Positions 1 to 63,192 of a DNA stretch of 63,192 bases are shown here, piece after piece (within the stretch, counting starts at the first letter, position 1; every line of letters starts with the position of its first letter). Location: the NCBI RefSeq assembly GCF_030973515.1, contig NZ_JARGZA010000018.1, positions 1-63,192 on the forward strand, given 5' to 3'. Source of the stretch: Jannaschia maritima. Lineage in GTDB: Bacteria > Pseudomonadota > Alphaproteobacteria > Rhodobacterales > Rhodobacteraceae. Both the position numbers and the translations under genes were made by a program. The notes below the pieces were generated by a model. The model ran no database searches. It was given only the letters and a program-made list of their open reading frames with translations, and was not told the origin of the DNA.

Positions 1-386
1 CCCGCCGACTTCGTCAGGGCCGTGACCAGGGGGCCGGGGCCGCCCTTCTCCGGGTTCGCGCCCAGCACGAGGATGCCGATCTCCGGGTCCTCGCGCACCT
101 GGGCCAGGATCTCCTCGACCACGACGCCCTCGCGGATCACCAGGTGCGGCTCCAGGCCGTGCCGGTCGCGCATCCACTTCGCGAACACCTCGAAATGGGC
201 GACGATGCGCTCGCGGGCCTCCTCGCGCATGACCTCGCCCACGCCGATCCAGTGCTGGAACTCGTCGGGCGGGATGACCGACAGGACCTCCACCCCCGCG
301 CCGGTCTTCTCGGCGCGCATGGACGCGAAGCGCATCGCGTTCAGGCATTCGCGGGTGTCGTCCAGGACGACCAAGAACTTGCGCAT
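1..386 (-). CDS. Universal stress protein (UspA family), 3' end cut by window edge
   Basis: Small cytoplasmic UspA-fold protein, usually a nucleotide-binding stress protein. The ATG at 384-386 opens MRKFLVVLDD, the typical first beta strand with the ATP-contacting Asp. Near residues 108-122 it reads VLGANPEKGGPGPLV, the place of the G-x2-G-x9-G(S/T) ATP-binding loop. About 128 residues are present and the last few lie beyond base 1. It is read in the same direction as the membrane protein and aminotransferase behind it but sits 56 bases from the former, so it may have its own promoter. Family call is firm; ligand and role are unknown. Confidence 0.85.
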   Translation of the reverse strand, partial: MRKFLVVLDDTRECLNAMRFASMRAEKTGAGVEVLSVIPPDEFQHWIGVGEVMREEARERIVAHFEVFAKWMRDRHGLEPHLVIREGVVVEEILAQVREDPEIGILVLGANPEKGGPGPLVTALTKSA

Positions 387-442
387 GTGGGCTCCCCCCG
401 AACGTCACGCCACCGGCGACATTGGCGATGCCGCGCCGCGCA

Positions 443-1429
443 TCACGCGCGGGCGGGACGCGCGGCCCATCGCAGCGCCGCGCCGCCCAGCCGGGCCGCG
501 GCGATCGCCCCCGCCTGCAGGACGCACAGCCAAGCCAGCGCCAGCGTGCCCGCCGCCATCCGCGACAGGCGGACCGTCGCGCGGAACACGCGCGCGCGGC
601 CCAGCACCGCCATCGCGCGCGGCGTGGCCGCCCCCGCGGCGTCGGCCACGCGCGCCAGCCGGGCGGCATCGGCGGGTCCGTCCACGTGGCGCATCAACGC
701 CAGCGCCCCGGTCAGCCCCACCGCGTCGCGCACCCGCCCCATGTCCCCGGCCAGCGCCCCCAGCGTCGCCACGTCCCGGGCGCGCGCGGCATCGCCCACC
801 GTGCGCACCAGGCCGGGCGTCAGCGTGCCCATCCGCCGCGCCGTCCGCAGGAGGGCCGCGCCCGCCTTGACCGTGGCGCTGCCGCCGCCCGTCGCCACCA
901 GCGCGCCGGTCGCGCCCAGCCCGACGGCCGCGAAGCCCGCGTCCAGCCCGTCCACAGGCTCGTCCGCGATCCAGGCCATGCCCGCGCGGCGCAGGGCGTT
1001 CGCGTCCCCCAGGGGCGACATCTCGAACGGCACGGCGCAGACGGCCAGCGCGGTGGTCGAGGGACAGGTCGCGATGTCCGCCATGCAGGCCCCGCACGCC
1101 TTGGCCTGCACCAGCCAGTCGTCCCGCGACGCGACCAGGGCCTCCGCCGCCGCGCGGGGGACGCCCTGCAGATGCAGATCGTCCGCGAGCGACAGCAGCA
1201 TCGCGGCGCGGTCCGCGTCCCCCGCCGCCACCGCGCGGTCCAACTCCCCTGCGACCCATCGGGGGGAGGCCCTCAGCCGCACGGCCCGTTCCAGCGCGAG
1301 GGCGAGGTCCGTCCCGGACCGCTCCACCCACGGGGCGGCCAGCGGGTTCGTGGACAGCGCCCAGAGCGTCGCGGCCAGCGTGGCCCCCAGGGGCGAAAGG
1401 CGCAGGAGGACGCGCAGGACGGCCCGCAC
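443..1429 (-). CDS. Conserved membrane protein of unknown function
   Basis: A 328-residue protein with one hydrophobic segment near the N-terminus (about residues 11-27) and another near the C-terminus (about 293-315). Between them is an Ala/Arg/Asp-rich soluble part with four cysteines in residues 112-131 (CGACMADIATC then C), which may form a disulphide or metal site. The start is GTG, 6 bases after the aminotransferase stop, so the two are probably co-transcribed. I do not recognise the family. The codon pattern is strongly coding and the long overlapping frame on the other strand lacks any family signature. Confidence 0.75.
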   Translation of the reverse strand: MRAVLRVLLRLSPLGATLAATLWALSTNPLAAPWVERSGTDLALALERAVRLRASPRWVAGELDRAVAAGDADRAAMLLSLADDLHLQGVPRAAAEALVASRDDWLVQAKACGACMADIATCPSTTALAVCAVPFEMSPLGDANALRRAGMAWIADEPVDGLDAGFAAVGLGATGALVATGGGSATVKAGAALLRTARRMGTLTPGLVRTVGDAARARDVATLGALAGDMGRVRDAVGLTGALALMRHVDGPADAARLARVADAAGAATPRAMAVLGRARVFRATVRLSRMAAGTLALAWLCVLQAGAIAAARLGGAALRWAARPARA

Positions 1430-1435
1430 CGCGCG

Positions 1436-2299
1436 TCAGCCCCCGCCCAGGGCCCAGTCCCAGTACATCTCGCGCACGCGCCGGGTGACGGGACCCACCT
1501 GGTAGGACCGGTCGTCGAACGCGGTCACGGGCGTCACTTTGGTCAGGTTGCCCGACAGGAACACCTCGTCGGCGTCGCGCACGTCGTCGAAGGTCAGCAC
1601 CGTCTCGTGCACCCGGACCCCGTCCGCGCGCAGGTTGGCGATGTGGCGCGCCCGCGTGATCCCCGCGAGGAAGGTGCCGTTGGCGACCGGGGTGAAGACC
1701 TCGCCGTCCTTCACGGTGAACACGTTGGACGTGGCCGATTCGGCCACGTTGCCCATCGCGTCGGCCACCAGGGCGTTGCCGAACCCCTTGCCCTGCGCTT
1801 CGGCCAGCATGCGGGCGTTGTTGGGGTACAGGCACCCGGCCTTCGCGTCGCAGACCGCGTCCTCCAGCACGGGGCGGCGGAAGCGCGTCGTGGTCAGGGT
1901 CGTGGTCTTGTCGGGGGCGAACATCCGCACCGCTTCCAGGCAGATGGCGAAGCCCGTCTCCGCGTCCGACGGCACGAGTCCCAGCTCGCTGCCGTGGATG
2001 CCCCAGTACATGGGCCGGATGTAGATCGCCTCGTCCGGGGCGAAGCCCGACAGCCCGTCATGGACGATCTCCACCATGGTGGCGGGGTCCATCGTGGGGC
2101 GCAGCATCAGGGCCTCCGCCGAGCGGTTCACCCGCGCGCAGTGCCGGTCCAGGTCGGGGGTCACGCCCTCGAACCGCCGCGCGCCGTCGAACACGCTGCT
2201 GCCCTGCCACGTCCCGTGGTCGGCCGCACGCATCACGGGCACGTCGCCGTCGTGCCAGGCCCCGTCGAACCAAGTGCGGATGGTGGTGCCGAAGGCCAT
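1436..2299 (-). CDS. ilvE: Branched-chain amino acid aminotransferase (class IV)
   Basis: PLP enzyme that interconverts branched-chain amino acids and their 2-oxo acids. It is 287 residues, normal for the compact fold-type IV group. The start is ATG at 2297-2299 behind a GGGAAGGGA ribosome-binding site; the frame stays open upstream but without family sequence. Visible features are the N-terminal FDGAWHDGDVPVMRAADHG, SVFDGARRFEG, the PLP-lysine region near DAVCDAKAGCLYPNN, and ESATSNVF contacting the cofactor phosphate. A D-amino-acid or 4-amino-4-deoxychorismate specificity cannot be fully excluded from sequence alone, but branched-chain is the better fit. It is followed by the membrane protein at 443-1429. 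Confidence 0.88.
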   Translation of the reverse strand: MAFGTTIRTWFDGAWHDGDVPVMRAADHGTWQGSSVFDGARRFEGVTPDLDRHCARVNRSAEALMLRPTMDPATMVEIVHDGLSGFAPDEAIYIRPMYWGIHGSELGLVPSDAETGFAICLEAVRMFAPDKTTTLTTTRFRRPVLEDAVCDAKAGCLYPNNARMLAEAQGKGFGNALVADAMGNVAESATSNVFTVKDGEVFTPVANGTFLAGITRARHIANLRADGVRVHETVLTFDDVRDADEVFLSGNLTKVTPVTAFDDRSYQVGPVTRRVREMYWDWALGGG

Positions 2300-2404
2300 G
2301 GCGACGTCCCTTCCCTTCGCGAGTCGGGGGCAGCCTAACCCCATCCGCGGGGCTGTCCACCGCGCGCCTTGCCCCGGCCCCGCGTCCGCGTCATCACGTG
2401 GCAC

Positions 2405-2857
2405 ATGGACCCCTATCGCGATCCCGACGACGCCGCGCGCGCCACCGCCGCGGGGCTGACCGCAGCCCAGCATGGCGCCCTGGCCACCCTGCGCGACGGC
2501 GCCCCCCTCGTGACGCGGGTGGCCTGTCTGTGGGTCCCTGGCCGGGGGCCGTCGCTGCTGGTGTCGGACCTGTCGGACCACGCCCGCGCGCTCGCCGCCG
2601 ACCCCGCCTGCTCGATCCTCCTGGGCGACCCGGGCGAACGGGGCGATCCCCTGACCCATCCCCGGCTCACCGTGTCGGGACGCGCGGTGGAGGACGACAA
2701 GGCGGCCCTGCGGACCGCCTGGGCGGCGGAACGGCCGAAGACGCGCCTCTACTACGACTTCACCGACTTCCGGGTGTGGCGGATCGAGGTCGCCGATGCG
2801 CTCCTGAACGCGGGCTTCGGGCGGGCCTATCGCCTGGCCGCGTCGGACCTGCCCTGA
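2405..2857 (+). CDS. Pyridoxamine 5'-phosphate oxidase-like FMN-binding protein
   Basis: A split-barrel flavin-binding fold protein of 150 residues in the HugZ/PNPOx-like group. It shows the usual order LATLRDGAPLVTRVACLWV, then LLVSDLSDHARAL, then the strand HPRLTVSGRAV, and ends in YYDFTDFRVWRIEV. These proteins bind FMN, F420 or haem, and the substrate here is unknown. I chose ATG at 2405 over an in-frame TTG at 2369, which has no ribosome-binding site. It faces away from ilvE and probably shares a short divergent promoter with it. Its TGA overlaps the presumed start of the YdcF-like gene. Confidence 0.8.
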   Translation: MDPYRDPDDAARATAAGLTAAQHGALATLRDGAPLVTRVACLWVPGRGPSLLVSDLSDHARALAADPACSILLGDPGERGDPLTHPRLTVSGRAVEDDKAALRTAWAAERPKTRLYYDFTDFRVWRIEVADALLNAGFGRAYRLAASDLP

Positions 2858-3345
2858 CGGGCCGCGCCGCCGTCGTACTGGGCTGCGCCCTGCGCGCCGG
2901 TCGGCCCAGCCCCGCGATGCGGCTGCGGGTGGCTCATGCGGCGGTCCTGTTCCATGACCGTCGCGTGGACCGGATCGTCGTCACGGGCGGCGGCGGCCCC
3001 CCGTCGGAAGCCGAGGCGATGCGCGGCCTCCTGCGCGCCGCGGGCGTGCCGGACGGGGCCGTGATCCCCGAAGGCCGGGCCGCGAACACATTCGAGAACC
3101 TGATCTTCGCCCGCGCGCTCCTGCCCCCGGACACCGCCGTCACGATCGTCAGCAGCCGGTGGCACCTGCCGCGCGCCCGTCTGATCGCCGCGATCCTTGG
3201 CTGGCGCGTCGCCGCCTCCGGGCCCCGCGGCACCGCGCCCCGGCCCGCGGCGATCCGCGCCGCCCTGCGCGAGGTCGCGGCCGTGCCCCCTTCGGCGATG
3301 CGGGCGCTGGGGTGGCGGCTTCGGGGGACGGGGAAGGGGCTCTGA
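2854..3345 (+). CDS. YdcF-like (DUF218) protein, start uncertain
   Basis: The DUF218 signature is clear: AAVVLGCALRAGRPSPAMRL, then RIVVTGGGGPPSEA, ANTFENLIFARALLP and TIVSSRWHLPRARLIA. Members are linked to envelope polysaccharide metabolism (ElyC/SanA/YdcF). The first beta strand starts only a few codons after the previous gene's stop, and no ATG precedes it. The nearest start-like codon is CTG at 2854, overlapping the upstream TGA, which suggests translational coupling. GTG at 2776 is the alternative. About 163 residues with no obvious membrane anchor, shorter than many relatives. Confidence 0.65.
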   Translation: MTGRAAVVLGCALRAGRPSPAMRLRVAHAAVLFHDRRVDRIVVTGGGGPPSEAEAMRGLLRAAGVPDGAVIPEGRAANTFENLIFARALLPPDTAVTIVSSRWHLPRARLIAAILGWRVAASGPRGTAPRPAAIRAALREVAAVPPSAMRALGWRLRGTGKGL

Positions 3346-3457
3346 CGGCGCGGACCGCGCCGCCGGCGGATCGTCGCGCAGGAAACCGGATCATCCCCGG
3401 GCCCGACCCGGGGCCCTTCCCCCGCCTCCCCCGACGGCGGCGGGCCGGCCCGCACCC

Positions 3458-4030
3458 TCACCCCCCGGCGGCGGCTTCCGCGCGCGCATAGGTCACCGTC
3501 GTGTCCCCGTACCGCCGCACGTCCAGCACCGCGAGGCCCGCCACGGGGTCGGGCGGGCCGCGATCCTCCCAGACCACCGCCGCGCCCGGCGCCAGCCATC
3601 CGTTCGACAGCAGCGCCGCCAGCGCCGCCTCGCCCAGCTTGCGGCCGTAGGGGGGGTCCAGGAAGACCACGTCGTGCGGGATGCCCGCGCCCGGCCGGGT
3701 CGCGTCCCGCGCCACGATCCGCGCCGTGTCGGGGGGCACGCGCAGCAGCGCCATGTTGGCCCGCAGCAGGGCCAGCCCCGCGCGGCCCCGTTCCAGGAAC
3801 AGGGCCGTCGCCGCGCCCCGCGACAGCGCTTCCCACCCCAGCGCGCCGGTGCCCGCGAAGGCATCCAGGACCTTGGCCCCCTCCAGGTCCACCGCCAGGG
3901 GGCCGTGGGCCAGCGTGTTGAACACCGCTTCGCGCACGCGGTCGGTCGTCGGGCGCAGGTGGGCGTCCGCGTCCCCCGCCCCCACGGGGGCCAGCCTGCG
4001 CCCCCGCCACCGACCGCCCACGATGCGCAC
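3458..4030 (-). CDS. rsmD: 16S rRNA (guanine(966)-N2)-methyltransferase RsmD
   Basis: Methylates G966 of 16S rRNA using S-adenosylmethionine. It is 190 residues, the usual size. The N-terminus MRIVGGRWRGRRL and LRPTTDRVREAVFNTL are the RsmD signature. The SAM loop is DAFAGTGALG at 56-65, and the catalytic N6/N2-methylase motif DPPYG is at 125-129. The start codon is GTG at 4028-4030, 4 bases after the stop of the upstream flavoprotein, so translation is probably coupled. Confidence 0.92.
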   Translation of the reverse strand: MRIVGGRWRGRRLAPVGAGDADAHLRPTTDRVREAVFNTLAHGPLAVDLEGAKVLDAFAGTGALGWEALSRGAATALFLERGRAGLALLRANMALLRVPPDTARIVARDATRPGAGIPHDVVFLDPPYGRKLGEAALAALLSNGWLAPGAAVVWEDRGPPDPVAGLAVLDVRRYGDTTVTYARAEAAAGG

Positions 4031-4034
4031 CGCG

Positions 4035-5249
4035 CTACAGCAGCGACTTGATCGGCGTGGCCGGGTCGCGCAGCGCGTCGCGGTCGGGCGACCGCCCCGC
4101 CTCGATCAGGCGCTTGCCCACCATGTAGTCCCGCGGCGCCGCGATGGCGTCCACGGCCAGGAGGTCGGGCCCGGCGAAGTACCAGTGCGACCGCGCCCCG
4201 TCCGCGTCGCGCACGACGACGTTGTCGAACCCGTCGTTCAGCCCCGCGATCTGCAGCTTCACGTCGTACTGGTCCGACCAGAACCAAGGCTTCGCCGCAT
4301 AGGGCGCGTCCGCGCCCAGGAGGTTCGCCGCCACCGCCTCCGCCTGCTCGATGGCGTTGGGCACCGATTCCAGGCGCAGGCGGCCGTCGCGCCACGGAAA
4401 CGACGCGCAATCCCCCGCGGCCCAGATCCCGGGCGCCGAGCTGCGGCCCATCGCATCCACCGCGATCCCGTCGTCGAGCGCCAGGCCCGCCCCTTCGGCC
4501 AGCGCGGTCGCGGGCGCGATGCCGATGCCGCAGACCACGGCGTCGACCTCCAGCACGGTGCCGTCCGACAGGTGCGCCCGCGCCACCGCGCCGTCCGGCC
4601 CCGCTTCCAGGCGGTCCAGCGCCGCGGCCTCGCGGATGTCGACCCCGTGGCGGCGGTGCAGGTCGGCGAACCATGTGGCCGTGTCCCAGCAGGCCACGCG
4701 CGACAGCAAGCGCTTGGCCGCTTCCAGCAGGGTCACGCGCATCCCCGACTTGCGCGCGACCGCCGCCGCTTCCAGCCCGATATACCCCCCGCCCACCACC
4801 AGCAGGTGGCCGCCGTTCCGCACGTAGGGGGCGAAGGCGTCGATGTCGTCCAGCGTGCGGATGGTGAACACGCCCGGCAGGTCGCCGCCGATCGCCGCGG
4901 GCAGGCGGCGCGGCACCGACCCCGTGGCCAGGACCAGCGCGTCCCACCCTTCCGCCCCGCCGTCGTGGGTCAGCGTGCGGGCCCTCGCGTCGATCGACCG
5001 CACGGGGTCCGAGACCCGCATCTCGACGTCGAGGTCGGCATAGAACGCCGCCGGACGCAGTTGCAGCCGGTCGCGCGTCACCTCGCCCAGCAGGTAGCCC
5101 TTCGACAGGGGCGGGCGCTGATAGGGCAGGCGCCCCTCGTCCCCCCAAAGGGTCAGGCGTCCCCCGAAGCCGCCCTTGCGCAGCCCCTCGACCAGGGTGG
5201 CGCCCGCCTGTCCGGCCCCCACGACGGCGATGTGATCCACTGCGCGCAT
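4035..5249 (-). CDS. FAD-dependent ferredoxin-reductase-like oxidoreductase
   Basis: A 404-residue flavoprotein of the rhodocoxin/putidaredoxin reductase type that passes electrons from NAD(P)H to a ferredoxin partner. The FAD-binding G-x-G-x-x-G is at 11-16 (GAGQAG), the second dinucleotide motif is VVGGGYIGLEAAA near 150, the FAD-closing motif is GIWAAGDCASF near 275, and a reductase C-terminal domain (WFWSDQYDVKLQ onward) ends in IKSLL. The start is ATG at 5247-5249 with a divergent peroxiredoxin 69 bases away. No ferredoxin or P450 gene is nearby, so the electron acceptor is unknown. Confidence 0.87.
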   Translation of the reverse strand: MRAVDHIAVVGAGQAGATLVEGLRKGGFGGRLTLWGDEGRLPYQRPPLSKGYLLGEVTRDRLQLRPAAFYADLDVEMRVSDPVRSIDARARTLTHDGGAEGWDALVLATGSVPRRLPAAIGGDLPGVFTIRTLDDIDAFAPYVRNGGHLLVVGGGYIGLEAAAVARKSGMRVTLLEAAKRLLSRVACWDTATWFADLHRRHGVDIREAAALDRLEAGPDGAVARAHLSDGTVLEVDAVVCGIGIAPATALAEGAGLALDDGIAVDAMGRSSAPGIWAAGDCASFPWRDGRLRLESVPNAIEQAEAVAANLLGADAPYAAKPWFWSDQYDVKLQIAGLNDGFDNVVVRDADGARSHWYFAGPDLLAVDAIAAPRDYMVGKRLIEAGRSPDRDALRDPATPIKSLL

Positions 5250-5318
5250 CCTCCACTGGCCCGGCCGTTCCCCGCGGTATAGGGGATGCCCCGAGCGACG
5301 CAATCGATGGAGTGCCCC

Positions 5319-5807
5319 ATGACCATAGCGCAAGGCGACCGCCTGCCCGAAGCCAGCCTGATCCGCATGGGCGACGGCGGGCCCGAACCCGTGACCCTGT
5401 CCTCCGTCACCGCCGGCAAGACCGTGGCGCTGTTCGGCGTGCCGGGCGCCTTCACCGGCACGTGCAGCAACGCGCACATGCCGTCCTTCGTGAACAACGC
5501 CGACGCGCTGAAGGCGAAGGGCGTGGACGCCATCGTGTGCGTCGCCGTGAACGACCCCTTCGTGATGCAGGCCTGGGCGAAGGACACCGGCGCCGATGGG
5601 GCCGGCATCCACATGCTGGCCGATGCGGACGGTGCGTTCACGAAGGCGATGGGCCTCGACTTCGATGCCCCGCCCGTAGGTTTCCACGGCCGCTCCCGCC
5701 GCTTCTCGGCCTTGGTGGAGGACGGCACCGTCAAGACCCTGTCCGTGGAGGAGAGCCCCGGCGTCTGCGACGTCTCGTCGGGCGACGCGATGCTCAAGGC
5801 CCTCTGA
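5319..5807 (+). CDS. Peroxiredoxin, Prx5 type
   Basis: A thiol peroxidase of 162 residues. The peroxidatic cysteine is Cys49 in PGAFTGTCSNAHMPSF, the Prx5 form of P-x3-T-x2-C. Cysteines near 81 and 153 (CDVSS near the end) are candidate resolving residues, although a glutathione- or glutaredoxin-recycled mechanism is equally possible. The start is ATG 5319; an upstream in-frame ATG at 5286 precedes non-conserved sequence. It is divergent from the flavoprotein and is followed by an inverted repeat that could terminate it. Confidence 0.9.
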   Translation: MTIAQGDRLPEASLIRMGDGGPEPVTLSSVTAGKTVALFGVPGAFTGTCSNAHMPSFVNNADALKAKGVDAIVCVAVNDPFVMQAWAKDTGADGAGIHMLADADGAFTKAMGLDFDAPPVGFHGRSRRFSALVEDGTVKTLSVEESPGVCDVSSGDAMLKAL

Positions 5808-5827
5808 CCCCGACCCGGGCCCACGAC

Positions 5828-5849
5828 GCGGTCCGCCCCGGCGGACCGC
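5828..5849 (+). terminator. Hairpin after the Prx5 gene
   Basis: A perfect 9-bp inverted repeat (GCGGTCCGC, loop CCCG, GCGGACCGC) 21 bases past the peroxiredoxin stop. There is no T-run, so it is either a weak intrinsic terminator or an RNA 3'-end stabiliser. Confidence 0.45.
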
Positions 5850-5915
5850 CGGACACCACCCCCCGATCGGAACGGCTCAGCATACCGTCACGCCAACCGC
5901 AGACGGTGATTTCGC

Positions 5916-5946
5916 GTATGCACGGGGGGTGTACGGGGGGTGCATG
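5916..5946. repeat. G6-rich 11-bp repeat element, copy 1
   Basis: TATGCAC is followed by two G6 runs (5924-5929 and 5935-5940) separated by TGTAC, then TGCATGC. The unit is about 11 bp, one helical turn. The same block with three runs lies on the opposite strand at 26761-26803. Here it sits between the Prx5 gene and the 3' end of the TerB-like gene. Function is unknown; it could be a protein-binding site or a G-rich structure. Confidence 0.6.
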
Positions 5947-5962
5947 CCCCGGACGGTGCCCT

Positions 5963-6394
5963 TCAAGCCATCGGCAGGTGCCTGGCGCGGGCGCCCCGTT
6001 CGATGGCCGCGGCATGCAGCGGGTCGAGGTCCAGCTCGTATGTCAGCTCCCGCAGGAGGCGCAGTTCGGACTGCCGCACGTCGCCGTCCGCTGCGGCCAC
6101 GTCGCAGGCCAGCGCATACGCCGTCTCGAAGTGGCTGGGGGGCACGTACTCCCTGATGAGGCTGTATATCTGCTCCAGCCCGTCCTCGTCCTCCAGCAGG
6201 TCGAACACGATCTGCGCCACCGCCTCGATGCGGTCGTCCTCGTAGGCGGCGAACAGTGGCAGGTGGTTGACGATGGACTGGATCGTCAACAACTCCGCCG
6301 TGCGGATGTTGGCGTCCGACGCCGACACCGTGATCATCAGCGCCACCAAGGCGTCCTGCGGCGAGAAGGCGCTGTCCGGCGGCAGGTTGGTCAT
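5963..6394 (-). CDS. TerB-like (tellurite resistance/DUF) cytoplasmic protein
   Basis: A 143-residue, all-helical acidic protein with the TerB signature: ALVALMITVSASDANIRTAE, then a second half YALACDVAAADGDVRQSE. The paired D-x-N/D-G-x-(I/V)-x-x-x-E metal-binding helices of TerB domains are both visible. TerB proteins bind divalent metal and associate with stress or tellurite systems, but no other ter gene is here, so a specific tellurite role should not be assumed. It is divergently arranged with lysS, 91 bases apart. Confidence 0.8.
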   Translation of the reverse strand: MTNLPPDSAFSPQDALVALMITVSASDANIRTAELLTIQSIVNHLPLFAAYEDDRIEAVAQIVFDLLEDEDGLEQIYSLIREYVPPSHFETAYALACDVAAADGDVRQSELRLLRELTYELDLDPLHAAAIERGARARHLPMA

Positions 6395-6485
6395 CGTTCA
6401 CTCCTCGTTGACCGTGCCGATTTATTGACCCGGTCCCCGCCCCACAATAGGGGCGGCGGCCTACGCGACATTGGGGATTCCTTCC

Positions 6486-8072
6486 ATGACCGACCTGCGC
6501 GACGCCGCCCTGCAATCGAAGGCCTGGCCGTTCGAGGAGGCCCGCCGCGTCCTGAAGCGGCTGGAGGCGGACCCCAAGCCGGAGGTGATCTTCGAGACCG
6601 GCTACGGCCCGTCCGGCCTGCCACATATCGGCACGTTCGGCGAGGTCGCGCGCACCACGATGGTGCGCCGGGCGTTCGGAGCTATGTCAGACGTGCCCAC
6701 GCGCCTGATCTGCTTCAGCGACGACCTGGACGGCATGCGCAAGGTGCCCGACACCGTGCCCGACCCGGACGCCCTGCGCGAACACCTGCAGAAGCCGCTG
6801 ACCGCGGTCCCCGACCCCTGGGGCACCCACTCCAGCTTCGGCGATCACAACAACGCGATGCTCAGGCGGTTCCTCGACACGTTCGGCTTCGAGTACGAGT
6901 TCGTCAGCGCCACCGAATTCTATCGCTCCGGCCGCTTCGACGACGTCCTGCGGCGCGCGGTCGAACGCTACGACGACCTCATGGCGATCATGCTGAAGTC
7001 CCTGCGCGACGAACGGCGCCGGACCTACAGCATCTTCCTGCCGATCCATCCGGAAACGGGTCGCGTCCTCTACGTGCCGATGAAGCACGTCGACGCCGCA
7101 AACCATACGGTGACCTTCGACGACGAGGACGGGCGCGAATGGACGCTGCCCGTCACGGGGGGGCAGGTGAAGCTGCAATGGAAGCCCGACTTCGGCGCCC
7201 GCTGGGCGGCGCTGGGCGTCGACTTCGAGATGTACGGCAAGGACCACTCGACCAACACGCCGATCTATGCCGGGATCTGCCGCAGGCTGGGCGTCCGCCC
7301 GCCGGAGAACTTCACCTACGAGTTGTTCCTCGACGAGAACGGCGAGAAGATATCGAAGTCGAAGGGCAACGGCCTGACCATCGACGAATGGCTGACCTAC
7401 GCCACGGCTGAATCGCTGTCCTACTTCATGTACGGCAAGCCCAAGACCGCCAAGCGGCTATGGTGGGACGTGATCCCCAAGGCAGTGGACGAATACCATG
7501 GGCAACTGCGCGCCTATCATGCGGCCGACGATGTGGCGAAGCGGCTGGCGAACCCCGTCTGGCACGTCCACGGGGGCGACGTGCCCCGGTCCGACATGGT
7601 GGTCCCGTTCTCCATGCTGCTCAACGTCGCTTCCGTGTCGGGGGCCGAGGACGCCGCGACCCTGTGGGGCTTCATCCGTCGCTACGCCCCCGACGCGTCG
7701 CCCGAGGCGAACCCGCAGATGGCCCGCGCGGCGGAAGGCGCGGTCCGCTACTATCGGGACTTCGTGAGGCCCGCGAAGGTGTTCCGCGCGCCCGACGATC
7801 GCGAGGTCGAAGCGTTGGAGGATCTGCGCGATCGGCTGGCGTCCTATGACGGGCCGGTGGAGGACGAAGCCCTGCAAGCGGTCGTCTACGACGTCGGACG
7901 CGACCGGTTCGACCCGCTGCGCGACTGGTTCAAGGCGCTCTACCAGGTGCTGTTGGGCGCAGACCAGGGGCCGCGCTTCGGGGGGTTCGTCGCGCTCTAC
8001 GGCGTGGACGCCACCGTGGCGCTGATCGACCGGGCGCTGGCCGGCGAATTGGTCGCAAGCGCGGACGGTTGA
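6486..8072 (+). CDS. lysS: Lysyl-tRNA synthetase, class I
   Basis: Charges tRNA-Lys. This is the archaeal-type class I enzyme that alphaproteobacteria use instead of class II LysRS. It is 528 residues, typical. The class I signatures are PHIGT at 46-50 (HIGH box) and KISKSKGNG starting at residue 288 (KMSKS box). The ATG at 6486 is preferred to an in-frame TTG at 6471, as sequence similar to the family begins at [19 protein letters not shown]. As an essential gene, it also marks this as core chromosome. Confidence 0.93.
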
Positions 8073-8128
8073 TCGGGAGGGGCCGCCCGCTAGGCTTTCC
8101 CCTAGGACAGTTGGAAAGGGGACATGCC

Positions 8129-8527
8129 ATGCGCTCGATCATCCTCGCGGCCCTGCTGACGGCGGCACCCGTCGCCGCCGCCGCCGACGAGACGGCCATC
8201 CGGGGCGTCATCGACGATCAGATCGCCGCGTTCGAAGCCGACGACTTCGACGGGGCGTTCGCCTATGCGGCGCCCAACATCCGCAGTCTGTTCGGCTCGC
8301 CATCCAACTTCGGGCGGATGGTGCGCGACGGCTATCCGATGGTGTGGCGCCCCGGATCGGTCGAGTATCTGGGCGCGGACGACCGCGGGCGCCTGTGGGA
8401 TCAGGACGTGATGATCACCGACGACGCGGGGCGCCTGCACCGGCTGCGCTACAGCATGGTGCGGACGCCGGACGGCTGGCGCATCGCGGGGGTGCGCATC
8501 CTGGCCGAACCGGAGGTCGGCGCCTGA
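8129..8527 (+). CDS. DUF4864 secreted/periplasmic protein
   Basis: A 132-residue protein with a signal peptide (residues 1-20, cleaved near AAAADE) followed by the DUF4864 pattern VIDDQIAAFEADDFDGAFAY, SLFGSPSNFGRMVRDGYPMV and GWRIAGVRI. The fold is SnoaL/NTF2-like and no activity is established. ATG 8129 has GGAAAGGGGA a few bases upstream; a TTG 60 bases earlier would spoil the signal peptide. It follows lysS by 56 bases and may be read through from it. Confidence 0.82.
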   Translation: MRSIILAALLTAAPVAAAADETAIRGVIDDQIAAFEADDFDGAFAYAAPNIRSLFGSPSNFGRMVRDGYPMVWRPGSVEYLGADDRGRLWDQDVMITDDAGRLHRLRYSMVRTPDGWRIAGVRILAEPEVGA

Positions 8528-8544
8528 CGATTTCGTGTCCGTCG

Positions 8545-8559
8545 TTAACGCGCCGTTAA
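8545..8559. promoter_or_regulatory. CtrA-type box upstream of recQ
   Basis: TTAACGCGCCGTTAA is a perfect TTAA-N7-TTAA, and its right half continues as TTAACCAT, the strong half-site recorded for CtrA. It lies 18 bases past the DUF4864 stop and 200 bases before the recQ start. The tetramer TTAA is very rare in this GC-rich window. Confidence 0.5.
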
Positions 8560-8757
8560 CCATTCCGGCGCTAAGGTCTTTCAAGGATGGAGAAAGCGCC
8601 ATCCCAGGCAGTTCGAAATCGCTGCCGTCACTCACGGACCGGGGCGTCGTCGATCCTCCCCCACGGCGACGCCCCATCCCTGGGCCCCCTCCCTCCGCTT
8701 GATCCCGATTCCCCGGTATGGGAACAGGGCGTCCCATCCCTGGACCCGGGCCGTTCG

Positions 8758-10824
8758 ATGGACAGCGACTCCACCTTTCCCGCCGACCCGATGCCCGTCC
8801 TCCGACGGGTGTTCGGCTTCGACGACTTCCGCCCCGGTCAGCGCGAGGTGGTGGACGCGGTGATGGCAGGCGGCGACGTCATGGCGATCATGCCGACGGG
8901 GGGCGGCAAGTCGCTGTGCTATCAGTTGCCCGCGTTGTGCACCGACGGCTTGACGGTCGTCATCTCGCCGCTGATCGCGCTGATGCGCGACCAGGTCCGC
9001 GCCCTGCACGAGGCGGGCGTCTGCGCCGGCGCCCTGACCTCGGGCAACACGGACGAGGAGACCGACGCCGTCTGGGAAGCCATCGAGGGCGCGCGCCTGA
9101 AGCTGCTCTACGTTGCGCCCGAACGACTGGCATCGGGCGGGACCGAGCGCCTGCTGCGTCGCGCGAACTGCACCCGCATCGCCGTGGACGAGGCGCATTG
9201 CGTCGCGCAATGGGGCCACGACTTCCGCCCCGACTATCTGCGGATTGGGGATCTCCGACGCGCCCTGGGCGTGCCCCTGGCCGCCTTCACCGCGACGGCG
9301 GACGCGGAAACGCGCGACGAGATTGCCGCGCGCCTGTTCGACGGCGACCCGCAGGTCTTCCTCTATGGCTTCGACCGACCCAACCTGGCCCTGGCCTTCG
9401 CCGCCAAGGACGGACCGCGGCGACAGGTCCTGTCCTTCGCCGCCGCGCGCCGGGGGCAGGCGGGCATCGTCTATTGCGGCACGCGCGCCAAGACCGAGAC
9501 GCTGGCCCGCGCCCTGGCGGACGACGGCCACAGCGCGGCGCATTATCACGGCGGCATGGAGGCCGAGGATCGCCGCGCGGTGGAGGGGCGGTTCCAGCGC
9601 GAGGACGGGCTGATCGTGGTCGCGACGATCGCCTTCGGCATGGGCGTGGACAAGCCCGACATCCGTTGGGTGATGCATGCCGACCTGCCCAAGTCGATCG
9701 AGGCTTATTACCAGGAGATCGGGCGCGCAGGCCGCGACGGGGCGCCCGCCGACACGCTGACGCTGTTCGGCGCCGACGACATCCGCTTCCGCCGCCAGCA
9801 GATCGATGAGGGGCTGGCCCCGTCCGAACGCAAGTCCGCCGACCACGGGCGCCTCAACACGCTGCTGGGCCTGGCGGAGGCACAGGGCTGCCGGCGACAG
9901 GTCCTCCTGCGCTACTTCGGCGAAGGCGATGCCCGGCCTTGCGGCAACTGCGACCTGTGCGCCAAGCCGCCAGAACTGTTCGACGGCACCACCGCCGTGC
10001 GGAAGGCCCTGTCGGCCATGCTGCGCACGGACGAGCGATTCGGTACGGGCCACCTGATCGACGTCCTTCTGGGCGTCGAAACGGACAAGGTCCGCCGCTT
10101 CGGCCACGATCGTCTGCCGACCTTCGGTTGCGGGTCGGACATGCCCAAGGCGCAGTGGCAAGCTGTGTTCCGGCAGATGATGGGCCTCGACCTGGTGCGC
10201 CCCGATCCCGAACGTCACGGCGCGCTGCGCATGATGCCCGCCGCCCGCCCGATCCTGCGCGACGAGGCCACGATCACGCTGCGCAAGGACGCGATGGCGC
10301 GGGCGGAACGCCGCCCCGCCGTCAAGACGCTGGTATCGGAGGAAGACGCGCCCCTCCTGTCCGCTTTGAAGGCCAAGCGCCGCGCCCTGGCCGAAGCGCA
10401 GGGGGCGCCTGCCTACATCGTGTTCAACGACCGGACCCTGATCGAGATGGCCGAGCGCCGCCCCGCGACCCTGGACCAGATGGCGGGCATCACCGGCGTC
10501 GGCGCCGCCAAGCTGGAGAAGTACGGCGCCGCCTTCCTGTCCGTCATAACGGGCGAGGTGCCGGATCCCGTCCACCCCGCGCGGCGCAAGCTGGCCGGGC
10601 GGTCGCAGGGCGACGTCTACGATCGCCTCCTGGCGGCGCAGACGGATCTGATCCGGGGCAGCGACGGAACGGAGAAGCCGCTGTCCTGCTCGTCCTCGCT
10701 GTTGGCGAAGGTCGCGGGCGCGCGGCCCGACCGGGGCGACGTGGACCGCGTCCTGGGGCCGCGCTATGCGGACCGCTTCGGAGCGGCGTTCACCGCCATC
10801 CTGCAGGAGGCGGCGGAGGCCTGA
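8758..10824 (+). CDS. recQ: ATP-dependent DNA helicase RecQ
   Basis: A 3'-5' DNA helicase in recombination and fork repair. It is 688 residues. Walker A is MPTGGGKSLCYQ near 45-56, and the DEAH box is at 144-147 (VDEAHCVAQWGHDFRPDY). Helicase motif VI is QEIGRAGRDG. A zinc-binding CRRQ...CGNCDLC segment comes next, then a winged helix, and a C-terminal HRDC domain (YIVFNDRTLIEMAERRP, ITGVGAAKLEKYG). ATG 8758 is chosen; an in-frame ATG at 8587 would add 57 residues of non-family sequence. The 230-base upstream gap holds the CtrA-type box and a twice-repeated CCATCCCTGG. Confidence 0.93.
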   Translation: MDSDSTFPADPMPVLRRVFGFDDFRPGQREVVDAVMAGGDVMAIMPTGGGKSLCYQLPALCTDGLTVVISPLIALMRDQVRALHEAGVCAGALTSGNTDEETDAVWEAIEGARLKLLYVAPERLASGGTERLLRRANCTRIAVDEAHCVAQWGHDFRPDYLRIGDLRRALGVPLAAFTATADAETRDEIAARLFDGDPQVFLYGFDRPNLALAFAAKDGPRRQVLSFAAARRGQAGIVYCGTRAKTETLARALADDGHSAAHYHGGMEAEDRRAVEGRFQREDGLIVVATIAFGMGVDKPDIRWVMHADLPKSIEAYYQEIGRAGRDGAPADTLTLFGADDIRFRRQQIDEGLAPSERKSADHGRLNTLLGLAEAQGCRRQVLLRYFGEGDARPCGNCDLCAKPPELFDGTTAVRKALSAMLRTDERFGTGHLIDVLLGVETDKVRRFGHDRLPTFGCGSDMPKAQWQAVFRQMMGLDLVRPDPERHGALRMMPAARPILRDEATITLRKDAMARAERRPAVKTLVSEEDAPLLSALKAKRRALAEAQGAPAYIVFNDRTLIEMAERRPATLDQMAGITGVGAAKLEKYGAAFLSVITGEVPDPVHPARRKLAGRSQGDVYDRLLAAQTDLIRGSDGTEKPLSCSSSLLAKVAGARPDRGDVDRVLGPRYADRFGAAFTAILQEAAEA

Positions 10825-10884
10825 GCGTAGGGGGATGGACGGAGCCGTCGATCCCGGACGGCCCGCGCCGCACGCCCGAACCGG

Positions 10885-11316
10885 CTAGATCGAGAAGGTC
10901 AGGTGGTTGCGACCGTCGGCACGTTCGTAGGTCATGTCGTCCACGAGGGTGTGGATGATGAACCACCCGAACCCGCCTTCGGGCATGGCGTCCGCGTCGA
11001 CGGTCACGTCCGGGGCCTGCGCGCCCTGAAGCAGGTGCAGGGGCAGGGGACGGCCGTCGTCGGCGATGGCGACTTCCGCCCGGTCGGCGGGGTTCATGCG
11101 GATGATCATCTCGATCCAGCCGTCGGTCCGATCGGCCATGCCGTGCTCGACCGAGTTGTTCAGGACTTCGCCCAGAACGATGACCAGGTTGTCGCGCCGC
11201 TCGACCCCAAGCGGGCTCGCGCCCAGATCGGCCTGTGCACGCGACAGGGCGCCGCTCACGCCCGCTTCCGTTCCCGCGAAGCGGTCCCGGAACAGCACCC
11301 GGCCGCCGAGCGTCAT
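10885..11316 (-). CDS. Anti-sigma-factor-type ATP-binding kinase (RsbW/SpoIIAB-like)
   Basis: A 143-residue HATPase_c protein. The N box is LGEVLNNSVEHG (about 47-59), the G1 box is VAIADDGRPLP near 82-92, and the G2-like MPEGGFGWFIIHTLVDDMTY is near 113-132. In the partner-switching scheme such a kinase phosphorylates a STAS protein and otherwise holds a sigma factor or other target. The STAS partner is immediately upstream with an ATGA overlap. No cognate sigma factor or PP2C phosphatase is adjacent, so the final target is not visible. It ends convergently near recQ, 60 bases away. Confidence 0.88.
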   Translation of the reverse strand: MTLGGRVLFRDRFAGTEAGVSGALSRAQADLGASPLGVERRDNLVIVLGEVLNNSVEHGMADRTDGWIEMIIRMNPADRAEVAIADDGRPLPLHLLQGAQAPDVTVDADAMPEGGFGWFIIHTLVDDMTYERADGRNHLTFSI

Positions 11317-11651
11317 GCGGCGTCGCGCGGTTCGAGCGCGGCATGCCGATCCACGTGCAGCACGAACACCTTGTCCATCTTGGTCAGCGCCAGCACCTTG
11401 CGCATGATGGGGCCGGCGCCCGCAAGCTCCAGCTTGCGGCCGGGGATCAGCTTCATCACGCCCACGAGCGCGCCCAGACCGGAGGAATCAAGGAACTCGA
11501 CCTGCGTGACGTCGAGGACGACCCGTCCGGGATGGTCCGCGGTCGCGGCCCGCACGGCGTCCTTGAATCCGACCGCGCCGGCCGCGTCGATGCGCGGGGC
11601 GTTGACCGTCAGGACGATGACGTCACCCTCGATTTCATGATCGACCCGCAT
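11313..11651 (-). CDS. STAS-domain anti-anti-sigma factor (RsbV/SpoIIAA-like)
   Basis: 112 residues forming a whole STAS domain. The phospho-acceptor region is VEFLDSSGLGALVG, with the switch serine at 56 or 57. ATG 11649-11651 is chosen because GGAGGG stands six bases before it; GTG at 11663 would lack that. It overlaps the kinase gene by 4 bases (ATGA), which keeps partner stoichiometry. Expected role: its unphosphorylated form binds the kinase and frees the kinase's other partner. Confidence 0.88.
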   Translation of the reverse strand: MRVDHEIEGDVIVLTVNAPRIDAAGAVGFKDAVRAATADHPGRVVLDVTQVEFLDSSGLGALVGVMKLIPGRKLELAGAGPIMRKVLALTKMDKVFVLHVDRHAALEPRDAA

Positions 11652-11859
11652 GCGGCCCTCCACGGCGTTGGACCGGCGGCGTGCCGGCGTCGGGGCGATC
11701 TAGGGGCCGAAGGCTTACGATTTCGCAAACGAGGTCGTGCCTGCCCGGGGGTCGGGCCGATCGGCTGCGCCATCGGTGGAATTGCGCGTTCGCATCCGCG
11801 CTTATCGCGCGGCCCGCGTCCGTGTCCTATCCTGTTCCGGGGTATTTCGGAGCGGGCGC

Positions 11860-12309
11860 ATGGAAGAGTACGACCGGTTGAAGGCCAAGCTGCAGGAGCA
11901 ACTCGGCAGCGAGGACGACGTGACGGCGCGCATGGCGACGATGGCCACGATGCTGCATGACTCGGATGGGCGGTTCGACTGGACGGGGTTCTATCGCGTC
12001 GCCTCGCCCGATCGGATGGTGGTGGGCCCCTATGCCGGCCCGGTGGCGCGGGTCTCGATCTCGACCGATGACGGGATCGTCGGATCCTGCCTGCGGACTG
12101 GCACGGCGCAGATGGTGGTCGACGGGTCCGCCGACGAGATGCGCACCGATGCCGGGCCGTCGGTCCGCTCTTCGCTGGCCCTGCCGGTGAAGGACACGCA
12201 GGACGACACGATCGCGGTCCTGGCCCTGGACAGCGACGAGCGCGACGCCTTCGACGAGGTCGACGTTTCCGGCCTGACGGACATCCTGGACCACGTCTTT
12301 CCCCGGTGA
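11860..12309 (+). CDS. GAF-domain protein related to free-Met-(R)-sulfoxide reductase but without its cysteines
   Basis: A single 149-residue GAF domain. FDWTGFYRV, MVVGPYAGPVARVSI, DDGIVGSCLRTG and SSLALPV align with the YebR/fRMsr family. The three cysteines that do catalysis in E. coli fRMsr (84, 94, 118) fall on Arg, Val and a non-Cys position here. The only cysteine is displaced, in GIVGSC. It is therefore probably a sensor or scaffold rather than a reductase. It is divergent from the STAS/kinase pair and overlaps the MOSC gene by 4 bases (GTGA). Confidence 0.78.
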   Translation: MEEYDRLKAKLQEQLGSEDDVTARMATMATMLHDSDGRFDWTGFYRVASPDRMVVGPYAGPVARVSISTDDGIVGSCLRTGTAQMVVDGSADEMRTDAGPSVRSSLALPVKDTQDDTIAVLALDSDERDAFDEVDVSGLTDILDHVFPR

Positions 12310-12782
12310 ACGACGTCTCGGGGTTGCGCGCGCTGATGGCGCGGCACCACGCCGCCGGCGTGGTGCGGTGGATCGGCCTGCGCCCTGCCAGACGGGCCGA
12401 GGTGGTGTCCGTCGATCGCGCGACGATCCGGGCGCGGGGGCTCGACGGCGACCGCCATCCCAGCCCGGGCAAGCGGGCCGTCACGCTGATTCAGGCCGAG
12501 CATGTCCCCGTGATCGCCGCCCTGTGCGGGCGGGACGTCGTACCCGCCCTGCTGCGCCGGAACCTGGTCGTGTCGGGCCTGAACCTCGCCGCGTGCAAGG
12601 GGCGCGACGTCGCCGTGGGCACGGCGGTGCTGCACCTGACGGGCCCCTGTGCGCCCTGCTCGCGCATGGAGGAGGCGTTGGGACCGGGCGGCTACAACGC
12701 GGTGCGCCACCACGGCGGCTGGTGCGCGTGCGTCCTGGCGGAGGGTGTGGTTGCAATCGGCGATGCGGTGCGCCCGCTGTGA
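12306..12782 (+). CDS. MOSC-domain protein
   Basis: 158 residues with MOSC features: ARGLDGDRHPSPGKRAVTLIQ, LLRRNLVVSGLNL, and the sulfur-carrying cysteine region GPCAPCSRMEEALGPGGYNA. MOSC domains deliver sulfur or bind molybdenum cofactor in sulfurase- and YiiM/mARC-like proteins; this short form is stand-alone. The start is GTG 12306, overlapping the GAF gene's TGA. A second GTGA overlap leads into the acetyltransferase, so three genes form one translationally linked unit. Confidence 0.85.
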   Translation: MNDVSGLRALMARHHAAGVVRWIGLRPARRAEVVSVDRATIRARGLDGDRHPSPGKRAVTLIQAEHVPVIAALCGRDVVPALLRRNLVVSGLNLAACKGRDVAVGTAVLHLTGPCAPCSRMEEALGPGGYNAVRHHGGWCACVLAEGVVAIGDAVRPL

Positions 12783-13255
12783 TCCGCGATGCCCGCCCCG
12801 CCGACCGCGACGCCATCGTCGCCCTGCAGGTCGCCAGCTGGCGGCAGGCCTACGCCGCCTTCCTGTCGCCGGACTATCTGGCCCATGGGTTGCCGGACGA
12901 TCTGGCGGCGATGTGGGCGCCGCGACTGGCGGGGGACGAGATCGCGCTGGTCCACGAGGACGGCGACGCCATTACGGGCATGATCTGCTGCCTGACCGAT
13001 CGCGACCCCGCCTATGTCGACAACCTGCACGTCGATGCGTCCCGCCGCGGCGGGGGGATCGGCGCGGCGCTGTTGCGGGCCTGCTTCGATCGGCTGCGCG
13101 ACCGGGGACGGACGGCTTGCGCGCTGACCGTCTGGGCGGGGAACCACCGGGGGCTTCGGTTCTACGAACGGATGGGCGGCGTGGCGGGCCCGGAGCGCGA
13201 CGCGATGCTCGTCGGCCATCCGATCCGCGACATCCCCATCCGCTTCGCGCTCTAG
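12779..13255 (+). CDS. GNAT-family N-acetyltransferase
   Basis: 158 residues in the GNAT fold. Visible parts are IRDARPADRDAIVALQVASWRQAY (motif C/D), NLHVDASRRGGGIGAALLRA (acetyl-CoA loop R/Q-x-x-G-x-G/A, here RRGGGIGA) and WAGNHRGLRFYERMGG (motif B). The acceptor is unknown. It starts with GTG over the MOSC stop. Its TAG stop lies inside a CTAG palindrome that is also the stop of the convergent lytic transglycosylase. Confidence 0.85.
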   Translation: MIRDARPADRDAIVALQVASWRQAYAAFLSPDYLAHGLPDDLAAMWAPRLAGDEIALVHEDGDAITGMICCLTDRDPAYVDNLHVDASRRGGGIGAALLRACFDRLRDRGRTACALTVWAGNHRGLRFYERMGGVAGPERDAMLVGHPIRDIPIRFAL

Positions 13256-14502
13256 CTGCCGGTCGCGGCGCGCAGGCGGTCCAACAGGCCCGGACCGGCA
13301 TAGCCGTCGGGCGTCAGGCCACGCGCGGCCTGCCAGCGGCGGACCGCGTCAAGGGTCAAGGGCCCCACCTTGCCGTCCACGCCGCCCGGATCGAAGCCCG
13401 CGCCTCGCAGGCGGCGCTGTACCTCGCGCCGTTCCGCCCCCGTCAGGGCACGGTCGCCGCGGGGCCAGCCCGCCTGCCAGCCCGGTCCGCCCGCGATGCG
13501 GTCCGACAGGTGTCCGACCCCGATCACGTAAGCGTCCGCCGGGTTGTAGCGTTCGATCACCGCGAAGTTTGGATAGCGCGCGATGGCCGCGCCCTTCGCC
13601 CCCGCGGGCACCAGGATCGATACGCGGTTGTTCGCGGGCAGCGGCGAGCCGTCCGCCCGGCGAACGCCGCGCTCGGTCCAGAACGACGCGGGCCGGACCG
13701 TCACCTCGCCCGTCAGCGCATAGTCGAACCCGTCGGGCAACTGGACTTCCATCCCCCAGGGCTCGTCCGTCCGCCAGCCGAAGTTCGACAGGTAGGCCGC
13801 GGTGGAGGCCAGGGCATCGACGGGGTCGTCGGCCCAGATATCGCGCCGCCCGTCACCGTCGTGGTCGACCGCGTGGTCGAGGTACGACGTCGGCATGAAC
13901 TGGGTGTGCCCCATCGCACCCGCCCAGGATCCCCGCATGGCGGCGGGGGTCACGTCGCCCGCCTGCAGGATGCGCAGGGCGGCGATCAGTTGCGCTTCGA
14001 AGAAGCGCGCGCGGCGGCCTTCGGCGGCCAGGGTCGCCAGCGCGGACAGGGTGTGGGTGTCGCCCCGGAACGTCCCGTAGGCCGATTCCAGCCCCCACAC
14101 GGCGACCACGACCTCCGCCGGGACGCCGTGCGCCGCCTCGATGGCCTGCAGCGCGTCGTGGTGGCGGGCCAGCGCCTTGCGCCCGTTGGACACGCGCAGG
14201 TCGCTGACGGCGCTGTCCAGATAATCCCACAGCGTCTTCGTGAACTCGGATTGGTTGCGGTCGCGGCGCACCACGTCGGGCACGACGCGCACGCTCGCCA
14301 CCGCCGCATCGAAGGTGGCCGCATCGATGCCCGCCGCCAGGGCCCGCGGCCGGAACGCGCGGGTCCAATTGTTCAGGTCGGGCAGGTCCGGAACGGCGGC
14401 GGCGCGCACCACATCCGGTCGGGCCTGGGGCCGCGGCGACGTGTCAAGGGCGTTCCCCGTCCCGGTCGCCAGGATCGTACATAGGATCGTCGTTCGGATC
14501 AT
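13252..14502 (-). CDS. Lytic murein transglycosylase (MltB-like) with peptidoglycan-binding domain
   Basis: Cleaves the MurNAc-GlcNAc bond of peptidoglycan in the periplasm. It is 416 residues. A signal peptide (1-19, MIRTTILCTILATGTGNAL) is followed by the SLT_2 domain with catalytic Glu139 in AVWGLESAYG, and GAMGHTQFMPTSYLDHAVDHDGDG cut at its middle by the DG-rich loop. A PG_binding_1 domain at about 345-405 contains LRGAGFDPGGVDGKVGPLT. No lipobox cysteine is present, so it should be soluble. The start is ATG 14500-14502 behind GGGAAGGGG. Confidence 0.9.
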   Translation of the reverse strand: MIRTTILCTILATGTGNALDTSPRPQARPDVVRAAAVPDLPDLNNWTRAFRPRALAAGIDAATFDAAVASVRVVPDVVRRDRNQSEFTKTLWDYLDSAVSDLRVSNGRKALARHHDALQAIEAAHGVPAEVVVAVWGLESAYGTFRGDTHTLSALATLAAEGRRARFFEAQLIAALRILQAGDVTPAAMRGSWAGAMGHTQFMPTSYLDHAVDHDGDGRRDIWADDPVDALASTAAYLSNFGWRTDEPWGMEVQLPDGFDYALTGEVTVRPASFWTERGVRRADGSPLPANNRVSILVPAGAKGAAIARYPNFAVIERYNPADAYVIGVGHLSDRIAGGPGWQAGWPRGDRALTGAERREVQRRLRGAGFDPGGVDGKVGPLTLDAVRRWQAARGLTPDGYAGPGLLDRLRAATGS

Positions 14503-14578
14503 CGCCGCCACCCCTTCCCGTGTTCCCCACTTGCACGATGCCAAACGCGGGGGCGTTGGGGAAGGGGGCGCGCGCGTC

Positions 14579-16804
14579 CTATCGCCGGCGTGCGACCCGG
14601 CGCGATCCCTTGCGCTTGACGGGGCGGGACCGCGCGTTGCGCCGGGGCCGGGCCACCGCTTCGCCGTCGGCCGACAGCAACTCCAACGTCAGCCCGCCCG
14701 TGACGGGCAGGGCTTCGGCCAGGCGCACCGTCACGGGCTGGCCCAACCCCAGGGTCAGGCCGCTGTCGGCGCCGGTCAGGGTGTTCGCCTCCCGGTCGTA
14801 GCGGAAGTATTCGTTCCCCAGCGAGCGCACGGGGATCAGGCCGTCGGCGCCCGTCTCGTCCAGCTTCACGAACAGGCCGAAGGGCTGGACGCCCGACACC
14901 CGGCCCGCGAACTCGGCCCCCACCTTGTCGGCCAGGAACGCTGCCAGGTAGCGATCCGTCGTGTCGCGCTCCGCCATCATCGAACGCCGCTCGGCGGCCG
15001 AGATCAGCTCGCCCGTCCGTTCCAGGTGCTCGACGTCCCCTTCGCTCAGACCATCGTCGCCCCAGCCGTGCTTCGCGATCAGCGCGCGGTGGACGACGAG
15101 GTCGGCATAGCGGCGGATGGGCGAGGTGAAGTGCGCATAGGACCGCAGCGCCAGTCCGAAATGGCCGAAGTTCCGCATGCCGTAATAGGCCTGCGTCATC
15201 GCCCGCAGGGTCGATATGCTTATCAGCTCGGACAGCTCCGTCCCCGCGGCGTCGTGCAGCAGCTTGTTGAGTTGCGCGGGCCGCAGCACCTGGCCCTTGG
15301 CCAGTTTGAAGCCCGACGCCTCCGCCGTTTCGCGCAAGCTGTCCAGCTTGTCTTCCGGCGGCTCCTCGTGGACGCGGTAGAGCAGGGGGGTGCCGTGCAG
15401 GGTTTCGGCGGCGGCGACGTTCGCCAGGATCATCGCCTCCTCGATTAGGCGGTGGGCATCCAGGCGGTCGCGGAAGGCCACGGAGGTGACGGTGCCGTCC
15501 TCGTCCAGCTGGATGCGCCGCTCGGGCAGGTCCAGGTCCAGCGGCTGGCGCTTGGCGCGGGCGCGCTTCAGCGCGCCATAGGCCGCATAGAGGGGGCGGA
15601 TCACGCCGTCGAGATAGGGGGCGGTCCGATCGGTCGGCGCGCCGTCGATCGCGGCCTGCACCTCCTCGTAGTGCAGGCTGGCCGGTGACCGCATCAGGCC
15701 GCGCGCGAAACGGTGCGACAGCTTCTGCCCAGCGTCGTCCAGCACCATGCGGACCGCGATGCATGGCCGGTCCACGCCTTCGTGCAGCGAGCACAGATCG
15801 CCCGACAGCGCGTCGGGCAGCATCGGCACGACGCGGTCCGGGAAGTAGGTGCTGTTCCCACGCTCCCGCGCCTCCGCGTCCAGGGCGCTGCCCGGGCGGA
15901 CGTAGTGGGCGACGTCGGCGATGGCGACCCACAGGACGTGGCCGCCCGGGTTCTTCGGGTCGTCGTCGGGCACCGCGCAGACGGCGTCGTCGTGATCGCG
16001 TGCGTCGCTTGGGTCGATGGTTATCAGCGGCAGGTTGCGCAGGTCTTCCCGCCTGCCCAGGTCTGTTACCGGCTCCGCCTGCGCCACCTCGTCCAGCACG
16101 GCGTCGGGGAACGTGTCGCGCAGGCCGTGCTCGTGGATGGCGATCAGGCTGACGGACTTCGCCGCGGTCGGATCCCCCAGGCGGGCGACGATGCGGGCCT
16201 GAGGCAGGCCCATGCGGCCCTTGCCGCCCGTCTGCTCCGCTTCCACCAGCTCGCCGTCGCGGGCGTCTTCGGTCGCGCCCGCGGGGATGCGCCATTCGCG
16301 ATCGTCGCCCTTGCCCACGGGGATCAGGCGCCCCCCTTCCGAACCCCGGCGGAACACCCCCAGCATCCGGCGCGGGCCGGACGACAACTTGCGGATCAGG
16401 CGGCCGCGGTGGGTGTGGTCGTTCCCGCCCTCCACGGACTGGACGCGGACCAGCAGCCGGTCGCCTTCGGCCACGGCCGGGTCGCCATCGGCTGGGACGA
16501 ACAGGATGCGCGGTTCTGGCGCATCGCCCTTCCAGTCGTGGGGGGCCAGGAACACATCGCCGTCGCGGTCGACCTCCGCCACCTTCAGGACGCTGACGGG
16601 CGGCAGGCGGTTCGGGTCTTCGAAGGTCTTCTTGCGCTTCGTCAGGTGTCCCTCGTCCTGCAACTCGCGCAGGACGCGCTTCAGGTCGATGCGCGCGGCT
16701 CCCTTTACGCCGAAGGCCCGGGCGATGTCGCGCTTCGACGTCTGGGCGGGGTTGTCGGCGATCCATTGCAGGATCTGCGGCTTGGTGGGGATCGGACTGC
16801 TCAT
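14579..16804 (-). CDS. rnr: Ribonuclease R
   Basis: A processive 3'-5' exoribonuclease that degrades structured RNA. It is 741 residues. It has an N-terminal winged helix and cold-shock OB domains, then the RNB catalytic core with ITIDPSDARDHDD (Asp264, 270, 272, 273, all four metal ligands present). A C-terminal S1 domain around PFGLFVKLDETGADGLIP precedes a very basic tail (RRNARSRPVKRKGSRR and further). The start is ATG 16802-16804. It lies 45 bases behind mutL in the same direction. Confidence 0.93.
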   Translation of the reverse strand: MSSPIPTKPQILQWIADNPAQTSKRDIARAFGVKGAARIDLKRVLRELQDEGHLTKRKKTFEDPNRLPPVSVLKVAEVDRDGDVFLAPHDWKGDAPEPRILFVPADGDPAVAEGDRLLVRVQSVEGGNDHTHRGRLIRKLSSGPRRMLGVFRRGSEGGRLIPVGKGDDREWRIPAGATEDARDGELVEAEQTGGKGRMGLPQARIVARLGDPTAAKSVSLIAIHEHGLRDTFPDAVLDEVAQAEPVTDLGRREDLRNLPLITIDPSDARDHDDAVCAVPDDDPKNPGGHVLWVAIADVAHYVRPGSALDAEARERGNSTYFPDRVVPMLPDALSGDLCSLHEGVDRPCIAVRMVLDDAGQKLSHRFARGLMRSPASLHYEEVQAAIDGAPTDRTAPYLDGVIRPLYAAYGALKRARAKRQPLDLDLPERRIQLDEDGTVTSVAFRDRLDAHRLIEEAMILANVAAAETLHGTPLLYRVHEEPPEDKLDSLRETAEASGFKLAKGQVLRPAQLNKLLHDAAGTELSELISISTLRAMTQAYYGMRNFGHFGLALRSYAHFTSPIRRYADLVVHRALIAKHGWGDDGLSEGDVEHLERTGELISAAERRSMMAERDTTDRYLAAFLADKVGAEFAGRVSGVQPFGLFVKLDETGADGLIPVRSLGNEYFRYDREANTLTGADSGLTLGLGQPVTVRLAEALPVTGGLTLELLSADGEAVARPRRNARSRPVKRKGSRRVARRR

Positions 16805-16849
16805 GCGGGGGCAGCTAGCACGCGGGCGGGGCGGGTCACAGGCCGCGGC

Positions 16850-18640
16850 TCAACGACCGAACAGGCGCTCGATGTCCGCCAGCTTCAGTTCCACGAAGGT
16901 GGGGCGCCCGTGGTTGCAGGTGCCCGCCTTGGGCGTCGCCTCCATCTGGCGCAACAGCGCGTTCATCTCGGGCGCGGACAGGTGCCGGCCCGTGCGGACG
17001 GAGCCGTGGCAGGCCATGCGCGACAGCACCGCGTCGATCCGTGCCCGGACCGGCGCGGCATCCCCCCCGTCGTCGATCGCATCCATCACGTCACGCAGCA
17101 GGGCGCCCGCGTCGCAGGGCCCCAGGATGGCGGGCGTGGCGCGCACGGCGACGGCGCCCGGGCCGAACGCCTCCACCTCCAGGCCCAACCTCGCCAGAGG
17201 CAGGTCAAGAACCGCCGCCGCGCGGTCGCCCAACTCCACGATCTCGGGGATCAGCAGGGCCTGCGCCGGGACCCCGTGGTCGGCCTGCGCCTTGAGGCGT
17301 TCGTAGAGCAGGCGTTCGTGGGCGGCGTGGGCATCCACGATGACCATGCCGTCGTCGGTCTGCGCGACGATCCAGTTCGCGTGCAGCTGCGCCCGCGCCG
17401 CACCGAGGCGGCCCACGGGTTCGTCCGGGGACGAGGGCGCGTCATACCGGGCGGCGGCCTCCGCCATGCCGGACAGGCCGGGATCCTGCATCGCGTAGGC
17501 GGCGGACCGGGCGCCCGCCCCGGGCCGGTCCATCTGGTACCGGGGGGCCTCGGGCCGGGGTCGCATCGCCCCCAGGGCGTCCCCCGCCATCACGGTCGAC
17601 CCGCGCAGGCCGACTTCCGCCAGCGCGTGCCGCAGCGCACCCACGATCAGGCCGCGCACGTCGCCGGGGGACCGGAACCGCACCTCCGTCTTGGCGGGAT
17701 GGACGTTCACGTCCACCATGTCCAGCGGACAGACGAGGTAGAGGGCCGCGACCGGGTGGCGGTCCTTCGGCATGACGTCACCGTATGCCGCGCGCAGGGC
17801 GCCGGTCAGCATGCGGTCGCGTACGGGGCGGCCGTTGACGAACAGGAACTGATGGGTGGCGTTGCCGCGCCCCTGCGTCGGCAGTCCCGCATGGCCCGAC
17901 AGACCCAGGCCGTCCCGGTCCGCGTCGATGGGAAGGCTGTCGGACGCGAAGCCCGCCCCAAGGATGCAGCGCAGGCGGGTCAGGCGGGCTTCGGCCCCTC
18001 CTTGAGCGTCCGCCCGCAGCAGGATGCGGGCGCCGTCGGTGACGTCGGTGACGACGAAGCCCACCCCGGGCACCGCCATCGCCAGCCGGCGCATCATGTC
18101 GGTGACGGCCATCGTCTCCGCCCGCGCGGTCTTCAGGAATTTCAATCGCGCGGGGGTGGCGAAGAACAGGTCGCGCAGCTCGACCACCGTGCCGGGCGCG
18201 CAGGCCACGGGGCGGACGTCCGACGCCATGCCGCCCGATAATTCCAGCACGGCGCCGTCCGCGTCCGCGACGCGCGACGCGATGCGCAGGCGCCCGACCG
18301 CGCCCATGGAGGCCAGCGCCTCGCCGCGGAAGCCGAAGGTGCGGATGGCGGTCAGGTCCGTGCCGTCGATCTTCGACGTCGCATGGCGCGCGACGGCCAG
18401 GGGAAGGTTGTTCGCGGCGATCCCGTGGCCGTCGTCGATCACGCGGATCAGGCGCCGGCCACCATCCGCGATGTCGACCGCGATGCGCGTGGCGCCCGCG
18501 TCGAGCGCGTTCTCCACCAACTCCTTCACCGCGCTCGCCGGACGCTCCACCACCTCGCCCGCGGCGATGCGGTTCACCGCCGCCTCGCCCAGGAGGCGGA
18601 TGGCGGCGGGGCGCGGGGGGGCGGCGTCGGCGGCGTTCAT
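16850..18640 (-). CDS. mutL: DNA mismatch repair protein MutL
   Basis: 596 residues. The N-terminal GHKL ATPase has IAAGEVVERPASAVKELVEN near 25-44, DDGHGI and FGFRGEALASMG. The C-terminal dimerisation domain carries DAHAAHERLLYE, which fits the D-x-H-A-x2-E-x4-E endonuclease motif with Ala for Gln, and NHGRPTFVEL (the C-P-H-G-R-P type motif, here CNHGRP). It should therefore be a nicking MutL, as expected in a lineage without MutH. It ends in ERLFGR. Confidence 0.93.
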   Translation of the reverse strand: MNAADAAPPRPAAIRLLGEAAVNRIAAGEVVERPASAVKELVENALDAGATRIAVDIADGGRRLIRVIDDGHGIAANNLPLAVARHATSKIDGTDLTAIRTFGFRGEALASMGAVGRLRIASRVADADGAVLELSGGMASDVRPVACAPGTVVELRDLFFATPARLKFLKTARAETMAVTDMMRRLAMAVPGVGFVVTDVTDGARILLRADAQGGAEARLTRLRCILGAGFASDSLPIDADRDGLGLSGHAGLPTQGRGNATHQFLFVNGRPVRDRMLTGALRAAYGDVMPKDRHPVAALYLVCPLDMVDVNVHPAKTEVRFRSPGDVRGLIVGALRHALAEVGLRGSTVMAGDALGAMRPRPEAPRYQMDRPGAGARSAAYAMQDPGLSGMAEAAARYDAPSSPDEPVGRLGAARAQLHANWIVAQTDDGMVIVDAHAAHERLLYERLKAQADHGVPAQALLIPEIVELGDRAAAVLDLPLARLGLEVEAFGPGAVAVRATPAILGPCDAGALLRDVMDAIDDGGDAAPVRARIDAVLSRMACHGSVRTGRHLSAPEMNALLRQMEATPKAGTCNHGRPTFVELKLADIERLFGR

Positions 18641-18722
18641 GACGGGCAGGGTAGCACCCGGGCGTCACCCCGTCAGGGGGCGGAAGGGGTTGTCCACAGG
18701 AAAGGGCACCGGACCGGCGCCC

Positions 18723-20054
18723 TCAGCCTTCCGGCAGGGTCCCGCTTTCCACCCCCTCGGGCTGTCCGACAACGAGGAAGTGCAGATCTTCGGGGCGCAT
18801 GATGCGCCGCGCGACGCGCTGCACGTCGTCCAGCGTGACGGCGTTCACCCGGTCGTTGCGCGTCTCGATGTAGGTGGTGGGCCAGCCCTGCGACTGCATC
18901 CCCACGAGGATCCCCGCGATGGTGCCGTTGCCGTCGAAGCGCAGCGGATAGGCCCCGGTCAAGAAGGTCTTCGCCCGGTCCAGCTCCTCCTGCGTGATGC
19001 CGTTCTCGGCGATGTCGGCCCATTGGTCGCGCACCACCGCGATGGCCTCCGCGACGCGGTCGTTGCCGGAACTGAACTGCCCCAGATGGGACGCGCCGTA
19101 ATCGCGCGGCGACAGGTAGCTTCCGATCCCGTAGGTCAGGCCGCGCTCCTCGCGCACCTCGGTCATCAGGCGGGAATCGAAGCCGCGCCCTCCCAGAACG
19201 TGGTTCATGACGAAGGCGGGGAAGAAGTCGGGATCGTCCTGCATGATGCTGTCGTGCCCGAAGATCACGACCGATTGCGGCGTGGGGAACTCGGTGACGG
19301 TGACGCCGCCGTCCAGGGCATAGTCGGCCATCGGGATGTCCACCGCCTCGCCCTCGGGCAGACCGCCCAGCAGCTCGTCCAGCACTAGGCCCAACTCCTC
19401 GGCGGTGATGTCGCCCGTCGCGCCGACATGCATGCGCGACCTGACAAGCGTGCGCGCATGCGCGTCGACCAGGTCGTCCCGCGTCAACCCGGCGACGGAC
19501 TCGGTGGTGCCGTCCACGGGCCGGCCATAGGGATGGTCAGGATAGGCCAGCTCGGACGCCTTGCGCCCCGCGATCGCCGACGGGTCGTTGTTGTCCTGCT
19601 CGATCACGGCCAGGACCTGCTCGCGGACGCGCTCGATGGCGTCCGGATCGAAGCGGGGCCGGGTCAGCGCGTCGCGCAGCAGCGCCACGCCTTCGTCGCG
19701 GTTCTCCGTCAGGAAGGCGGCGCTGACGTTCACCCCGTCGTGATACGCGTCGAAGCCGAACCGCGCGGCCAGCCCTTCCACGGCTTCCGCGAAGGCCTGG
19801 GCGTCGCGCTCGGCAGCGCCCTCCTCCAGAAGGGCCACCATCAGGTTGGTGGCGCCCACGGCGTCGTCGGGATCCAGGACGGCCCCGCCGTCGAACCGGA
19901 TCTCCAGGGCGACGAAGGGAATGGACGATTCCTCGACCAGCCACGCCTCGATTCCGCCGGGGGAGGTCACCTCCTGTATCTCGACTGCGGCGTGGGCGCT
20001 GACGGGCAGGGCCAGGGCGGCCGCGGCCACCAGGATGCGAAGGGGATGGATCAT
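18723..20054 (-). CDS. M16-family peptidase-like subunit lacking the zinc motif
   Basis: 443 residues with a signal peptide (1-22, MIHPLRILVAAAALALPVSA then HA). It has two M16 halves (LEIRFDGGAVLDP, and a C-terminal Peptidase_M16_C with RGFDSRLMTEVREERGLTY). Where an active M16 enzyme has H-x-x-E-H it reads NLMVALLEEG, so zinc cannot be bound in the usual way. It is probably the non-catalytic partner of the next gene, as in paired alpha/beta processing peptidases. It overlaps the active subunit by 4 bases (ATGA). Confidence 0.9.
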   Translation of the reverse strand: MIHPLRILVAAAALALPVSAHAAVEIQEVTSPGGIEAWLVEESSIPFVALEIRFDGGAVLDPDDAVGATNLMVALLEEGAAERDAQAFAEAVEGLAARFGFDAYHDGVNVSAAFLTENRDEGVALLRDALTRPRFDPDAIERVREQVLAVIEQDNNDPSAIAGRKASELAYPDHPYGRPVDGTTESVAGLTRDDLVDAHARTLVRSRMHVGATGDITAEELGLVLDELLGGLPEGEAVDIPMADYALDGGVTVTEFPTPQSVVIFGHDSIMQDDPDFFPAFVMNHVLGGRGFDSRLMTEVREERGLTYGIGSYLSPRDYGASHLGQFSSGNDRVAEAIAVVRDQWADIAENGITQEELDRAKTFLTGAYPLRFDGNGTIAGILVGMQSQGWPTTYIETRNDRVNAVTLDDVQRVARRIMRPEDLHFLVVGQPEGVESGTLPEG

Positions 20055-21427
20055 TGCGTCGTCTCCTGCGGGTCGGCGGGCCGGGTCAAATACCCCGTGA
20101 CCGACGTTTCCGGCCGCAGGACGGCGCGGGCGGCGGCCACGATGTCGTCGCCCGTCACCGCGTCGAGGATGCCGGGCCAGGCGGCCACGTCGCCCACGCC
20201 CAACCCGGCGGTGACGGCGTTGCCATAGGTGCTCGCGCGCTCCTGGAGGCTATCGCGGCCGTAGATCTCGGCCGCGCGGACCTGCGCCTTGATGCGGTCC
20301 AGCTGCACGGAGTCCACCCCGTCGGCGATCAGCGTCTCGATCATACGGTCCATGTCGGCTTCCGCCTCCGCCAGGGTGCGGTCGGGCGTGGGCACGACCA
20401 GGAGGCCGAAGGTCGTGTCGTCGAGCGACGTGCCGTTGTAGAACGCGGAGGTGTAGAGCGCGGTGCCCTCCTCCTGCTCCAGCGTGCGGCCCATCAGCGA
20501 CGTCTGGGAGGAACCGCCCATCACGGCGGCCAGGAGCGTCAGCGCGGCCGCGTCCTCCTGCGCGCCGGGGTCGCGCTCGGGCGCCAGATAGGTCCGGATC
20601 ACATAGGGGTTCGACACCCGCGGGTCGGCGTATTCCAGCCGCCGGGGCGCCAGTTGCGGCGGCTCCTGCGGACGCATTCGCGGGCCGATCGCCGGGTTGG
20701 CGGGAACGGGGCCGTAGTGTCGGCGCGCTAGGGCCTCCACCTCCGCGGGGTCGACGTCGCCCGCGACGATCAGGGTCGCGTTGTTGGGGCCGTAATGGTC
20801 GGCGTAGAAGTCCAGCGCGTCCTGCAGGCCCAGCTCCCGGATCTCGGCCTCCCATCCGATGATGGGAATGGCATAGGGGTGGTTGAGGTACTGCATGGCC
20901 TGGCGCTGCTCGCCGAACAGGGCGCCCGGATTGCTGTCGGTGCGCTGCGCGCGCTCCTCCAGGACGACGTCGCGTTCGGTCAGCACCTCCCCCTCGTCGA
21001 GGCGCAGGTTCGCCATCCGGTCGGCCTCCATCTCCATCATCAGCCCCAGCCGGTCGGCGGCCACGCGCTGGAAGTAGCCGGTGTAGTCCTGGCTGGTGAA
21101 GGCGTTGTCCGTGCCCCCCTGCGCCGCCACCGTGGCGCTGAACTCGCCCGGTTCCAGCGTTTCGGTCCCCTTGAACATCAGATGTTCCAGGAAGTGCGCG
21201 ATGCCCGACCGTCCGGGCGGCTCGTCGGCGGCGCCGACATCGTACCAGACCATGTGGACGACGACGGGCGCGCGGTTGTCCTCGATCACGATGGCGTCCA
21301 GGCCGTTGTCCAACGTGAAGGTGGACACGGTGTCGTCCCCGAACGCGGCAGGATCCGCAGGGGCGTCCGTCTGCCCGGCGGCAGGCAGGGCGGCGGCCAG
21401 CAGGGCCGCGGTCAGAAGGCGTCGCAA
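20051..21427 (-). CDS. M16-family zinc metallopeptidase, active subunit
   Basis: 458 residues, exported (signal peptide 1-19). The inverted zinc motif H-x-x-E-H is at 78-82 (AHFLEHLMFKGT), with the downstream glutamate in LTERDVVLEER. The C-terminal M16_C half includes GSSQTSLMGRTLEQEEG. It presumably forms a periplasmic heterodimer with the zinc-less subunit encoded next. Substrate is unknown; relatives include PqqF-like and mitochondrial-type processing peptidases. It is divergent from the ECF sigma gene across 259 bases. Confidence 0.9.
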   Translation of the reverse strand: MRRLLTAALLAAALPAAGQTDAPADPAAFGDDTVSTFTLDNGLDAIVIEDNRAPVVVHMVWYDVGAADEPPGRSGIAHFLEHLMFKGTETLEPGEFSATVAAQGGTDNAFTSQDYTGYFQRVAADRLGLMMEMEADRMANLRLDEGEVLTERDVVLEERAQRTDSNPGALFGEQRQAMQYLNHPYAIPIIGWEAEIRELGLQDALDFYADHYGPNNATLIVAGDVDPAEVEALARRHYGPVPANPAIGPRMRPQEPPQLAPRRLEYADPRVSNPYVIRTYLAPERDPGAQEDAAALTLLAAVMGGSSQTSLMGRTLEQEEGTALYTSAFYNGTSLDDTTFGLLVVPTPDRTLAEAEADMDRMIETLIADGVDSVQLDRIKAQVRAAEIYGRDSLQERASTYGNAVTAGLGVGDVAAWPGILDAVTGDDIVAAARAVLRPETSVTGYLTRPADPQETTQ

Positions 21428-21564
21428 CGGCGTCTCCGTGGTTTCGAATGGGATCGCGTCTTCGTTAGGGCAGATAAGGCCGGGACACCCGGGTTTCCAA
21501 CGGGGGGGCGGTGCGCCTGCTGGTCACGGTCGCGTGGGCACGTCTGGGCGGGGGACCGCACGAA

Positions 21565-21594
21565 TTGTGTCAAGACGCCAGAACTGTTGATAAA
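21565..21594 (+). promoter_or_regulatory. Candidate promoter of the ECF sigma/ChrR operon
   Basis: TTGTGT at 21565-21570 and GATAAA at 21589-21594 with an 18-base spacer resemble a sigma-70-type promoter reading toward the sigma gene, giving a leader of about 85 bases. I do not find the TGATCC/TAAG pair of known RpoE-autoregulated promoters here. By eye only. Confidence 0.3.
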
Positions 21595-21686
21595 CTCCCG
21601 CGCATGCCCGATGCTGCCGGCGGGTGGACCGTGACCTCGTGGGGTATCGCAGGCGCGGTCATTGGGTTGCAGCGAAGGGGTGCGTG

Positions 21687-22280
21687 ATGTCCGATCATCA
21701 CGACGATGGCCATTGGAGCCGCCTTCTGGTGGCCGTTGGGGCGCATCGAGACCGGGACGCGTTCGAATCGCTGTTCGTCCAGTTCGGGCCGAGGGTGAAG
21801 ATGTTCCTGCTCCGCACCGGCTTGACGGAGGGGGCGGCCGAGGATTGCATGCAGGACGTCATGGTCGCGATGTGGCGCAAGGCGCATCTGTACGACCCGG
21901 GGCGGGCGCACGTGGCGACGTGGCTGTTCACCATCGCGCGCAACCGCAAGATCGACCTGATCCGCCGGATCCGGCGCCCCGAGCCGGAGGATCTGCCCTG
22001 GGGGCCGGAACCCGATCCGGCGCAGGCCGACGTCATGGCCATGCAGGAGGACAGTCGCCGTCTGGCCGACGCCGTCGCGCAGCTGCCCCCCGCCCAGCGG
22101 GAGCTGATCGAGCACGCGTTCTATGGCGAGCTGACCCATTCCGAGATCGCCGCCACGACCGGTCTGCCGCTCGGGACGATCAAGTCGCGGATCCGGCTGG
22201 CCATCGATCGTCTCCGGTATGCCATGGAATCCGAGATCGCCCACGCTACGTCACGACGCGGAGACGAGAACGCGGGGTAA
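21687..22280 (+). CDS. rpoE: ECF RNA polymerase sigma factor (RpoE/ECF11-like)
   Basis: 197 residues. Region 2 runs from FESLFVQFGPRVKMFLLRTG to ATWLFTIARNRKIDLIRR, and region 4 is LPPAQRELIEHAFYGELTHS, then IAATTGLPLGTIKSRIRLAI. It resembles the Rhodobacter RpoE that, with ChrR, runs the singlet-oxygen response. The ATG at 21687 follows a GAAGGGG site; an upstream in-frame start at 21624 adds non-conserved residues. Seven bases separate it from its anti-sigma gene. Given the altered ChrR, its inducing signal may not be singlet oxygen. Confidence 0.9.
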   Translation: MSDHHDDGHWSRLLVAVGAHRDRDAFESLFVQFGPRVKMFLLRTGLTEGAAEDCMQDVMVAMWRKAHLYDPGRAHVATWLFTIARNRKIDLIRRIRRPEPEDLPWGPEPDPAQADVMAMQEDSRRLADAVAQLPPAQRELIEHAFYGELTHSEIAATTGLPLGTIKSRIRLAIDRLRYAMESEIAHATSRRGDENAG

Positions 22281-22287
22281 GCGTGCG

Positions 22288-22935
22288 ATGTCCGTGACCC
22301 ATCCGATCGGCGACGAGATCCTGCTGGGCTATGCCGCCGGCGGATTGCCGGCCGTCTATGACCTGCTGGCCGCCTGCGCGGTGTCGTTGGACGACGACGC
22401 GCGCGTGCGCTTGGGCGTGTTCGAGGCGATGGGCGGGGCGCTTCTGGCGCGCGAGCAGATCGCCCCCCTGCGCCACGACAGCTTCGAGGGGGTGTTGCGG
22501 CGCATCGGCGGCCTTCCCCCGGAGGAAACGGTGGATCCCGGACGCAAGGTGCCCATGCCCGACGCCGTCCTACCCCGGCCGCTGCGCGAGCGTCTGGGCG
22601 GGGATGCGGCCGATCTGCTTTGGACCTCCTGCGGTCTGGGACGCCGGGAGGTGGCCCTGGACCATGACGTCGACGGGGGGGGTTGCCTGATGGCGATCCC
22701 CGGGGGCGTGGTCGTGCCCGCCGTGGACGAGGACCGCACGGCGCTGGTGCTGCAGGGCGGGTTCCGCATCGGGGCGGATCGCTATGGTCGCGGCGACGTG
22801 GTCGCCCTGCGCGACCCGGACCACCGCGCCGTGGCGGAGGACGGACCCGACTGCATCTGCCTGGTGGTCGGTGACGGTTCCGCACCCATTCCGTCCCTGG
22901 GTCGCCGCCTGCGGGACCGCCTGCTGGCGGGCTAG
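22288..22935 (+). CDS. chrR: ChrR-like cupin anti-sigma factor with missing zinc ligands
   Basis: 215 residues: an N-terminal anti-sigma domain (ILLGYAAGGLPAVYDLLAAC, then LGVFEAMGGALL) and a C-terminal cupin (ALVLQGGFRIGADRYGRGDV, DCICLVVGD). In R. sphaeroides ChrR the anti-sigma zinc is held by His6, His31, Cys35 and Cys38. The matching residues here are Pro6, Ala31, Asp35 and Ala38, with no gap in the alignment. In the cupin, the His141/His143/Glu147 stretch is replaced by VPAVDEDRTAL, leaving only a His equivalent to His177. Family and partner are clear from the operon; how it senses or even folds without zinc is not. Confidence 0.85.
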   Translation: MSVTHPIGDEILLGYAAGGLPAVYDLLAACAVSLDDDARVRLGVFEAMGGALLAREQIAPLRHDSFEGVLRRIGGLPPEETVDPGRKVPMPDAVLPRPLRERLGGDAADLLWTSCGLGRREVALDHDVDGGGCLMAIPGGVVVPAVDEDRTALVLQGGFRIGADRYGRGDVVALRDPDHRAVAEDGPDCICLVVGDGSAPIPSLGRRLRDRLLAG

Positions 22936-23052
22936 GGGCGCGGCCGGTTCGGCACGCGGGCGCCTGCGGCGATCTCGCTCCCGGCTACCATGCAACCGAA
23001 TCGACCCCGAACCGCGTTCGCCTGGGTCCCCCCGGCCCTGGAGCGCCCCGCG

Positions 23053-24642
23053 ATGACCCCCGCACCCATCGACCCCCGCGACCACGACCTCCTGTTCGGT
23101 CGCGATGCATTGAAGCCCGGCGACGCCGTCGTGCACTTCGAGCATGGCCTCGCCCGTTACGACGGCATCGAACGGTTGGAGGTGGACGGTGCCGTGCACG
23201 AGCTGACGGCGCTGACCTATCGCGACGACGGACGGCTGAAGGTGCCTGCGCGGGAAGGGCGGGATTTCTGGGCCTATGGCGCCCCCGCGGCGGAGGTGAC
23301 GCTTGACCGGCTGAAGGCAGGCGACTGGATCCGGCATCGCGATGCGATGATCGCCGAGCTGCGCGAGGCGGTGGACGCGCTGATGGCCGAGGATCGGGCG
23401 CGGCGGTCCCATGAGGCGCATCCGGTTCCCCGCGACCCCGATGGCCTGCAGGCCGTGGTCGACGGCTTCCGGTTCGAGCCGACGGAGGATCAGGTCCGCG
23501 CGATCGAGGCCGTGCTGGACGACATGGCGCAAGACGTGCCCATGGATCGCCTGCTGATCGGGGACGTGGGCTTCGGCAAGACGGAGGTGGCCCTGCGCGC
23601 CCTCGCCGCCACCGCCCTGTCCGGACGCCAGGCGCTGCTGGCCGCCCCCACCACCGTCCTGGCGCGTCAGCATTTCGACACGCTGTCCCGGCGGTTGGGG
23701 GCCGCGGGGATAGCGGTCGTGGAACTGTCGCGCTTGACGGACGACCGGGACGCCGCCCTCGCCGCCATCGCGGACGGCACGGCGCAGGTGATCGTGGGCA
23801 CCACCGCCGTGCTGTCGGACGACGTGTTGTTCGATGGCCTGGGTCTGGTCGTGATCGACGAGGAGCAGCGCCTGGGCCGGGACGACAAGCAGGCGCTGCG
23901 CGCTCTGTGCCCCGGTTGCCACGTGCTGTCGATGACCGCCACGCCGATCCCACGGTCGCTGGCGGCCGCCGAGATCGGGCTGGTGGCCGTGTCGGTCCTG
24001 GCGACGCCGCCCCGTGCGCGCAAGGCCACCGAGACGACGGTGCGCACCACCTGCCTGGACGCCCTGCGCGAGGCCGTGGCGGTCGAGCGGGACCGTGGGG
24101 GACAGGTCTTCGTCGTGTGCCCTCGGATCGAGGGGCTGGCGGACGTGGAGGCGGCCCTGCGGGACGGGCTCGACGCGGAAGCGCTGACCGTGGTGCATGG
24201 CCAGTTGCCAGAGGACGAGTTGGAGGAGCGGATGCTGCGCTTCGCCCGCGGCGAGGTGGAGGTGCTGGTGTCCACGACCATCGTGGAGTCGGGCATCGAC
24301 GTGCCGCGCGCGAACGCGATGATCGTGCTGGACGCCGATCGCTTCGGCTTGGCCCAGTTGCACCAATTGCGGGGCCGCATCGGGCGGGGGGACGTGGCCG
24401 CCGCGATGCTCCTGATGTCTGATGCGGACGAGGACGCCGTCGCCCGGCTGGACGCGTTCGCCGCATGCGACGAGATCGGCGCGGGCTTCCGCATCGCGCG
24501 CATGGATCGCGACCACCGGGGGTGGGGCGAGATCGACGGCGAGGCGCAGTCGGGGCATCAATCCCGGCTTGGGATAGGTCTCTACCGCCACCTGATCCGG
24601 CAGCACGCGCTGGGTCCGGTGGACGATGCCGTCGCGGCCTAG
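23053..24642 (+). CDS. Shortened Mfd-like protein: RNAP-interaction domain plus translocase only
   Basis: 529 residues that align with the middle of transcription-repair coupling factor Mfd. A CarD/RID domain spans about 10-75 (KPGDAVVHFEHGLARYDGIE, LTYRDDGRLKVP). A superfamily 2 translocase follows with Walker A LLIGDVGFGKTEVA, DEEQRLG, SMTATPIPRSLA, STTIVESGIDVPRANA and FGLAQLHQLRGRIGRG. The translocation-in-RecG-type segment GEIDGEAQSG is the end. The UvrB-like/UvrA-binding N-terminal half and C-terminal domain 7 of the usual 1150-residue Mfd are absent. ATG 23053 (GGAG eight bases before) is favoured over ATG 22990. It lies 117 bases downstream of chrR, and its TAG shares a CTAG with the convergent creA. 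Confidence 0.85.
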   Translation: MTPAPIDPRDHDLLFGRDALKPGDAVVHFEHGLARYDGIERLEVDGAVHELTALTYRDDGRLKVPAREGRDFWAYGAPAAEVTLDRLKAGDWIRHRDAMIAELREAVDALMAEDRARRSHEAHPVPRDPDGLQAVVDGFRFEPTEDQVRAIEAVLDDMAQDVPMDRLLIGDVGFGKTEVALRALAATALSGRQALLAAPTTVLARQHFDTLSRRLGAAGIAVVELSRLTDDRDAALAAIADGTAQVIVGTTAVLSDDVLFDGLGLVVIDEEQRLGRDDKQALRALCPGCHVLSMTATPIPRSLAAAEIGLVAVSVLATPPRARKATETTVRTTCLDALREAVAVERDRGGQVFVVCPRIEGLADVEAALRDGLDAEALTVVHGQLPEDELEERMLRFARGEVEVLVSTTIVESGIDVPRANAMIVLDADRFGLAQLHQLRGRIGRGDVAAAMLLMSDADEDAVARLDAFAACDEIGAGFRIARMDRDHRGWGEIDGEAQSGHQSRLGIGLYRHLIRQHALGPVDDAVAA

Positions 24643-25106
24643 TTCGCCAGTTGCGCACCATAGAGGGGGACCGTCGAGACGGACATCTTGGCGGACCCTT
24701 CCGTCAATTCCCGGGCGTGGGCGAGATAGATCAGGGTCTGGTTCGCCTCGTCGTAGATGCGCTTGATCCGCAACGATTTCAGCACGATGGACCGGCGTTC
24801 GCGGAACACCTCCTCCCCGTCCTCGGACGTGTCGATGTCGCCCACGCGGATTGGGCCCGTCTGGCGGCACGCGATCGACGCGTTGGACGGATCCTCGAAC
24901 CAGTTGCCCTGGCTCAGGCGGTCGAGGACGGAGCGGTCGAAATAGGCGACGTGGCAGGTCACGCCCTCGACCTTGGGATCGGCGATGGCCTCGATCACGA
25001 TGTCGTTGCCGACCCAGTCGACGCCGACCTCGCCCACCTTTTCGGCTGTGGCGGGGCTGGCGATCAGGAGGGGAAGGGCGAGAAGGGCGGGAAGGGCGCG
25101 GCGCAT
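24639..25106 (-). CDS. creA: CreA family protein
   Basis: 155 residues with a signal peptide (1-21, cut near SPATAEKVG). The body matches CreA: KVGEVGVDWVGNDIVIEAIA, KVEGVTCHVAYF, GNWFEDPSNASIACRQTGPI and LIYLAHARELTEGSAKMSVS. CreA is a conserved periplasmic protein without a settled function. ATG at 25104-25106. Two cysteines (51 and 80) could form a disulphide. Convergent with the Mfd-like gene, with overlapping stop codons. Confidence 0.9.
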   Translation of the reverse strand: MRRALPALLALPLLIASPATAEKVGEVGVDWVGNDIVIEAIADPKVEGVTCHVAYFDRSVLDRLSQGNWFEDPSNASIACRQTGPIRVGDIDTSEDGEEVFRERRSIVLKSLRIKRIYDEANQTLIYLAHARELTEGSAKMSVSTVPLYGAQLAN

Positions 25107-25223
25107 TCGGGGGACTCCGGGTGTGGGGGTGGTGCCGGGACTCAACGGGGGATGGCGGGGGCGGTTCCGTTGGACGCGACGGCGGCCGTCCGATAGGGAC
25201 GTCCCGCGAGGACGGGACCGGCG

Positions 25224-26078
25224 ATGACGGCAGGCGACAGATTGGTGATCCTGGGATCGAAGGGCGGCCCCGCGATCCGTCCGGGCGGGCCCAACCCCAC
25301 CGCGTCCCTGCTGTGCCTGGACGGGCGGCGGATCGTGGTCGATTGCGGCCTGGGCGTGACACGGGGGTTGGTCGATACGGGTATGGACCTGCGGGATCTG
25401 GACCTGATCGTCCTGACGCACCTCCATTCCGATCACTGCCTGGAATTGGGGCCGTTGATCCATACCGCCTGGACGTCCGGGCTGGCCACGCCGGTCACGG
25501 TGTGGGGACCGCGGGGCACGGCCGCGCTGTGGGATGGTTTCCTCTCGTCGCTGGCGTTCGACGTGGCGTTGCGGATCGACGACGAAGGGCGGCCGGATCT
25601 GGCCGCGCTGGTCGATATCCGCGAGTACGATGAAGGATCGGTAAACCTCGGCGGCATCGCGGCACGGACCCTCCGCGTCGATCACCCTCCGGTGACGGAC
25701 TGCTTCGGGTGGCGGTTCGACGGGGCGTCGTGGTCGGTCTGCTTCAGTGCGGACACGGCGTATCATCCCCCGTTGATCGATCTCGCGCGTGGGGCCGACG
25801 TGCTGGTCCACGAGGCCATGCTGGAGGCGGGCGTGGACCGGCTGGTGGCGCGGACGGCCAACGGGACAAGGCTGAAGCAGCATATCGTGCGGTCTCACAC
25901 CGAAGCCGCGGACGCGGCCCGGCTGGCCGCGCGGGCGGGGGTGCGGCGGTTGGTGCTGCATCATCTGGTGCCCGCCGACGATCCCGCCATCGGGGTGGCG
26001 GACTGGCTGGACGCCGTGCGGCCGCACTTCGCGGGCCAGGTGCTGGTCGCGCGGGACGGCCTGGTCGTGACGCCCTGA
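25224..26078 (+). CDS. Metallo-beta-lactamase-fold hydrolase
   Basis: 284 residues. The zinc motif is LTHLHSDHCLELGP, with further ligands in FSADTAYHPP and the final histidine in RRLVLHHLVP. VLGSKG-type start (LVILGSKGGPAIRPGGPNPT) and KQHIVRSHTEAADAARL are the RNase Z/arylsulfatase-like arrangement. Substrate unknown. The TGA stop shares its A with the ATG of the pseudouridine synthase (TGATG), so the two are translated together. Confidence 0.88.
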   Translation: MTAGDRLVILGSKGGPAIRPGGPNPTASLLCLDGRRIVVDCGLGVTRGLVDTGMDLRDLDLIVLTHLHSDHCLELGPLIHTAWTSGLATPVTVWGPRGTAALWDGFLSSLAFDVALRIDDEGRPDLAALVDIREYDEGSVNLGGIAARTLRVDHPPVTDCFGWRFDGASWSVCFSADTAYHPPLIDLARGADVLVHEAMLEAGVDRLVARTANGTRLKQHIVRSHTEAADAARLAARAGVRRLVLHHLVPADDPAIGVADWLDAVRPHFAGQVLVARDGLVVTP

Positions 26079-26737
26079 TGCCGCCGCGCCATTCCGAAGG
26101 GTACGACCCGCCCACGGGTCCCATCCCGGTCGTCCACCGAGACGCCGATCTGCTGGTCGTGGACAAGCCCGCGGGGCTTCTGTCGGTGCCGGGCCGGGGG
26201 GCGCATCTGGCCGATAGCTTGTTGACACGATTGCAGGAATCCGAGCCGGAGGTGCTGCTGTGCCACCGGCTGGACCGGGACACGTCGGGGGTGATGGTGT
26301 TCGCGCTGACGAAGGCGGGGCAGCGGGGGATGGGCCGGCTGTTCGAGACGCGCAAGGTGGCGAAGCGCTACGTCGCGCGGGTCCATGGCCGGGTCGCGGA
26401 GGCCAAGGGAACCGTGGACCTACCGCTGATCGTGGATTGGGAGAACCGGCCCTTGCAGCACGTGGACCACGAGCGCGGGAAGCCGGCCGTCACGGACTGG
26501 AAGGTACTGGAATCAAAGGATTCCGAGACCCGGATGCGGTTGATGCCGCGCACGGGGCGGAGCCACCAGCTGCGCGTCCACATGCAGGCGATCGGGCATC
26601 CGATCCTGGGGGATCCGTTCTACGCCACGCCGGGCATGCCGCATATGGAACGGCTGATGCTGCATGCGGAAGGGTTGAAGTTCGCCCACCCCGTCACCGA
26701 GAAGGTCATGCGTTTCACGGTTCCCGCGCAATTCTAG
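26078..26737 (+). CDS. RluA-family pseudouridine synthase
   Basis: 219 residues. Catalytic Asp66 lies in CHRLDRDTSGVMVFA. The family motifs VVDKPAGLLSVPGRG, KRYVARVHG, RTGRSHQLRVHM and HPILGDPFYA are all present. There is no S4 domain, so it matches the short RluA/TruC-like type that modifies rRNA or tRNA uridines; which site cannot be read from sequence. It overlaps the MBL gene by one base. The following 433-base gap carries C-rich repeats. Confidence 0.9.
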   Translation: MPPRHSEGYDPPTGPIPVVHRDADLLVVDKPAGLLSVPGRGAHLADSLLTRLQESEPEVLLCHRLDRDTSGVMVFALTKAGQRGMGRLFETRKVAKRYVARVHGRVAEAKGTVDLPLIVDWENRPLQHVDHERGKPAVTDWKVLESKDSETRMRLMPRTGRSHQLRVHMQAIGHPILGDPFYATPGMPHMERLMLHAEGLKFAHPVTEKVMRFTVPAQF

Positions 26738-26760
26738 CGAAATAAAACGGGCCGAAATCG

Positions 26761-26803
26761 GCGTACACCCCCCGTACACCCCCCGTGCACCCCCCGTGCA
26801 TAC
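26761..26803. repeat. C6-rich 11-bp repeat element, copy 2
   Basis: Three C6 runs (26768-26773, 26779-26784, 26790-26795) with five-base spacers GTACA and GTGCA, ending GTGCATACG. Read on the minus strand it gives CGTATGCAC, then G6 runs, matching the element at 5916-5946. Unit 11 bp. Confidence 0.65.
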
Positions 26804-26863
26804 GTTTCGGCATATTGGCACCGTACGTTGCGCCGGGGTTGCGTCGCGGCGGCGTTCCGTGCG
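26796..26863. repeat. 68-base duplicated segment, copy A
   Basis: Begins GTGCATACG and ends GGCGTTCCGTGCG. Aligns without gaps to 26961-27028, with identical cores GCGCCGGGGTTGC and GGCGTTCCGTGCG. Confidence 0.6.
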
Positions 26864-26960
26864 GGGGGTGGTCCAGCGGGCCGCCCGTGCGACCCGCGCT
26901 TCGGACCTCGGAACGGTCCCCCGGACCGGCCCGGCGCTGCGCGATCGGTCCTGCGCCCCC

Positions 26961-27028
26961 GTGCATACGCGCGGGCGCATCGGCACCGCGCGTCGCGCCG
27001 GGGTTGCCGTCCGTGGGCGTTCCGTGCG
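26961..27028. repeat. 68-base duplicated segment, copy B
   Basis: Second copy of the segment at 26796-26863. It too is preceded by a C-run followed by GTGCATACG, so the duplication probably included part of the C6 repeat. Confidence 0.6.
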
Positions 27029-27170
27029 CCCGGCGTTTCGCGGGACGCCCGGACCGGTCGGATCGTGCAGGACGAAACGGCGTCCCGCTTTCCGCCGGCG
27101 ACCTTCCGCATTCCGAACGGTCCGCCTAGATCGGTCGTCGACAGACGACGCCACCCGGGGAGAAACCACC

Positions 27171-27827
27171 ATGTCGCTTCGCATCAACCAGACCGTGCCC
27201 GACTTCGAAGCCGAGACGAGCGACGGGCCCATCCGCTTCCACGACTGGATCGGGGACAGCTGGGCCATCCTGTTCAGCCACCCGAAGGACTTCACCCCCG
27301 TCTGCACGACCGAGTTTGGGGCCGTGGCGCAACTGCGCCAGGAATGGGAGCAGCGCGGGGTGAAGGTCATCGGCATCTCGATCGACGACGCCGAAAGCCA
27401 CCGCCGCTGGAAGGGCGACATCGAGACGTTCGGGGGCGCCGAACCGACCTTCCCGATCATCGCGGACACGTCGCTGGAGATCTCCAAGGCCTATGACATG
27501 CTGCCCGCGGATGCGTACCTGCCCGACGGACGCACGCCCAACGACACGGCGACCGTCCGGTCGGTCTACGTCATCGGGCCGGACAAGCAGCTGAAGCTGT
27601 CCATGACCTATCCGATGAACGTGGGCCGCAACTTCGCCGAGGTCCTGCGCGCGGTTGATGCGTTGCAGGCCGCGGCCAAGCACGGCGTCGCCATGCCCGC
27701 CAACTGGGAGCGCGGGCGCGACGTGGTGATCCCCGCCACGGTCAGCGACGACGACGCGACGGCCAAGTTCGGGACGTACCAGACGCATTTCCCGTACTTG
27801 CGCACCACGGCGGACCCGTCCGCGTGA
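27171..27827 (+). CDS. 1-Cys peroxiredoxin (Prx6 type)
   Basis: 218 residues. Peroxidatic Cys45 is in SHPKDFTPVCTTEFG, the Prx6 signature. No other cysteine exists, so it is a true 1-Cys enzyme needing an external reductant. The long C-terminal domain (MTYPMNVGRNFAEVLRAVDA, ANWERGRDVVIP) is typical. It is preceded by a good ribosome-binding site and a long repeat-bearing leader, and followed by a GTG start over its own stop for the VOC protein. Confidence 0.93.
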   Translation: MSLRINQTVPDFEAETSDGPIRFHDWIGDSWAILFSHPKDFTPVCTTEFGAVAQLRQEWEQRGVKVIGISIDDAESHRRWKGDIETFGGAEPTFPIIADTSLEISKAYDMLPADAYLPDGRTPNDTATVRSVYVIGPDKQLKLSMTYPMNVGRNFAEVLRAVDALQAAAKHGVAMPANWERGRDVVIPATVSDDDATAKFGTYQTHFPYLRTTADPSA

Positions 27828-28327
27828 CAGGAGGCGTGACCGGGGGCGTGCCCGGCGCCCGGCTGGGGCACGGCCACCTTCGGGTGGCCGACCTGGACCG
27901 GGCGGTCGCGTTCTATACCGGGCCGATCGGGATGCGGGTCACGGCGCGGATCGGGCGGCAGGCGGCGTTCCTGTCCTTCGACGGCTATCACCACCATCTG
28001 GGCCTGAACGTGTGGGGATCGCGCGGTGGCACGCCCCCGCCGCCGGGACATACGGGGCTGTTCCACCTTGCGCTGCTGTATCCGGACCGGGCCGCGCTGG
28101 GCCGGGCGGTGGCGCGGCTGGCCGATGCGGGCCATCCGCTGACGGGCGCGTCCGACCACGGCGTGTCGGAGGCGGTGTACCTGGACGATCCCGACGGCAA
28201 CGGGTTGGAGCTGTACCGGGATCGCGCGGAGGCGGACTGGCCCCGGCACCCCGACGGATCCCTCGCCATGGTGACGGATCCGCTGGACGTGGCGGCGCTG
28301 CTGGCGGAGGGGCGCGCCGCCGTCTAG
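27824..28327 (+). CDS. VOC (glyoxalase/extradiol dioxygenase fold) protein
   Basis: 167 residues with two beta-alpha-beta3 modules: LGHGHLRVADLDRAVAFYTG at 15-34, YHHHLGLNVWGS, then GLFHLALLYPDRAALGRAV, and SEAVYLDDPDGNGLELYRDR. His17, a mid-protein His in FHLAL and Glu in GLELY are the expected metal triad. It is most like catechol 2,3-dioxygenase-type single-chain members, substrate unknown. The start is GTG 27824 over the Prx6 stop; GTG 27836 is an alternative. Confidence 0.83.
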   Translation: MTGGVTGGVPGARLGHGHLRVADLDRAVAFYTGPIGMRVTARIGRQAAFLSFDGYHHHLGLNVWGSRGGTPPPPGHTGLFHLALLYPDRAALGRAVARLADAGHPLTGASDHGVSEAVYLDDPDGNGLELYRDRAEADWPRHPDGSLAMVTDPLDVAALLAEGRAAV

Positions 28328-28357
28328 GATCGTTTCGGGGCGACGCGTGGTGGGGCC

Positions 28358-28825
28358 ATGTCGGGAAGCGTGACACGCGTCGAGCGGGCGCTGGCCGAGC
28401 TGGGGCTGCCGACGCGGGTCGTGCGGATGCCCGCATCGACCCGCACGGCGGCGGAGGCGGCGGCCACCTGTGGCTGCGCGGTCGCGCAGATCGTCAAGTC
28501 GATGGTGTTCGAGGGGCGGAGCAGCGGGCGGCTGGTCCTGCTGCTCGTGTCCGGCGCGCACGACGTCGACCTGGACCGCGCGGCGGCGGCGGTGGGCGAA
28601 GGGCTGTCGCGCGCGGATCCCAAGCGGGTGCGGGCGGAGACGGGCTTCGCCATCGGGGGCGTGTCGCCGGTCGGGCATCTGGCCCCCATCGGGGCGTGGA
28701 TGGACGCGTCGCTGCTGGAGCACGAGGTGGTCTGGGCCGCCGCGGGCGCGCCCGACGCGGTGTTCGCCGCACCGCCCGCCGCCCTGCGGGACGCGACCGG
28801 GGCCGCGGTGTTCGCCGTCGCCTGA
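28358..28825 (+). CDS. YbaK/EbsC family aminoacyl-tRNA deacylase
   Basis: 155 residues. YbaK-domain features are AAATCGCAVAQIVKSMVFEG with the conserved lysine, LVLLLVSGAHDVDL, ADPKRVRAETGFAIGGVSPV and GAWMDASLLEHEVVWAAAG. Members hydrolyse mischarged Cys- or Ala-tRNA(Pro) in trans. It begins 30 bases after the VOC gene, likely same transcript. It ends convergent with the MarR gene. Confidence 0.9.
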   Translation: MSGSVTRVERALAELGLPTRVVRMPASTRTAAEAAATCGCAVAQIVKSMVFEGRSSGRLVLLLVSGAHDVDLDRAAAAVGEGLSRADPKRVRAETGFAIGGVSPVGHLAPIGAWMDASLLEHEVVWAAAGAPDAVFAAPPAALRDATGAAVFAVA

Positions 28826-28882
28826 ATGGGCGGGCCCCGGGGCGAGGCGGTCGGGCGCGGGGGGACGACCGTGCGGCGACCG

Positions 28883-29296
28883 TCAGCCCAGCTTGTCCAG
28901 GACGGCGCGGCAGACCTTGGCGAAGGCGGCGCGGTCGGACTTGGACAGGTCGTCGAACAGGGCGGCGAGGGTCTGGGTCCGCTGGGCACGGGCGTCGCGC
29001 AGCTGTTCGGCCGCATGGTCGTTCAGGCGGATCAGGGTCTTGCGGCGATCGGTCGGGTGGCGTTCGCGCGTGACCAGGCCGTCGGCTTCGAGCACGTCCA
29101 CGAGGCCCGTCACCGCCTGGGGCGAGACGTGCAGCGCCCGGGCGAGGTCGCGCATGGTGGCCGGCCCGTCGTCCGACAGCCGCGCCATCAGGACCACGCG
29201 CGGCGCCCGCGCGGCGCCCGCCCCCTGCAGGCGGCGCAGGGCGGGGGCCAGTTCGTCCAGCAACTGGGCCAGGTGCTTGGGTGACGAGGTCTTCAC
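28883..29296 (-). CDS. MarR-family transcriptional regulator
   Basis: 137 residues. The winged helix-turn-helix reads PATMRDLARALHVSPQAVTG, then VDVLEADGLVTRERHPTDRR, the MarR DNA-binding core, with a final dimerisation helix. Ligand unknown. It overlaps the MliC-like lipoprotein gene by 4 bases (ATGA), so regulator and lipoprotein are made from one message; the regulator may control that operon. Confidence 0.9.
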   Translation of the reverse strand: MKTSSPKHLAQLLDELAPALRRLQGAGAARAPRVVLMARLSDDGPATMRDLARALHVSPQAVTGLVDVLEADGLVTRERHPTDRRKTLIRLNDHAAEQLRDARAQRTQTLAALFDDLSKSDRAAFAKVCRAVLDKLG

Positions 29297-29763
29297 AGCT
29301 TCCCGGGTAGGCCGTCGCGGCGCGGAACGTCAAGACCCGGACCGTTCGCCGACGGGGCACCTTGGACCAGGGCCGCGGGCGTGACGCGGCAGGGGGTGGT
29401 GATGGCGCCGCTTTCCAGGATCGCCTCCGCCCCGCTGCGATACCAGTTCAGGTCGTCGCGCCCATAGGCCGCGCGATCGGGCCGGTGGTCGCGGCTGTCG
29501 AACGGGTATCGCGGCCCGTCGAGGCCCCGCAGCACGGCCACGCGGCCGTCGATGGTCAGCTGCACGCGCTCCTCGCCTGCATAGCGGGCGCCGACGACGC
29601 GGCCGTCCGTGCAGATGTAGGTGTAGGTCCGCCCGAGATAGGGCAGCACCCCGTCGGGGTCGTAGACGACGGGCGCCTGCAGGCTGAGCGGGTTGCGCTG
29701 CGGGTTGCAGGCGGCGAGGCCCGCGAGGGCGAGGAGGATCAGTGCGCGCATGGCGGAGGTCAT
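29293..29763 (-). CDS. MliC-like (C-type lysozyme inhibitor domain) lipoprotein
   Basis: 156 residues (152 from the alternative ATG at 29751). A signal sequence ends in the lipobox LAGLAAC, giving an acylated Cys. The mature part resembles MliC: YTYICTDGRVVGARYAGEE, VQLTIDGRVAVLRG, and a C-terminal ELESG-type strand ILESGAITTPCRV, with a Cys pair positioned as in MliC. MliC proteins bind vertebrate lysozyme in the periplasm or outer membrane. The domain call is by pattern only and is moderately certain. Confidence 0.65.
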   Translation of the reverse strand: MTSAMRALILLALAGLAACNPQRNPLSLQAPVVYDPDGVLPYLGRTYTYICTDGRVVGARYAGEERVQLTIDGRVAVLRGLDGPRYPFDSRDHRPDRAAYGRDDLNWYRSGAEAILESGAITTPCRVTPAALVQGAPSANGPGLDVPRRDGLPGKL

Positions 29764-30029
29764 GGCAGGGGAAGGTTAGCGAAGGGTAAGGATGGGCGGG
29801 GGCCACCTCGTCGGGTGGTCGTGGCGGGGGACGTGTACGGTCGGGGGGCGTTCCTGCGATAAAGGTGTAGAGCGCTTCGGTCGCGTTTCGCGACGGAGGG
29901 ACGGCGGAAGCCGCGCCCGACATCCTGGCGCGCCTTCGGCCGGGGACGCCTGGTCGAAACGGATGGATCGAAGGGCGTCCGGGACGAGCGGGCCGAGGGC
30001 ATCGGATGCCTGTCGGAGCGTGGGTCGCC
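29764..30029. other. Intergenic region, nothing recognised
   Basis: About 266 bases between the lipoprotein start and the decayed gene. It may contain the lipoprotein/MarR promoter on the minus strand. Frames here have no codon bias typical of the neighbours. Confidence 0.4.
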
Positions 30030-30429
30030 CGGCGCGGCTGGGACCTCCCCGTCGTACATCGGACTATCGGCAGGGATGTTCGCCGCCTCCGTGAGAACCG
30101 AGTAGCCGACGGTGAACTGCGTCGGGGCGAGCGCTTCGGCGCAGGGGTGACGATCTCCGCGAAGGCGGCATGGCTTTCCAGCGGATCGGAATCCTCGAAG
30201 AGCAGGATCCACACCGCGAACACCCCCATAGGGGTCCTGTTGCTCGCCTTTGGCCTCCTGCCACACGTCCCCCTCGCGCGCCGCGTGCCGCGCACCAGTC
30301 GGAGGTGGTCCGGGCTTCGTCGCCGGCCACCTCCTCCGCCTGCTGGACGGCATCGCTGGCGGAAAGGACGGCCGCGCCGGTGGCGGCGGGCGCGGCGCCC
30401 TGGATCGCCCCCAAGGTCTTCCGGAACAT
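30030..30429 (-). pseudogene. Decayed gene with frameshifts, family unknown
   Basis: Coding-like text jumps between frames on the minus strand. ATG 30429 opens MFRKTLGAIQGAAPAATGAA and runs to about EARTTSDWCAAR, then the sense moves to another frame (EGDVWQEAKGEQQDPYG), then another (FAVWILLFEDSDPLESHAAF, EIVTPAPK), then back (TQFTVGYSVLTEAANIPADS, PMYDGEV). Each piece has GC-rich third positions and natural residue composition; between them the frames turn Arg/Pro-rich. This suggests at least three indels in an ancestral gene of 130 or more codons. I do not recognise the family. Confidence 0.45.
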
Positions 30430-30568
30430 CGGGAGCGCCGGTCCGGGATCACGTGGATCGCACGCGAACGGGCGTATCCCATAGCGGTCCCTGCGAGGGT
30501 CGGGCCGCGCGCGGGTGTCGCGGCGCGGATGCCGTAGCGGCGCGGAGCATTCCCCGACCCCGAACGCA

Positions 30569-30590
30569 AAAGGCCGCCCGGAGGGCGGCC
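30569..30590 (-). terminator. Rho-independent terminator of rpmJ
   Basis: On the minus strand GGCCGCCC-TCC-GGGCGGCC followed by TTTT, 22 bases after the rpmJ stop. A textbook intrinsic terminator with an 8-bp stem. Confidence 0.8.
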
Positions 30591-30612
30591 CGTCACGCGT
30601 GCGCGCGGGTCT

Positions 30613-30738
30613 TCAGCCCTGGCGGGCCTTGAACCGGCGCTGGGTCTTGTTGATGACGTAGACCCGGCCCTTGCGGCGCACGACGCGGCAATCGCGGTGG
30701 CGCTGCTTGAGCGAGCGGAGCGAGTTGCGGACCTTCAT
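30613..30738 (-). CDS. rpmJ: 50S ribosomal protein L36
   Basis: A 41-residue ribosomal protein: [20 protein letters not shown], then [20 protein letters not shown] and a final Gly. It is the long, zinc-independent type of L36, keeping only one of the zinc-ribbon cysteines. It sits alone as usual in Rhodobacterales, with its own terminator. tRNA-Val lies 98 bases upstream on the same strand. Confidence 0.95.
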
Positions 30739-30836
30739 GGCCGTCTCCCATTCTGTTCGCGGCGCGGCGATGCGCCTTGCTGGTTGCGTCGCGTCCCGGC
30801 GGGGGACTGGACCTTGCGTGCCCCTGGGGGCGGTGA

Positions 30837-30911
30837 TGGTGGGCGATACAAGGTTCGAACTTGTGACCCCTTCGATGTCAACGAAGTGCTCTACCGCTGA
30901 GCTAATCGCCC
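30837..30911 (-). tRNA. tRNA-Val (anticodon GAC)
   Basis: 75 bases on the minus strand. Acceptor GGGCGAT pairs with ATCGCCC, D-arm AGCTCAGCGGTAGAGC, anticodon stem CTTCG/CGAAG around loop TTGACAT (anticodon GAC), T-arm ACAAG-TTCGAAC-CTTGT. The 3' ACCA is encoded. Confidence 0.95.
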
Positions 30912-31058
30912 CGCCGCGCGGGCGGACCCGCGGAACCCGCGATGCCGTCCGTGCATTGGTGGCGCGTCGGATAGATCCAATCGCACGGGCGTGCAAGGGG
31001 GCTTTCGGCAGGGTCCGGATCGGCCTATATCCGCACGCAATCGGGAAGGCGCGCGCCC

Positions 31059-31925
31059 ATGTCACCACCCCCCTTCCGGCTGACGATGCCGGCGCGCCAG
31101 ACCGCGCCGCTGGTGGTCGCTTCGCCGCATTCGGGGCGCGATTACGGGGACCCGTTCCTGGCCGCCACGGTGCTGGACCGTCAGGGCATCCGCTCGTCGG
31201 AGGACGCCTTCGTCGACCTGTTGCTCGAGAACGTGCCGCAGCTGGGCGTGCCGCTGCTGGCCGCGACCGTGCCGCGCGCGTACCTCGATCTGAACCGCGC
31301 GCCGGAGGAGCTGGACCCCGCCCTGGTCCACGACGTGCCGCGGGGGGGCATGAACCCGCGTATCTCGTCCGGCCTGGGGGTGATCCCGCGCGTCGTGGCG
31401 CAGGGGCGCGCGATCTATCGCGGCAAGATCACCCGGGCGGAGGCGCGCGCCCGGATCGACGCCGTTTGGCGCCCGTACCACGCGCAGCTGGCCGCGCTGA
31501 TGGATGCCGCCCACGCGGCGTTCGGGCAGGCGGTGCTGCTCGACGTCCATTCCATGCCGCACGAGGCGATCGAGGGCACGTCGGCCCGGGGTCGCCCGCC
31601 GGAGGTGGTGCTGGGCGACCGGTTCGGCGCGTCGTGCCACGCGCGCATCGTCGACGCCCTGGAGGCGGCGCTGGCGGATCTGGGGTTCCGGGTCGCGCGC
31701 AACGCGCCCTTCGCGGGGGCGTACATCGCGCAGACCTACGGCGCGCCCGACCGGGGGCGGCACGTGATCCAGATCGAGCTGGATCGCGCGCTCTACATGG
31801 ACGAGGCGACGCTGGAGGTGCATCCCGACTTCGCCGCGATGCGCAACCTGCTGACGGAGGCCGTAGCGCGGGTCGCGGCGCACCTCGCGGGGGGGCGCGG
31901 CACGGGGGCCGTCGCGGCCGAGTGA
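31059..31925 (+). CDS. N-formylglutamate amidohydrolase family protein
   Basis: 288 residues. The family pattern is [44 protein letters not shown], then [11 protein letters not shown] and [15 protein letters not shown]. These zinc-type hydrolases remove formyl groups from N-formylglutamate (histidine degradation) or act on related amides. No hut gene is present; the arginine-catabolic genes just beyond suggest a general amino-acid breakdown neighbourhood. Convergent with ornithine cyclodeaminase. Confidence 0.88.
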
Positions 31926-31944
31926 TCCGGGGACGGGCATCGCC

Positions 31945-33030
31945 CTAGCCCGACCGCATCAGCATGCCGAACAGGTCGCGGGGGTCGTCGGGGTCGGCCA
32001 AGAGGTCCAGGCGTTCGTGGGCGGCGCCGTCCCGCACGGCGTCGTGGACCCACGTCAGGGCGGCGAAGTCCTCCACCGCGAAGCCCACGGAGTCGAACAG
32101 CGTGATCTGGTCGCGCCCCGTGCGCCCAGGGGCTTGTCCGGTGACGACGCGCCAGAGCTCGGTGACGGGATGGTCGGGATCGAGCTGCTGGATCTCGCCC
32201 TCCACCCGGGTCTGCTCGGGGTGCTCCACGAAGATGTCGGCGCGCAGGAGGATGTCGCGGGCCAGCTCGGTCTTGCCGGGGCAGTCGCCGCCGATGGCGT
32301 TCAGGTGGACGCCCGCGCCCACCATGTTGTCCGACAGGACGGTGGCGTTGCGCTTGTCGGCGGTGCAGGTCGTCACGATCTGCGCGCCGGCGACGGCATC
32401 CTCCGGCGTGGCGCATTCCACGACGCGCAGGCCCGTGCCCTGGAGGTTGCGCGCGGCCTTGGCGGTGGCGGCGGGGTCGACGTCGTGGAGGCGGATCTCG
32501 CGGATGCCCAGGACGTGGTGGAAGCCCAGGGCCTGGAACTCGCACTGCGCGCCCGCGCCGATCATGCCCATGACGGTGGCGTCCTTCGGGGCGAGGTGCT
32601 TCGCCGCCACCACGGACGTCGCCGCCGTCCGCAGCGCCGTCAGCACCGTCATCTCGGACAGCAGCACGGGATAGCCGGTGTCGACGCGGGCCAGCACGCC
32701 GAAGGCCGTCACGGTCTGATAGCCGCGCGCCATGTTGGCCGGGTGGCCGTTGACGTATTTGAACCCGTAATGGTCCCCATCGGATGTCGGCATCAGCTCG
32801 ATCACGCCGTCGCGCGAATGGCTGGGGACCCGGGCGACGCGGTGGAAATCGGGCCAGCGGCGGAAGCAATCCTCGATCCGGTCGGCCAGGGCGGCGATGG
32901 TCCGTTCGATGCCGCGGGACCGGACCAGGGCCATCATGTCGTGGACGGACACGAACGGGACGTAGGCCAGTTCGGACGGTTCGGGGGGCGTGACCGGGGC
33001 GGGGAGCGTGACGGAGGTGGGGGCGGTCAT
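31945..33030 (-). CDS. ocd: Ornithine cyclodeaminase
   Basis: 361 residues of the OCD/mu-crystallin family; converts L-ornithine to L-proline and ammonia with NAD. The NAD site is GMIGAGAQCEFQALGFHHVL. ELMPTSDGDHYGFKYVNGHP carries the substrate-binding lysine region, and NAIGGDCPGKTEL and DSVGFAVEDFAAL follow, the longer OCD subtype typical of true ornithine cyclodeaminases. It starts one base after the arginase stop (TGA-C-ATG). With arginase it makes the route arginine to ornithine to proline. Confidence 0.92.
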   Translation of the reverse strand: MTAPTSVTLPAPVTPPEPSELAYVPFVSVHDMMALVRSRGIERTIAALADRIEDCFRRWPDFHRVARVPSHSRDGVIELMPTSDGDHYGFKYVNGHPANMARGYQTVTAFGVLARVDTGYPVLLSEMTVLTALRTAATSVVAAKHLAPKDATVMGMIGAGAQCEFQALGFHHVLGIREIRLHDVDPAATAKAARNLQGTGLRVVECATPEDAVAGAQIVTTCTADKRNATVLSDNMVGAGVHLNAIGGDCPGKTELARDILLRADIFVEHPEQTRVEGEIQQLDPDHPVTELWRVVTGQAPGRTGRDQITLFDSVGFAVEDFAALTWVHDAVRDGAAHERLDLLADPDDPRDLFGMLMRSG

Positions 33031-33031
33031 G

Positions 33032-33943
33032 TCAGATCCTTCGGGTCTGGCGGTCGAGCACGGTCTTGCCGAAGAGCGAGGCGGCCAAGTCGACGGCCAC
33101 CCGCGCGGTACGGCCATGCTCGTCCAGCATGGGGTTCAACTCGGCCAGGTCGAGCGACGTGACCAGGCCGGATTCGTGCAACAGCTCCATCACCAGATGC
33201 GCTTCGCGGAAGGTCGCGCCGCCCGGGACGGTGGTGCCCACGGCGGGGGCTATGGCGGGATCCAGGAAGTCGACGTCGAGCGAGACGTGGACGTCCGCCC
33301 CGGCGCGCGCGGCGCGGTCCAGGAAGGCGCGGACGGGAGCCGCGACGCCGTCCTCGTCCACCGCGCGCATGTCGTGGACGCGTACCCCCGCCTGGCCCAG
33401 ACGAGTGCGTTCCTGGGCATCGACCGATCGCAGGCCCAGCATCAGCACGTCCTCCGGCGCGACGGCGTGACCCAGGGGTGGGAAGGCGTCGAACCCCGAC
33501 TGTCCGGTGGCATAGGCGGCGGGCGTGCCGTGCAGGTTGCCGCTGTCGGTGCTGCCCAGGTCGTGGAAGTCGCTATGCGCGTCCAGCCACAGCACGTGCA
33601 GGGGGCGGCCGCGGTCCGCCGCCCGCGCGGCCATGGCGGGCACGGTGCAGGCAGCCATGAAGTGATCGCCGCCCAGGAAGACGGCCGTGCCGTCGATGCG
33701 GGGCATGGCGCGTGCGGCGTCCAGCCAGCCGAAACAGGCGCCCAGGTCGTGGATGGCCGCGTTCGGGTGCGCGGGGGCGCCGATGGACACGGGTGCCAGG
33801 TCGCCCCGGTCGGTCACGGCGTGGCCCAGGTCGCGCAGGGCGCGGGGCAGGCCGGCGGTGCGAAGGGCGGCGGGGCCCATCGCGCAGCCGGCGATGCCCG
33901 CGCCCTCGCCGACGGGCAGGCCGAGAAGTGTGATATCGGTCAT
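33032..33943 (-). CDS. rocF: Arginase
   Basis: 303 residues of the ureohydrolase family; hydrolyses arginine to ornithine and urea. The manganese ligands are all visible: GGDHF with His94, LDAHSDFHD with Asp121, His123 and Asp125, and SLDVDFLDPA with Asp223 and Asp225. The start is ATG 33941-33943. It is the first gene of a two-gene operon with ornithine cyclodeaminase and is divergent from an Lrp-type regulator 97 bases away, the classic layout for substrate-induced arginine catabolism. Confidence 0.93.
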   Translation of the reverse strand: MTDITLLGLPVGEGAGIAGCAMGPAALRTAGLPRALRDLGHAVTDRGDLAPVSIGAPAHPNAAIHDLGACFGWLDAARAMPRIDGTAVFLGGDHFMAACTVPAMAARAADRGRPLHVLWLDAHSDFHDLGSTDSGNLHGTPAAYATGQSGFDAFPPLGHAVAPEDVLMLGLRSVDAQERTRLGQAGVRVHDMRAVDEDGVAAPVRAFLDRAARAGADVHVSLDVDFLDPAIAPAVGTTVPGGATFREAHLVMELLHESGLVTSLDLAELNPMLDEHGRTARVAVDLAASLFGKTVLDRQTRRI

Positions 33944-33986
33944 GTCCGCCCGTATCGCCCTCGGACCGCTGGCGGGGAACCATGCA

Positions 33987-33997
33987 GATGTGTCATC
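33987..33997. promoter_or_regulatory. Candidate Lrp-type operator between arginase and lrp
   Basis: GATG-TGT-CATC is a short palindrome in the centre of the 97-base divergent region, where an Lrp/AsnC regulator controlling both directions would bind. The only support is symmetry and position. Confidence 0.3.
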
Positions 33998-34040
33998 CTG
34001 CGTGCCAGACCGGACATATCGACGGCGGACGGGGCGCAAG

Positions 34041-34469
34041 ATGGACGATACGGACCGTAGGCTGATCGCGCTGCTGCGCCACGACGGGCGGATGCCGGTG
34101 GCGAAGCTGGCGGGGGCGTTGGGCTTGGGCCGGGCGGCGGTGGCTTCGCGGATGGACAGGCTGCGACGCGACGGCACGATCGAGGGGTTCACGGTCGTCC
34201 TGCGCGATGCGGCCGCGCCCGCGCCGGTCCGCGGCATCGTGATGATCGAGTTGCAGGGTCGGCTGATGCCAGAGGTCACGGCCAGCCTGGACCGCATGCC
34301 GGAGGTGCGGGCGATCCACACGACGGCCGGGCGCTGGGGCCTGATCTGCGAGATCGGGACGGAGGATCTGGCCGCGTTCGACGACCTGTTGTGGCGCATC
34401 GAACGCCTGCGCGGCGTCACCCGGTCGGAGACCAACCTGTACCTGACGACGAAGCGCAGTGCGCGCTGA
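34041..34469 (+). CDS. Lrp/AsnC-family transcriptional regulator
   Basis: 142 residues. N-terminal helix-turn-helix: MDDTDRRLIALLRHDGRMPV then LAGALGLGRAAVASRMDRLR. C-terminal RAM domain: VRGIVMIELQGR, VRAIHTTAGRWGLICEIGTE. It is divergent from the arginase operon, so it probably senses arginine or ornithine and activates that operon. The ATG at 34041 is chosen because upstream frame sequence reads as the antisense of arginase. A strong hairpin follows the gene. Confidence 0.92.
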   Translation: MDDTDRRLIALLRHDGRMPVAKLAGALGLGRAAVASRMDRLRRDGTIEGFTVVLRDAAAPAPVRGIVMIELQGRLMPEVTASLDRMPEVRAIHTTAGRWGLICEIGTEDLAAFDDLLWRIERLRGVTRSETNLYLTTKRSAR

Positions 34470-34515
34470 GGCGGGGGATTAGGTAAGGATACCCCGCCTT
34501 GCCCGGCCCAGTCCT

Positions 34516-34538
34516 CGCGCGGTAGCTTCCGCGCGTTT
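34516..34538 (+). terminator. Rho-independent terminator of the Lrp gene
   Basis: CGCGCGG-TAGCTT-CCGCGCG followed by TTT, 47 bases after the lrp stop. It isolates the next gene from the regulator's transcript. Confidence 0.65.
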
Positions 34539-34560
34539 CCAAAAGGAAAGGTCCGGGCGG

Positions 34561-35664
34561 ATGGCATTGGCGAGCAGGTACTTCTCGGGCGTCGAAGGGC
34601 TCCAGGCGGCGGCGGCGAGCCGTCCGGCCTTGAAGCGCGGGTCGCGGGGCGAGGCCGTGCGCCGCCTGCAGGTCGGGCTGAACGCGATGGGCCACCACAT
34701 GCCGCGCTCGACCATCCCCGGCGGCGGGTTCGACGGCGCCTATGGGCGCGAGATGGACGGGATCGTCACCGCGCTGCAGCGATCCACAGGGCTGACGGTC
34801 GACGGCATCGCGGGGCGTCAGGTGGTGGGCCACGTGGACGCAAAGATGCGCGACTTGGAAACCGCGCTAGCGAGCTTGGCGCCGGCGCTGGATCAGGGAA
34901 CCGCCCGTTGGGACGGCCCGCCGATCCGTGCGAATGCGGGCCGGCTATCGCCCGAGTCCGTGGCGCGTGGGACGTCGCCGCAATGCATTGTCCAAGCCCG
35001 CACCCGCCTGCTGGCGTTGCGGCAGGGCAACGTCTCTTACCGGAAGCCCGTCTGGACTCATCTGGCGCAAACCACGTCGCACGATATGGTCAACGGCGCC
35101 GCGGCCTTACCGGTCTTGGTCGGTCTTGCCGCCGCATTGTTCGAGGCGCTCGCGGGGGTGCAGCAGGCGCTATGGGTCTGGACCGCGCTTTGCGCGGCCG
35201 CAACGGTGACCGTGGCGGTCGTGCCGAAGGCCATAGACGAGATCGCCGCGATGGCGTCGCAAGCCGAACGGATGGTGCGCGACGCCGTAGGAGAGCTCGA
35301 AGCTTTGCTTGCGGCATACGAGGGTGCGCTTGGGCCTTGCGCCCACCACCTCAAGGACCTGATCGGCACCCTTTGGCTGATGATCAAGCGCACGGCGAGA
35401 GAAGGCGCGACCCGCCCCAAGCGCATGTGTAGACCGGGCGATCAGTGGGAAGTGGACCGCAACGTCCTGAAGGATATCAAAGACCTGACTAACAAGGCGA
35501 TCAGGCACATAGAGGCGCTTCTGAATTGCTTGGCTGACCGCGGAATCATCACGGATGACGCCGCGACCGCGATCTTTCGCTGGCTCGAACGTAACAAGCG
35601 TCTATCGTTGAAGGTCGGCTGGACGCGAAAGGTTTTCCAAGAACTTACCAAGCTGCTCTGGTAG
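34561..35664 (+). CDS. Orphan protein: N-terminal peptidoglycan-binding domain, membrane hairpin, unknown C-terminus
   Basis: 367 residues. Residues 1-100 hold a PG_binding_1-like module (SRYFSGVEGLQAAAASR, LKRGSRGEAVRRLQVGLNAM, GFDGAYGREMDGIVTALQRS, GLTVDGIAG). About 182-222 is strongly hydrophobic, probably two membrane helices (ALPVLVGLAAALFEALAGV, ALWVWTALCAAATVTVAVV). The last 140 residues are helical and basic (RMCRPGDQWEVDRNVLKDIK, KLLW end). No signal peptide. The 3' third is visibly less GC-rich, with codons such as AAA, AAC, ATC and TTG rare in the neighbours, hinting at transfer. The N-terminal layout resembles modules found on predicted toxin or contractile-injection effector proteins, but no secretion or immunity gene is beside it. 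Function unknown. Confidence 0.85.
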   Translation: MALASRYFSGVEGLQAAAASRPALKRGSRGEAVRRLQVGLNAMGHHMPRSTIPGGGFDGAYGREMDGIVTALQRSTGLTVDGIAGRQVVGHVDAKMRDLETALASLAPALDQGTARWDGPPIRANAGRLSPESVARGTSPQCIVQARTRLLALRQGNVSYRKPVWTHLAQTTSHDMVNGAAALPVLVGLAAALFEALAGVQQALWVWTALCAAATVTVAVVPKAIDEIAAMASQAERMVRDAVGELEALLAAYEGALGPCAHHLKDLIGTLWLMIKRTAREGATRPKRMCRPGDQWEVDRNVLKDIKDLTNKAIRHIEALLNCLADRGIITDDAATAIFRWLERNKRLSLKVGWTRKVFQELTKLLW

Positions 35665-35682
35665 TCCGCGCGCGCCGGCCAT

Positions 35683-36936
35683 CTATCGCAGCGCGCGTCC
35701 CTTGATGATCGCATCGTCGCCGTAGCGGCCGCGGATGGCGTCGGTGGCGCGTTCGGCGCGGGCGCGGCGGGCGGCGCCGGGGTCGAGCAGGTCGTCCACG
35801 CGGTCGGCGCGGTCGGCGGGGGTCAGGTCGGACAGGCCCACCCCGATCAGGCGCATGTCCGCCAGGGGCCCCTGCGCGCCCAGCAGCGCGCGGGCTGTGC
35901 GATAGATGCGGTCGGCCATCTGCGTGGGTTCCGGCAGCCCCGTGCGGCGCGTGAGAAGCTGGAAGTCCGCCCGCTTCAGCTTCAGCGTCACGGTCCGGCC
36001 CGCGAGGCCCTTGGCCTTGGCGCGCGCGCTGACCTGCTCCGCCAGGCGCCAGACATGGCCGTCCAGGATGTCGGCGTCGTGGGTGTCGTCGCCGAACGTC
36101 GTCTCCTTGCTGATGGATTTCGGGATGCGGTCGCGCTTGACCGGGCGGGCGTCCAGGCCCCGCGCCAGATGCCACAGCCGGTCGCCGGTCGATCCGAACC
36201 GGTCGGCCAGGTCGCGGCGGGACCAGCGCTTCAGGTCGTGGATCGTGCGGATGCCCGCGCGTTCCAGCGACGCGCGGCCCGCCGCACCCACCCCCCAGAT
36301 CAGGGATACGGGCTTGGGGTCGAGGAACGCGTCCGTTTCCGCCCGCCCGATCACGGAGAAGCCGTTGGGCTTGTCGAGGTCGGATGCGATCTTCGCGAGG
36401 AACTTGTTGTGCGACAGGCCGATGGAGCCGGTGATGCCGAGCTCGTCGCGCATCCGCTTCGTCAGCCCGGCCAGCATCACGGCGGGCGGGGCGCCGTGCA
36501 GCTTGGCGGTGCCGGTCAGGTCGAGGAACGCCTCATCCAGCGACAGGGGCTCGATGGCGGGGGTCAGGTCCTCCATCATCGCGCGGATGGCTTGGCTGAC
36601 CTCGACATAAAGCGACATGCGGCCCTTGATGACGACGGCGTCGGGGCACAGGCGCAGGGCCTGGAACATGGGCATCGCGGAGCGCACGCCCCGGATGCGC
36701 GCCACGTAGCAGCAGGTGGACACGACGCCGCGTCGTCCGCCGCCGATGATCACCGGCTTGTCGGCCAGGTCGGGGCGGTCGCGCTTCTCGACGCTGGCAT
36801 AGAAGGCGTCGCAGTCCATGTGGGCGATGGACAGGTCCCACAGCTCCGGGTGGGTCGTGACGCGGGGCGAGGCGCAGGTCGGGCAGCGGGTCCCGCCGCC
36901 GAAGGCGTTCAGGCAGGCGCGGCAGAGGGCGGGCAT
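35683..36936 (-). CDS. dinB: DNA polymerase IV with N-terminal zinc-ribbon-like extension
   Basis: 417 residues; error-prone Y-family polymerase for lesion bypass. Catalytic motifs are AHMDCDAFYASVEKRDRPDL and LSLDEAFLDLTG; HNKFLAKIASDLDKPNGF and the little-finger domain follow. ATG 36934-36936 gives a start with Cys5-x2-Cys8 and Cys18-x2-Cys21 (LCRACLNAFGGGTRCPTC), a small zinc-ribbon-like extension before the polymerase that E. coli DinB lacks. No sliding-clamp motif is obvious at the C-terminus (it ends IIKGRALR). Confidence 0.92.
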   Translation of the reverse strand: MPALCRACLNAFGGGTRCPTCASPRVTTHPELWDLSIAHMDCDAFYASVEKRDRPDLADKPVIIGGGRRGVVSTCCYVARIRGVRSAMPMFQALRLCPDAVVIKGRMSLYVEVSQAIRAMMEDLTPAIEPLSLDEAFLDLTGTAKLHGAPPAVMLAGLTKRMRDELGITGSIGLSHNKFLAKIASDLDKPNGFSVIGRAETDAFLDPKPVSLIWGVGAAGRASLERAGIRTIHDLKRWSRRDLADRFGSTGDRLWHLARGLDARPVKRDRIPKSISKETTFGDDTHDADILDGHVWRLAEQVSARAKAKGLAGRTVTLKLKRADFQLLTRRTGLPEPTQMADRIYRTARALLGAQGPLADMRLIGVGLSDLTPADRADRVDDLLDPGAARRARAERATDAIRGRYGDDAIIKGRALR

Positions 36937-37154
36937 CGGACCGGTCCTTCGGGCTGGTGCGGGCGGGTTGGAACGGGCGCGCCGCGCGGCGCGTTCACCG
37001 TCCATAGCCCATTCGGGACCCCCCGTCAGGGGGTGTCCCGTGGCGTCGGGTCGCCGGGATCAGATCGTCCCGGTGGCTGGCCCAGGGCCAAGGGGCGGCG
37101 CCCGGGGTGGGGCCGCCCCGATCCCGCTTCCCGCCCCCTTCCAGGAGGTCCGCC

Positions 37155-37469
37155 ATGCCTGCCGATCCGACCCGCACCACCCAGCCCGGAACCACCACGC
37201 CCGTGGAGGCCGACGCGCCGGAGGACCGGACCCATCCCGCCGGGCCGAACGACACCGACGACACGTACCGCCCGGAGACCGCGCAGGAGCGCGCGTCCGA
37301 CGCGACCATGAACCCCACGCCCCATGCGGCGGCGGGCGCCAGCGGCACCGCCCCCGCGGGCGTCGAGACGCCGAAGGACGGCAAGTCGCGCACGCTGCTG
37401 ATCGGGGCGGTCGTGGCCGTCGTGGTCATCCTGCTGGCGTTCCTGCTGCTGTCGGGCGGTGCCACGTGA
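37155..37469 (+). CDS. Small tail-anchored protein, function unknown
   Basis: 104 residues: a long disordered, Thr/Pro/Asp-rich N-terminal part, then a single C-terminal membrane helix (TLLIGAVVAVVVILLAFLLL) ending SGGAT. Start ATG 37155 with a perfect AGGAGG seven bases before. No recognised domain. It overlaps the next small membrane protein by 4 bases (GTGA), so the two are probably partners. Confidence 0.7.
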   Translation: MPADPTRTTQPGTTTPVEADAPEDRTHPAGPNDTDDTYRPETAQERASDATMNPTPHAAAGASGTAPAGVETPKDGKSRTLLIGAVVAVVVILLAFLLLSGGAT

Positions 37470-37660
37470 CCGAGGAAAAGGTCGGCCGCACCCCGCCCGA
37501 ACGGTCCCGCCGCGGCGCGTGGGGCATCTGGGTCGGGGTGGGCGTGATCGCGATCCTGGCCGTGTCGCTGTTCGGCTTCGCGCTCGATCCCGGCGAGGCG
37601 GAGATCGAGGAGGCGCCGACCGGCGTGATGCTGGACACGGAGGAAGACCTGGGGAACTGA
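37466..37660 (+). CDS. Small single-pass membrane protein, function unknown
   Basis: 64 residues: basic N-terminus (TEEKVGRTPPERSRRG), one membrane helix (WGIWVGVGVIAILAVSLFGF) and an acidic C-terminal tail (GEAEIEEAPTGVMLDTEEDL). Start is GTG 37466 over the stop of the upstream gene. The N-in, C-out orientation predicted from charges is the reverse topology of a tail-anchored partner's loop. No family recognised. Confidence 0.65.
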   Translation: MTEEKVGRTPPERSRRGAWGIWVGVGVIAILAVSLFGFALDPGEAEIEEAPTGVMLDTEEDLGN

Positions 37661-37978
37661 CCTGCACCCCCCGCGCCGCCGCCGATCGCACCCATCGGTC
37701 ATGCCGCGCTGCGGCGAAGGGTTCTCCGGTCCGTGTGCCGTGGGACCCTTCCGTCGCGATCAGTTTGGGCCGGAGCGGGCCGCGACGCAACCGGGACGAT
37801 GATCAATGGAACGAGGGGTCCGAGCGGTCCGCCGGGCACCGGCGGCACGTCGCGCCGCGCCGACTGGGCCGCAACGACGCCCGTCTGCGTCGCGTCTGCG
37901 CTGCGTCTGCTCCGCGTCGGACAGGTTTGCGATTCGCGGCGGCGGTCGCCCGACCGGGGGCGTTCCCCGACCGATCCC
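37661..37978. other. 318-base gap without a recognised gene
   Basis: Contains a run of imperfect GCGTCTGC-type repeats at about 37884-37920 and the 3' flank of pyrF. No supported frame, no tRNA, and no clear terminator. Confidence 0.4.
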
Positions 37979-38668
37979 CTAGGGCAGGTCCGCCAGCACG
38001 GCGCGCAACGCCGCGACCGGGTCGGAGGCGGCGTGGATCGGGCGTCCGATGACGACGTGGTCGGCGCCCGCCTCCAGCGCCGCGCGGGGCGTGGCGATGC
38101 GCTTCTGGTCGCCCGCATCAGCGCCCGCGGGACGCACCCCGGGGGTGACGACGAGCTTACCCGCCGCTTCGGGCAGGGCGCGGATCGCGGCGGCCTCCCA
38201 GGGGGAGGCGATCACGCCGTCGGCGCCCGCGTCGAAGGCGCGCCCGGCGCGGTCCACCACCAGATCGGCCACCTCGCCCGGCCGCATGAGGGCCGCGTCC
38301 AGATCGGCGCGGTCGAGCGAGGTCAGGATCGTGACGGCCAGGATGCGCGTGTCGCCCTTCGCCTGGGCCGCGGCCCCCACCACGTAGGGGTCGCCGTGGA
38401 CGGTCAGGAGGTCGTGGCCGAAGGCGGCCAGCCCGCGGACCGCGGCCTCCACCGTGGCGCCGATGTCGAACAGCTTCATGTCGAGGAAGGTGCGCTTGCC
38501 GTGCTCGTCCTTCAGCTCGTTCGCCAGCGCCAGGCCGCCGCCGGTCAACATGCCCAGCCCGACCTTGTAGAAGGTCGCCGCGTCGCCCAGCCGGGCGGCC
38601 ATCTCCAGCCCCGCCAGGGCGTGGGGGACGTCGAGCGCGACGATGACGCGGTCGTCGCCCGCGGTCAC
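37979..38668 (-). CDS. pyrF: Orotidine 5'-phosphate decarboxylase
   Basis: 229 residues; the last step of UMP synthesis. The catalytic Asp-x-Lys-x-x-Asp stretch is FLDMKLFDIGATV. DRVIVALDVPHALAGLEMA, LTVHGDP, LVVTPGVRPAGADAGDQKRI and GADHVVIGRPI complete the TIM-barrel signature. Start GTG 38666-38668 overlaps the EVE gene stop by 4 bases. Last gene of the tsaD-gpsA-yciI-EVE-pyrF run. Confidence 0.94.
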   Translation of the reverse strand: MTAGDDRVIVALDVPHALAGLEMAARLGDAATFYKVGLGMLTGGGLALANELKDEHGKRTFLDMKLFDIGATVEAAVRGLAAFGHDLLTVHGDPYVVGAAAQAKGDTRILAVTILTSLDRADLDAALMRPGEVADLVVDRAGRAFDAGADGVIASPWEAAAIRALPEAAGKLVVTPGVRPAGADAGDQKRIATPRAALEAGADHVVIGRPIHAASDPVAALRAVLADLP

Positions 38669-39084
38669 GGGTCGACCCCGGCCAGGGCGCAGACGATGCG
38701 CCATTCGTCGGGCGTCACGGGCTGAACCGACAGGCGGCTCTGACGGATGAGGGCCATGTCCCCCAGCCCGTCGGTGGCCTTGATCCGGGCCAGCGTGACG
38801 GGCGTGGCGACGGGGCGGAGGGCGCGGATGTCCACGCAGTCCCAGCGGTCGTCGTCCGCGGTGCTGTCGGGGTGCGCTTCGGCGCAGACCTCCACGATGC
38901 CGACGACGGCCCGCTGGTCCTGCGAATGGTAGAAGAAGCCGCGGTCGCCCAGCGCCATCTCGCGCATGACGTTGCGCGCCTGATAGTTGCGCACGCCGTC
39001 CCATTCCTCGCCCGCGTCGCCCTTCGCGACCTGATCGTCCCAGGACCAGACGGAGGGTTCGGACTTGAAGAGCCAGTGCCTCAC
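38665..39084 (-). CDS. EVE-domain protein
   Basis: 139 residues forming one EVE domain, a PUA-like fold that reads modified bases. HWLFKSEPSVWSWDDQVAKG, WDGVRNYQARNVMREMALGD, FFYHSQDQRAVVGIVEV and LSVQPVTPDEWRIVC match the family. Start GTG 39082-39084. Relatives appear in defence-associated and translation neighbourhoods; here it sits in a housekeeping run between YciI and pyrF. Confidence 0.92.
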   Translation of the reverse strand: MRHWLFKSEPSVWSWDDQVAKGDAGEEWDGVRNYQARNVMREMALGDRGFFYHSQDQRAVVGIVEVCAEAHPDSTADDDRWDCVDIRALRPVATPVTLARIKATDGLGDMALIRQSRLSVQPVTPDEWRIVCALAGVDP

Positions 39085-39353
39085 CTGTCGACGACCCGGT
39101 TCCAGGACTCGATCCGCACGCTGTCGAACAGGCCCGCCTTCGCGTAGGGATCGGCGGCGGCCCAGGCCTCGACATGGGCGCGGTCGGGGGTGTCGAACAC
39201 GATCAGGCTGCCGGCCATCTCGCCCGCCGCGTTCACCAAGGGGCCGGCCTGGCGCACGAGGGGATCGGCGTTCAGGTGATCCAGATGCGCTTCGCGGTTG
39301 TCCATGCGGACCTGGAGGTGGCCGGGTTTGTCGTGGCAGATCAGGACGGTCAT
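39081..39353 (-). CDS. YciI-like protein
   Basis: 90 residues of the YciI/YCII fold, with the conserved His in the first strand (VLICHDKPGHLQVRMDNR) and HLDHL, SLIVFDTPDRAHVEAWAAAD and YAKAGLFDSVRIESWN. Function uncertain; some relatives are dehydrochlorinase- or muconolactone-isomerase-like. ATG 39351-39353; an extra Met at 39356 is possible. It overlaps the EVE gene by 4 bases and is 8-11 bases after gpsA. Confidence 0.9.
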   Translation of the reverse strand: MTVLICHDKPGHLQVRMDNREAHLDHLNADPLVRQAGPLVNAAGEMAGSLIVFDTPDRAHVEAWAAADPYAKAGLFDSVRIESWNRVVDR

Positions 39354-39364
39354 CATGGGGGTCG

Positions 39365-40315
39365 TCACTCCGTGGTGGGCGGGCGGGAGAGCAGGGCGTC
39401 CATCGCGTCTGTCACGTCCGCGCGCCCGGCGGCAAGGTCCGCCACGGCCCGCGTGATGGGCAGGTCGATCCCGTGACGGCGGGCTAGCGCCAGGGCGGCG
39501 GTCGCGGTGGCCACGCCTTCGGTGGTGGCGTCCGGCCGCGGGGCGCCGGCGCCGATGGCGTGGCCCAGGGCGAAGTTGCGCGATCCCGGGCTGGCGCAGG
39601 TCAGGGCCAGGTCGCCCAGGCCCGACAGGCCCGACAGCGTGTCCGCCTGCGCGCCCAGGGCCGTGGCCAGGCGCGTCATCTCGGCCATGCCGCGGGTCAT
39701 CAGCGCGGCGCGGGCCGATTCGCCCAGGCCCGCCCCCATCGCGGCCCCGCAGGCGATGGCCACGACGTTCTTGAGCGCGCCGCCCAGTTCCACCCCCGCG
39801 ACGTCCGCGGCGCGATAGAGGCGAAGGGCGGGGGTCGACAGGACGTCCTGGATCCGCCTGGCCGCGGCGTCGTCCGCGCAGCCCAGCGACAGGGCCGTGG
39901 GCAGGCCGCGCGCGATGTCGGCGGCGAAGGACGGGCCCGACAGGATCGCGACGGCGGCCCCCGGCCAGCGGCGGGCGAGGATCGCGGTGGGGCCCAGGCC
40001 GGTGGTCAGGTCGATCCCCTTGCAGGCCGCGACGGCGGCGGCGGGGGACAGGTCGAGCGCCTCGATGGCCCCGGCCAGGGTCTGCATGGGCAGGGCGAGG
40101 ACGGTCACCTCGGCCCCCCGCAGGGCCCGCGCGTCGCCGGTGCAGCGGATGCGGGGGGGCAGGGCCACGTCCGCCAGGCGGGGCGTCGCGCGATCGGCCT
40201 GGGCGCGGTCCATTGCGGAGGCGTCGCGGCCCCACAGCACGACGTCGCGTCCGGCCTGCGCCCAGGCGCAGGCCAGCGCGGTCCCGAACGCGCCCGCGCC
40301 GACGACGCCGATCAT
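39365..40315 (-). CDS. gpsA: Glycerol-3-phosphate dehydrogenase [NAD(P)+]
   Basis: 316 residues; makes sn-glycerol 3-phosphate for phospholipids. [17 protein letters not shown] is the dinucleotide-binding motif, [18 protein letters not shown] and the catalytic lysine in [20 protein letters not shown] are conserved, and [20 protein letters not shown] closes the family pattern. ATG 40313-40315 overlaps the tsaD stop (ATGA). Confidence 0.94.
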
Positions 40316-41370
40316 GCCTTGGCCCCCCGCTTGCCCGATCCCAGCATGGGCGCGGCATCCCCGTCCAGGGGCCAGCGGGGGCGGGCGGCCAGGTCCATGC
40401 CGTCGCGCAGCCCGAGCGCCAGGCGCACGCCGCCGGCATAGGCGATCATCGCGGCATTGTCGGTGCACAGCGCCAGGGGCGGGGCGATCAGGGGCAGGGC
40501 GGTGGCCCCGCGCAGGGCGTCGCGGACGGCGCCGTTCGCCGCGACCCCGCCCGCCACGCAGATCGCCCCGACGCCCGGCGCGGCATGGAGGGCGGCGCGG
40601 GTCTTGGCGGCCAGGATGTCCGCCACCGCCGCCTGGAAGCTGCTGCACAGGTCGGCCCGCACGGACATGCGCAGGCCCCCGTCGCGGGCGCTCGCGGCGT
40701 CGCGCGCGCGCAGCACGGCGGTCTTGAGCCCCGAGAACGACATGTCGCAGCCGGGCCGGTCCAGCAGGGGGCGGGGCAGGGGGATCCCGGGGGCGCCGTT
40801 TCGGGCGCAGGCCTCCACCGCGGGGCCGCCGGGCTGCGGCAGGCCGAGGAGGCGGGCGACCTTGTCGAACGCCTCGCCCGGGGCGTCGTCGATCGTGCCG
40901 CCCAGCCGAACGAAGGCGGTGGGGCCGTCCACGCGCAGGAACTGGCAATGTCCGCCCGATACCAGCAGCAGGAGGTAGGGGAACGCCACAGCGTCGGTCA
41001 GGCGCGGGGTCAGGGCGTGTCCCGCCAGGTGGTTGACGCCCACGAGCGGCAGGCCGCGCGCGGCGGCGATGCCCTTGGCGCACATCACGCCCGACAGGAC
41101 GCCCCCGATCAGGCCGGGTCCCGCCGTGACGGCGACGGCGTCCACCGCGTCGAGGGTCAGGTCCGCGTCCGACAGGGCGCGCAGGACGGCGAGGTCGATC
41201 TTCTCGGCATGGGCGCGGGCCGCGATCTCGGGGACGACGCCGCCGAACGCCGCATGGAGGTCGTCCTGCCGCAGCACGACGTCGGACAGGATCGCCCGCC
41301 CCCGCACCAGGGCGGCGGCGGTGTCGTCGCACGACGTCTCGATCCCCAGGATCGTGGGCTCTTGCACCAT
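40312..41370 (-). CDS. tsaD: tRNA N6-adenosine threonylcarbamoyltransferase TsaD
   Basis: 352 residues; transfers threonylcarbamoyl to A37 of ANN-decoding tRNAs, with TsaB and Tsa[14 protein letters not shown] (ATP loop), [22 protein letters not shown] (metal histidines), [11 protein letters not shown] and [13 protein letters not shown] are the diagnostic motifs. It is divergent from hemD with only 28 bases between start codons, a conserved alphaproteobacterial layout. Confidence 0.95.
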
Positions 41371-41398
41371 CGCCGCGATCTATGCCCCGGTCGCGCCC

Positions 41399-42085
41399 AT
41401 GTCCACGCCACCCGTCCTGCTGACGCGGCCCCTGGCCGACGCGCGCCACTTCGCGGCGTATCTGGGCGTGCCCTGCGTGCTGTCGCCCTTGTTGAAGGTC
41501 GCGTTCACCGCCACCCCGCCGGGGGACGCGCGCGCCGTGCTGTTCACGTCGCAGAACGGGGTGCGGGCCTGGACCGCCGGGGGCGGGCCGGTCGGCCTGC
41601 CCTGCTGGTGCGTGGGGCCCCGCACGGCGGCGCTGGCGCGCGAGGCCGGGTTCGACCTGCGGGGGTGGGCCGCGGACGCGGCGGGCCTGGTCCGCTTGGT
41701 GCCCTCGGACGCCCCGCCGCTGGTCCACGTGCGCGGCGCGCAGGCCCGGGGCGGCGTGGCGGCCGGCCTGCGGGCGCGCGGGCTGAGCGCGGCGGAGGCG
41801 GTGCTCTACGAGGCGTGCCCCCTGCCGCTGACGGCGGAGGCCGCGGCGCTGCTGCGCGCGGGACACGTGGTGGCGCCCGTCTTCTCGCCGCGCAGTGCGC
41901 GCCTGTTGGCGGAGGCGGTGCCGGAGGGGGCGCTGCCACATCTGCGCGCGGTGGCCATCAGCCCGGCCGCGGCGGCGGCGCTGCCCGTTCCGGCGGCAGC
42001 CGTCGCGGCGACGCCCGACGCGGCGGCGATGCGCGACGCGATCCTGTCCGTGTTGGACGAATCGGGCGGCATCGCGTGCGTTTAG
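41399..42085 (+). CDS. hemD: Uroporphyrinogen-III synthase
   Basis: 228 residues; closes and inverts ring D in haem/tetrapyrrole synthesis. HemD is poorly conserved, but the two-domain pattern PVLLTRPLADARHFA, AVLFTSQNGVRAW, CVGPRTAALAREAGF, VHVRGAQARGGVA and VFSPRSARLLAEA is clear. ATG 41399. The gene order hemD-mic60-hemY downstream supports the call. Missing charged residues cannot be judged by eye. Confidence 0.9.
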   Translation: MSTPPVLLTRPLADARHFAAYLGVPCVLSPLLKVAFTATPPGDARAVLFTSQNGVRAWTAGGGPVGLPCWCVGPRTAALAREAGFDLRGWAADAAGLVRLVPSDAPPLVHVRGAQARGGVAAGLRARGLSAAEAVLYEACPLPLTAEAAALLRAGHVVAPVFSPRSARLLAEAVPEGALPHLRAVAISPAAAAALPVPAAAVAATPDAAAMRDAILSVLDESGGIACV

Positions 42086-42157
42086 GTTGAGGGGGCGGCG
42101 GTGTCGGTCTAGTTAGGTCGGGGAAGACGCCGGTTCGGCGCGGACGGGGAGAGTGCG

Positions 42158-44095
42158 GTGGCGCGTAAGACGACTTCGAACAGGGGCGGCAACCGGGGCG
42201 GTCCGTCCAAGCCGCAGGCGACGCCCAAGGCCGATGGCGACGCGCCCGCATCCACGCCCGACCCGAAGTCCACGACCCTGCCGGGCGACAAGATCGAGGA
42301 TGCCGTCGTCGTGTCGGAAACGGGCGGCGCCAATGCGTCCGGGCCGGACGATGCGAAGGATGCGTCGAAGCCCGCGGCGGCCGGAGCGGGCGCGTCGAAG
42401 CCGCCCGAGGGTGCCGGGCGGGACGGCGCGACGCCGGACGGGACCGCGAAGGACGATGCCAAGCGGGACGATGCGAAGGCGGATGCGGCGAAGACGGACG
42501 CCCCGAAGGCGGACGGGACGGCGAAGGATGGCCCGGAGGCGGGCGGCGCGAAGAGCGATGCGGCCAAGACGGATGCGCCGGGGAAGGACGCGACCGACAA
42601 GGCTGCCGGCGCGACCGTCAAGGCCGCCGGTGCGGCGAATGCGGCCGGTGGCGCGACGGGGACCGGCCCCGCCGCCGGCACGCCCGCGACCGCGGGGGGC
42701 GCCGCGCCCGCCAAGCCCGTGACGGCCGTGCCGCCCGTGGCGAAGACGTCGGTCGCCGCTGCCGCGGCGTCGGGAAAGGGCGCCGATGCCGGGACGGCTG
42801 CGGACGCCCCCGGGTCGGGCGGTCCCGGAAGGGGCGCCGCCGGTTCGGACGCGTCCGGATCGACGGGCCCTTCGGGTGGATCGGGCGGCGGGGCGCCCCC
42901 GACGGGCGGCGGGGCTTCGTCCCCCGTGCCCGCCGCCGCACCGCCCCCGCGGGCGCCCGAGCGGTCCGGACCCGGCTTCCTGCCCCTCGTGCTGGGCGGC
43001 CTGGTCGCCGGGGCGATCGGCTATGCCATACCGACCTTCCTGTTGACCGACGACACCGCCTTCGCGGAGGCCGAGCAGGTCACGGCCCTGCGCTCGGAGG
43101 TGGAAGCGCTGGAAGCGCAGGTCGCGGCCAACGGGTCCGTGGTCGAGGGGATCGACCTGGCCCCGCTGAACCAGGCCCAGACCGCGCTGGACGAGCGCAT
43201 CGCCGCGCTGGAGGGGCGCGACTTCAGCGGCCTGGCCCAGACGGTCGAAGGAAACGCCAGCCAGTTGGAGCGCATCGCCGGAAACGAGGGCGCCATCGCC
43301 GAGCTGCGCGAGCGGGCGGATGCCGTGACCGGACGGCTGGACGAGCTGGGCGCGGGATCGGACGGCCTGGCCGGCCGGTTGGACGAGATGACCGCCCGGC
43401 TGGACGACCTGGGTGGCCGGGTGGACGAGGCCGTGGCCCGCGTCGACGACCTGGCCGCGCAGGTGGAGGGGATCGCCCCCCTGTCCGACGAGTTCGCGTC
43501 CCTTCGCGACACCGTCGAGACCCGCCTGTCCGACGCGGAGGCCCGCGTGGCCGAGATCGAGACGCTGTCCAACGACGTGGAGGCGGAAGCCGAGGCCCTG
43601 GCCCGGGAGGCCGCGATCAACCAGATCCGCGTGGCCGTGCAGGCGGGCGGCGTGCCGTACGCCGAATCGCTGCAGACGCTGGGCGGGTCCATTCCGGTCG
43701 TCCTGAACAACAGCGCCAACGCGGGCGTCCCCGACGCGGAGGCCCTGCGCGAGGACTTTCCGCCCCTGGCGCGCGAGGCGATCCGCACCGCGCGGGCCGA
43801 GACCACGGAGGAGGCGGGGTTCCGCAACTTCCTGGCCCGCGCCACGGGCGCGCGCAGCGTCGAGCCGCGCGAAGGGAACGACGCCGACGCCATCCTGAGC
43901 CGGGCGGAGGACGCGATCCGCCGCGGCGACCTGGCCGCGGCCCTGGACGAGGTCCGGTCCCTGCCGGACGGCCCGCGGGCCGCGTTCGACGATTGGATCG
44001 CGCGGGCGGACACCAGGGTGCGGGCCACGGCCGCGCTGCAGGACTATCTGTCCGCCGCTTCCTCCTCCGACCCCAACTCCTCCTCAGACGGCTAA
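42158..44095 (+). CDS. Mitofilin/Mic60-like inner-membrane protein
   Basis: 645 residues. Residues 1-265 are low-complexity (Ala/Asp/Lys, then Gly/Pro) and probably disordered in the cytoplasm. About 274-296 is one membrane helix (FLPLVLGGLVAGAIGYAIPT). About 305-490 is coiled coil, rich in RLDEL/RVDDL heptads. The last 150 residues hold the mitofilin signature region (AINQIRVAVQAGGVPYAESL, AILSRAEDAIRRGDLAAALD). Alphaproteobacterial Mic60 shapes internal membranes and stands between hemD and hemY, exactly as here. Start is GTG 42158 behind GGGGAGAG. Confidence 0.9.
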   Translation: MARKTTSNRGGNRGGPSKPQATPKADGDAPASTPDPKSTTLPGDKIEDAVVVSETGGANASGPDDAKDASKPAAAGAGASKPPEGAGRDGATPDGTAKDDAKRDDAKADAAKTDAPKADGTAKDGPEAGGAKSDAAKTDAPGKDATDKAAGATVKAAGAANAAGGATGTGPAAGTPATAGGAAPAKPVTAVPPVAKTSVAAAAASGKGADAGTAADAPGSGGPGRGAAGSDASGSTGPSGGSGGGAPPTGGGASSPVPAAAPPPRAPERSGPGFLPLVLGGLVAGAIGYAIPTFLLTDDTAFAEAEQVTALRSEVEALEAQVAANGSVVEGIDLAPLNQAQTALDERIAALEGRDFSGLAQTVEGNASQLERIAGNEGAIAELRERADAVTGRLDELGAGSDGLAGRLDEMTARLDDLGGRVDEAVARVDDLAAQVEGIAPLSDEFASLRDTVETRLSDAEARVAEIETLSNDVEAEAEALAREAAINQIRVAVQAGGVPYAESLQTLGGSIPVVLNNSANAGVPDAEALREDFPPLAREAIRTARAETTEEAGFRNFLARATGARSVEPREGNDADAILSRAEDAIRRGDLAAALDEVRSLPDGPRAAFDDWIARADTRVRATAALQDYLSAASSSDPNSSSDG

Positions 44096-44104
44096 GGACG
44101 ACGC

Positions 44105-45763
44105 ATGCTTTGGTCCCTTTTCAAGATCCTGCTCTTCGTCGCGATCGTCGTGGCGTTGGCCTATGGGGTTCAGTGGATCCTGTCCCTGTCGGGCGAGGTG
44201 CTGATCACCTTCGCGGGAAGCGAATACGTCCTGTCGCCCCTGATGGTGGTGATCGCGGCGCTGATCGGCCTGGTTGTCCTGTGGATCGTGTTCAAGCTGC
44301 TGGGATTGCTGGTCGGCTTCTTCCGGTGGCTTTCGGGCGACGAGAACGCGTTCGACCGGTATCGCGCGCGGTCGCGCGAGCGAAAGGGCTACGAGGCGCT
44401 GTCCGACAGCCTCATCGCGCTCGCCGCCGGCGAGGCGCGGGAGGCCACGACGAAGGCGCAGCGGGCGGAGAAGTACCTGAACCGGCCGGAGGTCACGGAC
44501 GTCGTGGTCGCGCAGGCCGCGGAGGCGGCGGGCGAGCGGGACACGGCCTCGGACGCCTACAAGCGGTTGCTGCGCAACGACCGGACGCGGTTCGTGGGCG
44601 TGCGCGGGCTGCTGCACCAGGAGCTGGAGGCCGGGCATACCGACACCGCCATGAAGCTGGCCGAGAAGGCGTTCGCCCTGAAGCCCCGCCACCGCGAGGT
44701 GCAGGACACCCTGCTGAAGATGCAGGCCCGGCAGGAGGATTGGGAGGGCGCGCGCCGCGTGCTGACCGCCAAGCTGAAGTCGGGCGCGCTGCCCAAGGAC
44801 GTCTACAAGCGCCGGGAGGCCGTGCTGGGCCTGGCCGAAGCCCGCGCAAAGCTGGCCGCGGGAAAGCCCGACGAGGCCCGCGCCGAGGCGTTGGAGGCCA
44901 ACCGTCTGTCGCCCGAGCTGGTGCCCGCCGCCGTTCTGGCCGCGCGCATGCACATCGAGGCCGGCGAGAAGCGCCGCGCCGCGAAGGTCCTGCGCGCCGC
45001 CTGGACCAAGCACCACCATCCCGACCTGGCCGCCACCTATGCCGGGATCGAGCCCGACGAGACGCCGGGGCAGCGGATCAAGCGGTTCGGCGCGCTGTTG
45101 AAGATCGACCCCGACGCGCCCGAGACCCGGATGCTGGAAACGGAGCTCCACCTCGCCGCCGAGGACTTCCCCGCCGCCCGCCGGTCGCTGGGCAAGCTGG
45201 CGGAAACGCATCCCACGGCGCGGTCCCTGTCGCTGATGGCCGCCATCGAGCGGGGCGAGGGCGCGTCGGAGGCCGTGGTCCGCGGCTGGCTGGCCAAGGC
45301 ACTGGGCGCGTCGCGGGGGCCGCAATGGGTCTGCGACAATTGCGGCACGGTGCACGGCACCTGGGTCCCGGTCTGCACGTCCTGCGACGCGTTCGATTCG
45401 CTCACCTGGACCGAACCGGCGCGCGCGGAGACGGCGACGGCGGCCCTGCCAACCGACATGCTGCCCCTGCTGATCGGCGAAGGGGAGCCGGACGCCGAGG
45501 TGCCCGCGCCGCCGCCCACGCTGGCCGCCGCGGAACGGGAGGCGTCCGCGCCGCAGGACGCGCCCGGCGGCGGCGGGGACGACACGACCTTCCGGGAGCC
45601 CAAGGTCACGCCGCCGGAGGCGCAGACCCCCAGGACGGTGCCGAACATGGCCGTCGTGGGCACCACCCGCGACGTCGACGAGGCCGTGACCCTGCCGGCT
45701 GCCGACGCGCCGCCCGCCCCCCAGGACGAGACGCCGACCACGGCGGGCACGTCGCGGATGTGA
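44105..45763 (+). CDS. hemY: HemY N-terminal-domain/TPR membrane protein
   Basis: 552 residues. Two N-terminal membrane helices (about 5-27 and 42-68) are followed by the HemY_N signature FFRWLSGDENAFDRYRARSR, TPR-like helices (AMKLAEKAFALKPRHREVQD, AEALEANRLSPELVPAAVL), and near 408-430 a rubredoxin/zinc-ribbon pair CDNCGTVHGTWVPVCTSC. A Pro/Ala-rich tail ends the protein. Not the protoporphyrinogen oxidase also called HemY. It follows mic60 by 9 bases and overlaps DUF1349 (the start GTG lies on its stop). Confidence 0.93.
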   Translation: MLWSLFKILLFVAIVVALAYGVQWILSLSGEVLITFAGSEYVLSPLMVVIAALIGLVVLWIVFKLLGLLVGFFRWLSGDENAFDRYRARSRERKGYEALSDSLIALAAGEAREATTKAQRAEKYLNRPEVTDVVVAQAAEAAGERDTASDAYKRLLRNDRTRFVGVRGLLHQELEAGHTDTAMKLAEKAFALKPRHREVQDTLLKMQARQEDWEGARRVLTAKLKSGALPKDVYKRREAVLGLAEARAKLAAGKPDEARAEALEANRLSPELVPAAVLAARMHIEAGEKRRAAKVLRAAWTKHHHPDLAATYAGIEPDETPGQRIKRFGALLKIDPDAPETRMLETELHLAAEDFPAARRSLGKLAETHPTARSLSLMAAIERGEGASEAVVRGWLAKALGASRGPQWVCDNCGTVHGTWVPVCTSCDAFDSLTWTEPARAETATAALPTDMLPLLIGEGEPDAEVPAPPPTLAAAEREASAPQDAPGGGGDDTTFREPKVTPPEAQTPRTVPNMAVVGTTRDVDEAVTLPAADAPPAPQDETPTTAGTSRM

Positions 45764-46347
45764 CGGGGCCGGACCGCGCCTGGGCGGGGACGTGGTCGAA
45801 CCCGCCCGCGGCGCATTCCGTGGAGGACGACGGAATCCTGCATGCCACGTCCGGCGATCGGACGGACTTCTGGCAGGGGACCTTCTATGGGTTCCGGCGC
45901 GACGACGGTCATGCGCTGCTGCGGGACGCGCCGGACGCGTTCGAGGCGACCCTGCGCTTCGACGGCGCGTACCGCCATCTCTATGACCAGGCGGGGCTGA
46001 TGCTGCGGGTGGGTCCGCGCGACTGGATCAAGTTCGGGGTCGAGCATACGGACGGCGTGCCGCACCTGTCGGTGGTCGTGACGCGCGACGGCGCATCGGA
46101 CTGGTCCGCGCAGCCCGTCGCCCTGGATGGCCCGATGAACGTCCGGGCGATCCGCACGGGCGATGCCGTGCTGCTGCGGCACCGGACGAGCCACGACCGG
46201 GATTGGGCGATGGCCCGCCTGGCCCCCGCGCCGGCGGGACCCGTCCGCGTCGGTCCCTATCTCTGCTCGCCCGAACGCGCGGGGTTTCGGGCGGCCTTCC
46301 ATGCCATGACGGTGACGGTTCCCGAAGCGGTGGACCTGCACGGCTGA
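45760..46347 (+). CDS. DUF1349 protein (concanavalin-like fold)
   Basis: 195 residues. DUF1349 features are TDFWQGTFYGFRRDDGHAL, FEATLRFDGAYRHLYDQAGL, MLRVGPRDWIKFGVEHTDGV and VRVGPYLCSPERAGFRAAF. The fold is a beta sandwich related to laminin-G/concanavalin lectins; activity unknown. Start GTG 45760 on the hemY stop, so translation follows hemY. Confidence 0.87.
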   Translation: MTGPDRAWAGTWSNPPAAHSVEDDGILHATSGDRTDFWQGTFYGFRRDDGHALLRDAPDAFEATLRFDGAYRHLYDQAGLMLRVGPRDWIKFGVEHTDGVPHLSVVVTRDGASDWSAQPVALDGPMNVRAIRTGDAVLLRHRTSHDRDWAMARLAPAPAGPVRVGPYLCSPERAGFRAAFHAMTVTVPEAVDLHG

Positions 46348-46778
46348 ACCATCGGCCGCGCCGGTCCCCCGTTCGGACGCGGGGGAGGCTGGAGAGAGCG
46401 GGACGCGGGGCGCGGAGGTTCCGGCATCTCGGGGACGATGCGCCGGCCGCTGCGTGCCGTGGCCATTCGGGGGAGGCAGGGGTCGCGCGCACCCGTGCGG
46501 GGCGTCCCCGGTTCCGGATCCTTTCGAACGGACCATGGCATGTCCCACCCCGGCCCGGAACGGGGGGTCGCCGCGGTCGGCGTGGTCGGATCACGGGCCG
46601 CCCCCCACCCGGAAAGACAGGGCGCGAATGGGGACATGCGCCGCGGTGGCCGCCGCGCAGGGCGGGGGCACACCCGGAACGCCGGGCGCGGGACGACGTG
46701 GGGGGGGCCGCGCCCGTGCATGGATCGGAATTTCCTCTGGCCCGCCCCGGAGCCCTCTGCTAAGGGCGCGCACACGGT
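46348..46778. other. 431-base gap before tRNA-Thr, no gene recognised
   Basis: GC-rich with several G or C runs. Possible tRNA promoter at TTCCTC (around 46733) and TGCTAAG (around 46757). No frame carries neighbour-like codon use. Confidence 0.4.
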
Positions 46779-46854
46779 GCCGCTGTAGCTCAGCTGGTAG
46801 AGCACGTCATTCGTAATGATGGGGTCGGGGGTTCGAGTCCCTTCAGCGGCACCA
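46779..46854 (+). tRNA. tRNA-Thr (anticodon CGT)
   Basis: 76 bases. Acceptor GCCGCTG/CAGCGGC, D-arm GCTCAGCTGGTAGAGC, anticodon stem CGTCA/TGATG with a G-T pair around loop TTCGTAA (anticodon CGT), T-arm GGGGG-TTCGAGT-CCCCT-like. The 3' ACCA is encoded. Confidence 0.95.
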
Positions 46855-46893
46855 GTTCCCCACAGCCCGGGCCTTCGAACAGACGCGGCCGCG

Positions 46894-47508
46894 TCACGCG
46901 GCGCGCAGGCGGATGCTGCCGGGGGACAGGCGGTCCAGACCTTCGAGATGCGCGACCACCTCGCCGTCGACCAGGACGGTCAGGCCGTCGCGCGTGGTCC
47001 GCGTGGTGACCGCCCCCGCCGCGCCCGGCGTCAGCGCGATCTCGAGCACGTCGACATCCGGATCGAAGCCGGGGATCCGGGCATCCGCGACGACGGACGC
47101 GGGATCGGGCCGCGGCGCCGTGGCCGGGTCCGGCCGCGAGGGCGTCGCCCGGTCGGGGCGGGACCCTTCCACGGGCGATGATCGGGGCGTTCGGCGGGCC
47201 GGCTTCGGATCGCGCAGGAAGTCGGGCAGGGTTCCCCGCTCCAACTGCTTGGCGATGCGGTCCTCCTGCACCCGGGCGGGGCGGGACGGACGCGTGCTGC
47301 GGGGGCCGACCTTGCGGCGCGGGCGGCGCAGCAGACAGTCGCGGTCCAACTCCCCCTCCACCGCGTCGATCTCGGGTGGCGGGGCCGTCCCGCGATCGGG
47401 CCGGTCGCCGGCATCCGGGGCGATCCGGTCACGTCGCAGGGCCATCGGGCGCACGAACAGAAGCGCGCTTCCCACGATCACCCCGAGCGCGGACAATCCG
47501 AGCAGCAT
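46894..47508 (-). CDS. Hypothetical single-anchor membrane protein
   Basis: 204 residues: an N-terminal anchor (MLLGLSALGVIVGSALLFVR) and then a highly charged, Pro/Arg/Asp-rich linker (repeats of RPDRATPSRPDPATAPRPDP). A short C-terminal beta-rich part is EIALTPGAAGAVTTRTTRDG, then VLVDGEVVAHLEGLDRLSPG, resembling the small domain often found at the ends of RTX-like Rhodobacter proteins, where it may bind a ligand. ATG 47506-47508 has AGGAG upstream. No family name can be given. Confidence 0.65.
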   Translation of the reverse strand: MLLGLSALGVIVGSALLFVRPMALRRDRIAPDAGDRPDRGTAPPPEIDAVEGELDRDCLLRRPRRKVGPRSTRPSRPARVQEDRIAKQLERGTLPDFLRDPKPARRTPRSSPVEGSRPDRATPSRPDPATAPRPDPASVVADARIPGFDPDVDVLEIALTPGAAGAVTTRTTRDGLTVLVDGEVVAHLEGLDRLSPGSIRLRAA

Positions 47509-47746
47509 CGAGCACTCCTGTCGTGCCGCCCGCACCGGGGCCGCACGGGACCGGCATAGCATCCCGTCCGCCGCGCATCCTAGCGCCGCGTGGCATGGCG
47601 GTTAAGGAACACCGAACGGCATCGGTCGCGGTTGTCGACCGGCCCTTTCCTTCGTTTCCGCGATGCGCTAGGCGCGCGGCTCTCCAAGGGCCTCGCTGGA
47701 CGACATCCCGGCCTGCGCCATGACACCAACCCCATAGGAGCCCCCG

Positions 47747-48016
47747 ATGTCGATCACCGTCGAAGAGAAGAACCGCCTGATCCAGGAATTCGCCACGAAG
47801 GAAGGCGACACCGGCTCGCCGGAGGTGCAGATCGCGATCCTGACCAGCCGGATCACCACGCTGACCGAGCATTTCAAGACGCACAAGAAGGACAACCATT
47901 CGCGCCGTGGCCTTCTGATGATGGTGGCCCAGCGCCGCAAGCTGCTGGACTACGCCCGCAAGAAGGACGAGGCGCGGTATCAGGACATCATCAAGCGCCT
48001 GGGCATCCGCCGCTGA
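47747..48016 (+). CDS. rpsO: 30S ribosomal protein S15
   Basis: 89 residues: [70 protein letters not shown] and IKRLGIRR. A textbook S15. Usually the gene just downstream is pnp; here pnp comes 2.1 kb later, after two genes on the other strand. Confidence 0.97.
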
Positions 48017-48041
48017 TCGGGACGCCCGGTCGAACGGTCCG

Positions 48042-48066
48042 GACGCCCCCCGGCCGCGGGGGCGTC
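48042..48066. terminator. Hairpin between rpsO and the convergent membrane gene
   Basis: GACGCCCCC-CGGCCGC-GGGGGCGTC, a 9-bp stem. It lies between the convergent ends and overlaps the stop of the minus-strand gene, so it can serve both directions. Confidence 0.5.
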
Positions 48067-48637
48067 ACGCGGTTCGCGCACCCCGCCGCACCGCGGCCGC
48101 CGCACCCAGCGCGATCAGGGCGATGCCGCCCAGTTCCATCACCCCGTTGACGCGGAGGGGTCCGACCGGGAGCCCGATGAACCGGTCGACGTGATGGAAG
48201 CTGGCGGCGCGGGTCCCCACGAAGGCCAGCAGCAGCGCGAAGCCCGTCAGCGCGAGCCATACCCGCCCAACCTCCCGCCGCATGGTCCACAGCGCCGCCA
48301 CCAGCGTCGCCACGCAGATCGCGGCGACGCCCAGGATGAACCGCAACTGCACGCCGCCCCGTTCGGCGTACCAGCCCTGCGCGCGGGCCAGGCATCGTCC
48401 CGCCTCCGTCAGTGCGGATTGCAGGTCCAGCTGCTTGTTCAGGCACAGCATCGCCAGGATCGCGGCCAGAAGGATCCAGAAGGCGCGGACCCGCCCGCCG
48501 GTCCGGACGGCCGCGGCGGCGCACAGGATCGCGGCGAGCGCATAGGCCGCGACCGTGGACCACCCCAGCGCGGACGGATCGCCGATGACGGGGGACCAGC
48601 CGTCGGCGGTGCAGGCGGCCAGCGCGGCGGGTCCCAT
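48065..48637 (-). CDS. Multi-pass membrane protein, unknown
   Basis: 190 residues (194 from the alternative ATG at 48649) with about five membrane helices: WSTVAAYALAAILCAAAAV, AFWILLAAILAMLCL, LRFILGVAAICVATLVAALW, WLALTGFALLLAFVG and MELGGIALIALGAAA. A conserved-looking polar motif FHHVDRF follows helix four. The family is not recognised. It overlaps or abuts the end of the glycosyltransferase gene and is probably in its operon. Confidence 0.75.
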   Translation of the reverse strand: MGPAALAACTADGWSPVIGDPSALGWSTVAAYALAAILCAAAAVRTGGRVRAFWILLAAILAMLCLNKQLDLQSALTEAGRCLARAQGWYAERGGVQLRFILGVAAICVATLVAALWTMRREVGRVWLALTGFALLLAFVGTRAASFHHVDRFIGLPVGPLRVNGVMELGGIALIALGAAAAVRRGARTA

Positions 48638-48641
48638 GGCG

Positions 48642-49928
48642 TCAGCCATCCCTGACGCGGTCGTAGATCGCCGCCACCCGGTCGGCCTTCGCGCGCCAGG
48701 TATAGTCCGTCCAGGCGCGGTCGTGCGCGGCGCGCGCCATCGGGGCCAGGGCGTCCGGCGCGGCGGCCAGGTCGGCCAGCGTGGCGGCGAAGGCGTCCCG
48801 CAGGGCAGCGCGCCCGCCCCCCAGCGGTATCCGGATGCCCGTGCCGTCGTCCACAAGCTCCGCCGGTCCGGCATAGTCCGCGACGACCGGCACGACGCCC
48901 AGCGCCATCGCTTCCAGGACGACGCCGCCGCCGAACTCGCGGATCGACGGGAAGACCAGCACGTCCGCCCCGCCCAGGATGCGCTGGACGTCCGCGTGGG
49001 GGACGTTGCCGTGCAGGGTGACGGCGTCGCCCACGCCTTCGCGGTCGATCAGGACACGCAGGTCGCCGCGCATCGGCCCTTCGCCCACGATGTCCAGCGT
49101 CATGCGTCCGTCGCGCAGGAGCGGCAGGGCGGCCTGGATCGCCAGATCCGGGTTCTTGTAGGGCACCAGCCGCCCGACGAAGCATCCACGCAGGGGGCCG
49201 TCCGCACGGGGCGCCACCGGATGGCGGGTGAAGCGCGCGGGGTCGATGGCGTTCTCGGGCAGCCAGACGACCTTGTCGGCCTCGTCCGGGGGCAGTTGGG
49301 CCCGAAGCTCCGCCTGCGTGTGGCGGGACCCCGCCAGGATGGCGCTGGCGGCGCGCAGCATGCGCCCCCGCCCGGGCTGCAGCCTGTAGAGGGACCGCAC
49401 CCGGCTGAGCCCTTCGCCTTCCCGCGCGCGGGCATCCTCGAACCCCCGGGGCCAGGGGACGCCGCCGTTCAAGGGGCCCATGACGAAGGGCACGCCCGCA
49501 CCTGCCGCTCGGGGCGCGATGGACGACACGGTGGTGGGCGTCAGCGGCGTGACCCTGTGGACGAGGTCGAAGCGCCCCCGTCGCAGGTCGTCGCGGAACC
49601 GCTGCCACACCAGGCGCTCGAAATAGGGATAGCCGATGGACTGGATCGCGGTGGCGACCGTCCAACTCTGGTTGTCGCCCCGACGCAGCAGGCCGGCCAG
49701 CTTCCACAGCGGCGCGGTCACGGCTTCGGAATCGATGGCCGTGAAGTCCTCGCCTTCGATCAGCCCCGCCCGCACGATCGCGTCGCGGTTGCGGATCTGG
49801 GTCACCAGATGGACGTCCGCGATCTTCCGCAGGGCCTGGGCCATGGACCAGCCGACCAGGGGCACGGACACCCATTCCGGGTTCGCCGCTTCGGCAATCA
49901 CCAGGACGCGGGGGCGGGCTTGCGGCAT
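48642..49928 (-). CDS. GT4-type glycosyltransferase
   Basis: 428 residues, GT-B fold. The N-terminal acceptor half includes VLVIAEAANPEWVSVPLVGW and GPLNGGVPWPRGFEDA. The donor half has CFVGRLVPYKNPDLAIQAAL, LHGNVPHADVQRILGGADVL and FPSIREFGGGVVLEAMALGV, with the EX7E motif there. Sugar and acceptor unknown. ATG 49926-49928 follows a GGAGG site. It and the membrane protein lie between rpsO and pnp on the opposite strand. Confidence 0.9.
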   Translation of the reverse strand: MPQARPRVLVIAEAANPEWVSVPLVGWSMAQALRKIADVHLVTQIRNRDAIVRAGLIEGEDFTAIDSEAVTAPLWKLAGLLRRGDNQSWTVATAIQSIGYPYFERLVWQRFRDDLRRGRFDLVHRVTPLTPTTVSSIAPRAAGAGVPFVMGPLNGGVPWPRGFEDARAREGEGLSRVRSLYRLQPGRGRMLRAASAILAGSRHTQAELRAQLPPDEADKVVWLPENAIDPARFTRHPVAPRADGPLRGCFVGRLVPYKNPDLAIQAALPLLRDGRMTLDIVGEGPMRGDLRVLIDREGVGDAVTLHGNVPHADVQRILGGADVLVFPSIREFGGGVVLEAMALGVVPVVADYAGPAELVDDGTGIRIPLGGGRAALRDAFAATLADLAAAPDALAPMARAAHDRAWTDYTWRAKADRVAAIYDRVRDG

Positions 49929-50156
49929 CGGGCGGATCCTCCGGGGGTGGGGCTGGTCGGCGTGGGCGGGACCGTAGCGGCGCGGCAATCGCGCGCAACG
50001 GGTTTCCCTTCACGGCGAAACCCGGTAACCCCACGCGCATCTGCGACGTGACGCCCGGGCCCCGGCGTCGTGCGAAGGACAGGGGCCGGCGGCAATGGGG
50101 CCGCCAACAGGACAGGGACACCCGGAGGGCCGGGCCGGTCCCGGATAGGATACGAC

Positions 50157-52286
50157 ATGTTCGACATCGTGAAGAAAGAGATGGAGTGGGGGCACGACAC
50201 CCTCACCCTGGAAACGGGGCGCATCGCGCGCCAGGCCGACGGCTGCGTCGTCGCCACCTATGGCGAGACCAGCGTCCTGGCCGCCGTCACCTATGCCAAG
50301 CAGCCGAAGCCGGGGCAGGACTTCTTCCCCCTGACGGTGCACTACCAGGAGAAGTACTATGCCGCGGGCAAGGTCCCCGGCGGCTTCTTCAAGCGGGAAG
50401 CGCGTCCCACGGAAAAGGAGACGCTGACCTCGCGCCTGATCGACCGGCCGATCCGCCCCTTGTTCGTGGACGGGTTCAAGAACGAGGTCCTGGTGATCTG
50501 CCAGGTCCTGTCCCACGACCTGGAGAACGACCCCGACATCGTCGCCATGATCGCGGCCTCCGCCGCGCTGACGATCTCCGGCGCGCCGTTCCGCGGGCCC
50601 ATCGCGGGCGCGCGCGTGGGCTTCGTGGACGGCGAGTACGTCCTGAACCCCGCCGTGGACGACATGCAGGGCCTGAAGTCCGACCCCGAGCAGCGTCTGG
50701 ACCTGGTCGTCGCCGGCACCAAGGACGCCGTGATGATGGTCGAATCGGAAGCCTACGAGCTGTCCGAGGCCGAGATGCTGGGCGCCGTGAAGTTCGGCCA
50801 CGAGCAGATGCAGGGCGTGATCGACCTGATCGTTGACCTGGCCGAGGACGCGGCGAAGGAGCCGATGGACTATCAGGCGCCGGACTATTCCGCGCTGCTG
50901 GAGGCGGTGACGAAGGTCGGCGAGCAGGGGATGCGCGACGCCTATGCCATTACCGACAAGCAGGAGCGGACAAGCGCCGTGTCCGCGGTCAAGGACGCCA
51001 TCAAGGCGGAGCTGTCCGAGGAACAGCTGAACGATCCGGATCTGGGCACCGCGCTGAAGAAGCTGGAATCGAAGGTCCTGCGCGGCGACGTCGTGAAGAA
51101 CGGCAAGCGCATCGACGGGCGCGCGCTGGACAAGGTCCGCGCCATCGACTGCCAGGTCGGCCTGCTGCCGCGCACGCATGGCTCCGCGCTGTTCACGCGG
51201 GGCGAGACCCAGGGATTGGTCGTGACCACGCTGGGCACGGGCGACGACGAGCAGATCATCGACGCGCTGCACGGCAACTTCCGGTCCAACTTCCTGCTGC
51301 ACTACAACTTCCCGCCCTATTCGGTCGGCGAGGTCGGGCGCTTCGGTCCTCCGGGCCGCCGCGAGATCGGGCACGGCAAGCTGGCCTGGCGCGCGCTGCA
51401 GGCGGTCCTGCCCGCCGCCACCGACTTCCCCTATACCATCCGGCTGGTGTCGGAGATCACCGAATCCAACGGGTCGTCGTCCATGGCCACGGTCTGCGGA
51501 TCGTCCTTGTCGATGATGGATGCAGGCGTTCCGCTGAAGGCCCCCGTGGCCGGCGTCGCCATGGGCCTGGTGCTGGAGGACGACGGCGAGTACGCGGTCC
51601 TGACCGACATCCTTGGCGACGAGGATCACCTGGGCGACATGGACTTCAAGGTCGCGGGCACCGAGGCCGGGATCACGTCCCTTCAGATGGACATCAAGGT
51701 TGCGGGCATCACGCCCGAGATCATGGAGACCGCGCTGGAGCAGGCGAAGGCCGGTCGCCTCCACATCCTGGACGAGATGGCCCAGGCCCTGTCGGAAGGT
51801 CGCAACGAGTTCTCGGCCCACGCACCCCGCATCGAGACGATGCAGGTGCCCACCGACAAGATCCGCGAAGTCATCGGGTCGGGCGGCAAGGTCATCCGCG
51901 AGATCGTGGAAGTGTCGGGCGCCAAGGTCGACATCCAGGACGACGGCACGATCAAGATCGCGTCGGCCAACGCGGATTCGATCCAGAAGGCCTACGACAT
52001 GATCCATTCGATCGTGGCGGAGCCCGAGCAGGGGAAGGTCTACAAGGGCAAGGTCGTCAAGATCGTCGACTTCGGCGCCTTCGTGAACTTCTTCGGCAAG
52101 CGCGACGGTCTGGTCCATGTGAGCCAGATCAAGAACGAGCGCCTGAACCATCCCAGCGACGTGCTGAAGGAGGGCCAGGAGGTGTTCGTGAAGCTTCTGG
52201 GCTTCGACGATCGCGGCAAGGTCCGCCTGGCGATGAAGATGGTCGACCAGGAGACGGGGACCGAGTCCCAGTCCGAGGACGCCTGA
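50157..52286 (+). CDS. pnp: Polyribonucleotide nucleotidyltransferase (PNPase)
   Basis: 709 residues; phosphorolytic 3'-5' RNA decay in the degradosome. Two RNase PH domains ([60 protein letters not shown]), a KH domain ([20 protein letters not shown]) and an S1 domain ([20 protein letters not shown]) are all complete. ATG 50157; the upstream frame is open but not conserved. A hairpin follows. Confidence 0.96.
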
Positions 52287-52297
52287 CGAACGGGACC

Positions 52298-52329
52298 CGT
52301 CCGGCGGGGGGCGTTCCTCCCGCCGGACG
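52298..52329 (+). terminator. Hairpin after pnp
   Basis: An 11-bp stem, CGTCCGGCGGG with CCCGCCGGACG, 11 bases past the pnp stop, then GAAACG rather than T residues. Strong fold, incomplete terminator pattern. Confidence 0.5.
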
Positions 52330-52389
52330 GAAACGAGCGCCTTACAGCGCCAAGACCCACCGTCCGCGGTCCGCCGTCGCGGGTGGCCG

Positions 52390-54129
52390 TCAGGCGGCCC
52401 GCGTCCGGGCCGCCGTCGCAGGCGATCCTCCGAACCGGTCGAGCGAACGGCTGAGCCGTTCGGTGCCGTCGCGCAGATCGGCGGCCGCGGCACTCGTCGC
52501 GGCGATGCGTTCCACCTCCGCGATGGCGGTCCGGTCGAGCCAGCCGATGGCTTCCGTCACCTCGCCCACGCCCTCCGCCTGCTGGTTCGCCGTCTGCGCG
52601 ATGTCCTGGAGGTTGCGCGCCACCGTCTCGACGCCCGCGGTGATCGAGACCAGGACCTCGCCCGTCTGATCCACGAGGCTCGCGCCCGACTTCACATGCG
52701 CCTCCGACCGTTCCAGCAGGGCGGCGATGCGACCCGCGGCCTCCGCCGAGCGCCCTGCAAGCGCCCGGACCTCGGACGCGACGATCGAGAAGCCGCGCCC
52801 GGCCTCGCCCGCCCGCGCCGCCTCGACCCCGGCGTTCAGGGCCAGCAGGTTCGTTTGGAAGGCGATGTCGTCGATGACGGCGGTGACCTTCCGGACCTCC
52901 GCGGAGGCGGCTTCGATCGTGGTCATCGCCTCGACGGTCTGACGCATGACGTCCGTGCCCTTCGCGGCCTGCCGCTGGGTTTCCGTGGCGGTCCGTTCCG
53001 CATCGCGCGATTCGGTGGCCGTCTCGGCGATCATGGCGTTCAGGCGGGCGATCTTGTCGCCCAGGTCCTTCGTGCGCTCCGCCCGCTCGGCGTCGCGGTC
53101 GACATGGCCACGGGCCGCCTCGGCGATGGCGCCGGTTTCGCGGCTGATCGCCTTCATGTGGCCGTCGACATCCTGCAGAAGCGCCTGCAACGCATCCGCC
53201 GCGGTGTTGAAGTCCCGCGCCAGGGGATCGTACCCGTCGGGCAGGTCGGCCGCGATGCGTGCCGTCAGGTCGCCCGTCGCCAAGCGGTCCAGGGCCTCGC
53301 CCAACGCGTCCAGGGCGATCCGCAGCGCGGCCTCGCGATCGGCTTCCTGATGCTGCTCGCGCGTGCGGGCGGCGGCGGCAGCATCCTCCGCGGCCTTCGC
53401 GCGGGCGGCGTCGGCGGTTGCGGCGCGGGCGGCGTCCTCCGCGGCCGCGGTGGCGCGACGTGCGGCCTCGCGCTCCGTTTCCACCTCGGCCAGGGCGGCC
53501 TCGGCGGCCTGCCGGCTCGCCGTCGCGGTGTCCAGCGCGGCCGCCATCTCGCCGCGCTGCGCCAGCTCGCGACGCCTGTGGATCCGGCGGGAGTTGATGA
53601 TCAGGAACGCTGCCGTGAAGATCGCGACCAGCCCGACGCCGTACATCAGCGTCTTCAGGACGTCGAAGGGGGGCTGGGCCGGGTCGTTCCAGAACTCGGT
53701 CGTCTCCAGCAGGACGCTATGGATCAAAAGGTTCGGAAGCAGCGCCAGAAGGGCGGGGCGGTCCACCAGGATGATCGAGAAGGCGATCATGGGAAAGATG
53801 AACAGGTGCGCCGCCTCGCGGTACAGGGTCCCGTCCAGCGCCAGCATCACGGCATAGATCTGGAACAGCAGCGCCTGCGTCGCCCAGATCGCCTGATGCC
53901 GGGGCACCAGGCGGGACAGGGACCAGCCCGCGGCGATGGTCCCGCAGGACAGCAGGATCACGGGCAGCACCGCGTTGCCGAACAGGTGGGCCAGCAGCAT
54001 GGCGCACAGCCCGACGCCCTGTCCCGTCAGAAGGATATGGCGGATCAGCACCCGCCGGGCGGGTGACAGGGGATCGAACAGCGGCGCATGGCGTCGGCGT
54101 CCCCGTGGGAGGGTCGGATGGGCGGTCAT
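52390..54129 (-). CDS. Methyl-accepting chemotaxis protein (membrane-embedded sensor), paralogue 1
   Basis: 579 residues. The N-terminal 180 residues are about six membrane helices with only short loops, so there is no periplasmic ligand domain; it probably senses from within the membrane. Then come about 90 Ala/Arg/Glu-rich coiled-coil residues, a HAMP-like step ([13 protein letters not shown]) and the signalling hairpin tip [40 protein letters not shown]. No pentapeptide for CheR docking is visible at the C-terminus. A CtrA-type box lies 24 bases before ATG 54127-54129. Confidence 0.93.
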
Positions 54130-54153
54130 GGCCGTCGCCTTATGCTCGGGAAG

Positions 54154-54168
54154 TTATCGTCACGTTAA
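54154..54168. promoter_or_regulatory. CtrA-type box before chemoreceptor 1
   Basis: On the minus strand TTAACGTGACGATAA, that is TTAA-N7-ATAA: one base off the full CtrA consensus. It ends 24 bases before the start codon. Confidence 0.45.
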
Positions 54169-54196
54169 GGCCAGGTCGCGTCCCGCGTCCCGTGGG

Positions 54197-55915
54197 TCAG
54201 GCGGCCCGGACCGGACGGGCGGGGGCCGGCGGGCCGTCGTCGCGTCCCGCGAACCGTTTGAGCGTCTTGCCCAGCCGCGCGGTGCCGTCGCGCAGGCTGG
54301 CGGCGGCATCGCTCGTCTGCGCGATGCGCTCCACCTCCGCCCGGGCGGTCCGGTCCAGCCAATCGACCGCTTCGGTCGCGGCGCCCACGTGGTCCGCCTG
54401 CGCGGCGGCGTTCCCTGCGATGTCCTGCAGGTTGCGGGCGACCGTCTCCACGCCGGCCGTGATGGCGACGAGGCGTTCCCCCGTCTGATCCACCAGCGTG
54501 ACCCCGGCCTTCACGTGCTCCTCCGATCGGCTCAGCAGTTCCGCGATGCGGCCCGCGGCATCCGACGACCGCCCGGCCAGCGCCCGAACCTCCGACGCGA
54601 CGACCGAGAAGCCGCGCCCGGCCTCGCCCGCGCGCGCCGCCTCGACCCCGGCGTTGAGGGCTAGCAGGTTCGTTTGGAAGGCGATGTCCTCGATGACGGC
54701 GGTGACCTTGCGCACCTCCGCCGACGCGGCGTCGATCGTGCCCATGGCCTCCACGGACCGTCGCATCACGCCCGCGCCCGCCTCCGCCTGGCGGCGCGTC
54801 TCCTCCGCGGCCTCCTCCGCCCGGCGCGACTCGGCCGCGGTCTCGGCGATCATGGCGTTCAATCGGGCGAACTCGTCGACCAGCTCCCGGGTGCGGTCGG
54901 CCCGTTCCGCATCGCGGTCGACATGGCCGCGGGCGGCGTCCGCGATGGCGCCCGTTTCGCGCCCGATCTCGGCCATGTGGCCTTCGACTTCCCGCAGGAT
55001 GCACTGCAGCGCGGCCGCCGCGCTGTCGAAGTCCGCGCCGAGCCGTCCGTAGCCCGTGGGCAGGGGCCCCTCGATCCGTGCGGACAGGTCGCCCGTCGCC
55101 AGGCGGTCCAGGGCGTGGGCGACCGCATCCAACGCGGCGCGCTGCTCGGCCTCCCGCTGGCGTTCGGCGTCCTGCTCGCGCCCGCGGGCCGCGGCGGCGT
55201 CGGCCTCCGCGGCATGGGCGCGCTCCGTTTCGGCCCGGGCGGCACGGGCCGCTGCCTCGGCCTCCGCCTTGGCTTTGCGCGCGGCTTCCCGTTCGGCCTC
55301 GGCCTCCGCCAAGGCGTCCTGCGCGGCGGTCCGGTCCGCTGATGCCCGATCGAGCGCCGCCGCGAGCGATTCGCGCTGCTCGCGGGCCTGGGCCATCAAG
55401 GTCGTCCGCGTCCGGGTCAGATCGACCATTCGCAAGACCAGAAGCCCCACGGCGGTTCCGTGGATCCCCAGCCGGATCAGGTTCTCCCCGGGCGCGGCCT
55501 CGGGATAGACCAGGGTGGGCGCCCCATAGCCCAGCAACGCATGGTGCAGCACCGTCGCCGCGCCCGCCGCCACGATGGCGCGAACGTCGATCATGGTGGC
55601 GGAACTGGCGATGGCCAGCATCAGAAGCAGGTGCGCGTCCGACTGGAACGGCGTCCCCTCCAGCGCGGCGATGAAGATCAATCCGTTCAGGACCAGCGAC
55701 AGGGCGGTCCAGATCGCCGCGTTGGCGGAATTGAAACGCGACAGCAGCATGCCGGCGGCTGTGGACGCGAACGAGGCCAGCAGGGCCGGCAGCGCCGGAA
55801 TGCCATAGAGGAACATCGCGAGCGAACCGACCGCCGCGATGACGAACCCGCTGACGGTCAGCGAACGGCGCATCCGCAGGCGGACGGCCTCGATCGGATC
55901 GGCGGGGTCAGACAT
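54197..55915 (-). CDS. Methyl-accepting chemotaxis protein, paralogue 2
   Basis: 572 residues with the same architecture as the previous receptor: about six N-terminal membrane helices (e.g. [20 protein letters not shown]), an Ala/Glu/Arg coiled coil, HAMP-like [13 protein letters not shown] and signalling tip [20 protein letters not shown]. The signalling halves are near-identical, the membrane halves diverged, so this is a tandem duplication with sensory divergence. It overlaps the 101-residue exported gene by 8 bases. Confidence 0.93.
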
Positions 55916-56213
55916 CGCAGCCCATCCGACCCAGGGCCGCGGCGTCCAGCACCACGAGGGCGCCGTGCGCGCGCAACCGATCGGCCAATCCGGGGCCCTG
56001 GTCGTGGACGACCGTGCCGAAGGCGGGGGCCGGTCTGATCGGGATGTAGGCGCCCGCCGCCGCGACGATTGCGGCCGGATCGACCCAGGGCGAGGCGAGC
56101 ATCCAGACTGGCCCGGAACCGTCCCGCGACGGTTGCAGCGATGGTGCGATGGCGGCCGCCGCGCCCAGCTTGGCGACCGCGATCGTGGCGAGAACGGCGA
56201 TCCATGTGTTCAT
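55908..56213 (-). CDS. Small exported protein in the chemoreceptor operon
   Basis: 101 residues with an N-terminal signal or anchor ([20 protein letters not shown]). The rest, about 80 residues, is hydrophobic-neutral: [57 protein letters not shown]. No family recognised. Its overlap with chemoreceptor 2 suggests it is made with it and could be an accessory sensor or binding partner. A CtrA-type box sits 24 bases upstream. Confidence 0.7.
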
Positions 56214-56237
56214 GACCGCCGGCTACGACGCGGGGCC

Positions 56238-56252
56238 TTAAGGTTCGCTTAA
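56238..56252. promoter_or_regulatory. CtrA-type box before the exported protein/chemoreceptor 2 operon
   Basis: On the minus strand TTAAGCGAACCTTAA, a perfect TTAA-N7-TTAA, ending 24 bases before the ATG at 56213. The spacing is identical to that of the chemoreceptor 1 box. Confidence 0.55.
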
Positions 56253-56283
56253 GGCGCGGTGCGGTCGTCCCGCGCCCGGTCGA

Positions 56284-56985
56284 TCAGCCCTCGCGCGGGG
56301 GGACGTTCATGCCCGTCTTGACCGCGTCGCGGGCCATGAACCGGTCCAGATACGCCTGCAGCACGGGATGGTCGTCCCATCCGACCTGATCCTTCGCCTC
56401 GTAGAAGTTCAGCGCGTTCAACCAGGGCGCGATGGCGATGTCCGCCGCGGAATAGTCCCCCGCGATCCAGTCGCGATCCGCCAGCTGCCCCGCCAGGACC
56501 GACAGCAGGCGCCTGCCCTCGTCCGCATAGCGCTGGCGGGGGCGCGGATCCTCGATCTCCTTGCCGGCGAACTTCACGAAGAAGCCCAGCTGCCCCAGCA
56601 TCGGGCCCAGCCCCCCCATCTGCCACATGATCCACTGCATCACGTGGGCCTTGTCGGATGCGGTGTCGCCCAGCAGCTTGCCCGTCTTCTCGCCGAGGTA
56701 CAGCAGGATCGCCCCGCTCTCGAACAGGCCGAGGGGCTGTCCGTCCGGCCCGTCGGGGTCGATGATCGCGGGAATCTTGTTGTTCGGGTTCAGCGACAGG
56801 AACGCGTCCGACTTCACGTCCGCGTCCGACAGCGTCACGCGGTGCGCCTCGTAGGGCAGGCCCGTCTCCTCCAGCATGATCGACGCCTTGACCCCGTTCG
56901 GCGTGGGAAAGCTGAACAGCTGCAGGACGTTCGGGTCGTGTGGAACCCAGCGGCGTGTGATGGGGAAGGCGGACAGGTCGGCCAT
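56284..56985 (-). CDS. Glutathione S-transferase (YghU/YfcG-like)
   Basis: 233 residues. The thioredoxin-fold N-terminal domain has LQLFSFPTPNGVKASIMLEE, LNPNNKIPAIIDPDGPDGQP and LFESGAILLYLGEKTGKLLG. The helical C-terminal domain has MQWIMWQMGGLGPMLGQLGF, DRDWIAGDYSAADIAIAPWL. The TPNG start and GLGPMLGQ are typical of the Nu-class YghU/YfcG disulphide-bond reductases. ATG 56983-56985, with an AGGTGTT-like leader. It reads toward the chemoreceptor operon. Confidence 0.92.
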   Translation of the reverse strand: MADLSAFPITRRWVPHDPNVLQLFSFPTPNGVKASIMLEETGLPYEAHRVTLSDADVKSDAFLSLNPNNKIPAIIDPDGPDGQPLGLFESGAILLYLGEKTGKLLGDTASDKAHVMQWIMWQMGGLGPMLGQLGFFVKFAGKEIEDPRPRQRYADEGRRLLSVLAGQLADRDWIAGDYSAADIAIAPWLNALNFYEAKDQVGWDDHPVLQAYLDRFMARDAVKTGMNVPPREG

Positions 56986-57134
56986 GGGATGCTCCAGGTG
57001 TTGCGCGGACCCTTACCTAGCGCAAGTTTCCGTGCGCGGAACGGGTGACATCGGTGCGGTTTTCGGCACGTTCGTGTGCGGGGCACCCGGGAAACGGGGC
57101 CCGCAAGGACCGAAAGAGCACGGGGGACGACCTG

Positions 57135-57590
57135 ATGATTCAGGAATTCAAGGACTTCATCGCCAAGGGCAACGTCATGGACCTGGCGGTCGGCATCATC
57201 ATCGGTGCCGCCTTCACGGCGATCGTGAACAGCCTGGTGGGCGATCTGATCAATCCGGTCATCGGCCTGGTGCTGGGCGGGGTCGACTTCACGTCGATGT
57301 ACGTCGTCCTGTCGGGCGAGGTGCCGCCGGGCGCCGGACTCGACGCGGCGCGCGAGGCGGGGGCCGCCATCTTCGCCTATGGCGCGTTCGTGACCGCGGT
57401 GATCGAGTTCTTCATCATCGCCTTCGTCGTGTTCCTGCTGGTCAAGGGCGTGAACCGCCTGAAGACCGCGGCGGAGAAGCCCGACGACGTCGCCCCCGAG
57501 GTGAAGACCGGTCCGTCCGAGTTGGACGTCCTGATCGAGATCCGCGACAAGCTGGCCCGGGGCGGGTCCGCCGCCACACCGGCGGAGTGA
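57135..57590 (+). CDS. mscL: Large-conductance mechanosensitive channel
   Basis: 151 residues. N-terminal helix [22 protein letters not shown]1 [21 protein letters not shown]-loop [10 protein letters not shown]2 [20 protein letters not shown] and the cytoplasmic helix LLEIRDKL-type [10 protein letters not shown] are all as in MscL. It releases solutes on hypo-osmotic shock. The start is ATG 57135. Confidence 0.95.
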
Positions 57591-57598
57591 CGCGGGAC

Positions 57599-57625
57599 GC
57601 GGGGCGGCCGGACGCGTCGCCCCGC
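57599..57625. terminator. Hairpin between mscL and azlD
   Basis: GCGGGGCG and CGCCCCGC form an 8-bp stem with an 11-base loop in the 34 bases separating the convergent stops. It may terminate both transcripts. Confidence 0.45.
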
Positions 57626-57948
57626 TACGCCGTCAGCCACCCGCCCAGGGCCAGGACCGCGGCGCCCGCCAGGACCGCCTGGACCACGTCCCTGCGCCAG
57701 ACGCCGACGGCGAGGGTCGCGCCCGCCGCCGCCAGCCGGACCGGATCGGGCTGACCGCCGGTCGCGTCCGGCCACAGGACCAGCGGCGCGACCAGTCCGG
57801 GCAGGACGGCCACCCCGGTATAGCGCAGGTGGCGCAGCACCCAGGCGGGCAGGGGGCGGTCGCCGATCAATCCCAGGAAGCTGAACCGGATCAGATAGGT
57901 GCCCAGGCCCAGCGCCCCGATGATGGCCCATACGGGATAGCCGGTCAT
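57625..57948 (-). CDS. azlD: AzlD-family branched-chain amino acid exporter subunit
   Basis: 107 residues with four membrane helices: VWAIIGALGLGTYLIRFSFL, LRYTGVAVLPGLVAPLVLWP, RLAAAGATLAVGVWRRDVVQ and AVLAGAAVLALGGW. The YLIRFSF and LRYTGVAVLPG stretches are AzlD marks. It pairs with AzlC for export of branched-chain amino acids. Overlaps azlC by 4 bases (ATGA). Confidence 0.9.
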   Translation of the reverse strand: MTGYPVWAIIGALGLGTYLIRFSFLGLIGDRPLPAWVLRHLRYTGVAVLPGLVAPLVLWPDATGGQPDPVRLAAAGATLAVGVWRRDVVQAVLAGAAVLALGGWLTA

Positions 57949-58631
57949 GCCGCGCGCGCCCTGCGCTCGACCTCGGCGCCGGTGGCCATCGCGGCCAGGG
58001 CGGCGATCAGCAGGCCCGCGTTCCAGGGAACCCAGGCCAGCGCCAGGGCGCCGGCGACGGACACGAAGGCCGCCGCCACGTGGGCCGGGCTGCGCAGCAT
58101 CGGGCCGGTCAGCGCCAGGAAGGCCAGGGGCAGGGCGAAGTCCAGCGGCCAGGCGTCCGGGATGCGCGCGCCCAGGGCCGCCCCCAGCCAGGTGGAACCG
58201 ACCCAGCACGGGAACACGGGCAGGGCGGTGCCGCAGAAGTACCGGACGCGGTCCGCCGTGGTCCAGGTCGTCCGCCCCTCGTAGGTGGCGGCGGCCAGGG
58301 CATAGGTCTGGTCCACCAGCAGATAGGCCAGCCCCATCCGCTGCAGCAGCGGCGCGCGCCCCAGATGCGGGACGAGCGCCGCGGAATACATCGCCATCCG
58401 CAGGTTCACCGCCAGGGCCGATGCCACCACGATCACGCCCGGCGCGCCCGCATCCATCAGCTGCAGCGCGGTGAACTGCGACGCGCCCGCGATCACGATC
58501 GTGCTGAACGCCATGACCTGATCCAGGGGCAGCCCGGCTTCCGTGGCCAGCACGCCGAACATCATCGCGAAGGGCACGATGATGACCACGAAGGGCAGCC
58601 CGTCGGCCACGCCGCGGCGAAAGGGGGTCAT
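57945..58631 (-). CDS. azlC: AzlC-family branched-chain amino acid exporter
   Basis: 228 residues (231 from an ATG three codons earlier). AzlC features are FRRGVADGLPFVVIIVPFAM, IVIAGASQFTALQLMDAGAP, VVASALAVNLRMAMYSAALV and LVDQTYALA. About seven to eight membrane helices. With AzlD it exports branched-chain amino acids. It is divergent from fdhD. Confidence 0.92.
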   Translation of the reverse strand: MTPFRRGVADGLPFVVIIVPFAMMFGVLATEAGLPLDQVMAFSTIVIAGASQFTALQLMDAGAPGVIVVASALAVNLRMAMYSAALVPHLGRAPLLQRMGLAYLLVDQTYALAAATYEGRTTWTTADRVRYFCGTALPVFPCWVGSTWLGAALGARIPDAWPLDFALPLAFLALTGPMLRSPAHVAAAFVSVAGALALAWVPWNAGLLIAALAAMATGAEVERRARAA

Positions 58632-58694
58632 GGCTTGCATCCGCGGGGCCGGGGGAACATCACTGGCCCTAGCCCGCCATCGGAGGCCGCGCAA

Positions 58695-59522
58695 TTGGCC
58701 ACGTCCCTGCCCCCCGGCCTGCTCGTGGCCCCCGATCCGGACGCCCCCGGCCTGACCGCGCGGGTCGACGCGACCGACCAGGACGGCGCGCCGATCGCGC
58801 TCGACGTGGTGGAGGAACGGCCCCTGACCATCTACCTGAACGCGCGCGAGGTCGTGACCGCCATGACCGTGCGCGACCACCCCCGCTGGCTGGCCCTGGG
58901 GTTCCTGGCGAACCAGGGGATGCTGCGCCCGTCCGACCGGGTGACCGGCACCGACTACGACGACGAGCTGGGCGTCGTGGTCGTCCGCACCGCCCAGGTG
59001 ACGGACCACGAGGCGAAGCTGGCCCGCGCCACCCGCACGTCGGGCTGCGCCGTGGGCACCGTCTTCGGCGACATGATGGACGGCGTGGCGGACGTCGTCC
59101 TGCCGCGCCTGGACGTGCGCCTGTCGGACCTGCGCGCGCTGTCGTCCGCCATCGCGCGGACCCCCAGCCTGTATCTCAGCGCGGGCGCGGTCCACGGCAC
59201 CTGCCTGTGCCGCGGCCCGGAGCCGCTGGCCTACTTCGAGGACGTGGGCCGCCACAACGCGGTGGATAAGCTGGCCGGGTGGATGCGCGTGACGGGGACC
59301 GACCCGTCCGACAAGACGCTGTTCACCACCGGGCGGCTGACCTCCGAGATGGTCATCAAGTGCGCCCTGATGGGCATCCCCGCCCTGGTGTCGCGGTCGG
59401 GCTTCACCGCCTGGGGCGTGCGCATCGCGCGCGACGTCGGCCTGACCGTGGTGGGGCGGCTGAAGGGGTCGCGGTTCCAGTGCGTGGCGGGCGCGGACCG
59501 GCTGGTGCGGGACGTTCCGTGA
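58695..59522 (+). CDS. fdhD: Formate dehydrogenase accessory sulfurtransferase FdhD
   Basis: 275 residues; passes sulfur to the molybdenum centre of formate dehydrogenase. ERPLTIYLNAREVVTAMTVR, GFLANQGML, FEDVGRHNAVDKLAGWM, LFTTGRLTSEMVIKCALMGI and PALVSRSGFTAWGVRIAR are the family motifs. The usual C-x-x-C is reduced to one cysteine in TRTSGCAVGTVFGD. Start is TTG 58695 with GGAGG eight bases upstream; no ATG exists near the first conserved block. First gene of the Mo-cofactor run. Confidence 0.9.
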   Translation: MATSLPPGLLVAPDPDAPGLTARVDATDQDGAPIALDVVEERPLTIYLNAREVVTAMTVRDHPRWLALGFLANQGMLRPSDRVTGTDYDDELGVVVVRTAQVTDHEAKLARATRTSGCAVGTVFGDMMDGVADVVLPRLDVRLSDLRALSSAIARTPSLYLSAGAVHGTCLCRGPEPLAYFEDVGRHNAVDKLAGWMRVTGTDPSDKTLFTTGRLTSEMVIKCALMGIPALVSRSGFTAWGVRIARDVGLTVVGRLKGSRFQCVAGADRLVRDVP

Positions 59523-60076
59523 TCCCGGCGGTGATCCTGGCGGGCGGCCTGGCGCGGCGCATGGGCGGGGGCGACAAGGGCCGCGCCCTCCTGCAGGGCC
59601 GACCCCTGATCCGCCACGTCCTCGACCGCCTGCAGCCCCAATGCGCGCCCATCGCTCTCAACGCCAACGGCGATCCCGCCCGCTGGGACGATCTGGGCCT
59701 GCCCGTCCTGCCCGACACCCGGGCCGGGCATCCCGGCCCCCTGGCGGGCGTCCTGGCGGGGATGCGCTGGGCCGCGGCGCTGGGCCGCGACCGCATCGTC
59801 ACCGCCGCCGCCGACACGCCCTTCCTGCCCCCGACCCTCGTGGCCGACCTGGCGGCGGCGGGCGACGGCCTGGTCCTGGCCCGCGCGGGGGGGCGCCCGC
59901 AACCGACCTTCGGGCTGTGGCCCACGGCGCTGGCGGACGACCTGGACGAAGCACTGGGGGCCGGCACCCGCAAGATCCTGGACTGGACCGACCGCCACGC
60001 CCCCGCCCATGCCGACTTCCCGGCGGAGGCGTTCTTCAACGTCAACCGCCCCGAGGATCTGGACCGCGCACCATGA
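59519..60076 (+). CDS. mobA: Molybdenum cofactor guanylyltransferase MobA
   Basis: 185 residues; joins GMP to molybdopterin to make the guanine dinucleotide cofactor. PAVILAGGLARRMGGGDKGR at the N-terminus is the nucleotide loop, then LPVLPDTRAGHPGPLAGVLA and TAAADTPFLPPTLVADL (metal Asp), and FFNVNRPEDL at the end. GTG 59519 overlaps the fdhD stop by 4 bases. Confidence 0.94.
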   Translation: MIPAVILAGGLARRMGGGDKGRALLQGRPLIRHVLDRLQPQCAPIALNANGDPARWDDLGLPVLPDTRAGHPGPLAGVLAGMRWAAALGRDRIVTAAADTPFLPPTLVADLAAAGDGLVLARAGGRPQPTFGLWPTALADDLDEALGAGTRKILDWTDRHAPAHADFPAEAFFNVNRPEDLDRAP

Positions 60077-60543
60077 GGGTGTGGGGCATCGTCGGGCGCA
60101 AGGACGCGGGCAAGACCACCCTGACGGAACGCCTGACCGCCGAGCTGACGGCCCGCGGCCTGCGCGTGTCCACCGCCAAGCGCACGCACCACGCCCTGGA
60201 CCTGGACCGCCCCGGCACCGACACCCACCGGCACCGGCGGGCGGGGGCGGGTCAGGTGGTCCTGGCCTCCGACGCGCGTTTGGCGCTGCTGGAGGAGACG
60301 GCCAGGCCCCTGACCCTGACGGAGGTCCTGGCCCGTCTGGCGCCCTGCGACATCGTCCTGGCCGAAGGGTGGAAGCGCGGCACCCATCCGCGGGTGGAGG
60401 TGTGGCGCGGCGCGGGCGACCCCCTGGCGCGGACCGATCCGACGATCGCCGCGCTGGCGACCGATCACCCCGCCCCGGACGTGGCCTGCCCCCTGCTCGA
60501 CCTGGACGACATGGCCGCGGTCGCGGACTTCGTGCTGCGATGA
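60073..60543 (+). CDS. mobB: Molybdopterin-guanine dinucleotide adaptor MobB
   Basis: 156 residues, a P-loop GTP-binding protein that works with MobA. Walker A is GIVGRKDAGKTTLTERL at 5-21; KRTHHALDLDRPGTDTHRHR and VLAEGWKRGTHPRVEVWR are the MobB motifs. ATG 60073 overlaps the mobA stop by 4 bases, and its own stop overlaps the next gene likewise. Confidence 0.94.
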   Translation: MRVWGIVGRKDAGKTTLTERLTAELTARGLRVSTAKRTHHALDLDRPGTDTHRHRRAGAGQVVLASDARLALLEETARPLTLTEVLARLAPCDIVLAEGWKRGTHPRVEVWRGAGDPLARTDPTIAALATDHPAPDVACPLLDLDDMAAVADFVLR

Positions 60544-62633
60544 CCTTCGACGCCGTCGTCGCGGTGGACTGGTCCGCCACGTCCGGCCGCACCCGCCCCG
60601 GCAGGGACACCATCTGGACGGCGGAAGCGAACGCCGCGGGCCTGGGCCCCGCGAGGCACCACCCGACCCGCCACGCCGTGACGGGGTGGCTGATCGACCG
60701 GGCGCGCCGCGCGGTGGCGGACGGGGACCGCATCCTCGTTGTCCTTGACGTGTCGTTCGGCTGGCCGCGGGGCGCAGGCCAGGCGCTGACGGGGGCGGAC
60801 GACCCCCTCGCCCTGTGGGACTGGATCGCCGAACGCCTGACCGACCGCGACGACGGCACGAACGACCGCTTCGCGCTGGCGGGCCGCATGAACGCCGTTC
60901 TGCCGGGCGACGGCCCGTTCTGGGGCCGACCCGCCACGATGGACGTCCCCGGCCTGCCCACGGGCAAGCCCCGGGGCCGTTTCCCCCCATGGCGCGCGGC
61001 GGAGGACGCGATGATCGCCGCCGGCGGAGCCGCTGGGCGACCCAAGTCGGTCTGGCAGCTGGCCTATAGCGGGGCGGTGGGCTCGCAGACGATCACCGCG
61101 ATGGCCGCCCTGTCCCGCCTGCGCGGGGCCCTGGGGGCGGACTGCGCCGTGTGGCCGTTCCAACCCCCGGACGCGCCCGTCGTCGTGGCGGAGGTCTATC
61201 TCGCCCATGTCGACCCGGTGGAGCGGGCGTTCCGCGACGGCGGGCCGAAGGACGCGGGTCAGGTCCGCGCGATGGCGGCGGGCCTGCGGCGCCTGGGGGC
61301 CGAACGGGACATCCTGGCGATGCCGGACCATCCCGACGCCGCGACCGAAGGCTGGGTCCTGGGCATCGGGTTCGAGGACGCGCTGCCGGACGCGGCCCGG
61401 GCCGCGGCGCGCCCGCCGGGCGATTGCTTCGCCCTGCCGCCCGGCGTGGACTGGGTGCCGGTGGACGTGCTGATGCGGACCCTGTCGGCGATCCGCTGCG
61501 CCGTGGGGGAAGGGGACGCGGGGGTCGCGGACGCGGCCGGGCGCGTCCTGGCCCGCGACGTCGCGGCCCTGCGCGCCAACCCGCCACGGGCCAACGCGGC
61601 GGTGGACGGCTGGGGCTTCGCCCACGCCACCCTGCGCCCCGGCCCCATCCCGGTGACCCCCACCCGGGCCGCGGCGGGCCACGACGGGGATCCCGTGCCC
61701 CCCGGCCACGCCGCGCGCATCCTGACGGGCGCGGCCCTGCCGCCCGGCGTGGACACCGTGGCGATGCAGGAGGACGCGACCGCGGCGGACGGCACCATCA
61801 CGCTGACGAAGACGCCCCGGCCCGGCGCCAACACCCGTGCGGCGGGCGAGGACGTGGCGGTGGGCGACCCCCTCCTGGCGGCGGGCACGATCCTGCGCCC
61901 GACCGACTTGGCCGCCGCGGTCGCCGCGGGGCACGCCACGCTGCCCGTCCGCGACCGGCTGCGCGTGGCGGTCCTGTCCACGGGGGACGAGATCGTGGCC
62001 CCCGGAACACCCGGCCACGGCATCTTCGACGCGAATCGCCCCATGCTGCTGGCAATGGTCGCGGCCTGGGGCATGGCGCCGGTCGATCTCGGGCAGGTCG
62101 CCGACGATCCGGACGCGCTGGCCGCCGCCCTCAACGGGGCCGGGGCGGACGCGATCGTCACGTCGGGCGGGGCCAGCGCGGGGGACGCCGATCACCTCGC
62201 CGCCGTGCTGGGGGCCAGGGGGACGGTGGACCATTGGCGCATCGCCGTGAAGCCGGGGCGCCCCATGGCGCTGGGCCGGTGGAACGGCGCCCCCCTGTTC
62301 GGCCTGCCCGGCAACCCGGTCGCGGCCTTCACCTGCATGGCGCTCTTCGCCCGGCCCGCGCTGCTGGCGATGGCGGGGGCGGGGTGGCGACCCCATGGGG
62401 GCCGCATCGTGCCGGCCGCCTTCGCCAAGGCGAAGAAGGCGGGACGGCGCGAATATCTGCGCGCCCGACTGGACGGCCAGGGCGCGGCGGAGGTCTTCGC
62501 TTCCGAAGGATCGGGCCGCGTGTCGGGCCTGGCCTGGGCCGACGGGTTCGTCGAACTGCCCGACGAGGCGGTGACGGTGCGGCCGGGGGATCCGGTACGC
62601 TACGTGTCCTTCGCCGCGTTGGGGTTGGGCTAG
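60540..62633 (+). CDS. moeA: MoeA fused to an N-terminal uncharacterised domain
   Basis: 697 residues in one uninterrupted frame. Residues 1 to about 300 are a separate domain beginning FDAVVAVDWSATSGRTRPGR with a PRGRFPPWRAAEDAM stretch and GSQTITAMAALSRLRGALG, looking like an RNase-H-fold DUF429-type protein often encoded beside MoeA in relatives. From about 310 the MoeA core follows: DAAGRVLARDVAALRANPPR, AILTG-like RILTGAALPPGVDTVAMQED, LSTGDEIVAPG, TSGGASAGDADHL, KPGRPMALG and LFGLPGNPVAAF. MoeA inserts molybdate into molybdopterin. The ATG overlaps the mobB stop. Confidence 0.88.
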   Translation: MTFDAVVAVDWSATSGRTRPGRDTIWTAEANAAGLGPARHHPTRHAVTGWLIDRARRAVADGDRILVVLDVSFGWPRGAGQALTGADDPLALWDWIAERLTDRDDGTNDRFALAGRMNAVLPGDGPFWGRPATMDVPGLPTGKPRGRFPPWRAAEDAMIAAGGAAGRPKSVWQLAYSGAVGSQTITAMAALSRLRGALGADCAVWPFQPPDAPVVVAEVYLAHVDPVERAFRDGGPKDAGQVRAMAAGLRRLGAERDILAMPDHPDAATEGWVLGIGFEDALPDAARAAARPPGDCFALPPGVDWVPVDVLMRTLSAIRCAVGEGDAGVADAAGRVLARDVAALRANPPRANAAVDGWGFAHATLRPGPIPVTPTRAAAGHDGDPVPPGHAARILTGAALPPGVDTVAMQEDATAADGTITLTKTPRPGANTRAAGEDVAVGDPLLAAGTILRPTDLAAAVAAGHATLPVRDRLRVAVLSTGDEIVAPGTPGHGIFDANRPMLLAMVAAWGMAPVDLGQVADDPDALAAALNGAGADAIVTSGGASAGDADHLAAVLGARGTVDHWRIAVKPGRPMALGRWNGAPLFGLPGNPVAAFTCMALFARPALLAMAGAGWRPHGGRIVPAAFAKAKKAGRREYLRARLDGQGAAEVFASEGSGRVSGLAWADGFVELPDEAVTVRPGDPVRYVSFAALGLG

Positions 62634-62704
62634 CGTCCGTGGTGGGGCGCCTGGCCGCGCGTCCCCGCTTGACCGCCCCCCGGCCCCCTGCCACCCAGGG
62701 CACC

Positions 62705-63192
62705 ATGCCGCTCGACGTCGTCACGCATCCGGCCCTCGCCGCCCGCCACGGGTTCTTCGCCCGCACCGGCGGGGCGTCCCGCGGGCTCTACGACAGCCTG
62801 AACTGCGGTCTGGGGGCCGACGACGATCCGGACGCCGTGCGGACCAACCGCTCCCGCGTGGCCAATGCCCTGGATGCAGGGCCGGACGCGCTGCGCTTCG
62901 TCCATCAGGTCCATTCCACGGACGTCGTGACGGTCACGGGCCCGCTGGACGCGCCGCGGGCCGACGCGATGGTCACGGACCGGCCGGGCCACGTGCTGTG
63001 CATCCTGACCGCCGATTGCCAGCCCGTCCTGTTCCACGACCACGCGGCGGGCGTCTCGGGCGCGGCGCACGGCGGATGGCGCGGCACGCTCGACGGCGTG
63101 CTGGAGGCGACGGTGGACGCCATGCGCGCGCTGGGCGCCGCCGACATCCGCGCCGTGATCGGCCCCTGCATCAGCGCCCCCCATTACGAGAT
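62705..63192 (+). CDS. pgeF: PgeF/YfiH-type multicopper-oxidase-like protein, 3' end cut by window edge
   Basis: At least 162 residues seen. HPALAARHGFFARTGGASRG and SLNCGLGADDDPDAVRTNRS start the family pattern; the metal/active-site residues are in RFVHQVHSTDV, ILTADCQPVLF and SGAAHGGWRGTLDGVLEATV, then VIGPCISAPHYE at the edge. Members act as purine nucleoside phosphorylase or peptidoglycan-editing factor. ATG 62705, 71 bases after moeA. Missing only the last part. Confidence 0.9.
   Translation, partial: MPLDVVTHPALAARHGFFARTGGASRGLYDSLNCGLGADDDPDAVRTNRSRVANALDAGPDALRFVHQVHSTDVVTVTGPLDAPRADAMVTDRPGHVLCILTADCQPVLFHDHAAGVSGAAHGGWRGTLDGVLEATVDAMRALGAADIRAVIGPCISAPHYE

Follow-up and report, generated by a model that had tools for sequence, protein, structure and literature searches.

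Results

The rpoE-chrR locus

The stretch of DNA analyzed here (hereafter the window) spans 63,192 nucleotides of the Jannaschia maritima genome. A gene on its forward strand (21687..22280, + strand) encodes a 197-residue ECF sigma factor of the RpoE/sigmaE type, in which ECF regions 2 and 4 are both recognized above cut-off (Pfam Sigma70_r2 and Sigma70_r4). Seven bases separate it from the gene for its anti-sigma partner, a chrR-like gene (22288..22935, + strand) whose uninterrupted frame, free of stops, specifies 215 amino acids and in which both metal sites are gone. On the other side, beyond an intergenic region (21428..21686), lies an M16 peptidase gene of opposite orientation (20051..21427, - strand; Pfam Peptidase_M16 and M16_C). 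The chrR-like product comprises an anti-sigma domain core (residues 1-52; 22288..22443, + strand) and a fast-evolving cupin-like domain (approximately residues 100-192; 22585..22863, + strand).

The closest relative of solved structure is R. sphaeroides ChrR (PDB 2z2s_B, phmmer E 3.4e-25). Against TIGR02451, the NCBI model of the ChrR family, the window protein scores 74.7 bits, below the curated cut-off of 124.5, and Pfam finds no family in it at E <= 1; the ChrR protein of J. aquimarina scores 186.1 bits and matches Pfam Cupin_7. The fold predicted by AlphaFold fits 2z2s_B, with pLDDT block means of 87-94 over residues 1-50, and the helical fold of an anti-sigma domain (ASD) is present in the model. 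The protein combines ChrR descent with the two-domain architecture and a neighboring ECF sigma factor gene. By these comparisons it is a descendant of ChrR which lies below the family cut-off and, by motif, outside the group of zinc-binding anti-sigma (ZAS) proteins.

The possibility that a second, normal ChrR exists elsewhere in the genome was discarded, a genome search having returned only the 22288-22935 copy (E <= 1). Relocation of the operon was also rejected, since the creA-like gene, a pseudouridine synthase gene and a peroxiredoxin gene lie downstream as in relatives. Directly downstream of chrR is a gene (22990-24642, + strand) for a 550-residue Mfd-like protein with CarD/TRCF and helicase domains, which covers only positions 309-813 of the Mfd model; a full-length Mfd is also present elsewhere in the genome. 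In J. aquimarina, just 15 bases separate chrR from the creA-like gene; in the window, the gene for the Mfd-like protein is interposed.

Replacement of the zinc site in Jannaschia ChrR proteins

In the phmmer alignment with 2z2s_B, ungapped over residues 1-52, the zinc ligands His6, His31, Cys35 and Cys38 of ChrR correspond to Pro6 (22303..22305), Ala31 (22378..22380), Asp35 (22390..22392) and Ala38 (22399..22401; all + strand), exactly as the first-pass annotation had read them. Its heading, which spoke of all known zinc ligands, holds for the four anti-sigma positions but goes too far for the cupin site, where the equivalent of His177 survives. Another alignment might have placed the ligands elsewhere; however, no HxxxCxxC, CxxC or HxH motif occurs anywhere else in the protein, and this result, combined with the ungapped N-terminus, led us to reject a misplaced alignment. 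The protein also lacks the signature of a ZAS protein, in which H-x3-C-x2-C is combined with a further ligand (His or Cys) near the N-terminus. Zinc could conceivably be held by other residues, as His5, Cys30, His63, Cys115, His126, Cys133, His179, Cys189 and Cys191 are all available and His5 is conserved in every row of the genus. We deem this very unlikely: in addition to the missing motifs, Cys30 is Thr or Ser in the other Jannaschia rows, leaving His5 as the only common candidate within residues 1-52.

The change is not peculiar to J. maritima. Twelve of 20 Jannaschia genomes searched, that of the window included, carry chrR, and all 12 have the four zinc-ligand positions replaced (by Pro or Glu, Ala or Thr, Asp, and Ala, respectively), which rules out a chance event. 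A thirteenth member of the genus, J. formosa, found in the scan of named genomes, reads PADA at these positions and HHEH in the cupin. Partial states are seen in sister taxa, namely HHNA in Thalassobacter stenotrophicus, THNA in a Roseicyclus MAG, and SHCA and HHSA in Rhodobacteraceae MAGs. The variant first noticed in the window is therefore shared by its relatives only in part: the loss of zinc ligands is genus-wide, whereas that of cupin ligands affects no other sequence than the window protein (one among 129 distinct sequences; see below).

A salt bridge had been considered as the possible contribution of Asp35. DSSP analysis of the model places residue 35 between helices 22-34 and 36-55, that is, at the N-cap position of helix 3, which suggests helix capping by Asp35 instead.

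The ChrR survey covered 143 loci (30 best matches, 23 from named genomes, 30 best family matches and 60 picked from lists), from which removal of 14 repeats left 129 distinct sequences. Near relatives and high-scoring matches are overrepresented in this sample, which was not drawn at random and does not cover all loci. One weak second match, from genome G009 (L031, residues 65-142), was excluded from all counts, and alignment is uncertain for distant rows, L054 and L177 among them. The zinc set HHCC is full in 98 of the 129 sequences and incomplete in 31, of which 25 have neither cysteine. Thirty of these 31 keep the HHEH cupin set; the exception is the window protein.

A quick ChrR tree was built with the four zinc-ligand columns omitted, 67 of its 127 inner branches being open. 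Jannaschia, with 13 rows, and Thalassobacter are joined in a supported group (97*), and partly eroded rows adjoin it (88 and 86). At least nine changes between full and eroded zinc sites are needed on the tree, several of them on weak or long branches. The fork around Jannaschia contains 21 rows, one of them with HHCC (L153). In the 20 eroded rows, Cys38 is always lost (Ala in 19, Ser in one), the Cys35 position holds Asp in 13, Ser in four, Asn in two and Cys in one, and loss of His31 is confined to Jannaschia (13 rows). From these residue counts we infer that Cys38 was the first ligand to go and His31 the last. Outside the Jannaschia group, at least one zinc ligand is missing from nine ChrR-like proteins with complete cupin ligands (L047, L020, L149, L166, L169, L175, L179, L181 and L183), some of which are distant, making their N-terminal alignment less sure.

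Loss of the cupin site in J. maritima

Residues Val146, Glu148 and Arg150 (22723..22737, + strand), beside a two-residue deletion, align with the cupin ligands H141, H143 and E147, and His179 (22822..22824, + strand), the equivalent of H177, is the sole ligand retained. This agrees with what the first-pass annotation had said of the cupin. Cys189 and Cys191, corresponding to C187 and C189, are also preserved. Thus, one cupin ligand in four is kept in the window, as against all four in 128 of the 129 distinct ChrR sequences. Since the HHEH set is intact in the other 11 chrR-bearing Jannaschia genomes, the alignments indicate that the zinc site and the cupin site are the subjects of two separate losses, the former genus-wide, the latter subsequent and limited to this species.

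A frameshift could have produced the cupin change; we rejected it because neither of the other forward frames of 22650-22800 contains an HxH motif. More generally, it is hardly credible that the odd protein results from a sequencing or assembly error. A single assembly represents the species, but the zinc-site change recurs in 12 genomes, and the cupin change, besides not being a frameshift, is spread along the domain.

Comparison with the 11 congeners revealed that the parts of the locus diverge to different extents. Mean identity in the cupin is 41.3% for the window protein, 53.1% for the protein of genome G013 and 62.5-68.6% for the others. In the anti-sigma core the corresponding figures are 69.4% for the window and 70.8-77.9% for the others, and the sigma factor, at 73.8%, lies within the range of its congeners (72.1-78.1%). 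The ratio of divergence at codon positions 2 and 3 in the cupin reaches 0.72 in the window, compared with 0.53 for G013 and 0.34-0.45 for the remaining ten genomes; for the anti-sigma core it is 0.34, compared with 0.17-0.33. In the quick tree, the window protein sits at the end of a branch of 1.14, the median being 0.34. By this pattern of substitution, the cupin domain of this species is under relaxed constraint; constraint is normal on the sigma factor and close to normal on the anti-sigma core. The core is, by a slight margin, the most divergent of the 12, so that the gene as a whole may be decaying weakly.

These figures favor the earlier proposal that sensing has been changed or lost in J. 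maritima. One form of that proposal, in which the cupin was retuned to a new signal and the loss of metal was adaptive, appears improbable, as the codon-position pattern fits relaxed constraint. The argument that an intact operon testifies to selection on the pair must be narrowed: it stands for the sigma factor and the anti-sigma core, not for the cupin domain or the autopromoter.

Absence of RSP_1090- and RSP_1091-like genes

In R. sphaeroides, RSP_1090 was reported to be needed for the breakdown of ChrR under singlet oxygen, and RSP_1090 together with RSP_1091 for full activation, the response to organic peroxide being unimpaired by loss of RSP_1090 (PMC3818230). Among the 12 chrR-bearing Jannaschia genomes, genes for the RSP_1091-like oxidase and for a DUF1365 (RSP_1090-like) protein are absent from the window genome and from G013, and kept by the other ten. 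In the window, the M16 peptidase gene occupies the place that the RSP_1091-like gene has in 10 of the 11 remaining congeners with chrR. The different neighbors upstream of rpoE (M16 peptidases in the window, a pfkB-family kinase in G013) suggest that the two genomes lost the partner genes separately.

At the level of the family, 248 genomes were drawn, one per genus, and the same draw was assumed for the ChrR and DUF1365 searches. ChrR was found in 203 and DUF1365 in 216 of the 248. The two co-occur strongly, DUF1365 being present in 200 of the 203 ChrR genomes versus 16 of the 45 others. The three genomes with ChrR and no DUF1365 are the window genome, G237 and G173. A causal link from partner-gene loss to loss of the cupin site is weakened by two genomes that keep their ligands: G013, which lacks the RSP_1090/1091-like genes and retains HHEH, and G237, which lacks DUF1365 yet combines an exact autopromoter with a ChrR of HHCC/HHEH type. 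On this distribution, partner-gene loss is rare, accompanies cupin drift within the genus and is insufficient for ligand loss.

Four congeners devoid of rpoE-chrR (L087, L088, L089 and L090, from G001, G004, G014 and G002, respectively) keep RSP_1091/1090-like genes near the creA-like gene, directly adjacent to it in G001 and G004 and with one gene in between in G014 and G002. In these four, rpoE and chrR may once have stood between the RSP_1091/1090-like and creA-like genes and have been excised.

Sigma factor distribution, autopromoter and target sites

Orthologues of the sigma factor are found in the same 12 of 20 Jannaschia genomes as chrR. As the rpoE-chrR pair is missing from the remaining eight, it is, on gene content, dispensable in the genus. 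Photosynthetic reaction-centre genes occur in 11 of the 12 chrR-bearing and three of the eight chrR-less genomes (Fisher p 0.018, uncorrected for kinship).

Outside the genus, the sequence TGATCC-N16-CGTAA, the autoregulatory promoter of ECF11-type sigma factors (sigmaE/RpoE), precedes rpoE with at most one mismatch at 29 of 31 loci (a few repeats included, L054 excluded). Within the 12 Jannaschia genomes the autopromoter is exact in five, has one mismatch in four and two mismatches in one, J. aquimarina, where the site is weak as promoter evidence. Nothing nearer than three mismatches was found in the window or in G013; for the window, this describes the best match in the intergenic region 21428..21686 (neither strand being assigned), where a sigma-70-type site was not found either.

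The exact motif, with a spacer of 16-17 bases, has 43 matches across the 20 Jannaschia genomes, 30 of which were read as loci. Those lying before rpoE or genes of regulon type, by comparison with the R. sphaeroides regulon list of PMC7074977, number 14 of 21 in chrR-bearing genomes versus none of nine in chrR-less ones (Fisher p 0.0009, uncorrected for kinship). The 14 precede genes for an rpoH-type sigma factor (four), an RSP_1091-like flavin oxidase (three), folE2 (three), rpoE (two) and fasciclin (two); the names were assigned by eye, and one example each was confirmed for the rpoH-type, oxidase, fasciclin and folE2 genes. In the window genome (G000), an exact sigmaE-type site begins 84 bases before the start of an rpoH-type gene, whose product is a sigma-32 by NCBIfam NF005693 and was read as rpoH2. 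This is the only exact match in that genome. We rejected a firm claim that the sigmaE regulon has shrunk there: one match falls within the range of the genus (0 to 6 per genome), and a looser motif gives seven matches versus three in a reversed control.

The absence of the pair from 8 of 20 genomes makes decay of the whole pair the main rival explanation. According to it, rpoE and chrR are both degenerating now that the partner genes and the autopromoter are gone, and the anti-sigma factor binds poorly. The unrecognizable autopromoter and the very long branch of the window protein are in line with such a course, as is the persistence of RSP_1091/1090-like genes beside the creA-like gene in the four chrR-less congeners. 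The open frame without stops goes against it, however, and so do the normal identity of the sigma factor (73.8%), an anti-sigma core only slightly below the range of its congeners with a codon-position ratio (0.34) that indicates constraint, and the exact sigmaE-type site before the rpoH-type gene. Decay of the pair retains some, though limited, plausibility.

Discussion

The interpretation that we consider likely is that the window protein works as a metal-free anti-sigma buffer which has lost its singlet-oxygen sensor, with sigma factor binding, absence of zinc and loss of sensing all deduced from sequence. The sigma factor would most likely still be held without metal, and singlet-oxygen sensing through the cupin would be gone. 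The simplest interpretation is an anti-sigma domain that works without metal, given that zinc-free ChrR occurs genus-wide together with the sigma factor, autopromoter-like sites and sigmaE-type target sites. The metal-free mechanism put forward in the first-pass annotation gains from this distribution (the autopromoter-like site being present in 10 of the 12 genomes); where it falls short is in treating as one event, with one mechanism, what are two losses.

The following course of events may be envisaged. The zinc site of the anti-sigma domain eroded stepwise across the genus, helix packing probably taking its place: Asp, Asn or Ser at position 35 would cap helix 3, and small residues stand in for Cys38 and His31. 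Subsequently, in J. maritima, the cupin metal site was lost and the domain drifts under relaxed constraint, in a genome where, as in G013, the RSP_1090/1091-like genes are missing and the autopromoter is unrecognizable. The anti-sigma domain would now act as a metal-free buffer that sequesters the sigma factor. The rpoH-type gene would be fed by a basal level of free sigma factor, dependent on the expression ratio or on general ChrR turnover. The pair would no longer amplify itself nor respond through the cupin to singlet oxygen, providing a low, unamplified feed into this gene.

In R. sphaeroides, zinc binding by ChrR was reported to be required for inhibition of sigmaE (PMC6852236, PMC6432622), which counts against this reading, and the cupin was described as needed for the singlet-oxygen response (PMC6852236). 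In a peptide study, fast reaction with singlet oxygen was taken as support for a sensing role of the zinc site (PMC6432622); according to a 2019 review of the system, it is unknown what exactly the zinc of the anti-sigma domain does in the response to singlet oxygen (PMC6852236). An RsrA variant was reported to remain bound to its sigma factor after loss of zinc (PMC4960319), and zinc in anti-sigma domains can be structural, with zinc-free forms occurring within one group (PMC7406223). Since structural zinc and zinc-free anti-sigma forms had thus been published, the surprise is limited: metal-free anti-sigma domains are known in general, and here a zinc-free form occurs within the ChrR lineage. 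No description of zinc-free ChrR proteins was found in the excerpts of the open-access literature searched, where Jannaschia and ChrR meet in one mention, concerning gene order in J. rubra (PMC7074977).

From the comparisons made, the ChrR zinc site looks replaceable. Evenly balanced, in our judgment, is the broader proposition that the ChrR zinc finger, which had been proposed to react with singlet oxygen, is dispensable for the whole response: Jannaschia would run a complete, cupin-sensed RpoE circuit without the zinc finger, the metal-less ChrR of J. maritima would only buffer its sigma factor, and inhibition and sensing would have been separated in evolution. By keeping the circuit without the zinc site, reaction-centre genes being present in 11 of 12 chrR-bearing genomes, the genus amounts to a natural test of the role of zinc. 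J. maritima offers the reverse case, in which the cupin site is lost. With the proteins of the genus and of the window taken together, inhibition and sensing can be tested separately, natural variants standing in for point mutants.

The window locus resembles that of R. sphaeroides (2z2s/2q1z) in its sigma-then-anti-sigma gene order, the ASD and cupin folds, the ungapped N-terminus and the DCICL motif, and differs from it in lacking every zinc ligand, all but one of the four cupin ligands, a recognizable autopromoter and, in the whole genome, the RSP_1090/1091-like genes. With other Jannaschia ChrR proteins (J. aquimarina, J. seohaensis and others) it shares the zinc-free N-terminus (AVSLDD[DE]AR or close), the same sigma factor and the creA-like gene downstream; unlike the window, these keep HHEH and, in 10 of 11 cases, have the RSP_1091/1090-like genes and a promoter-like site with at most two mismatches. 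E. coli RseA and M. tuberculosis RskA, examples of class I anti-sigma domains, likewise possess an anti-sigma fold without zinc (PMC6852236, PMC7406223), but they belong to other anti-sigma groups, whereas in the window zinc was lost inside the cupin-bearing ChrR lineage. Finally, R. capsulatus has an rpoE-chrR-type locus (RCAP_rcc00698/00699) in a genome reported to be without RSP_1087-1091 homologues (PMC7074977). The R. capsulatus protein was reported to share only 13% identity with ChrR and to be closer to SigK/RskA (PMC7074977), whereas the descent of the window protein from ChrR is plain.
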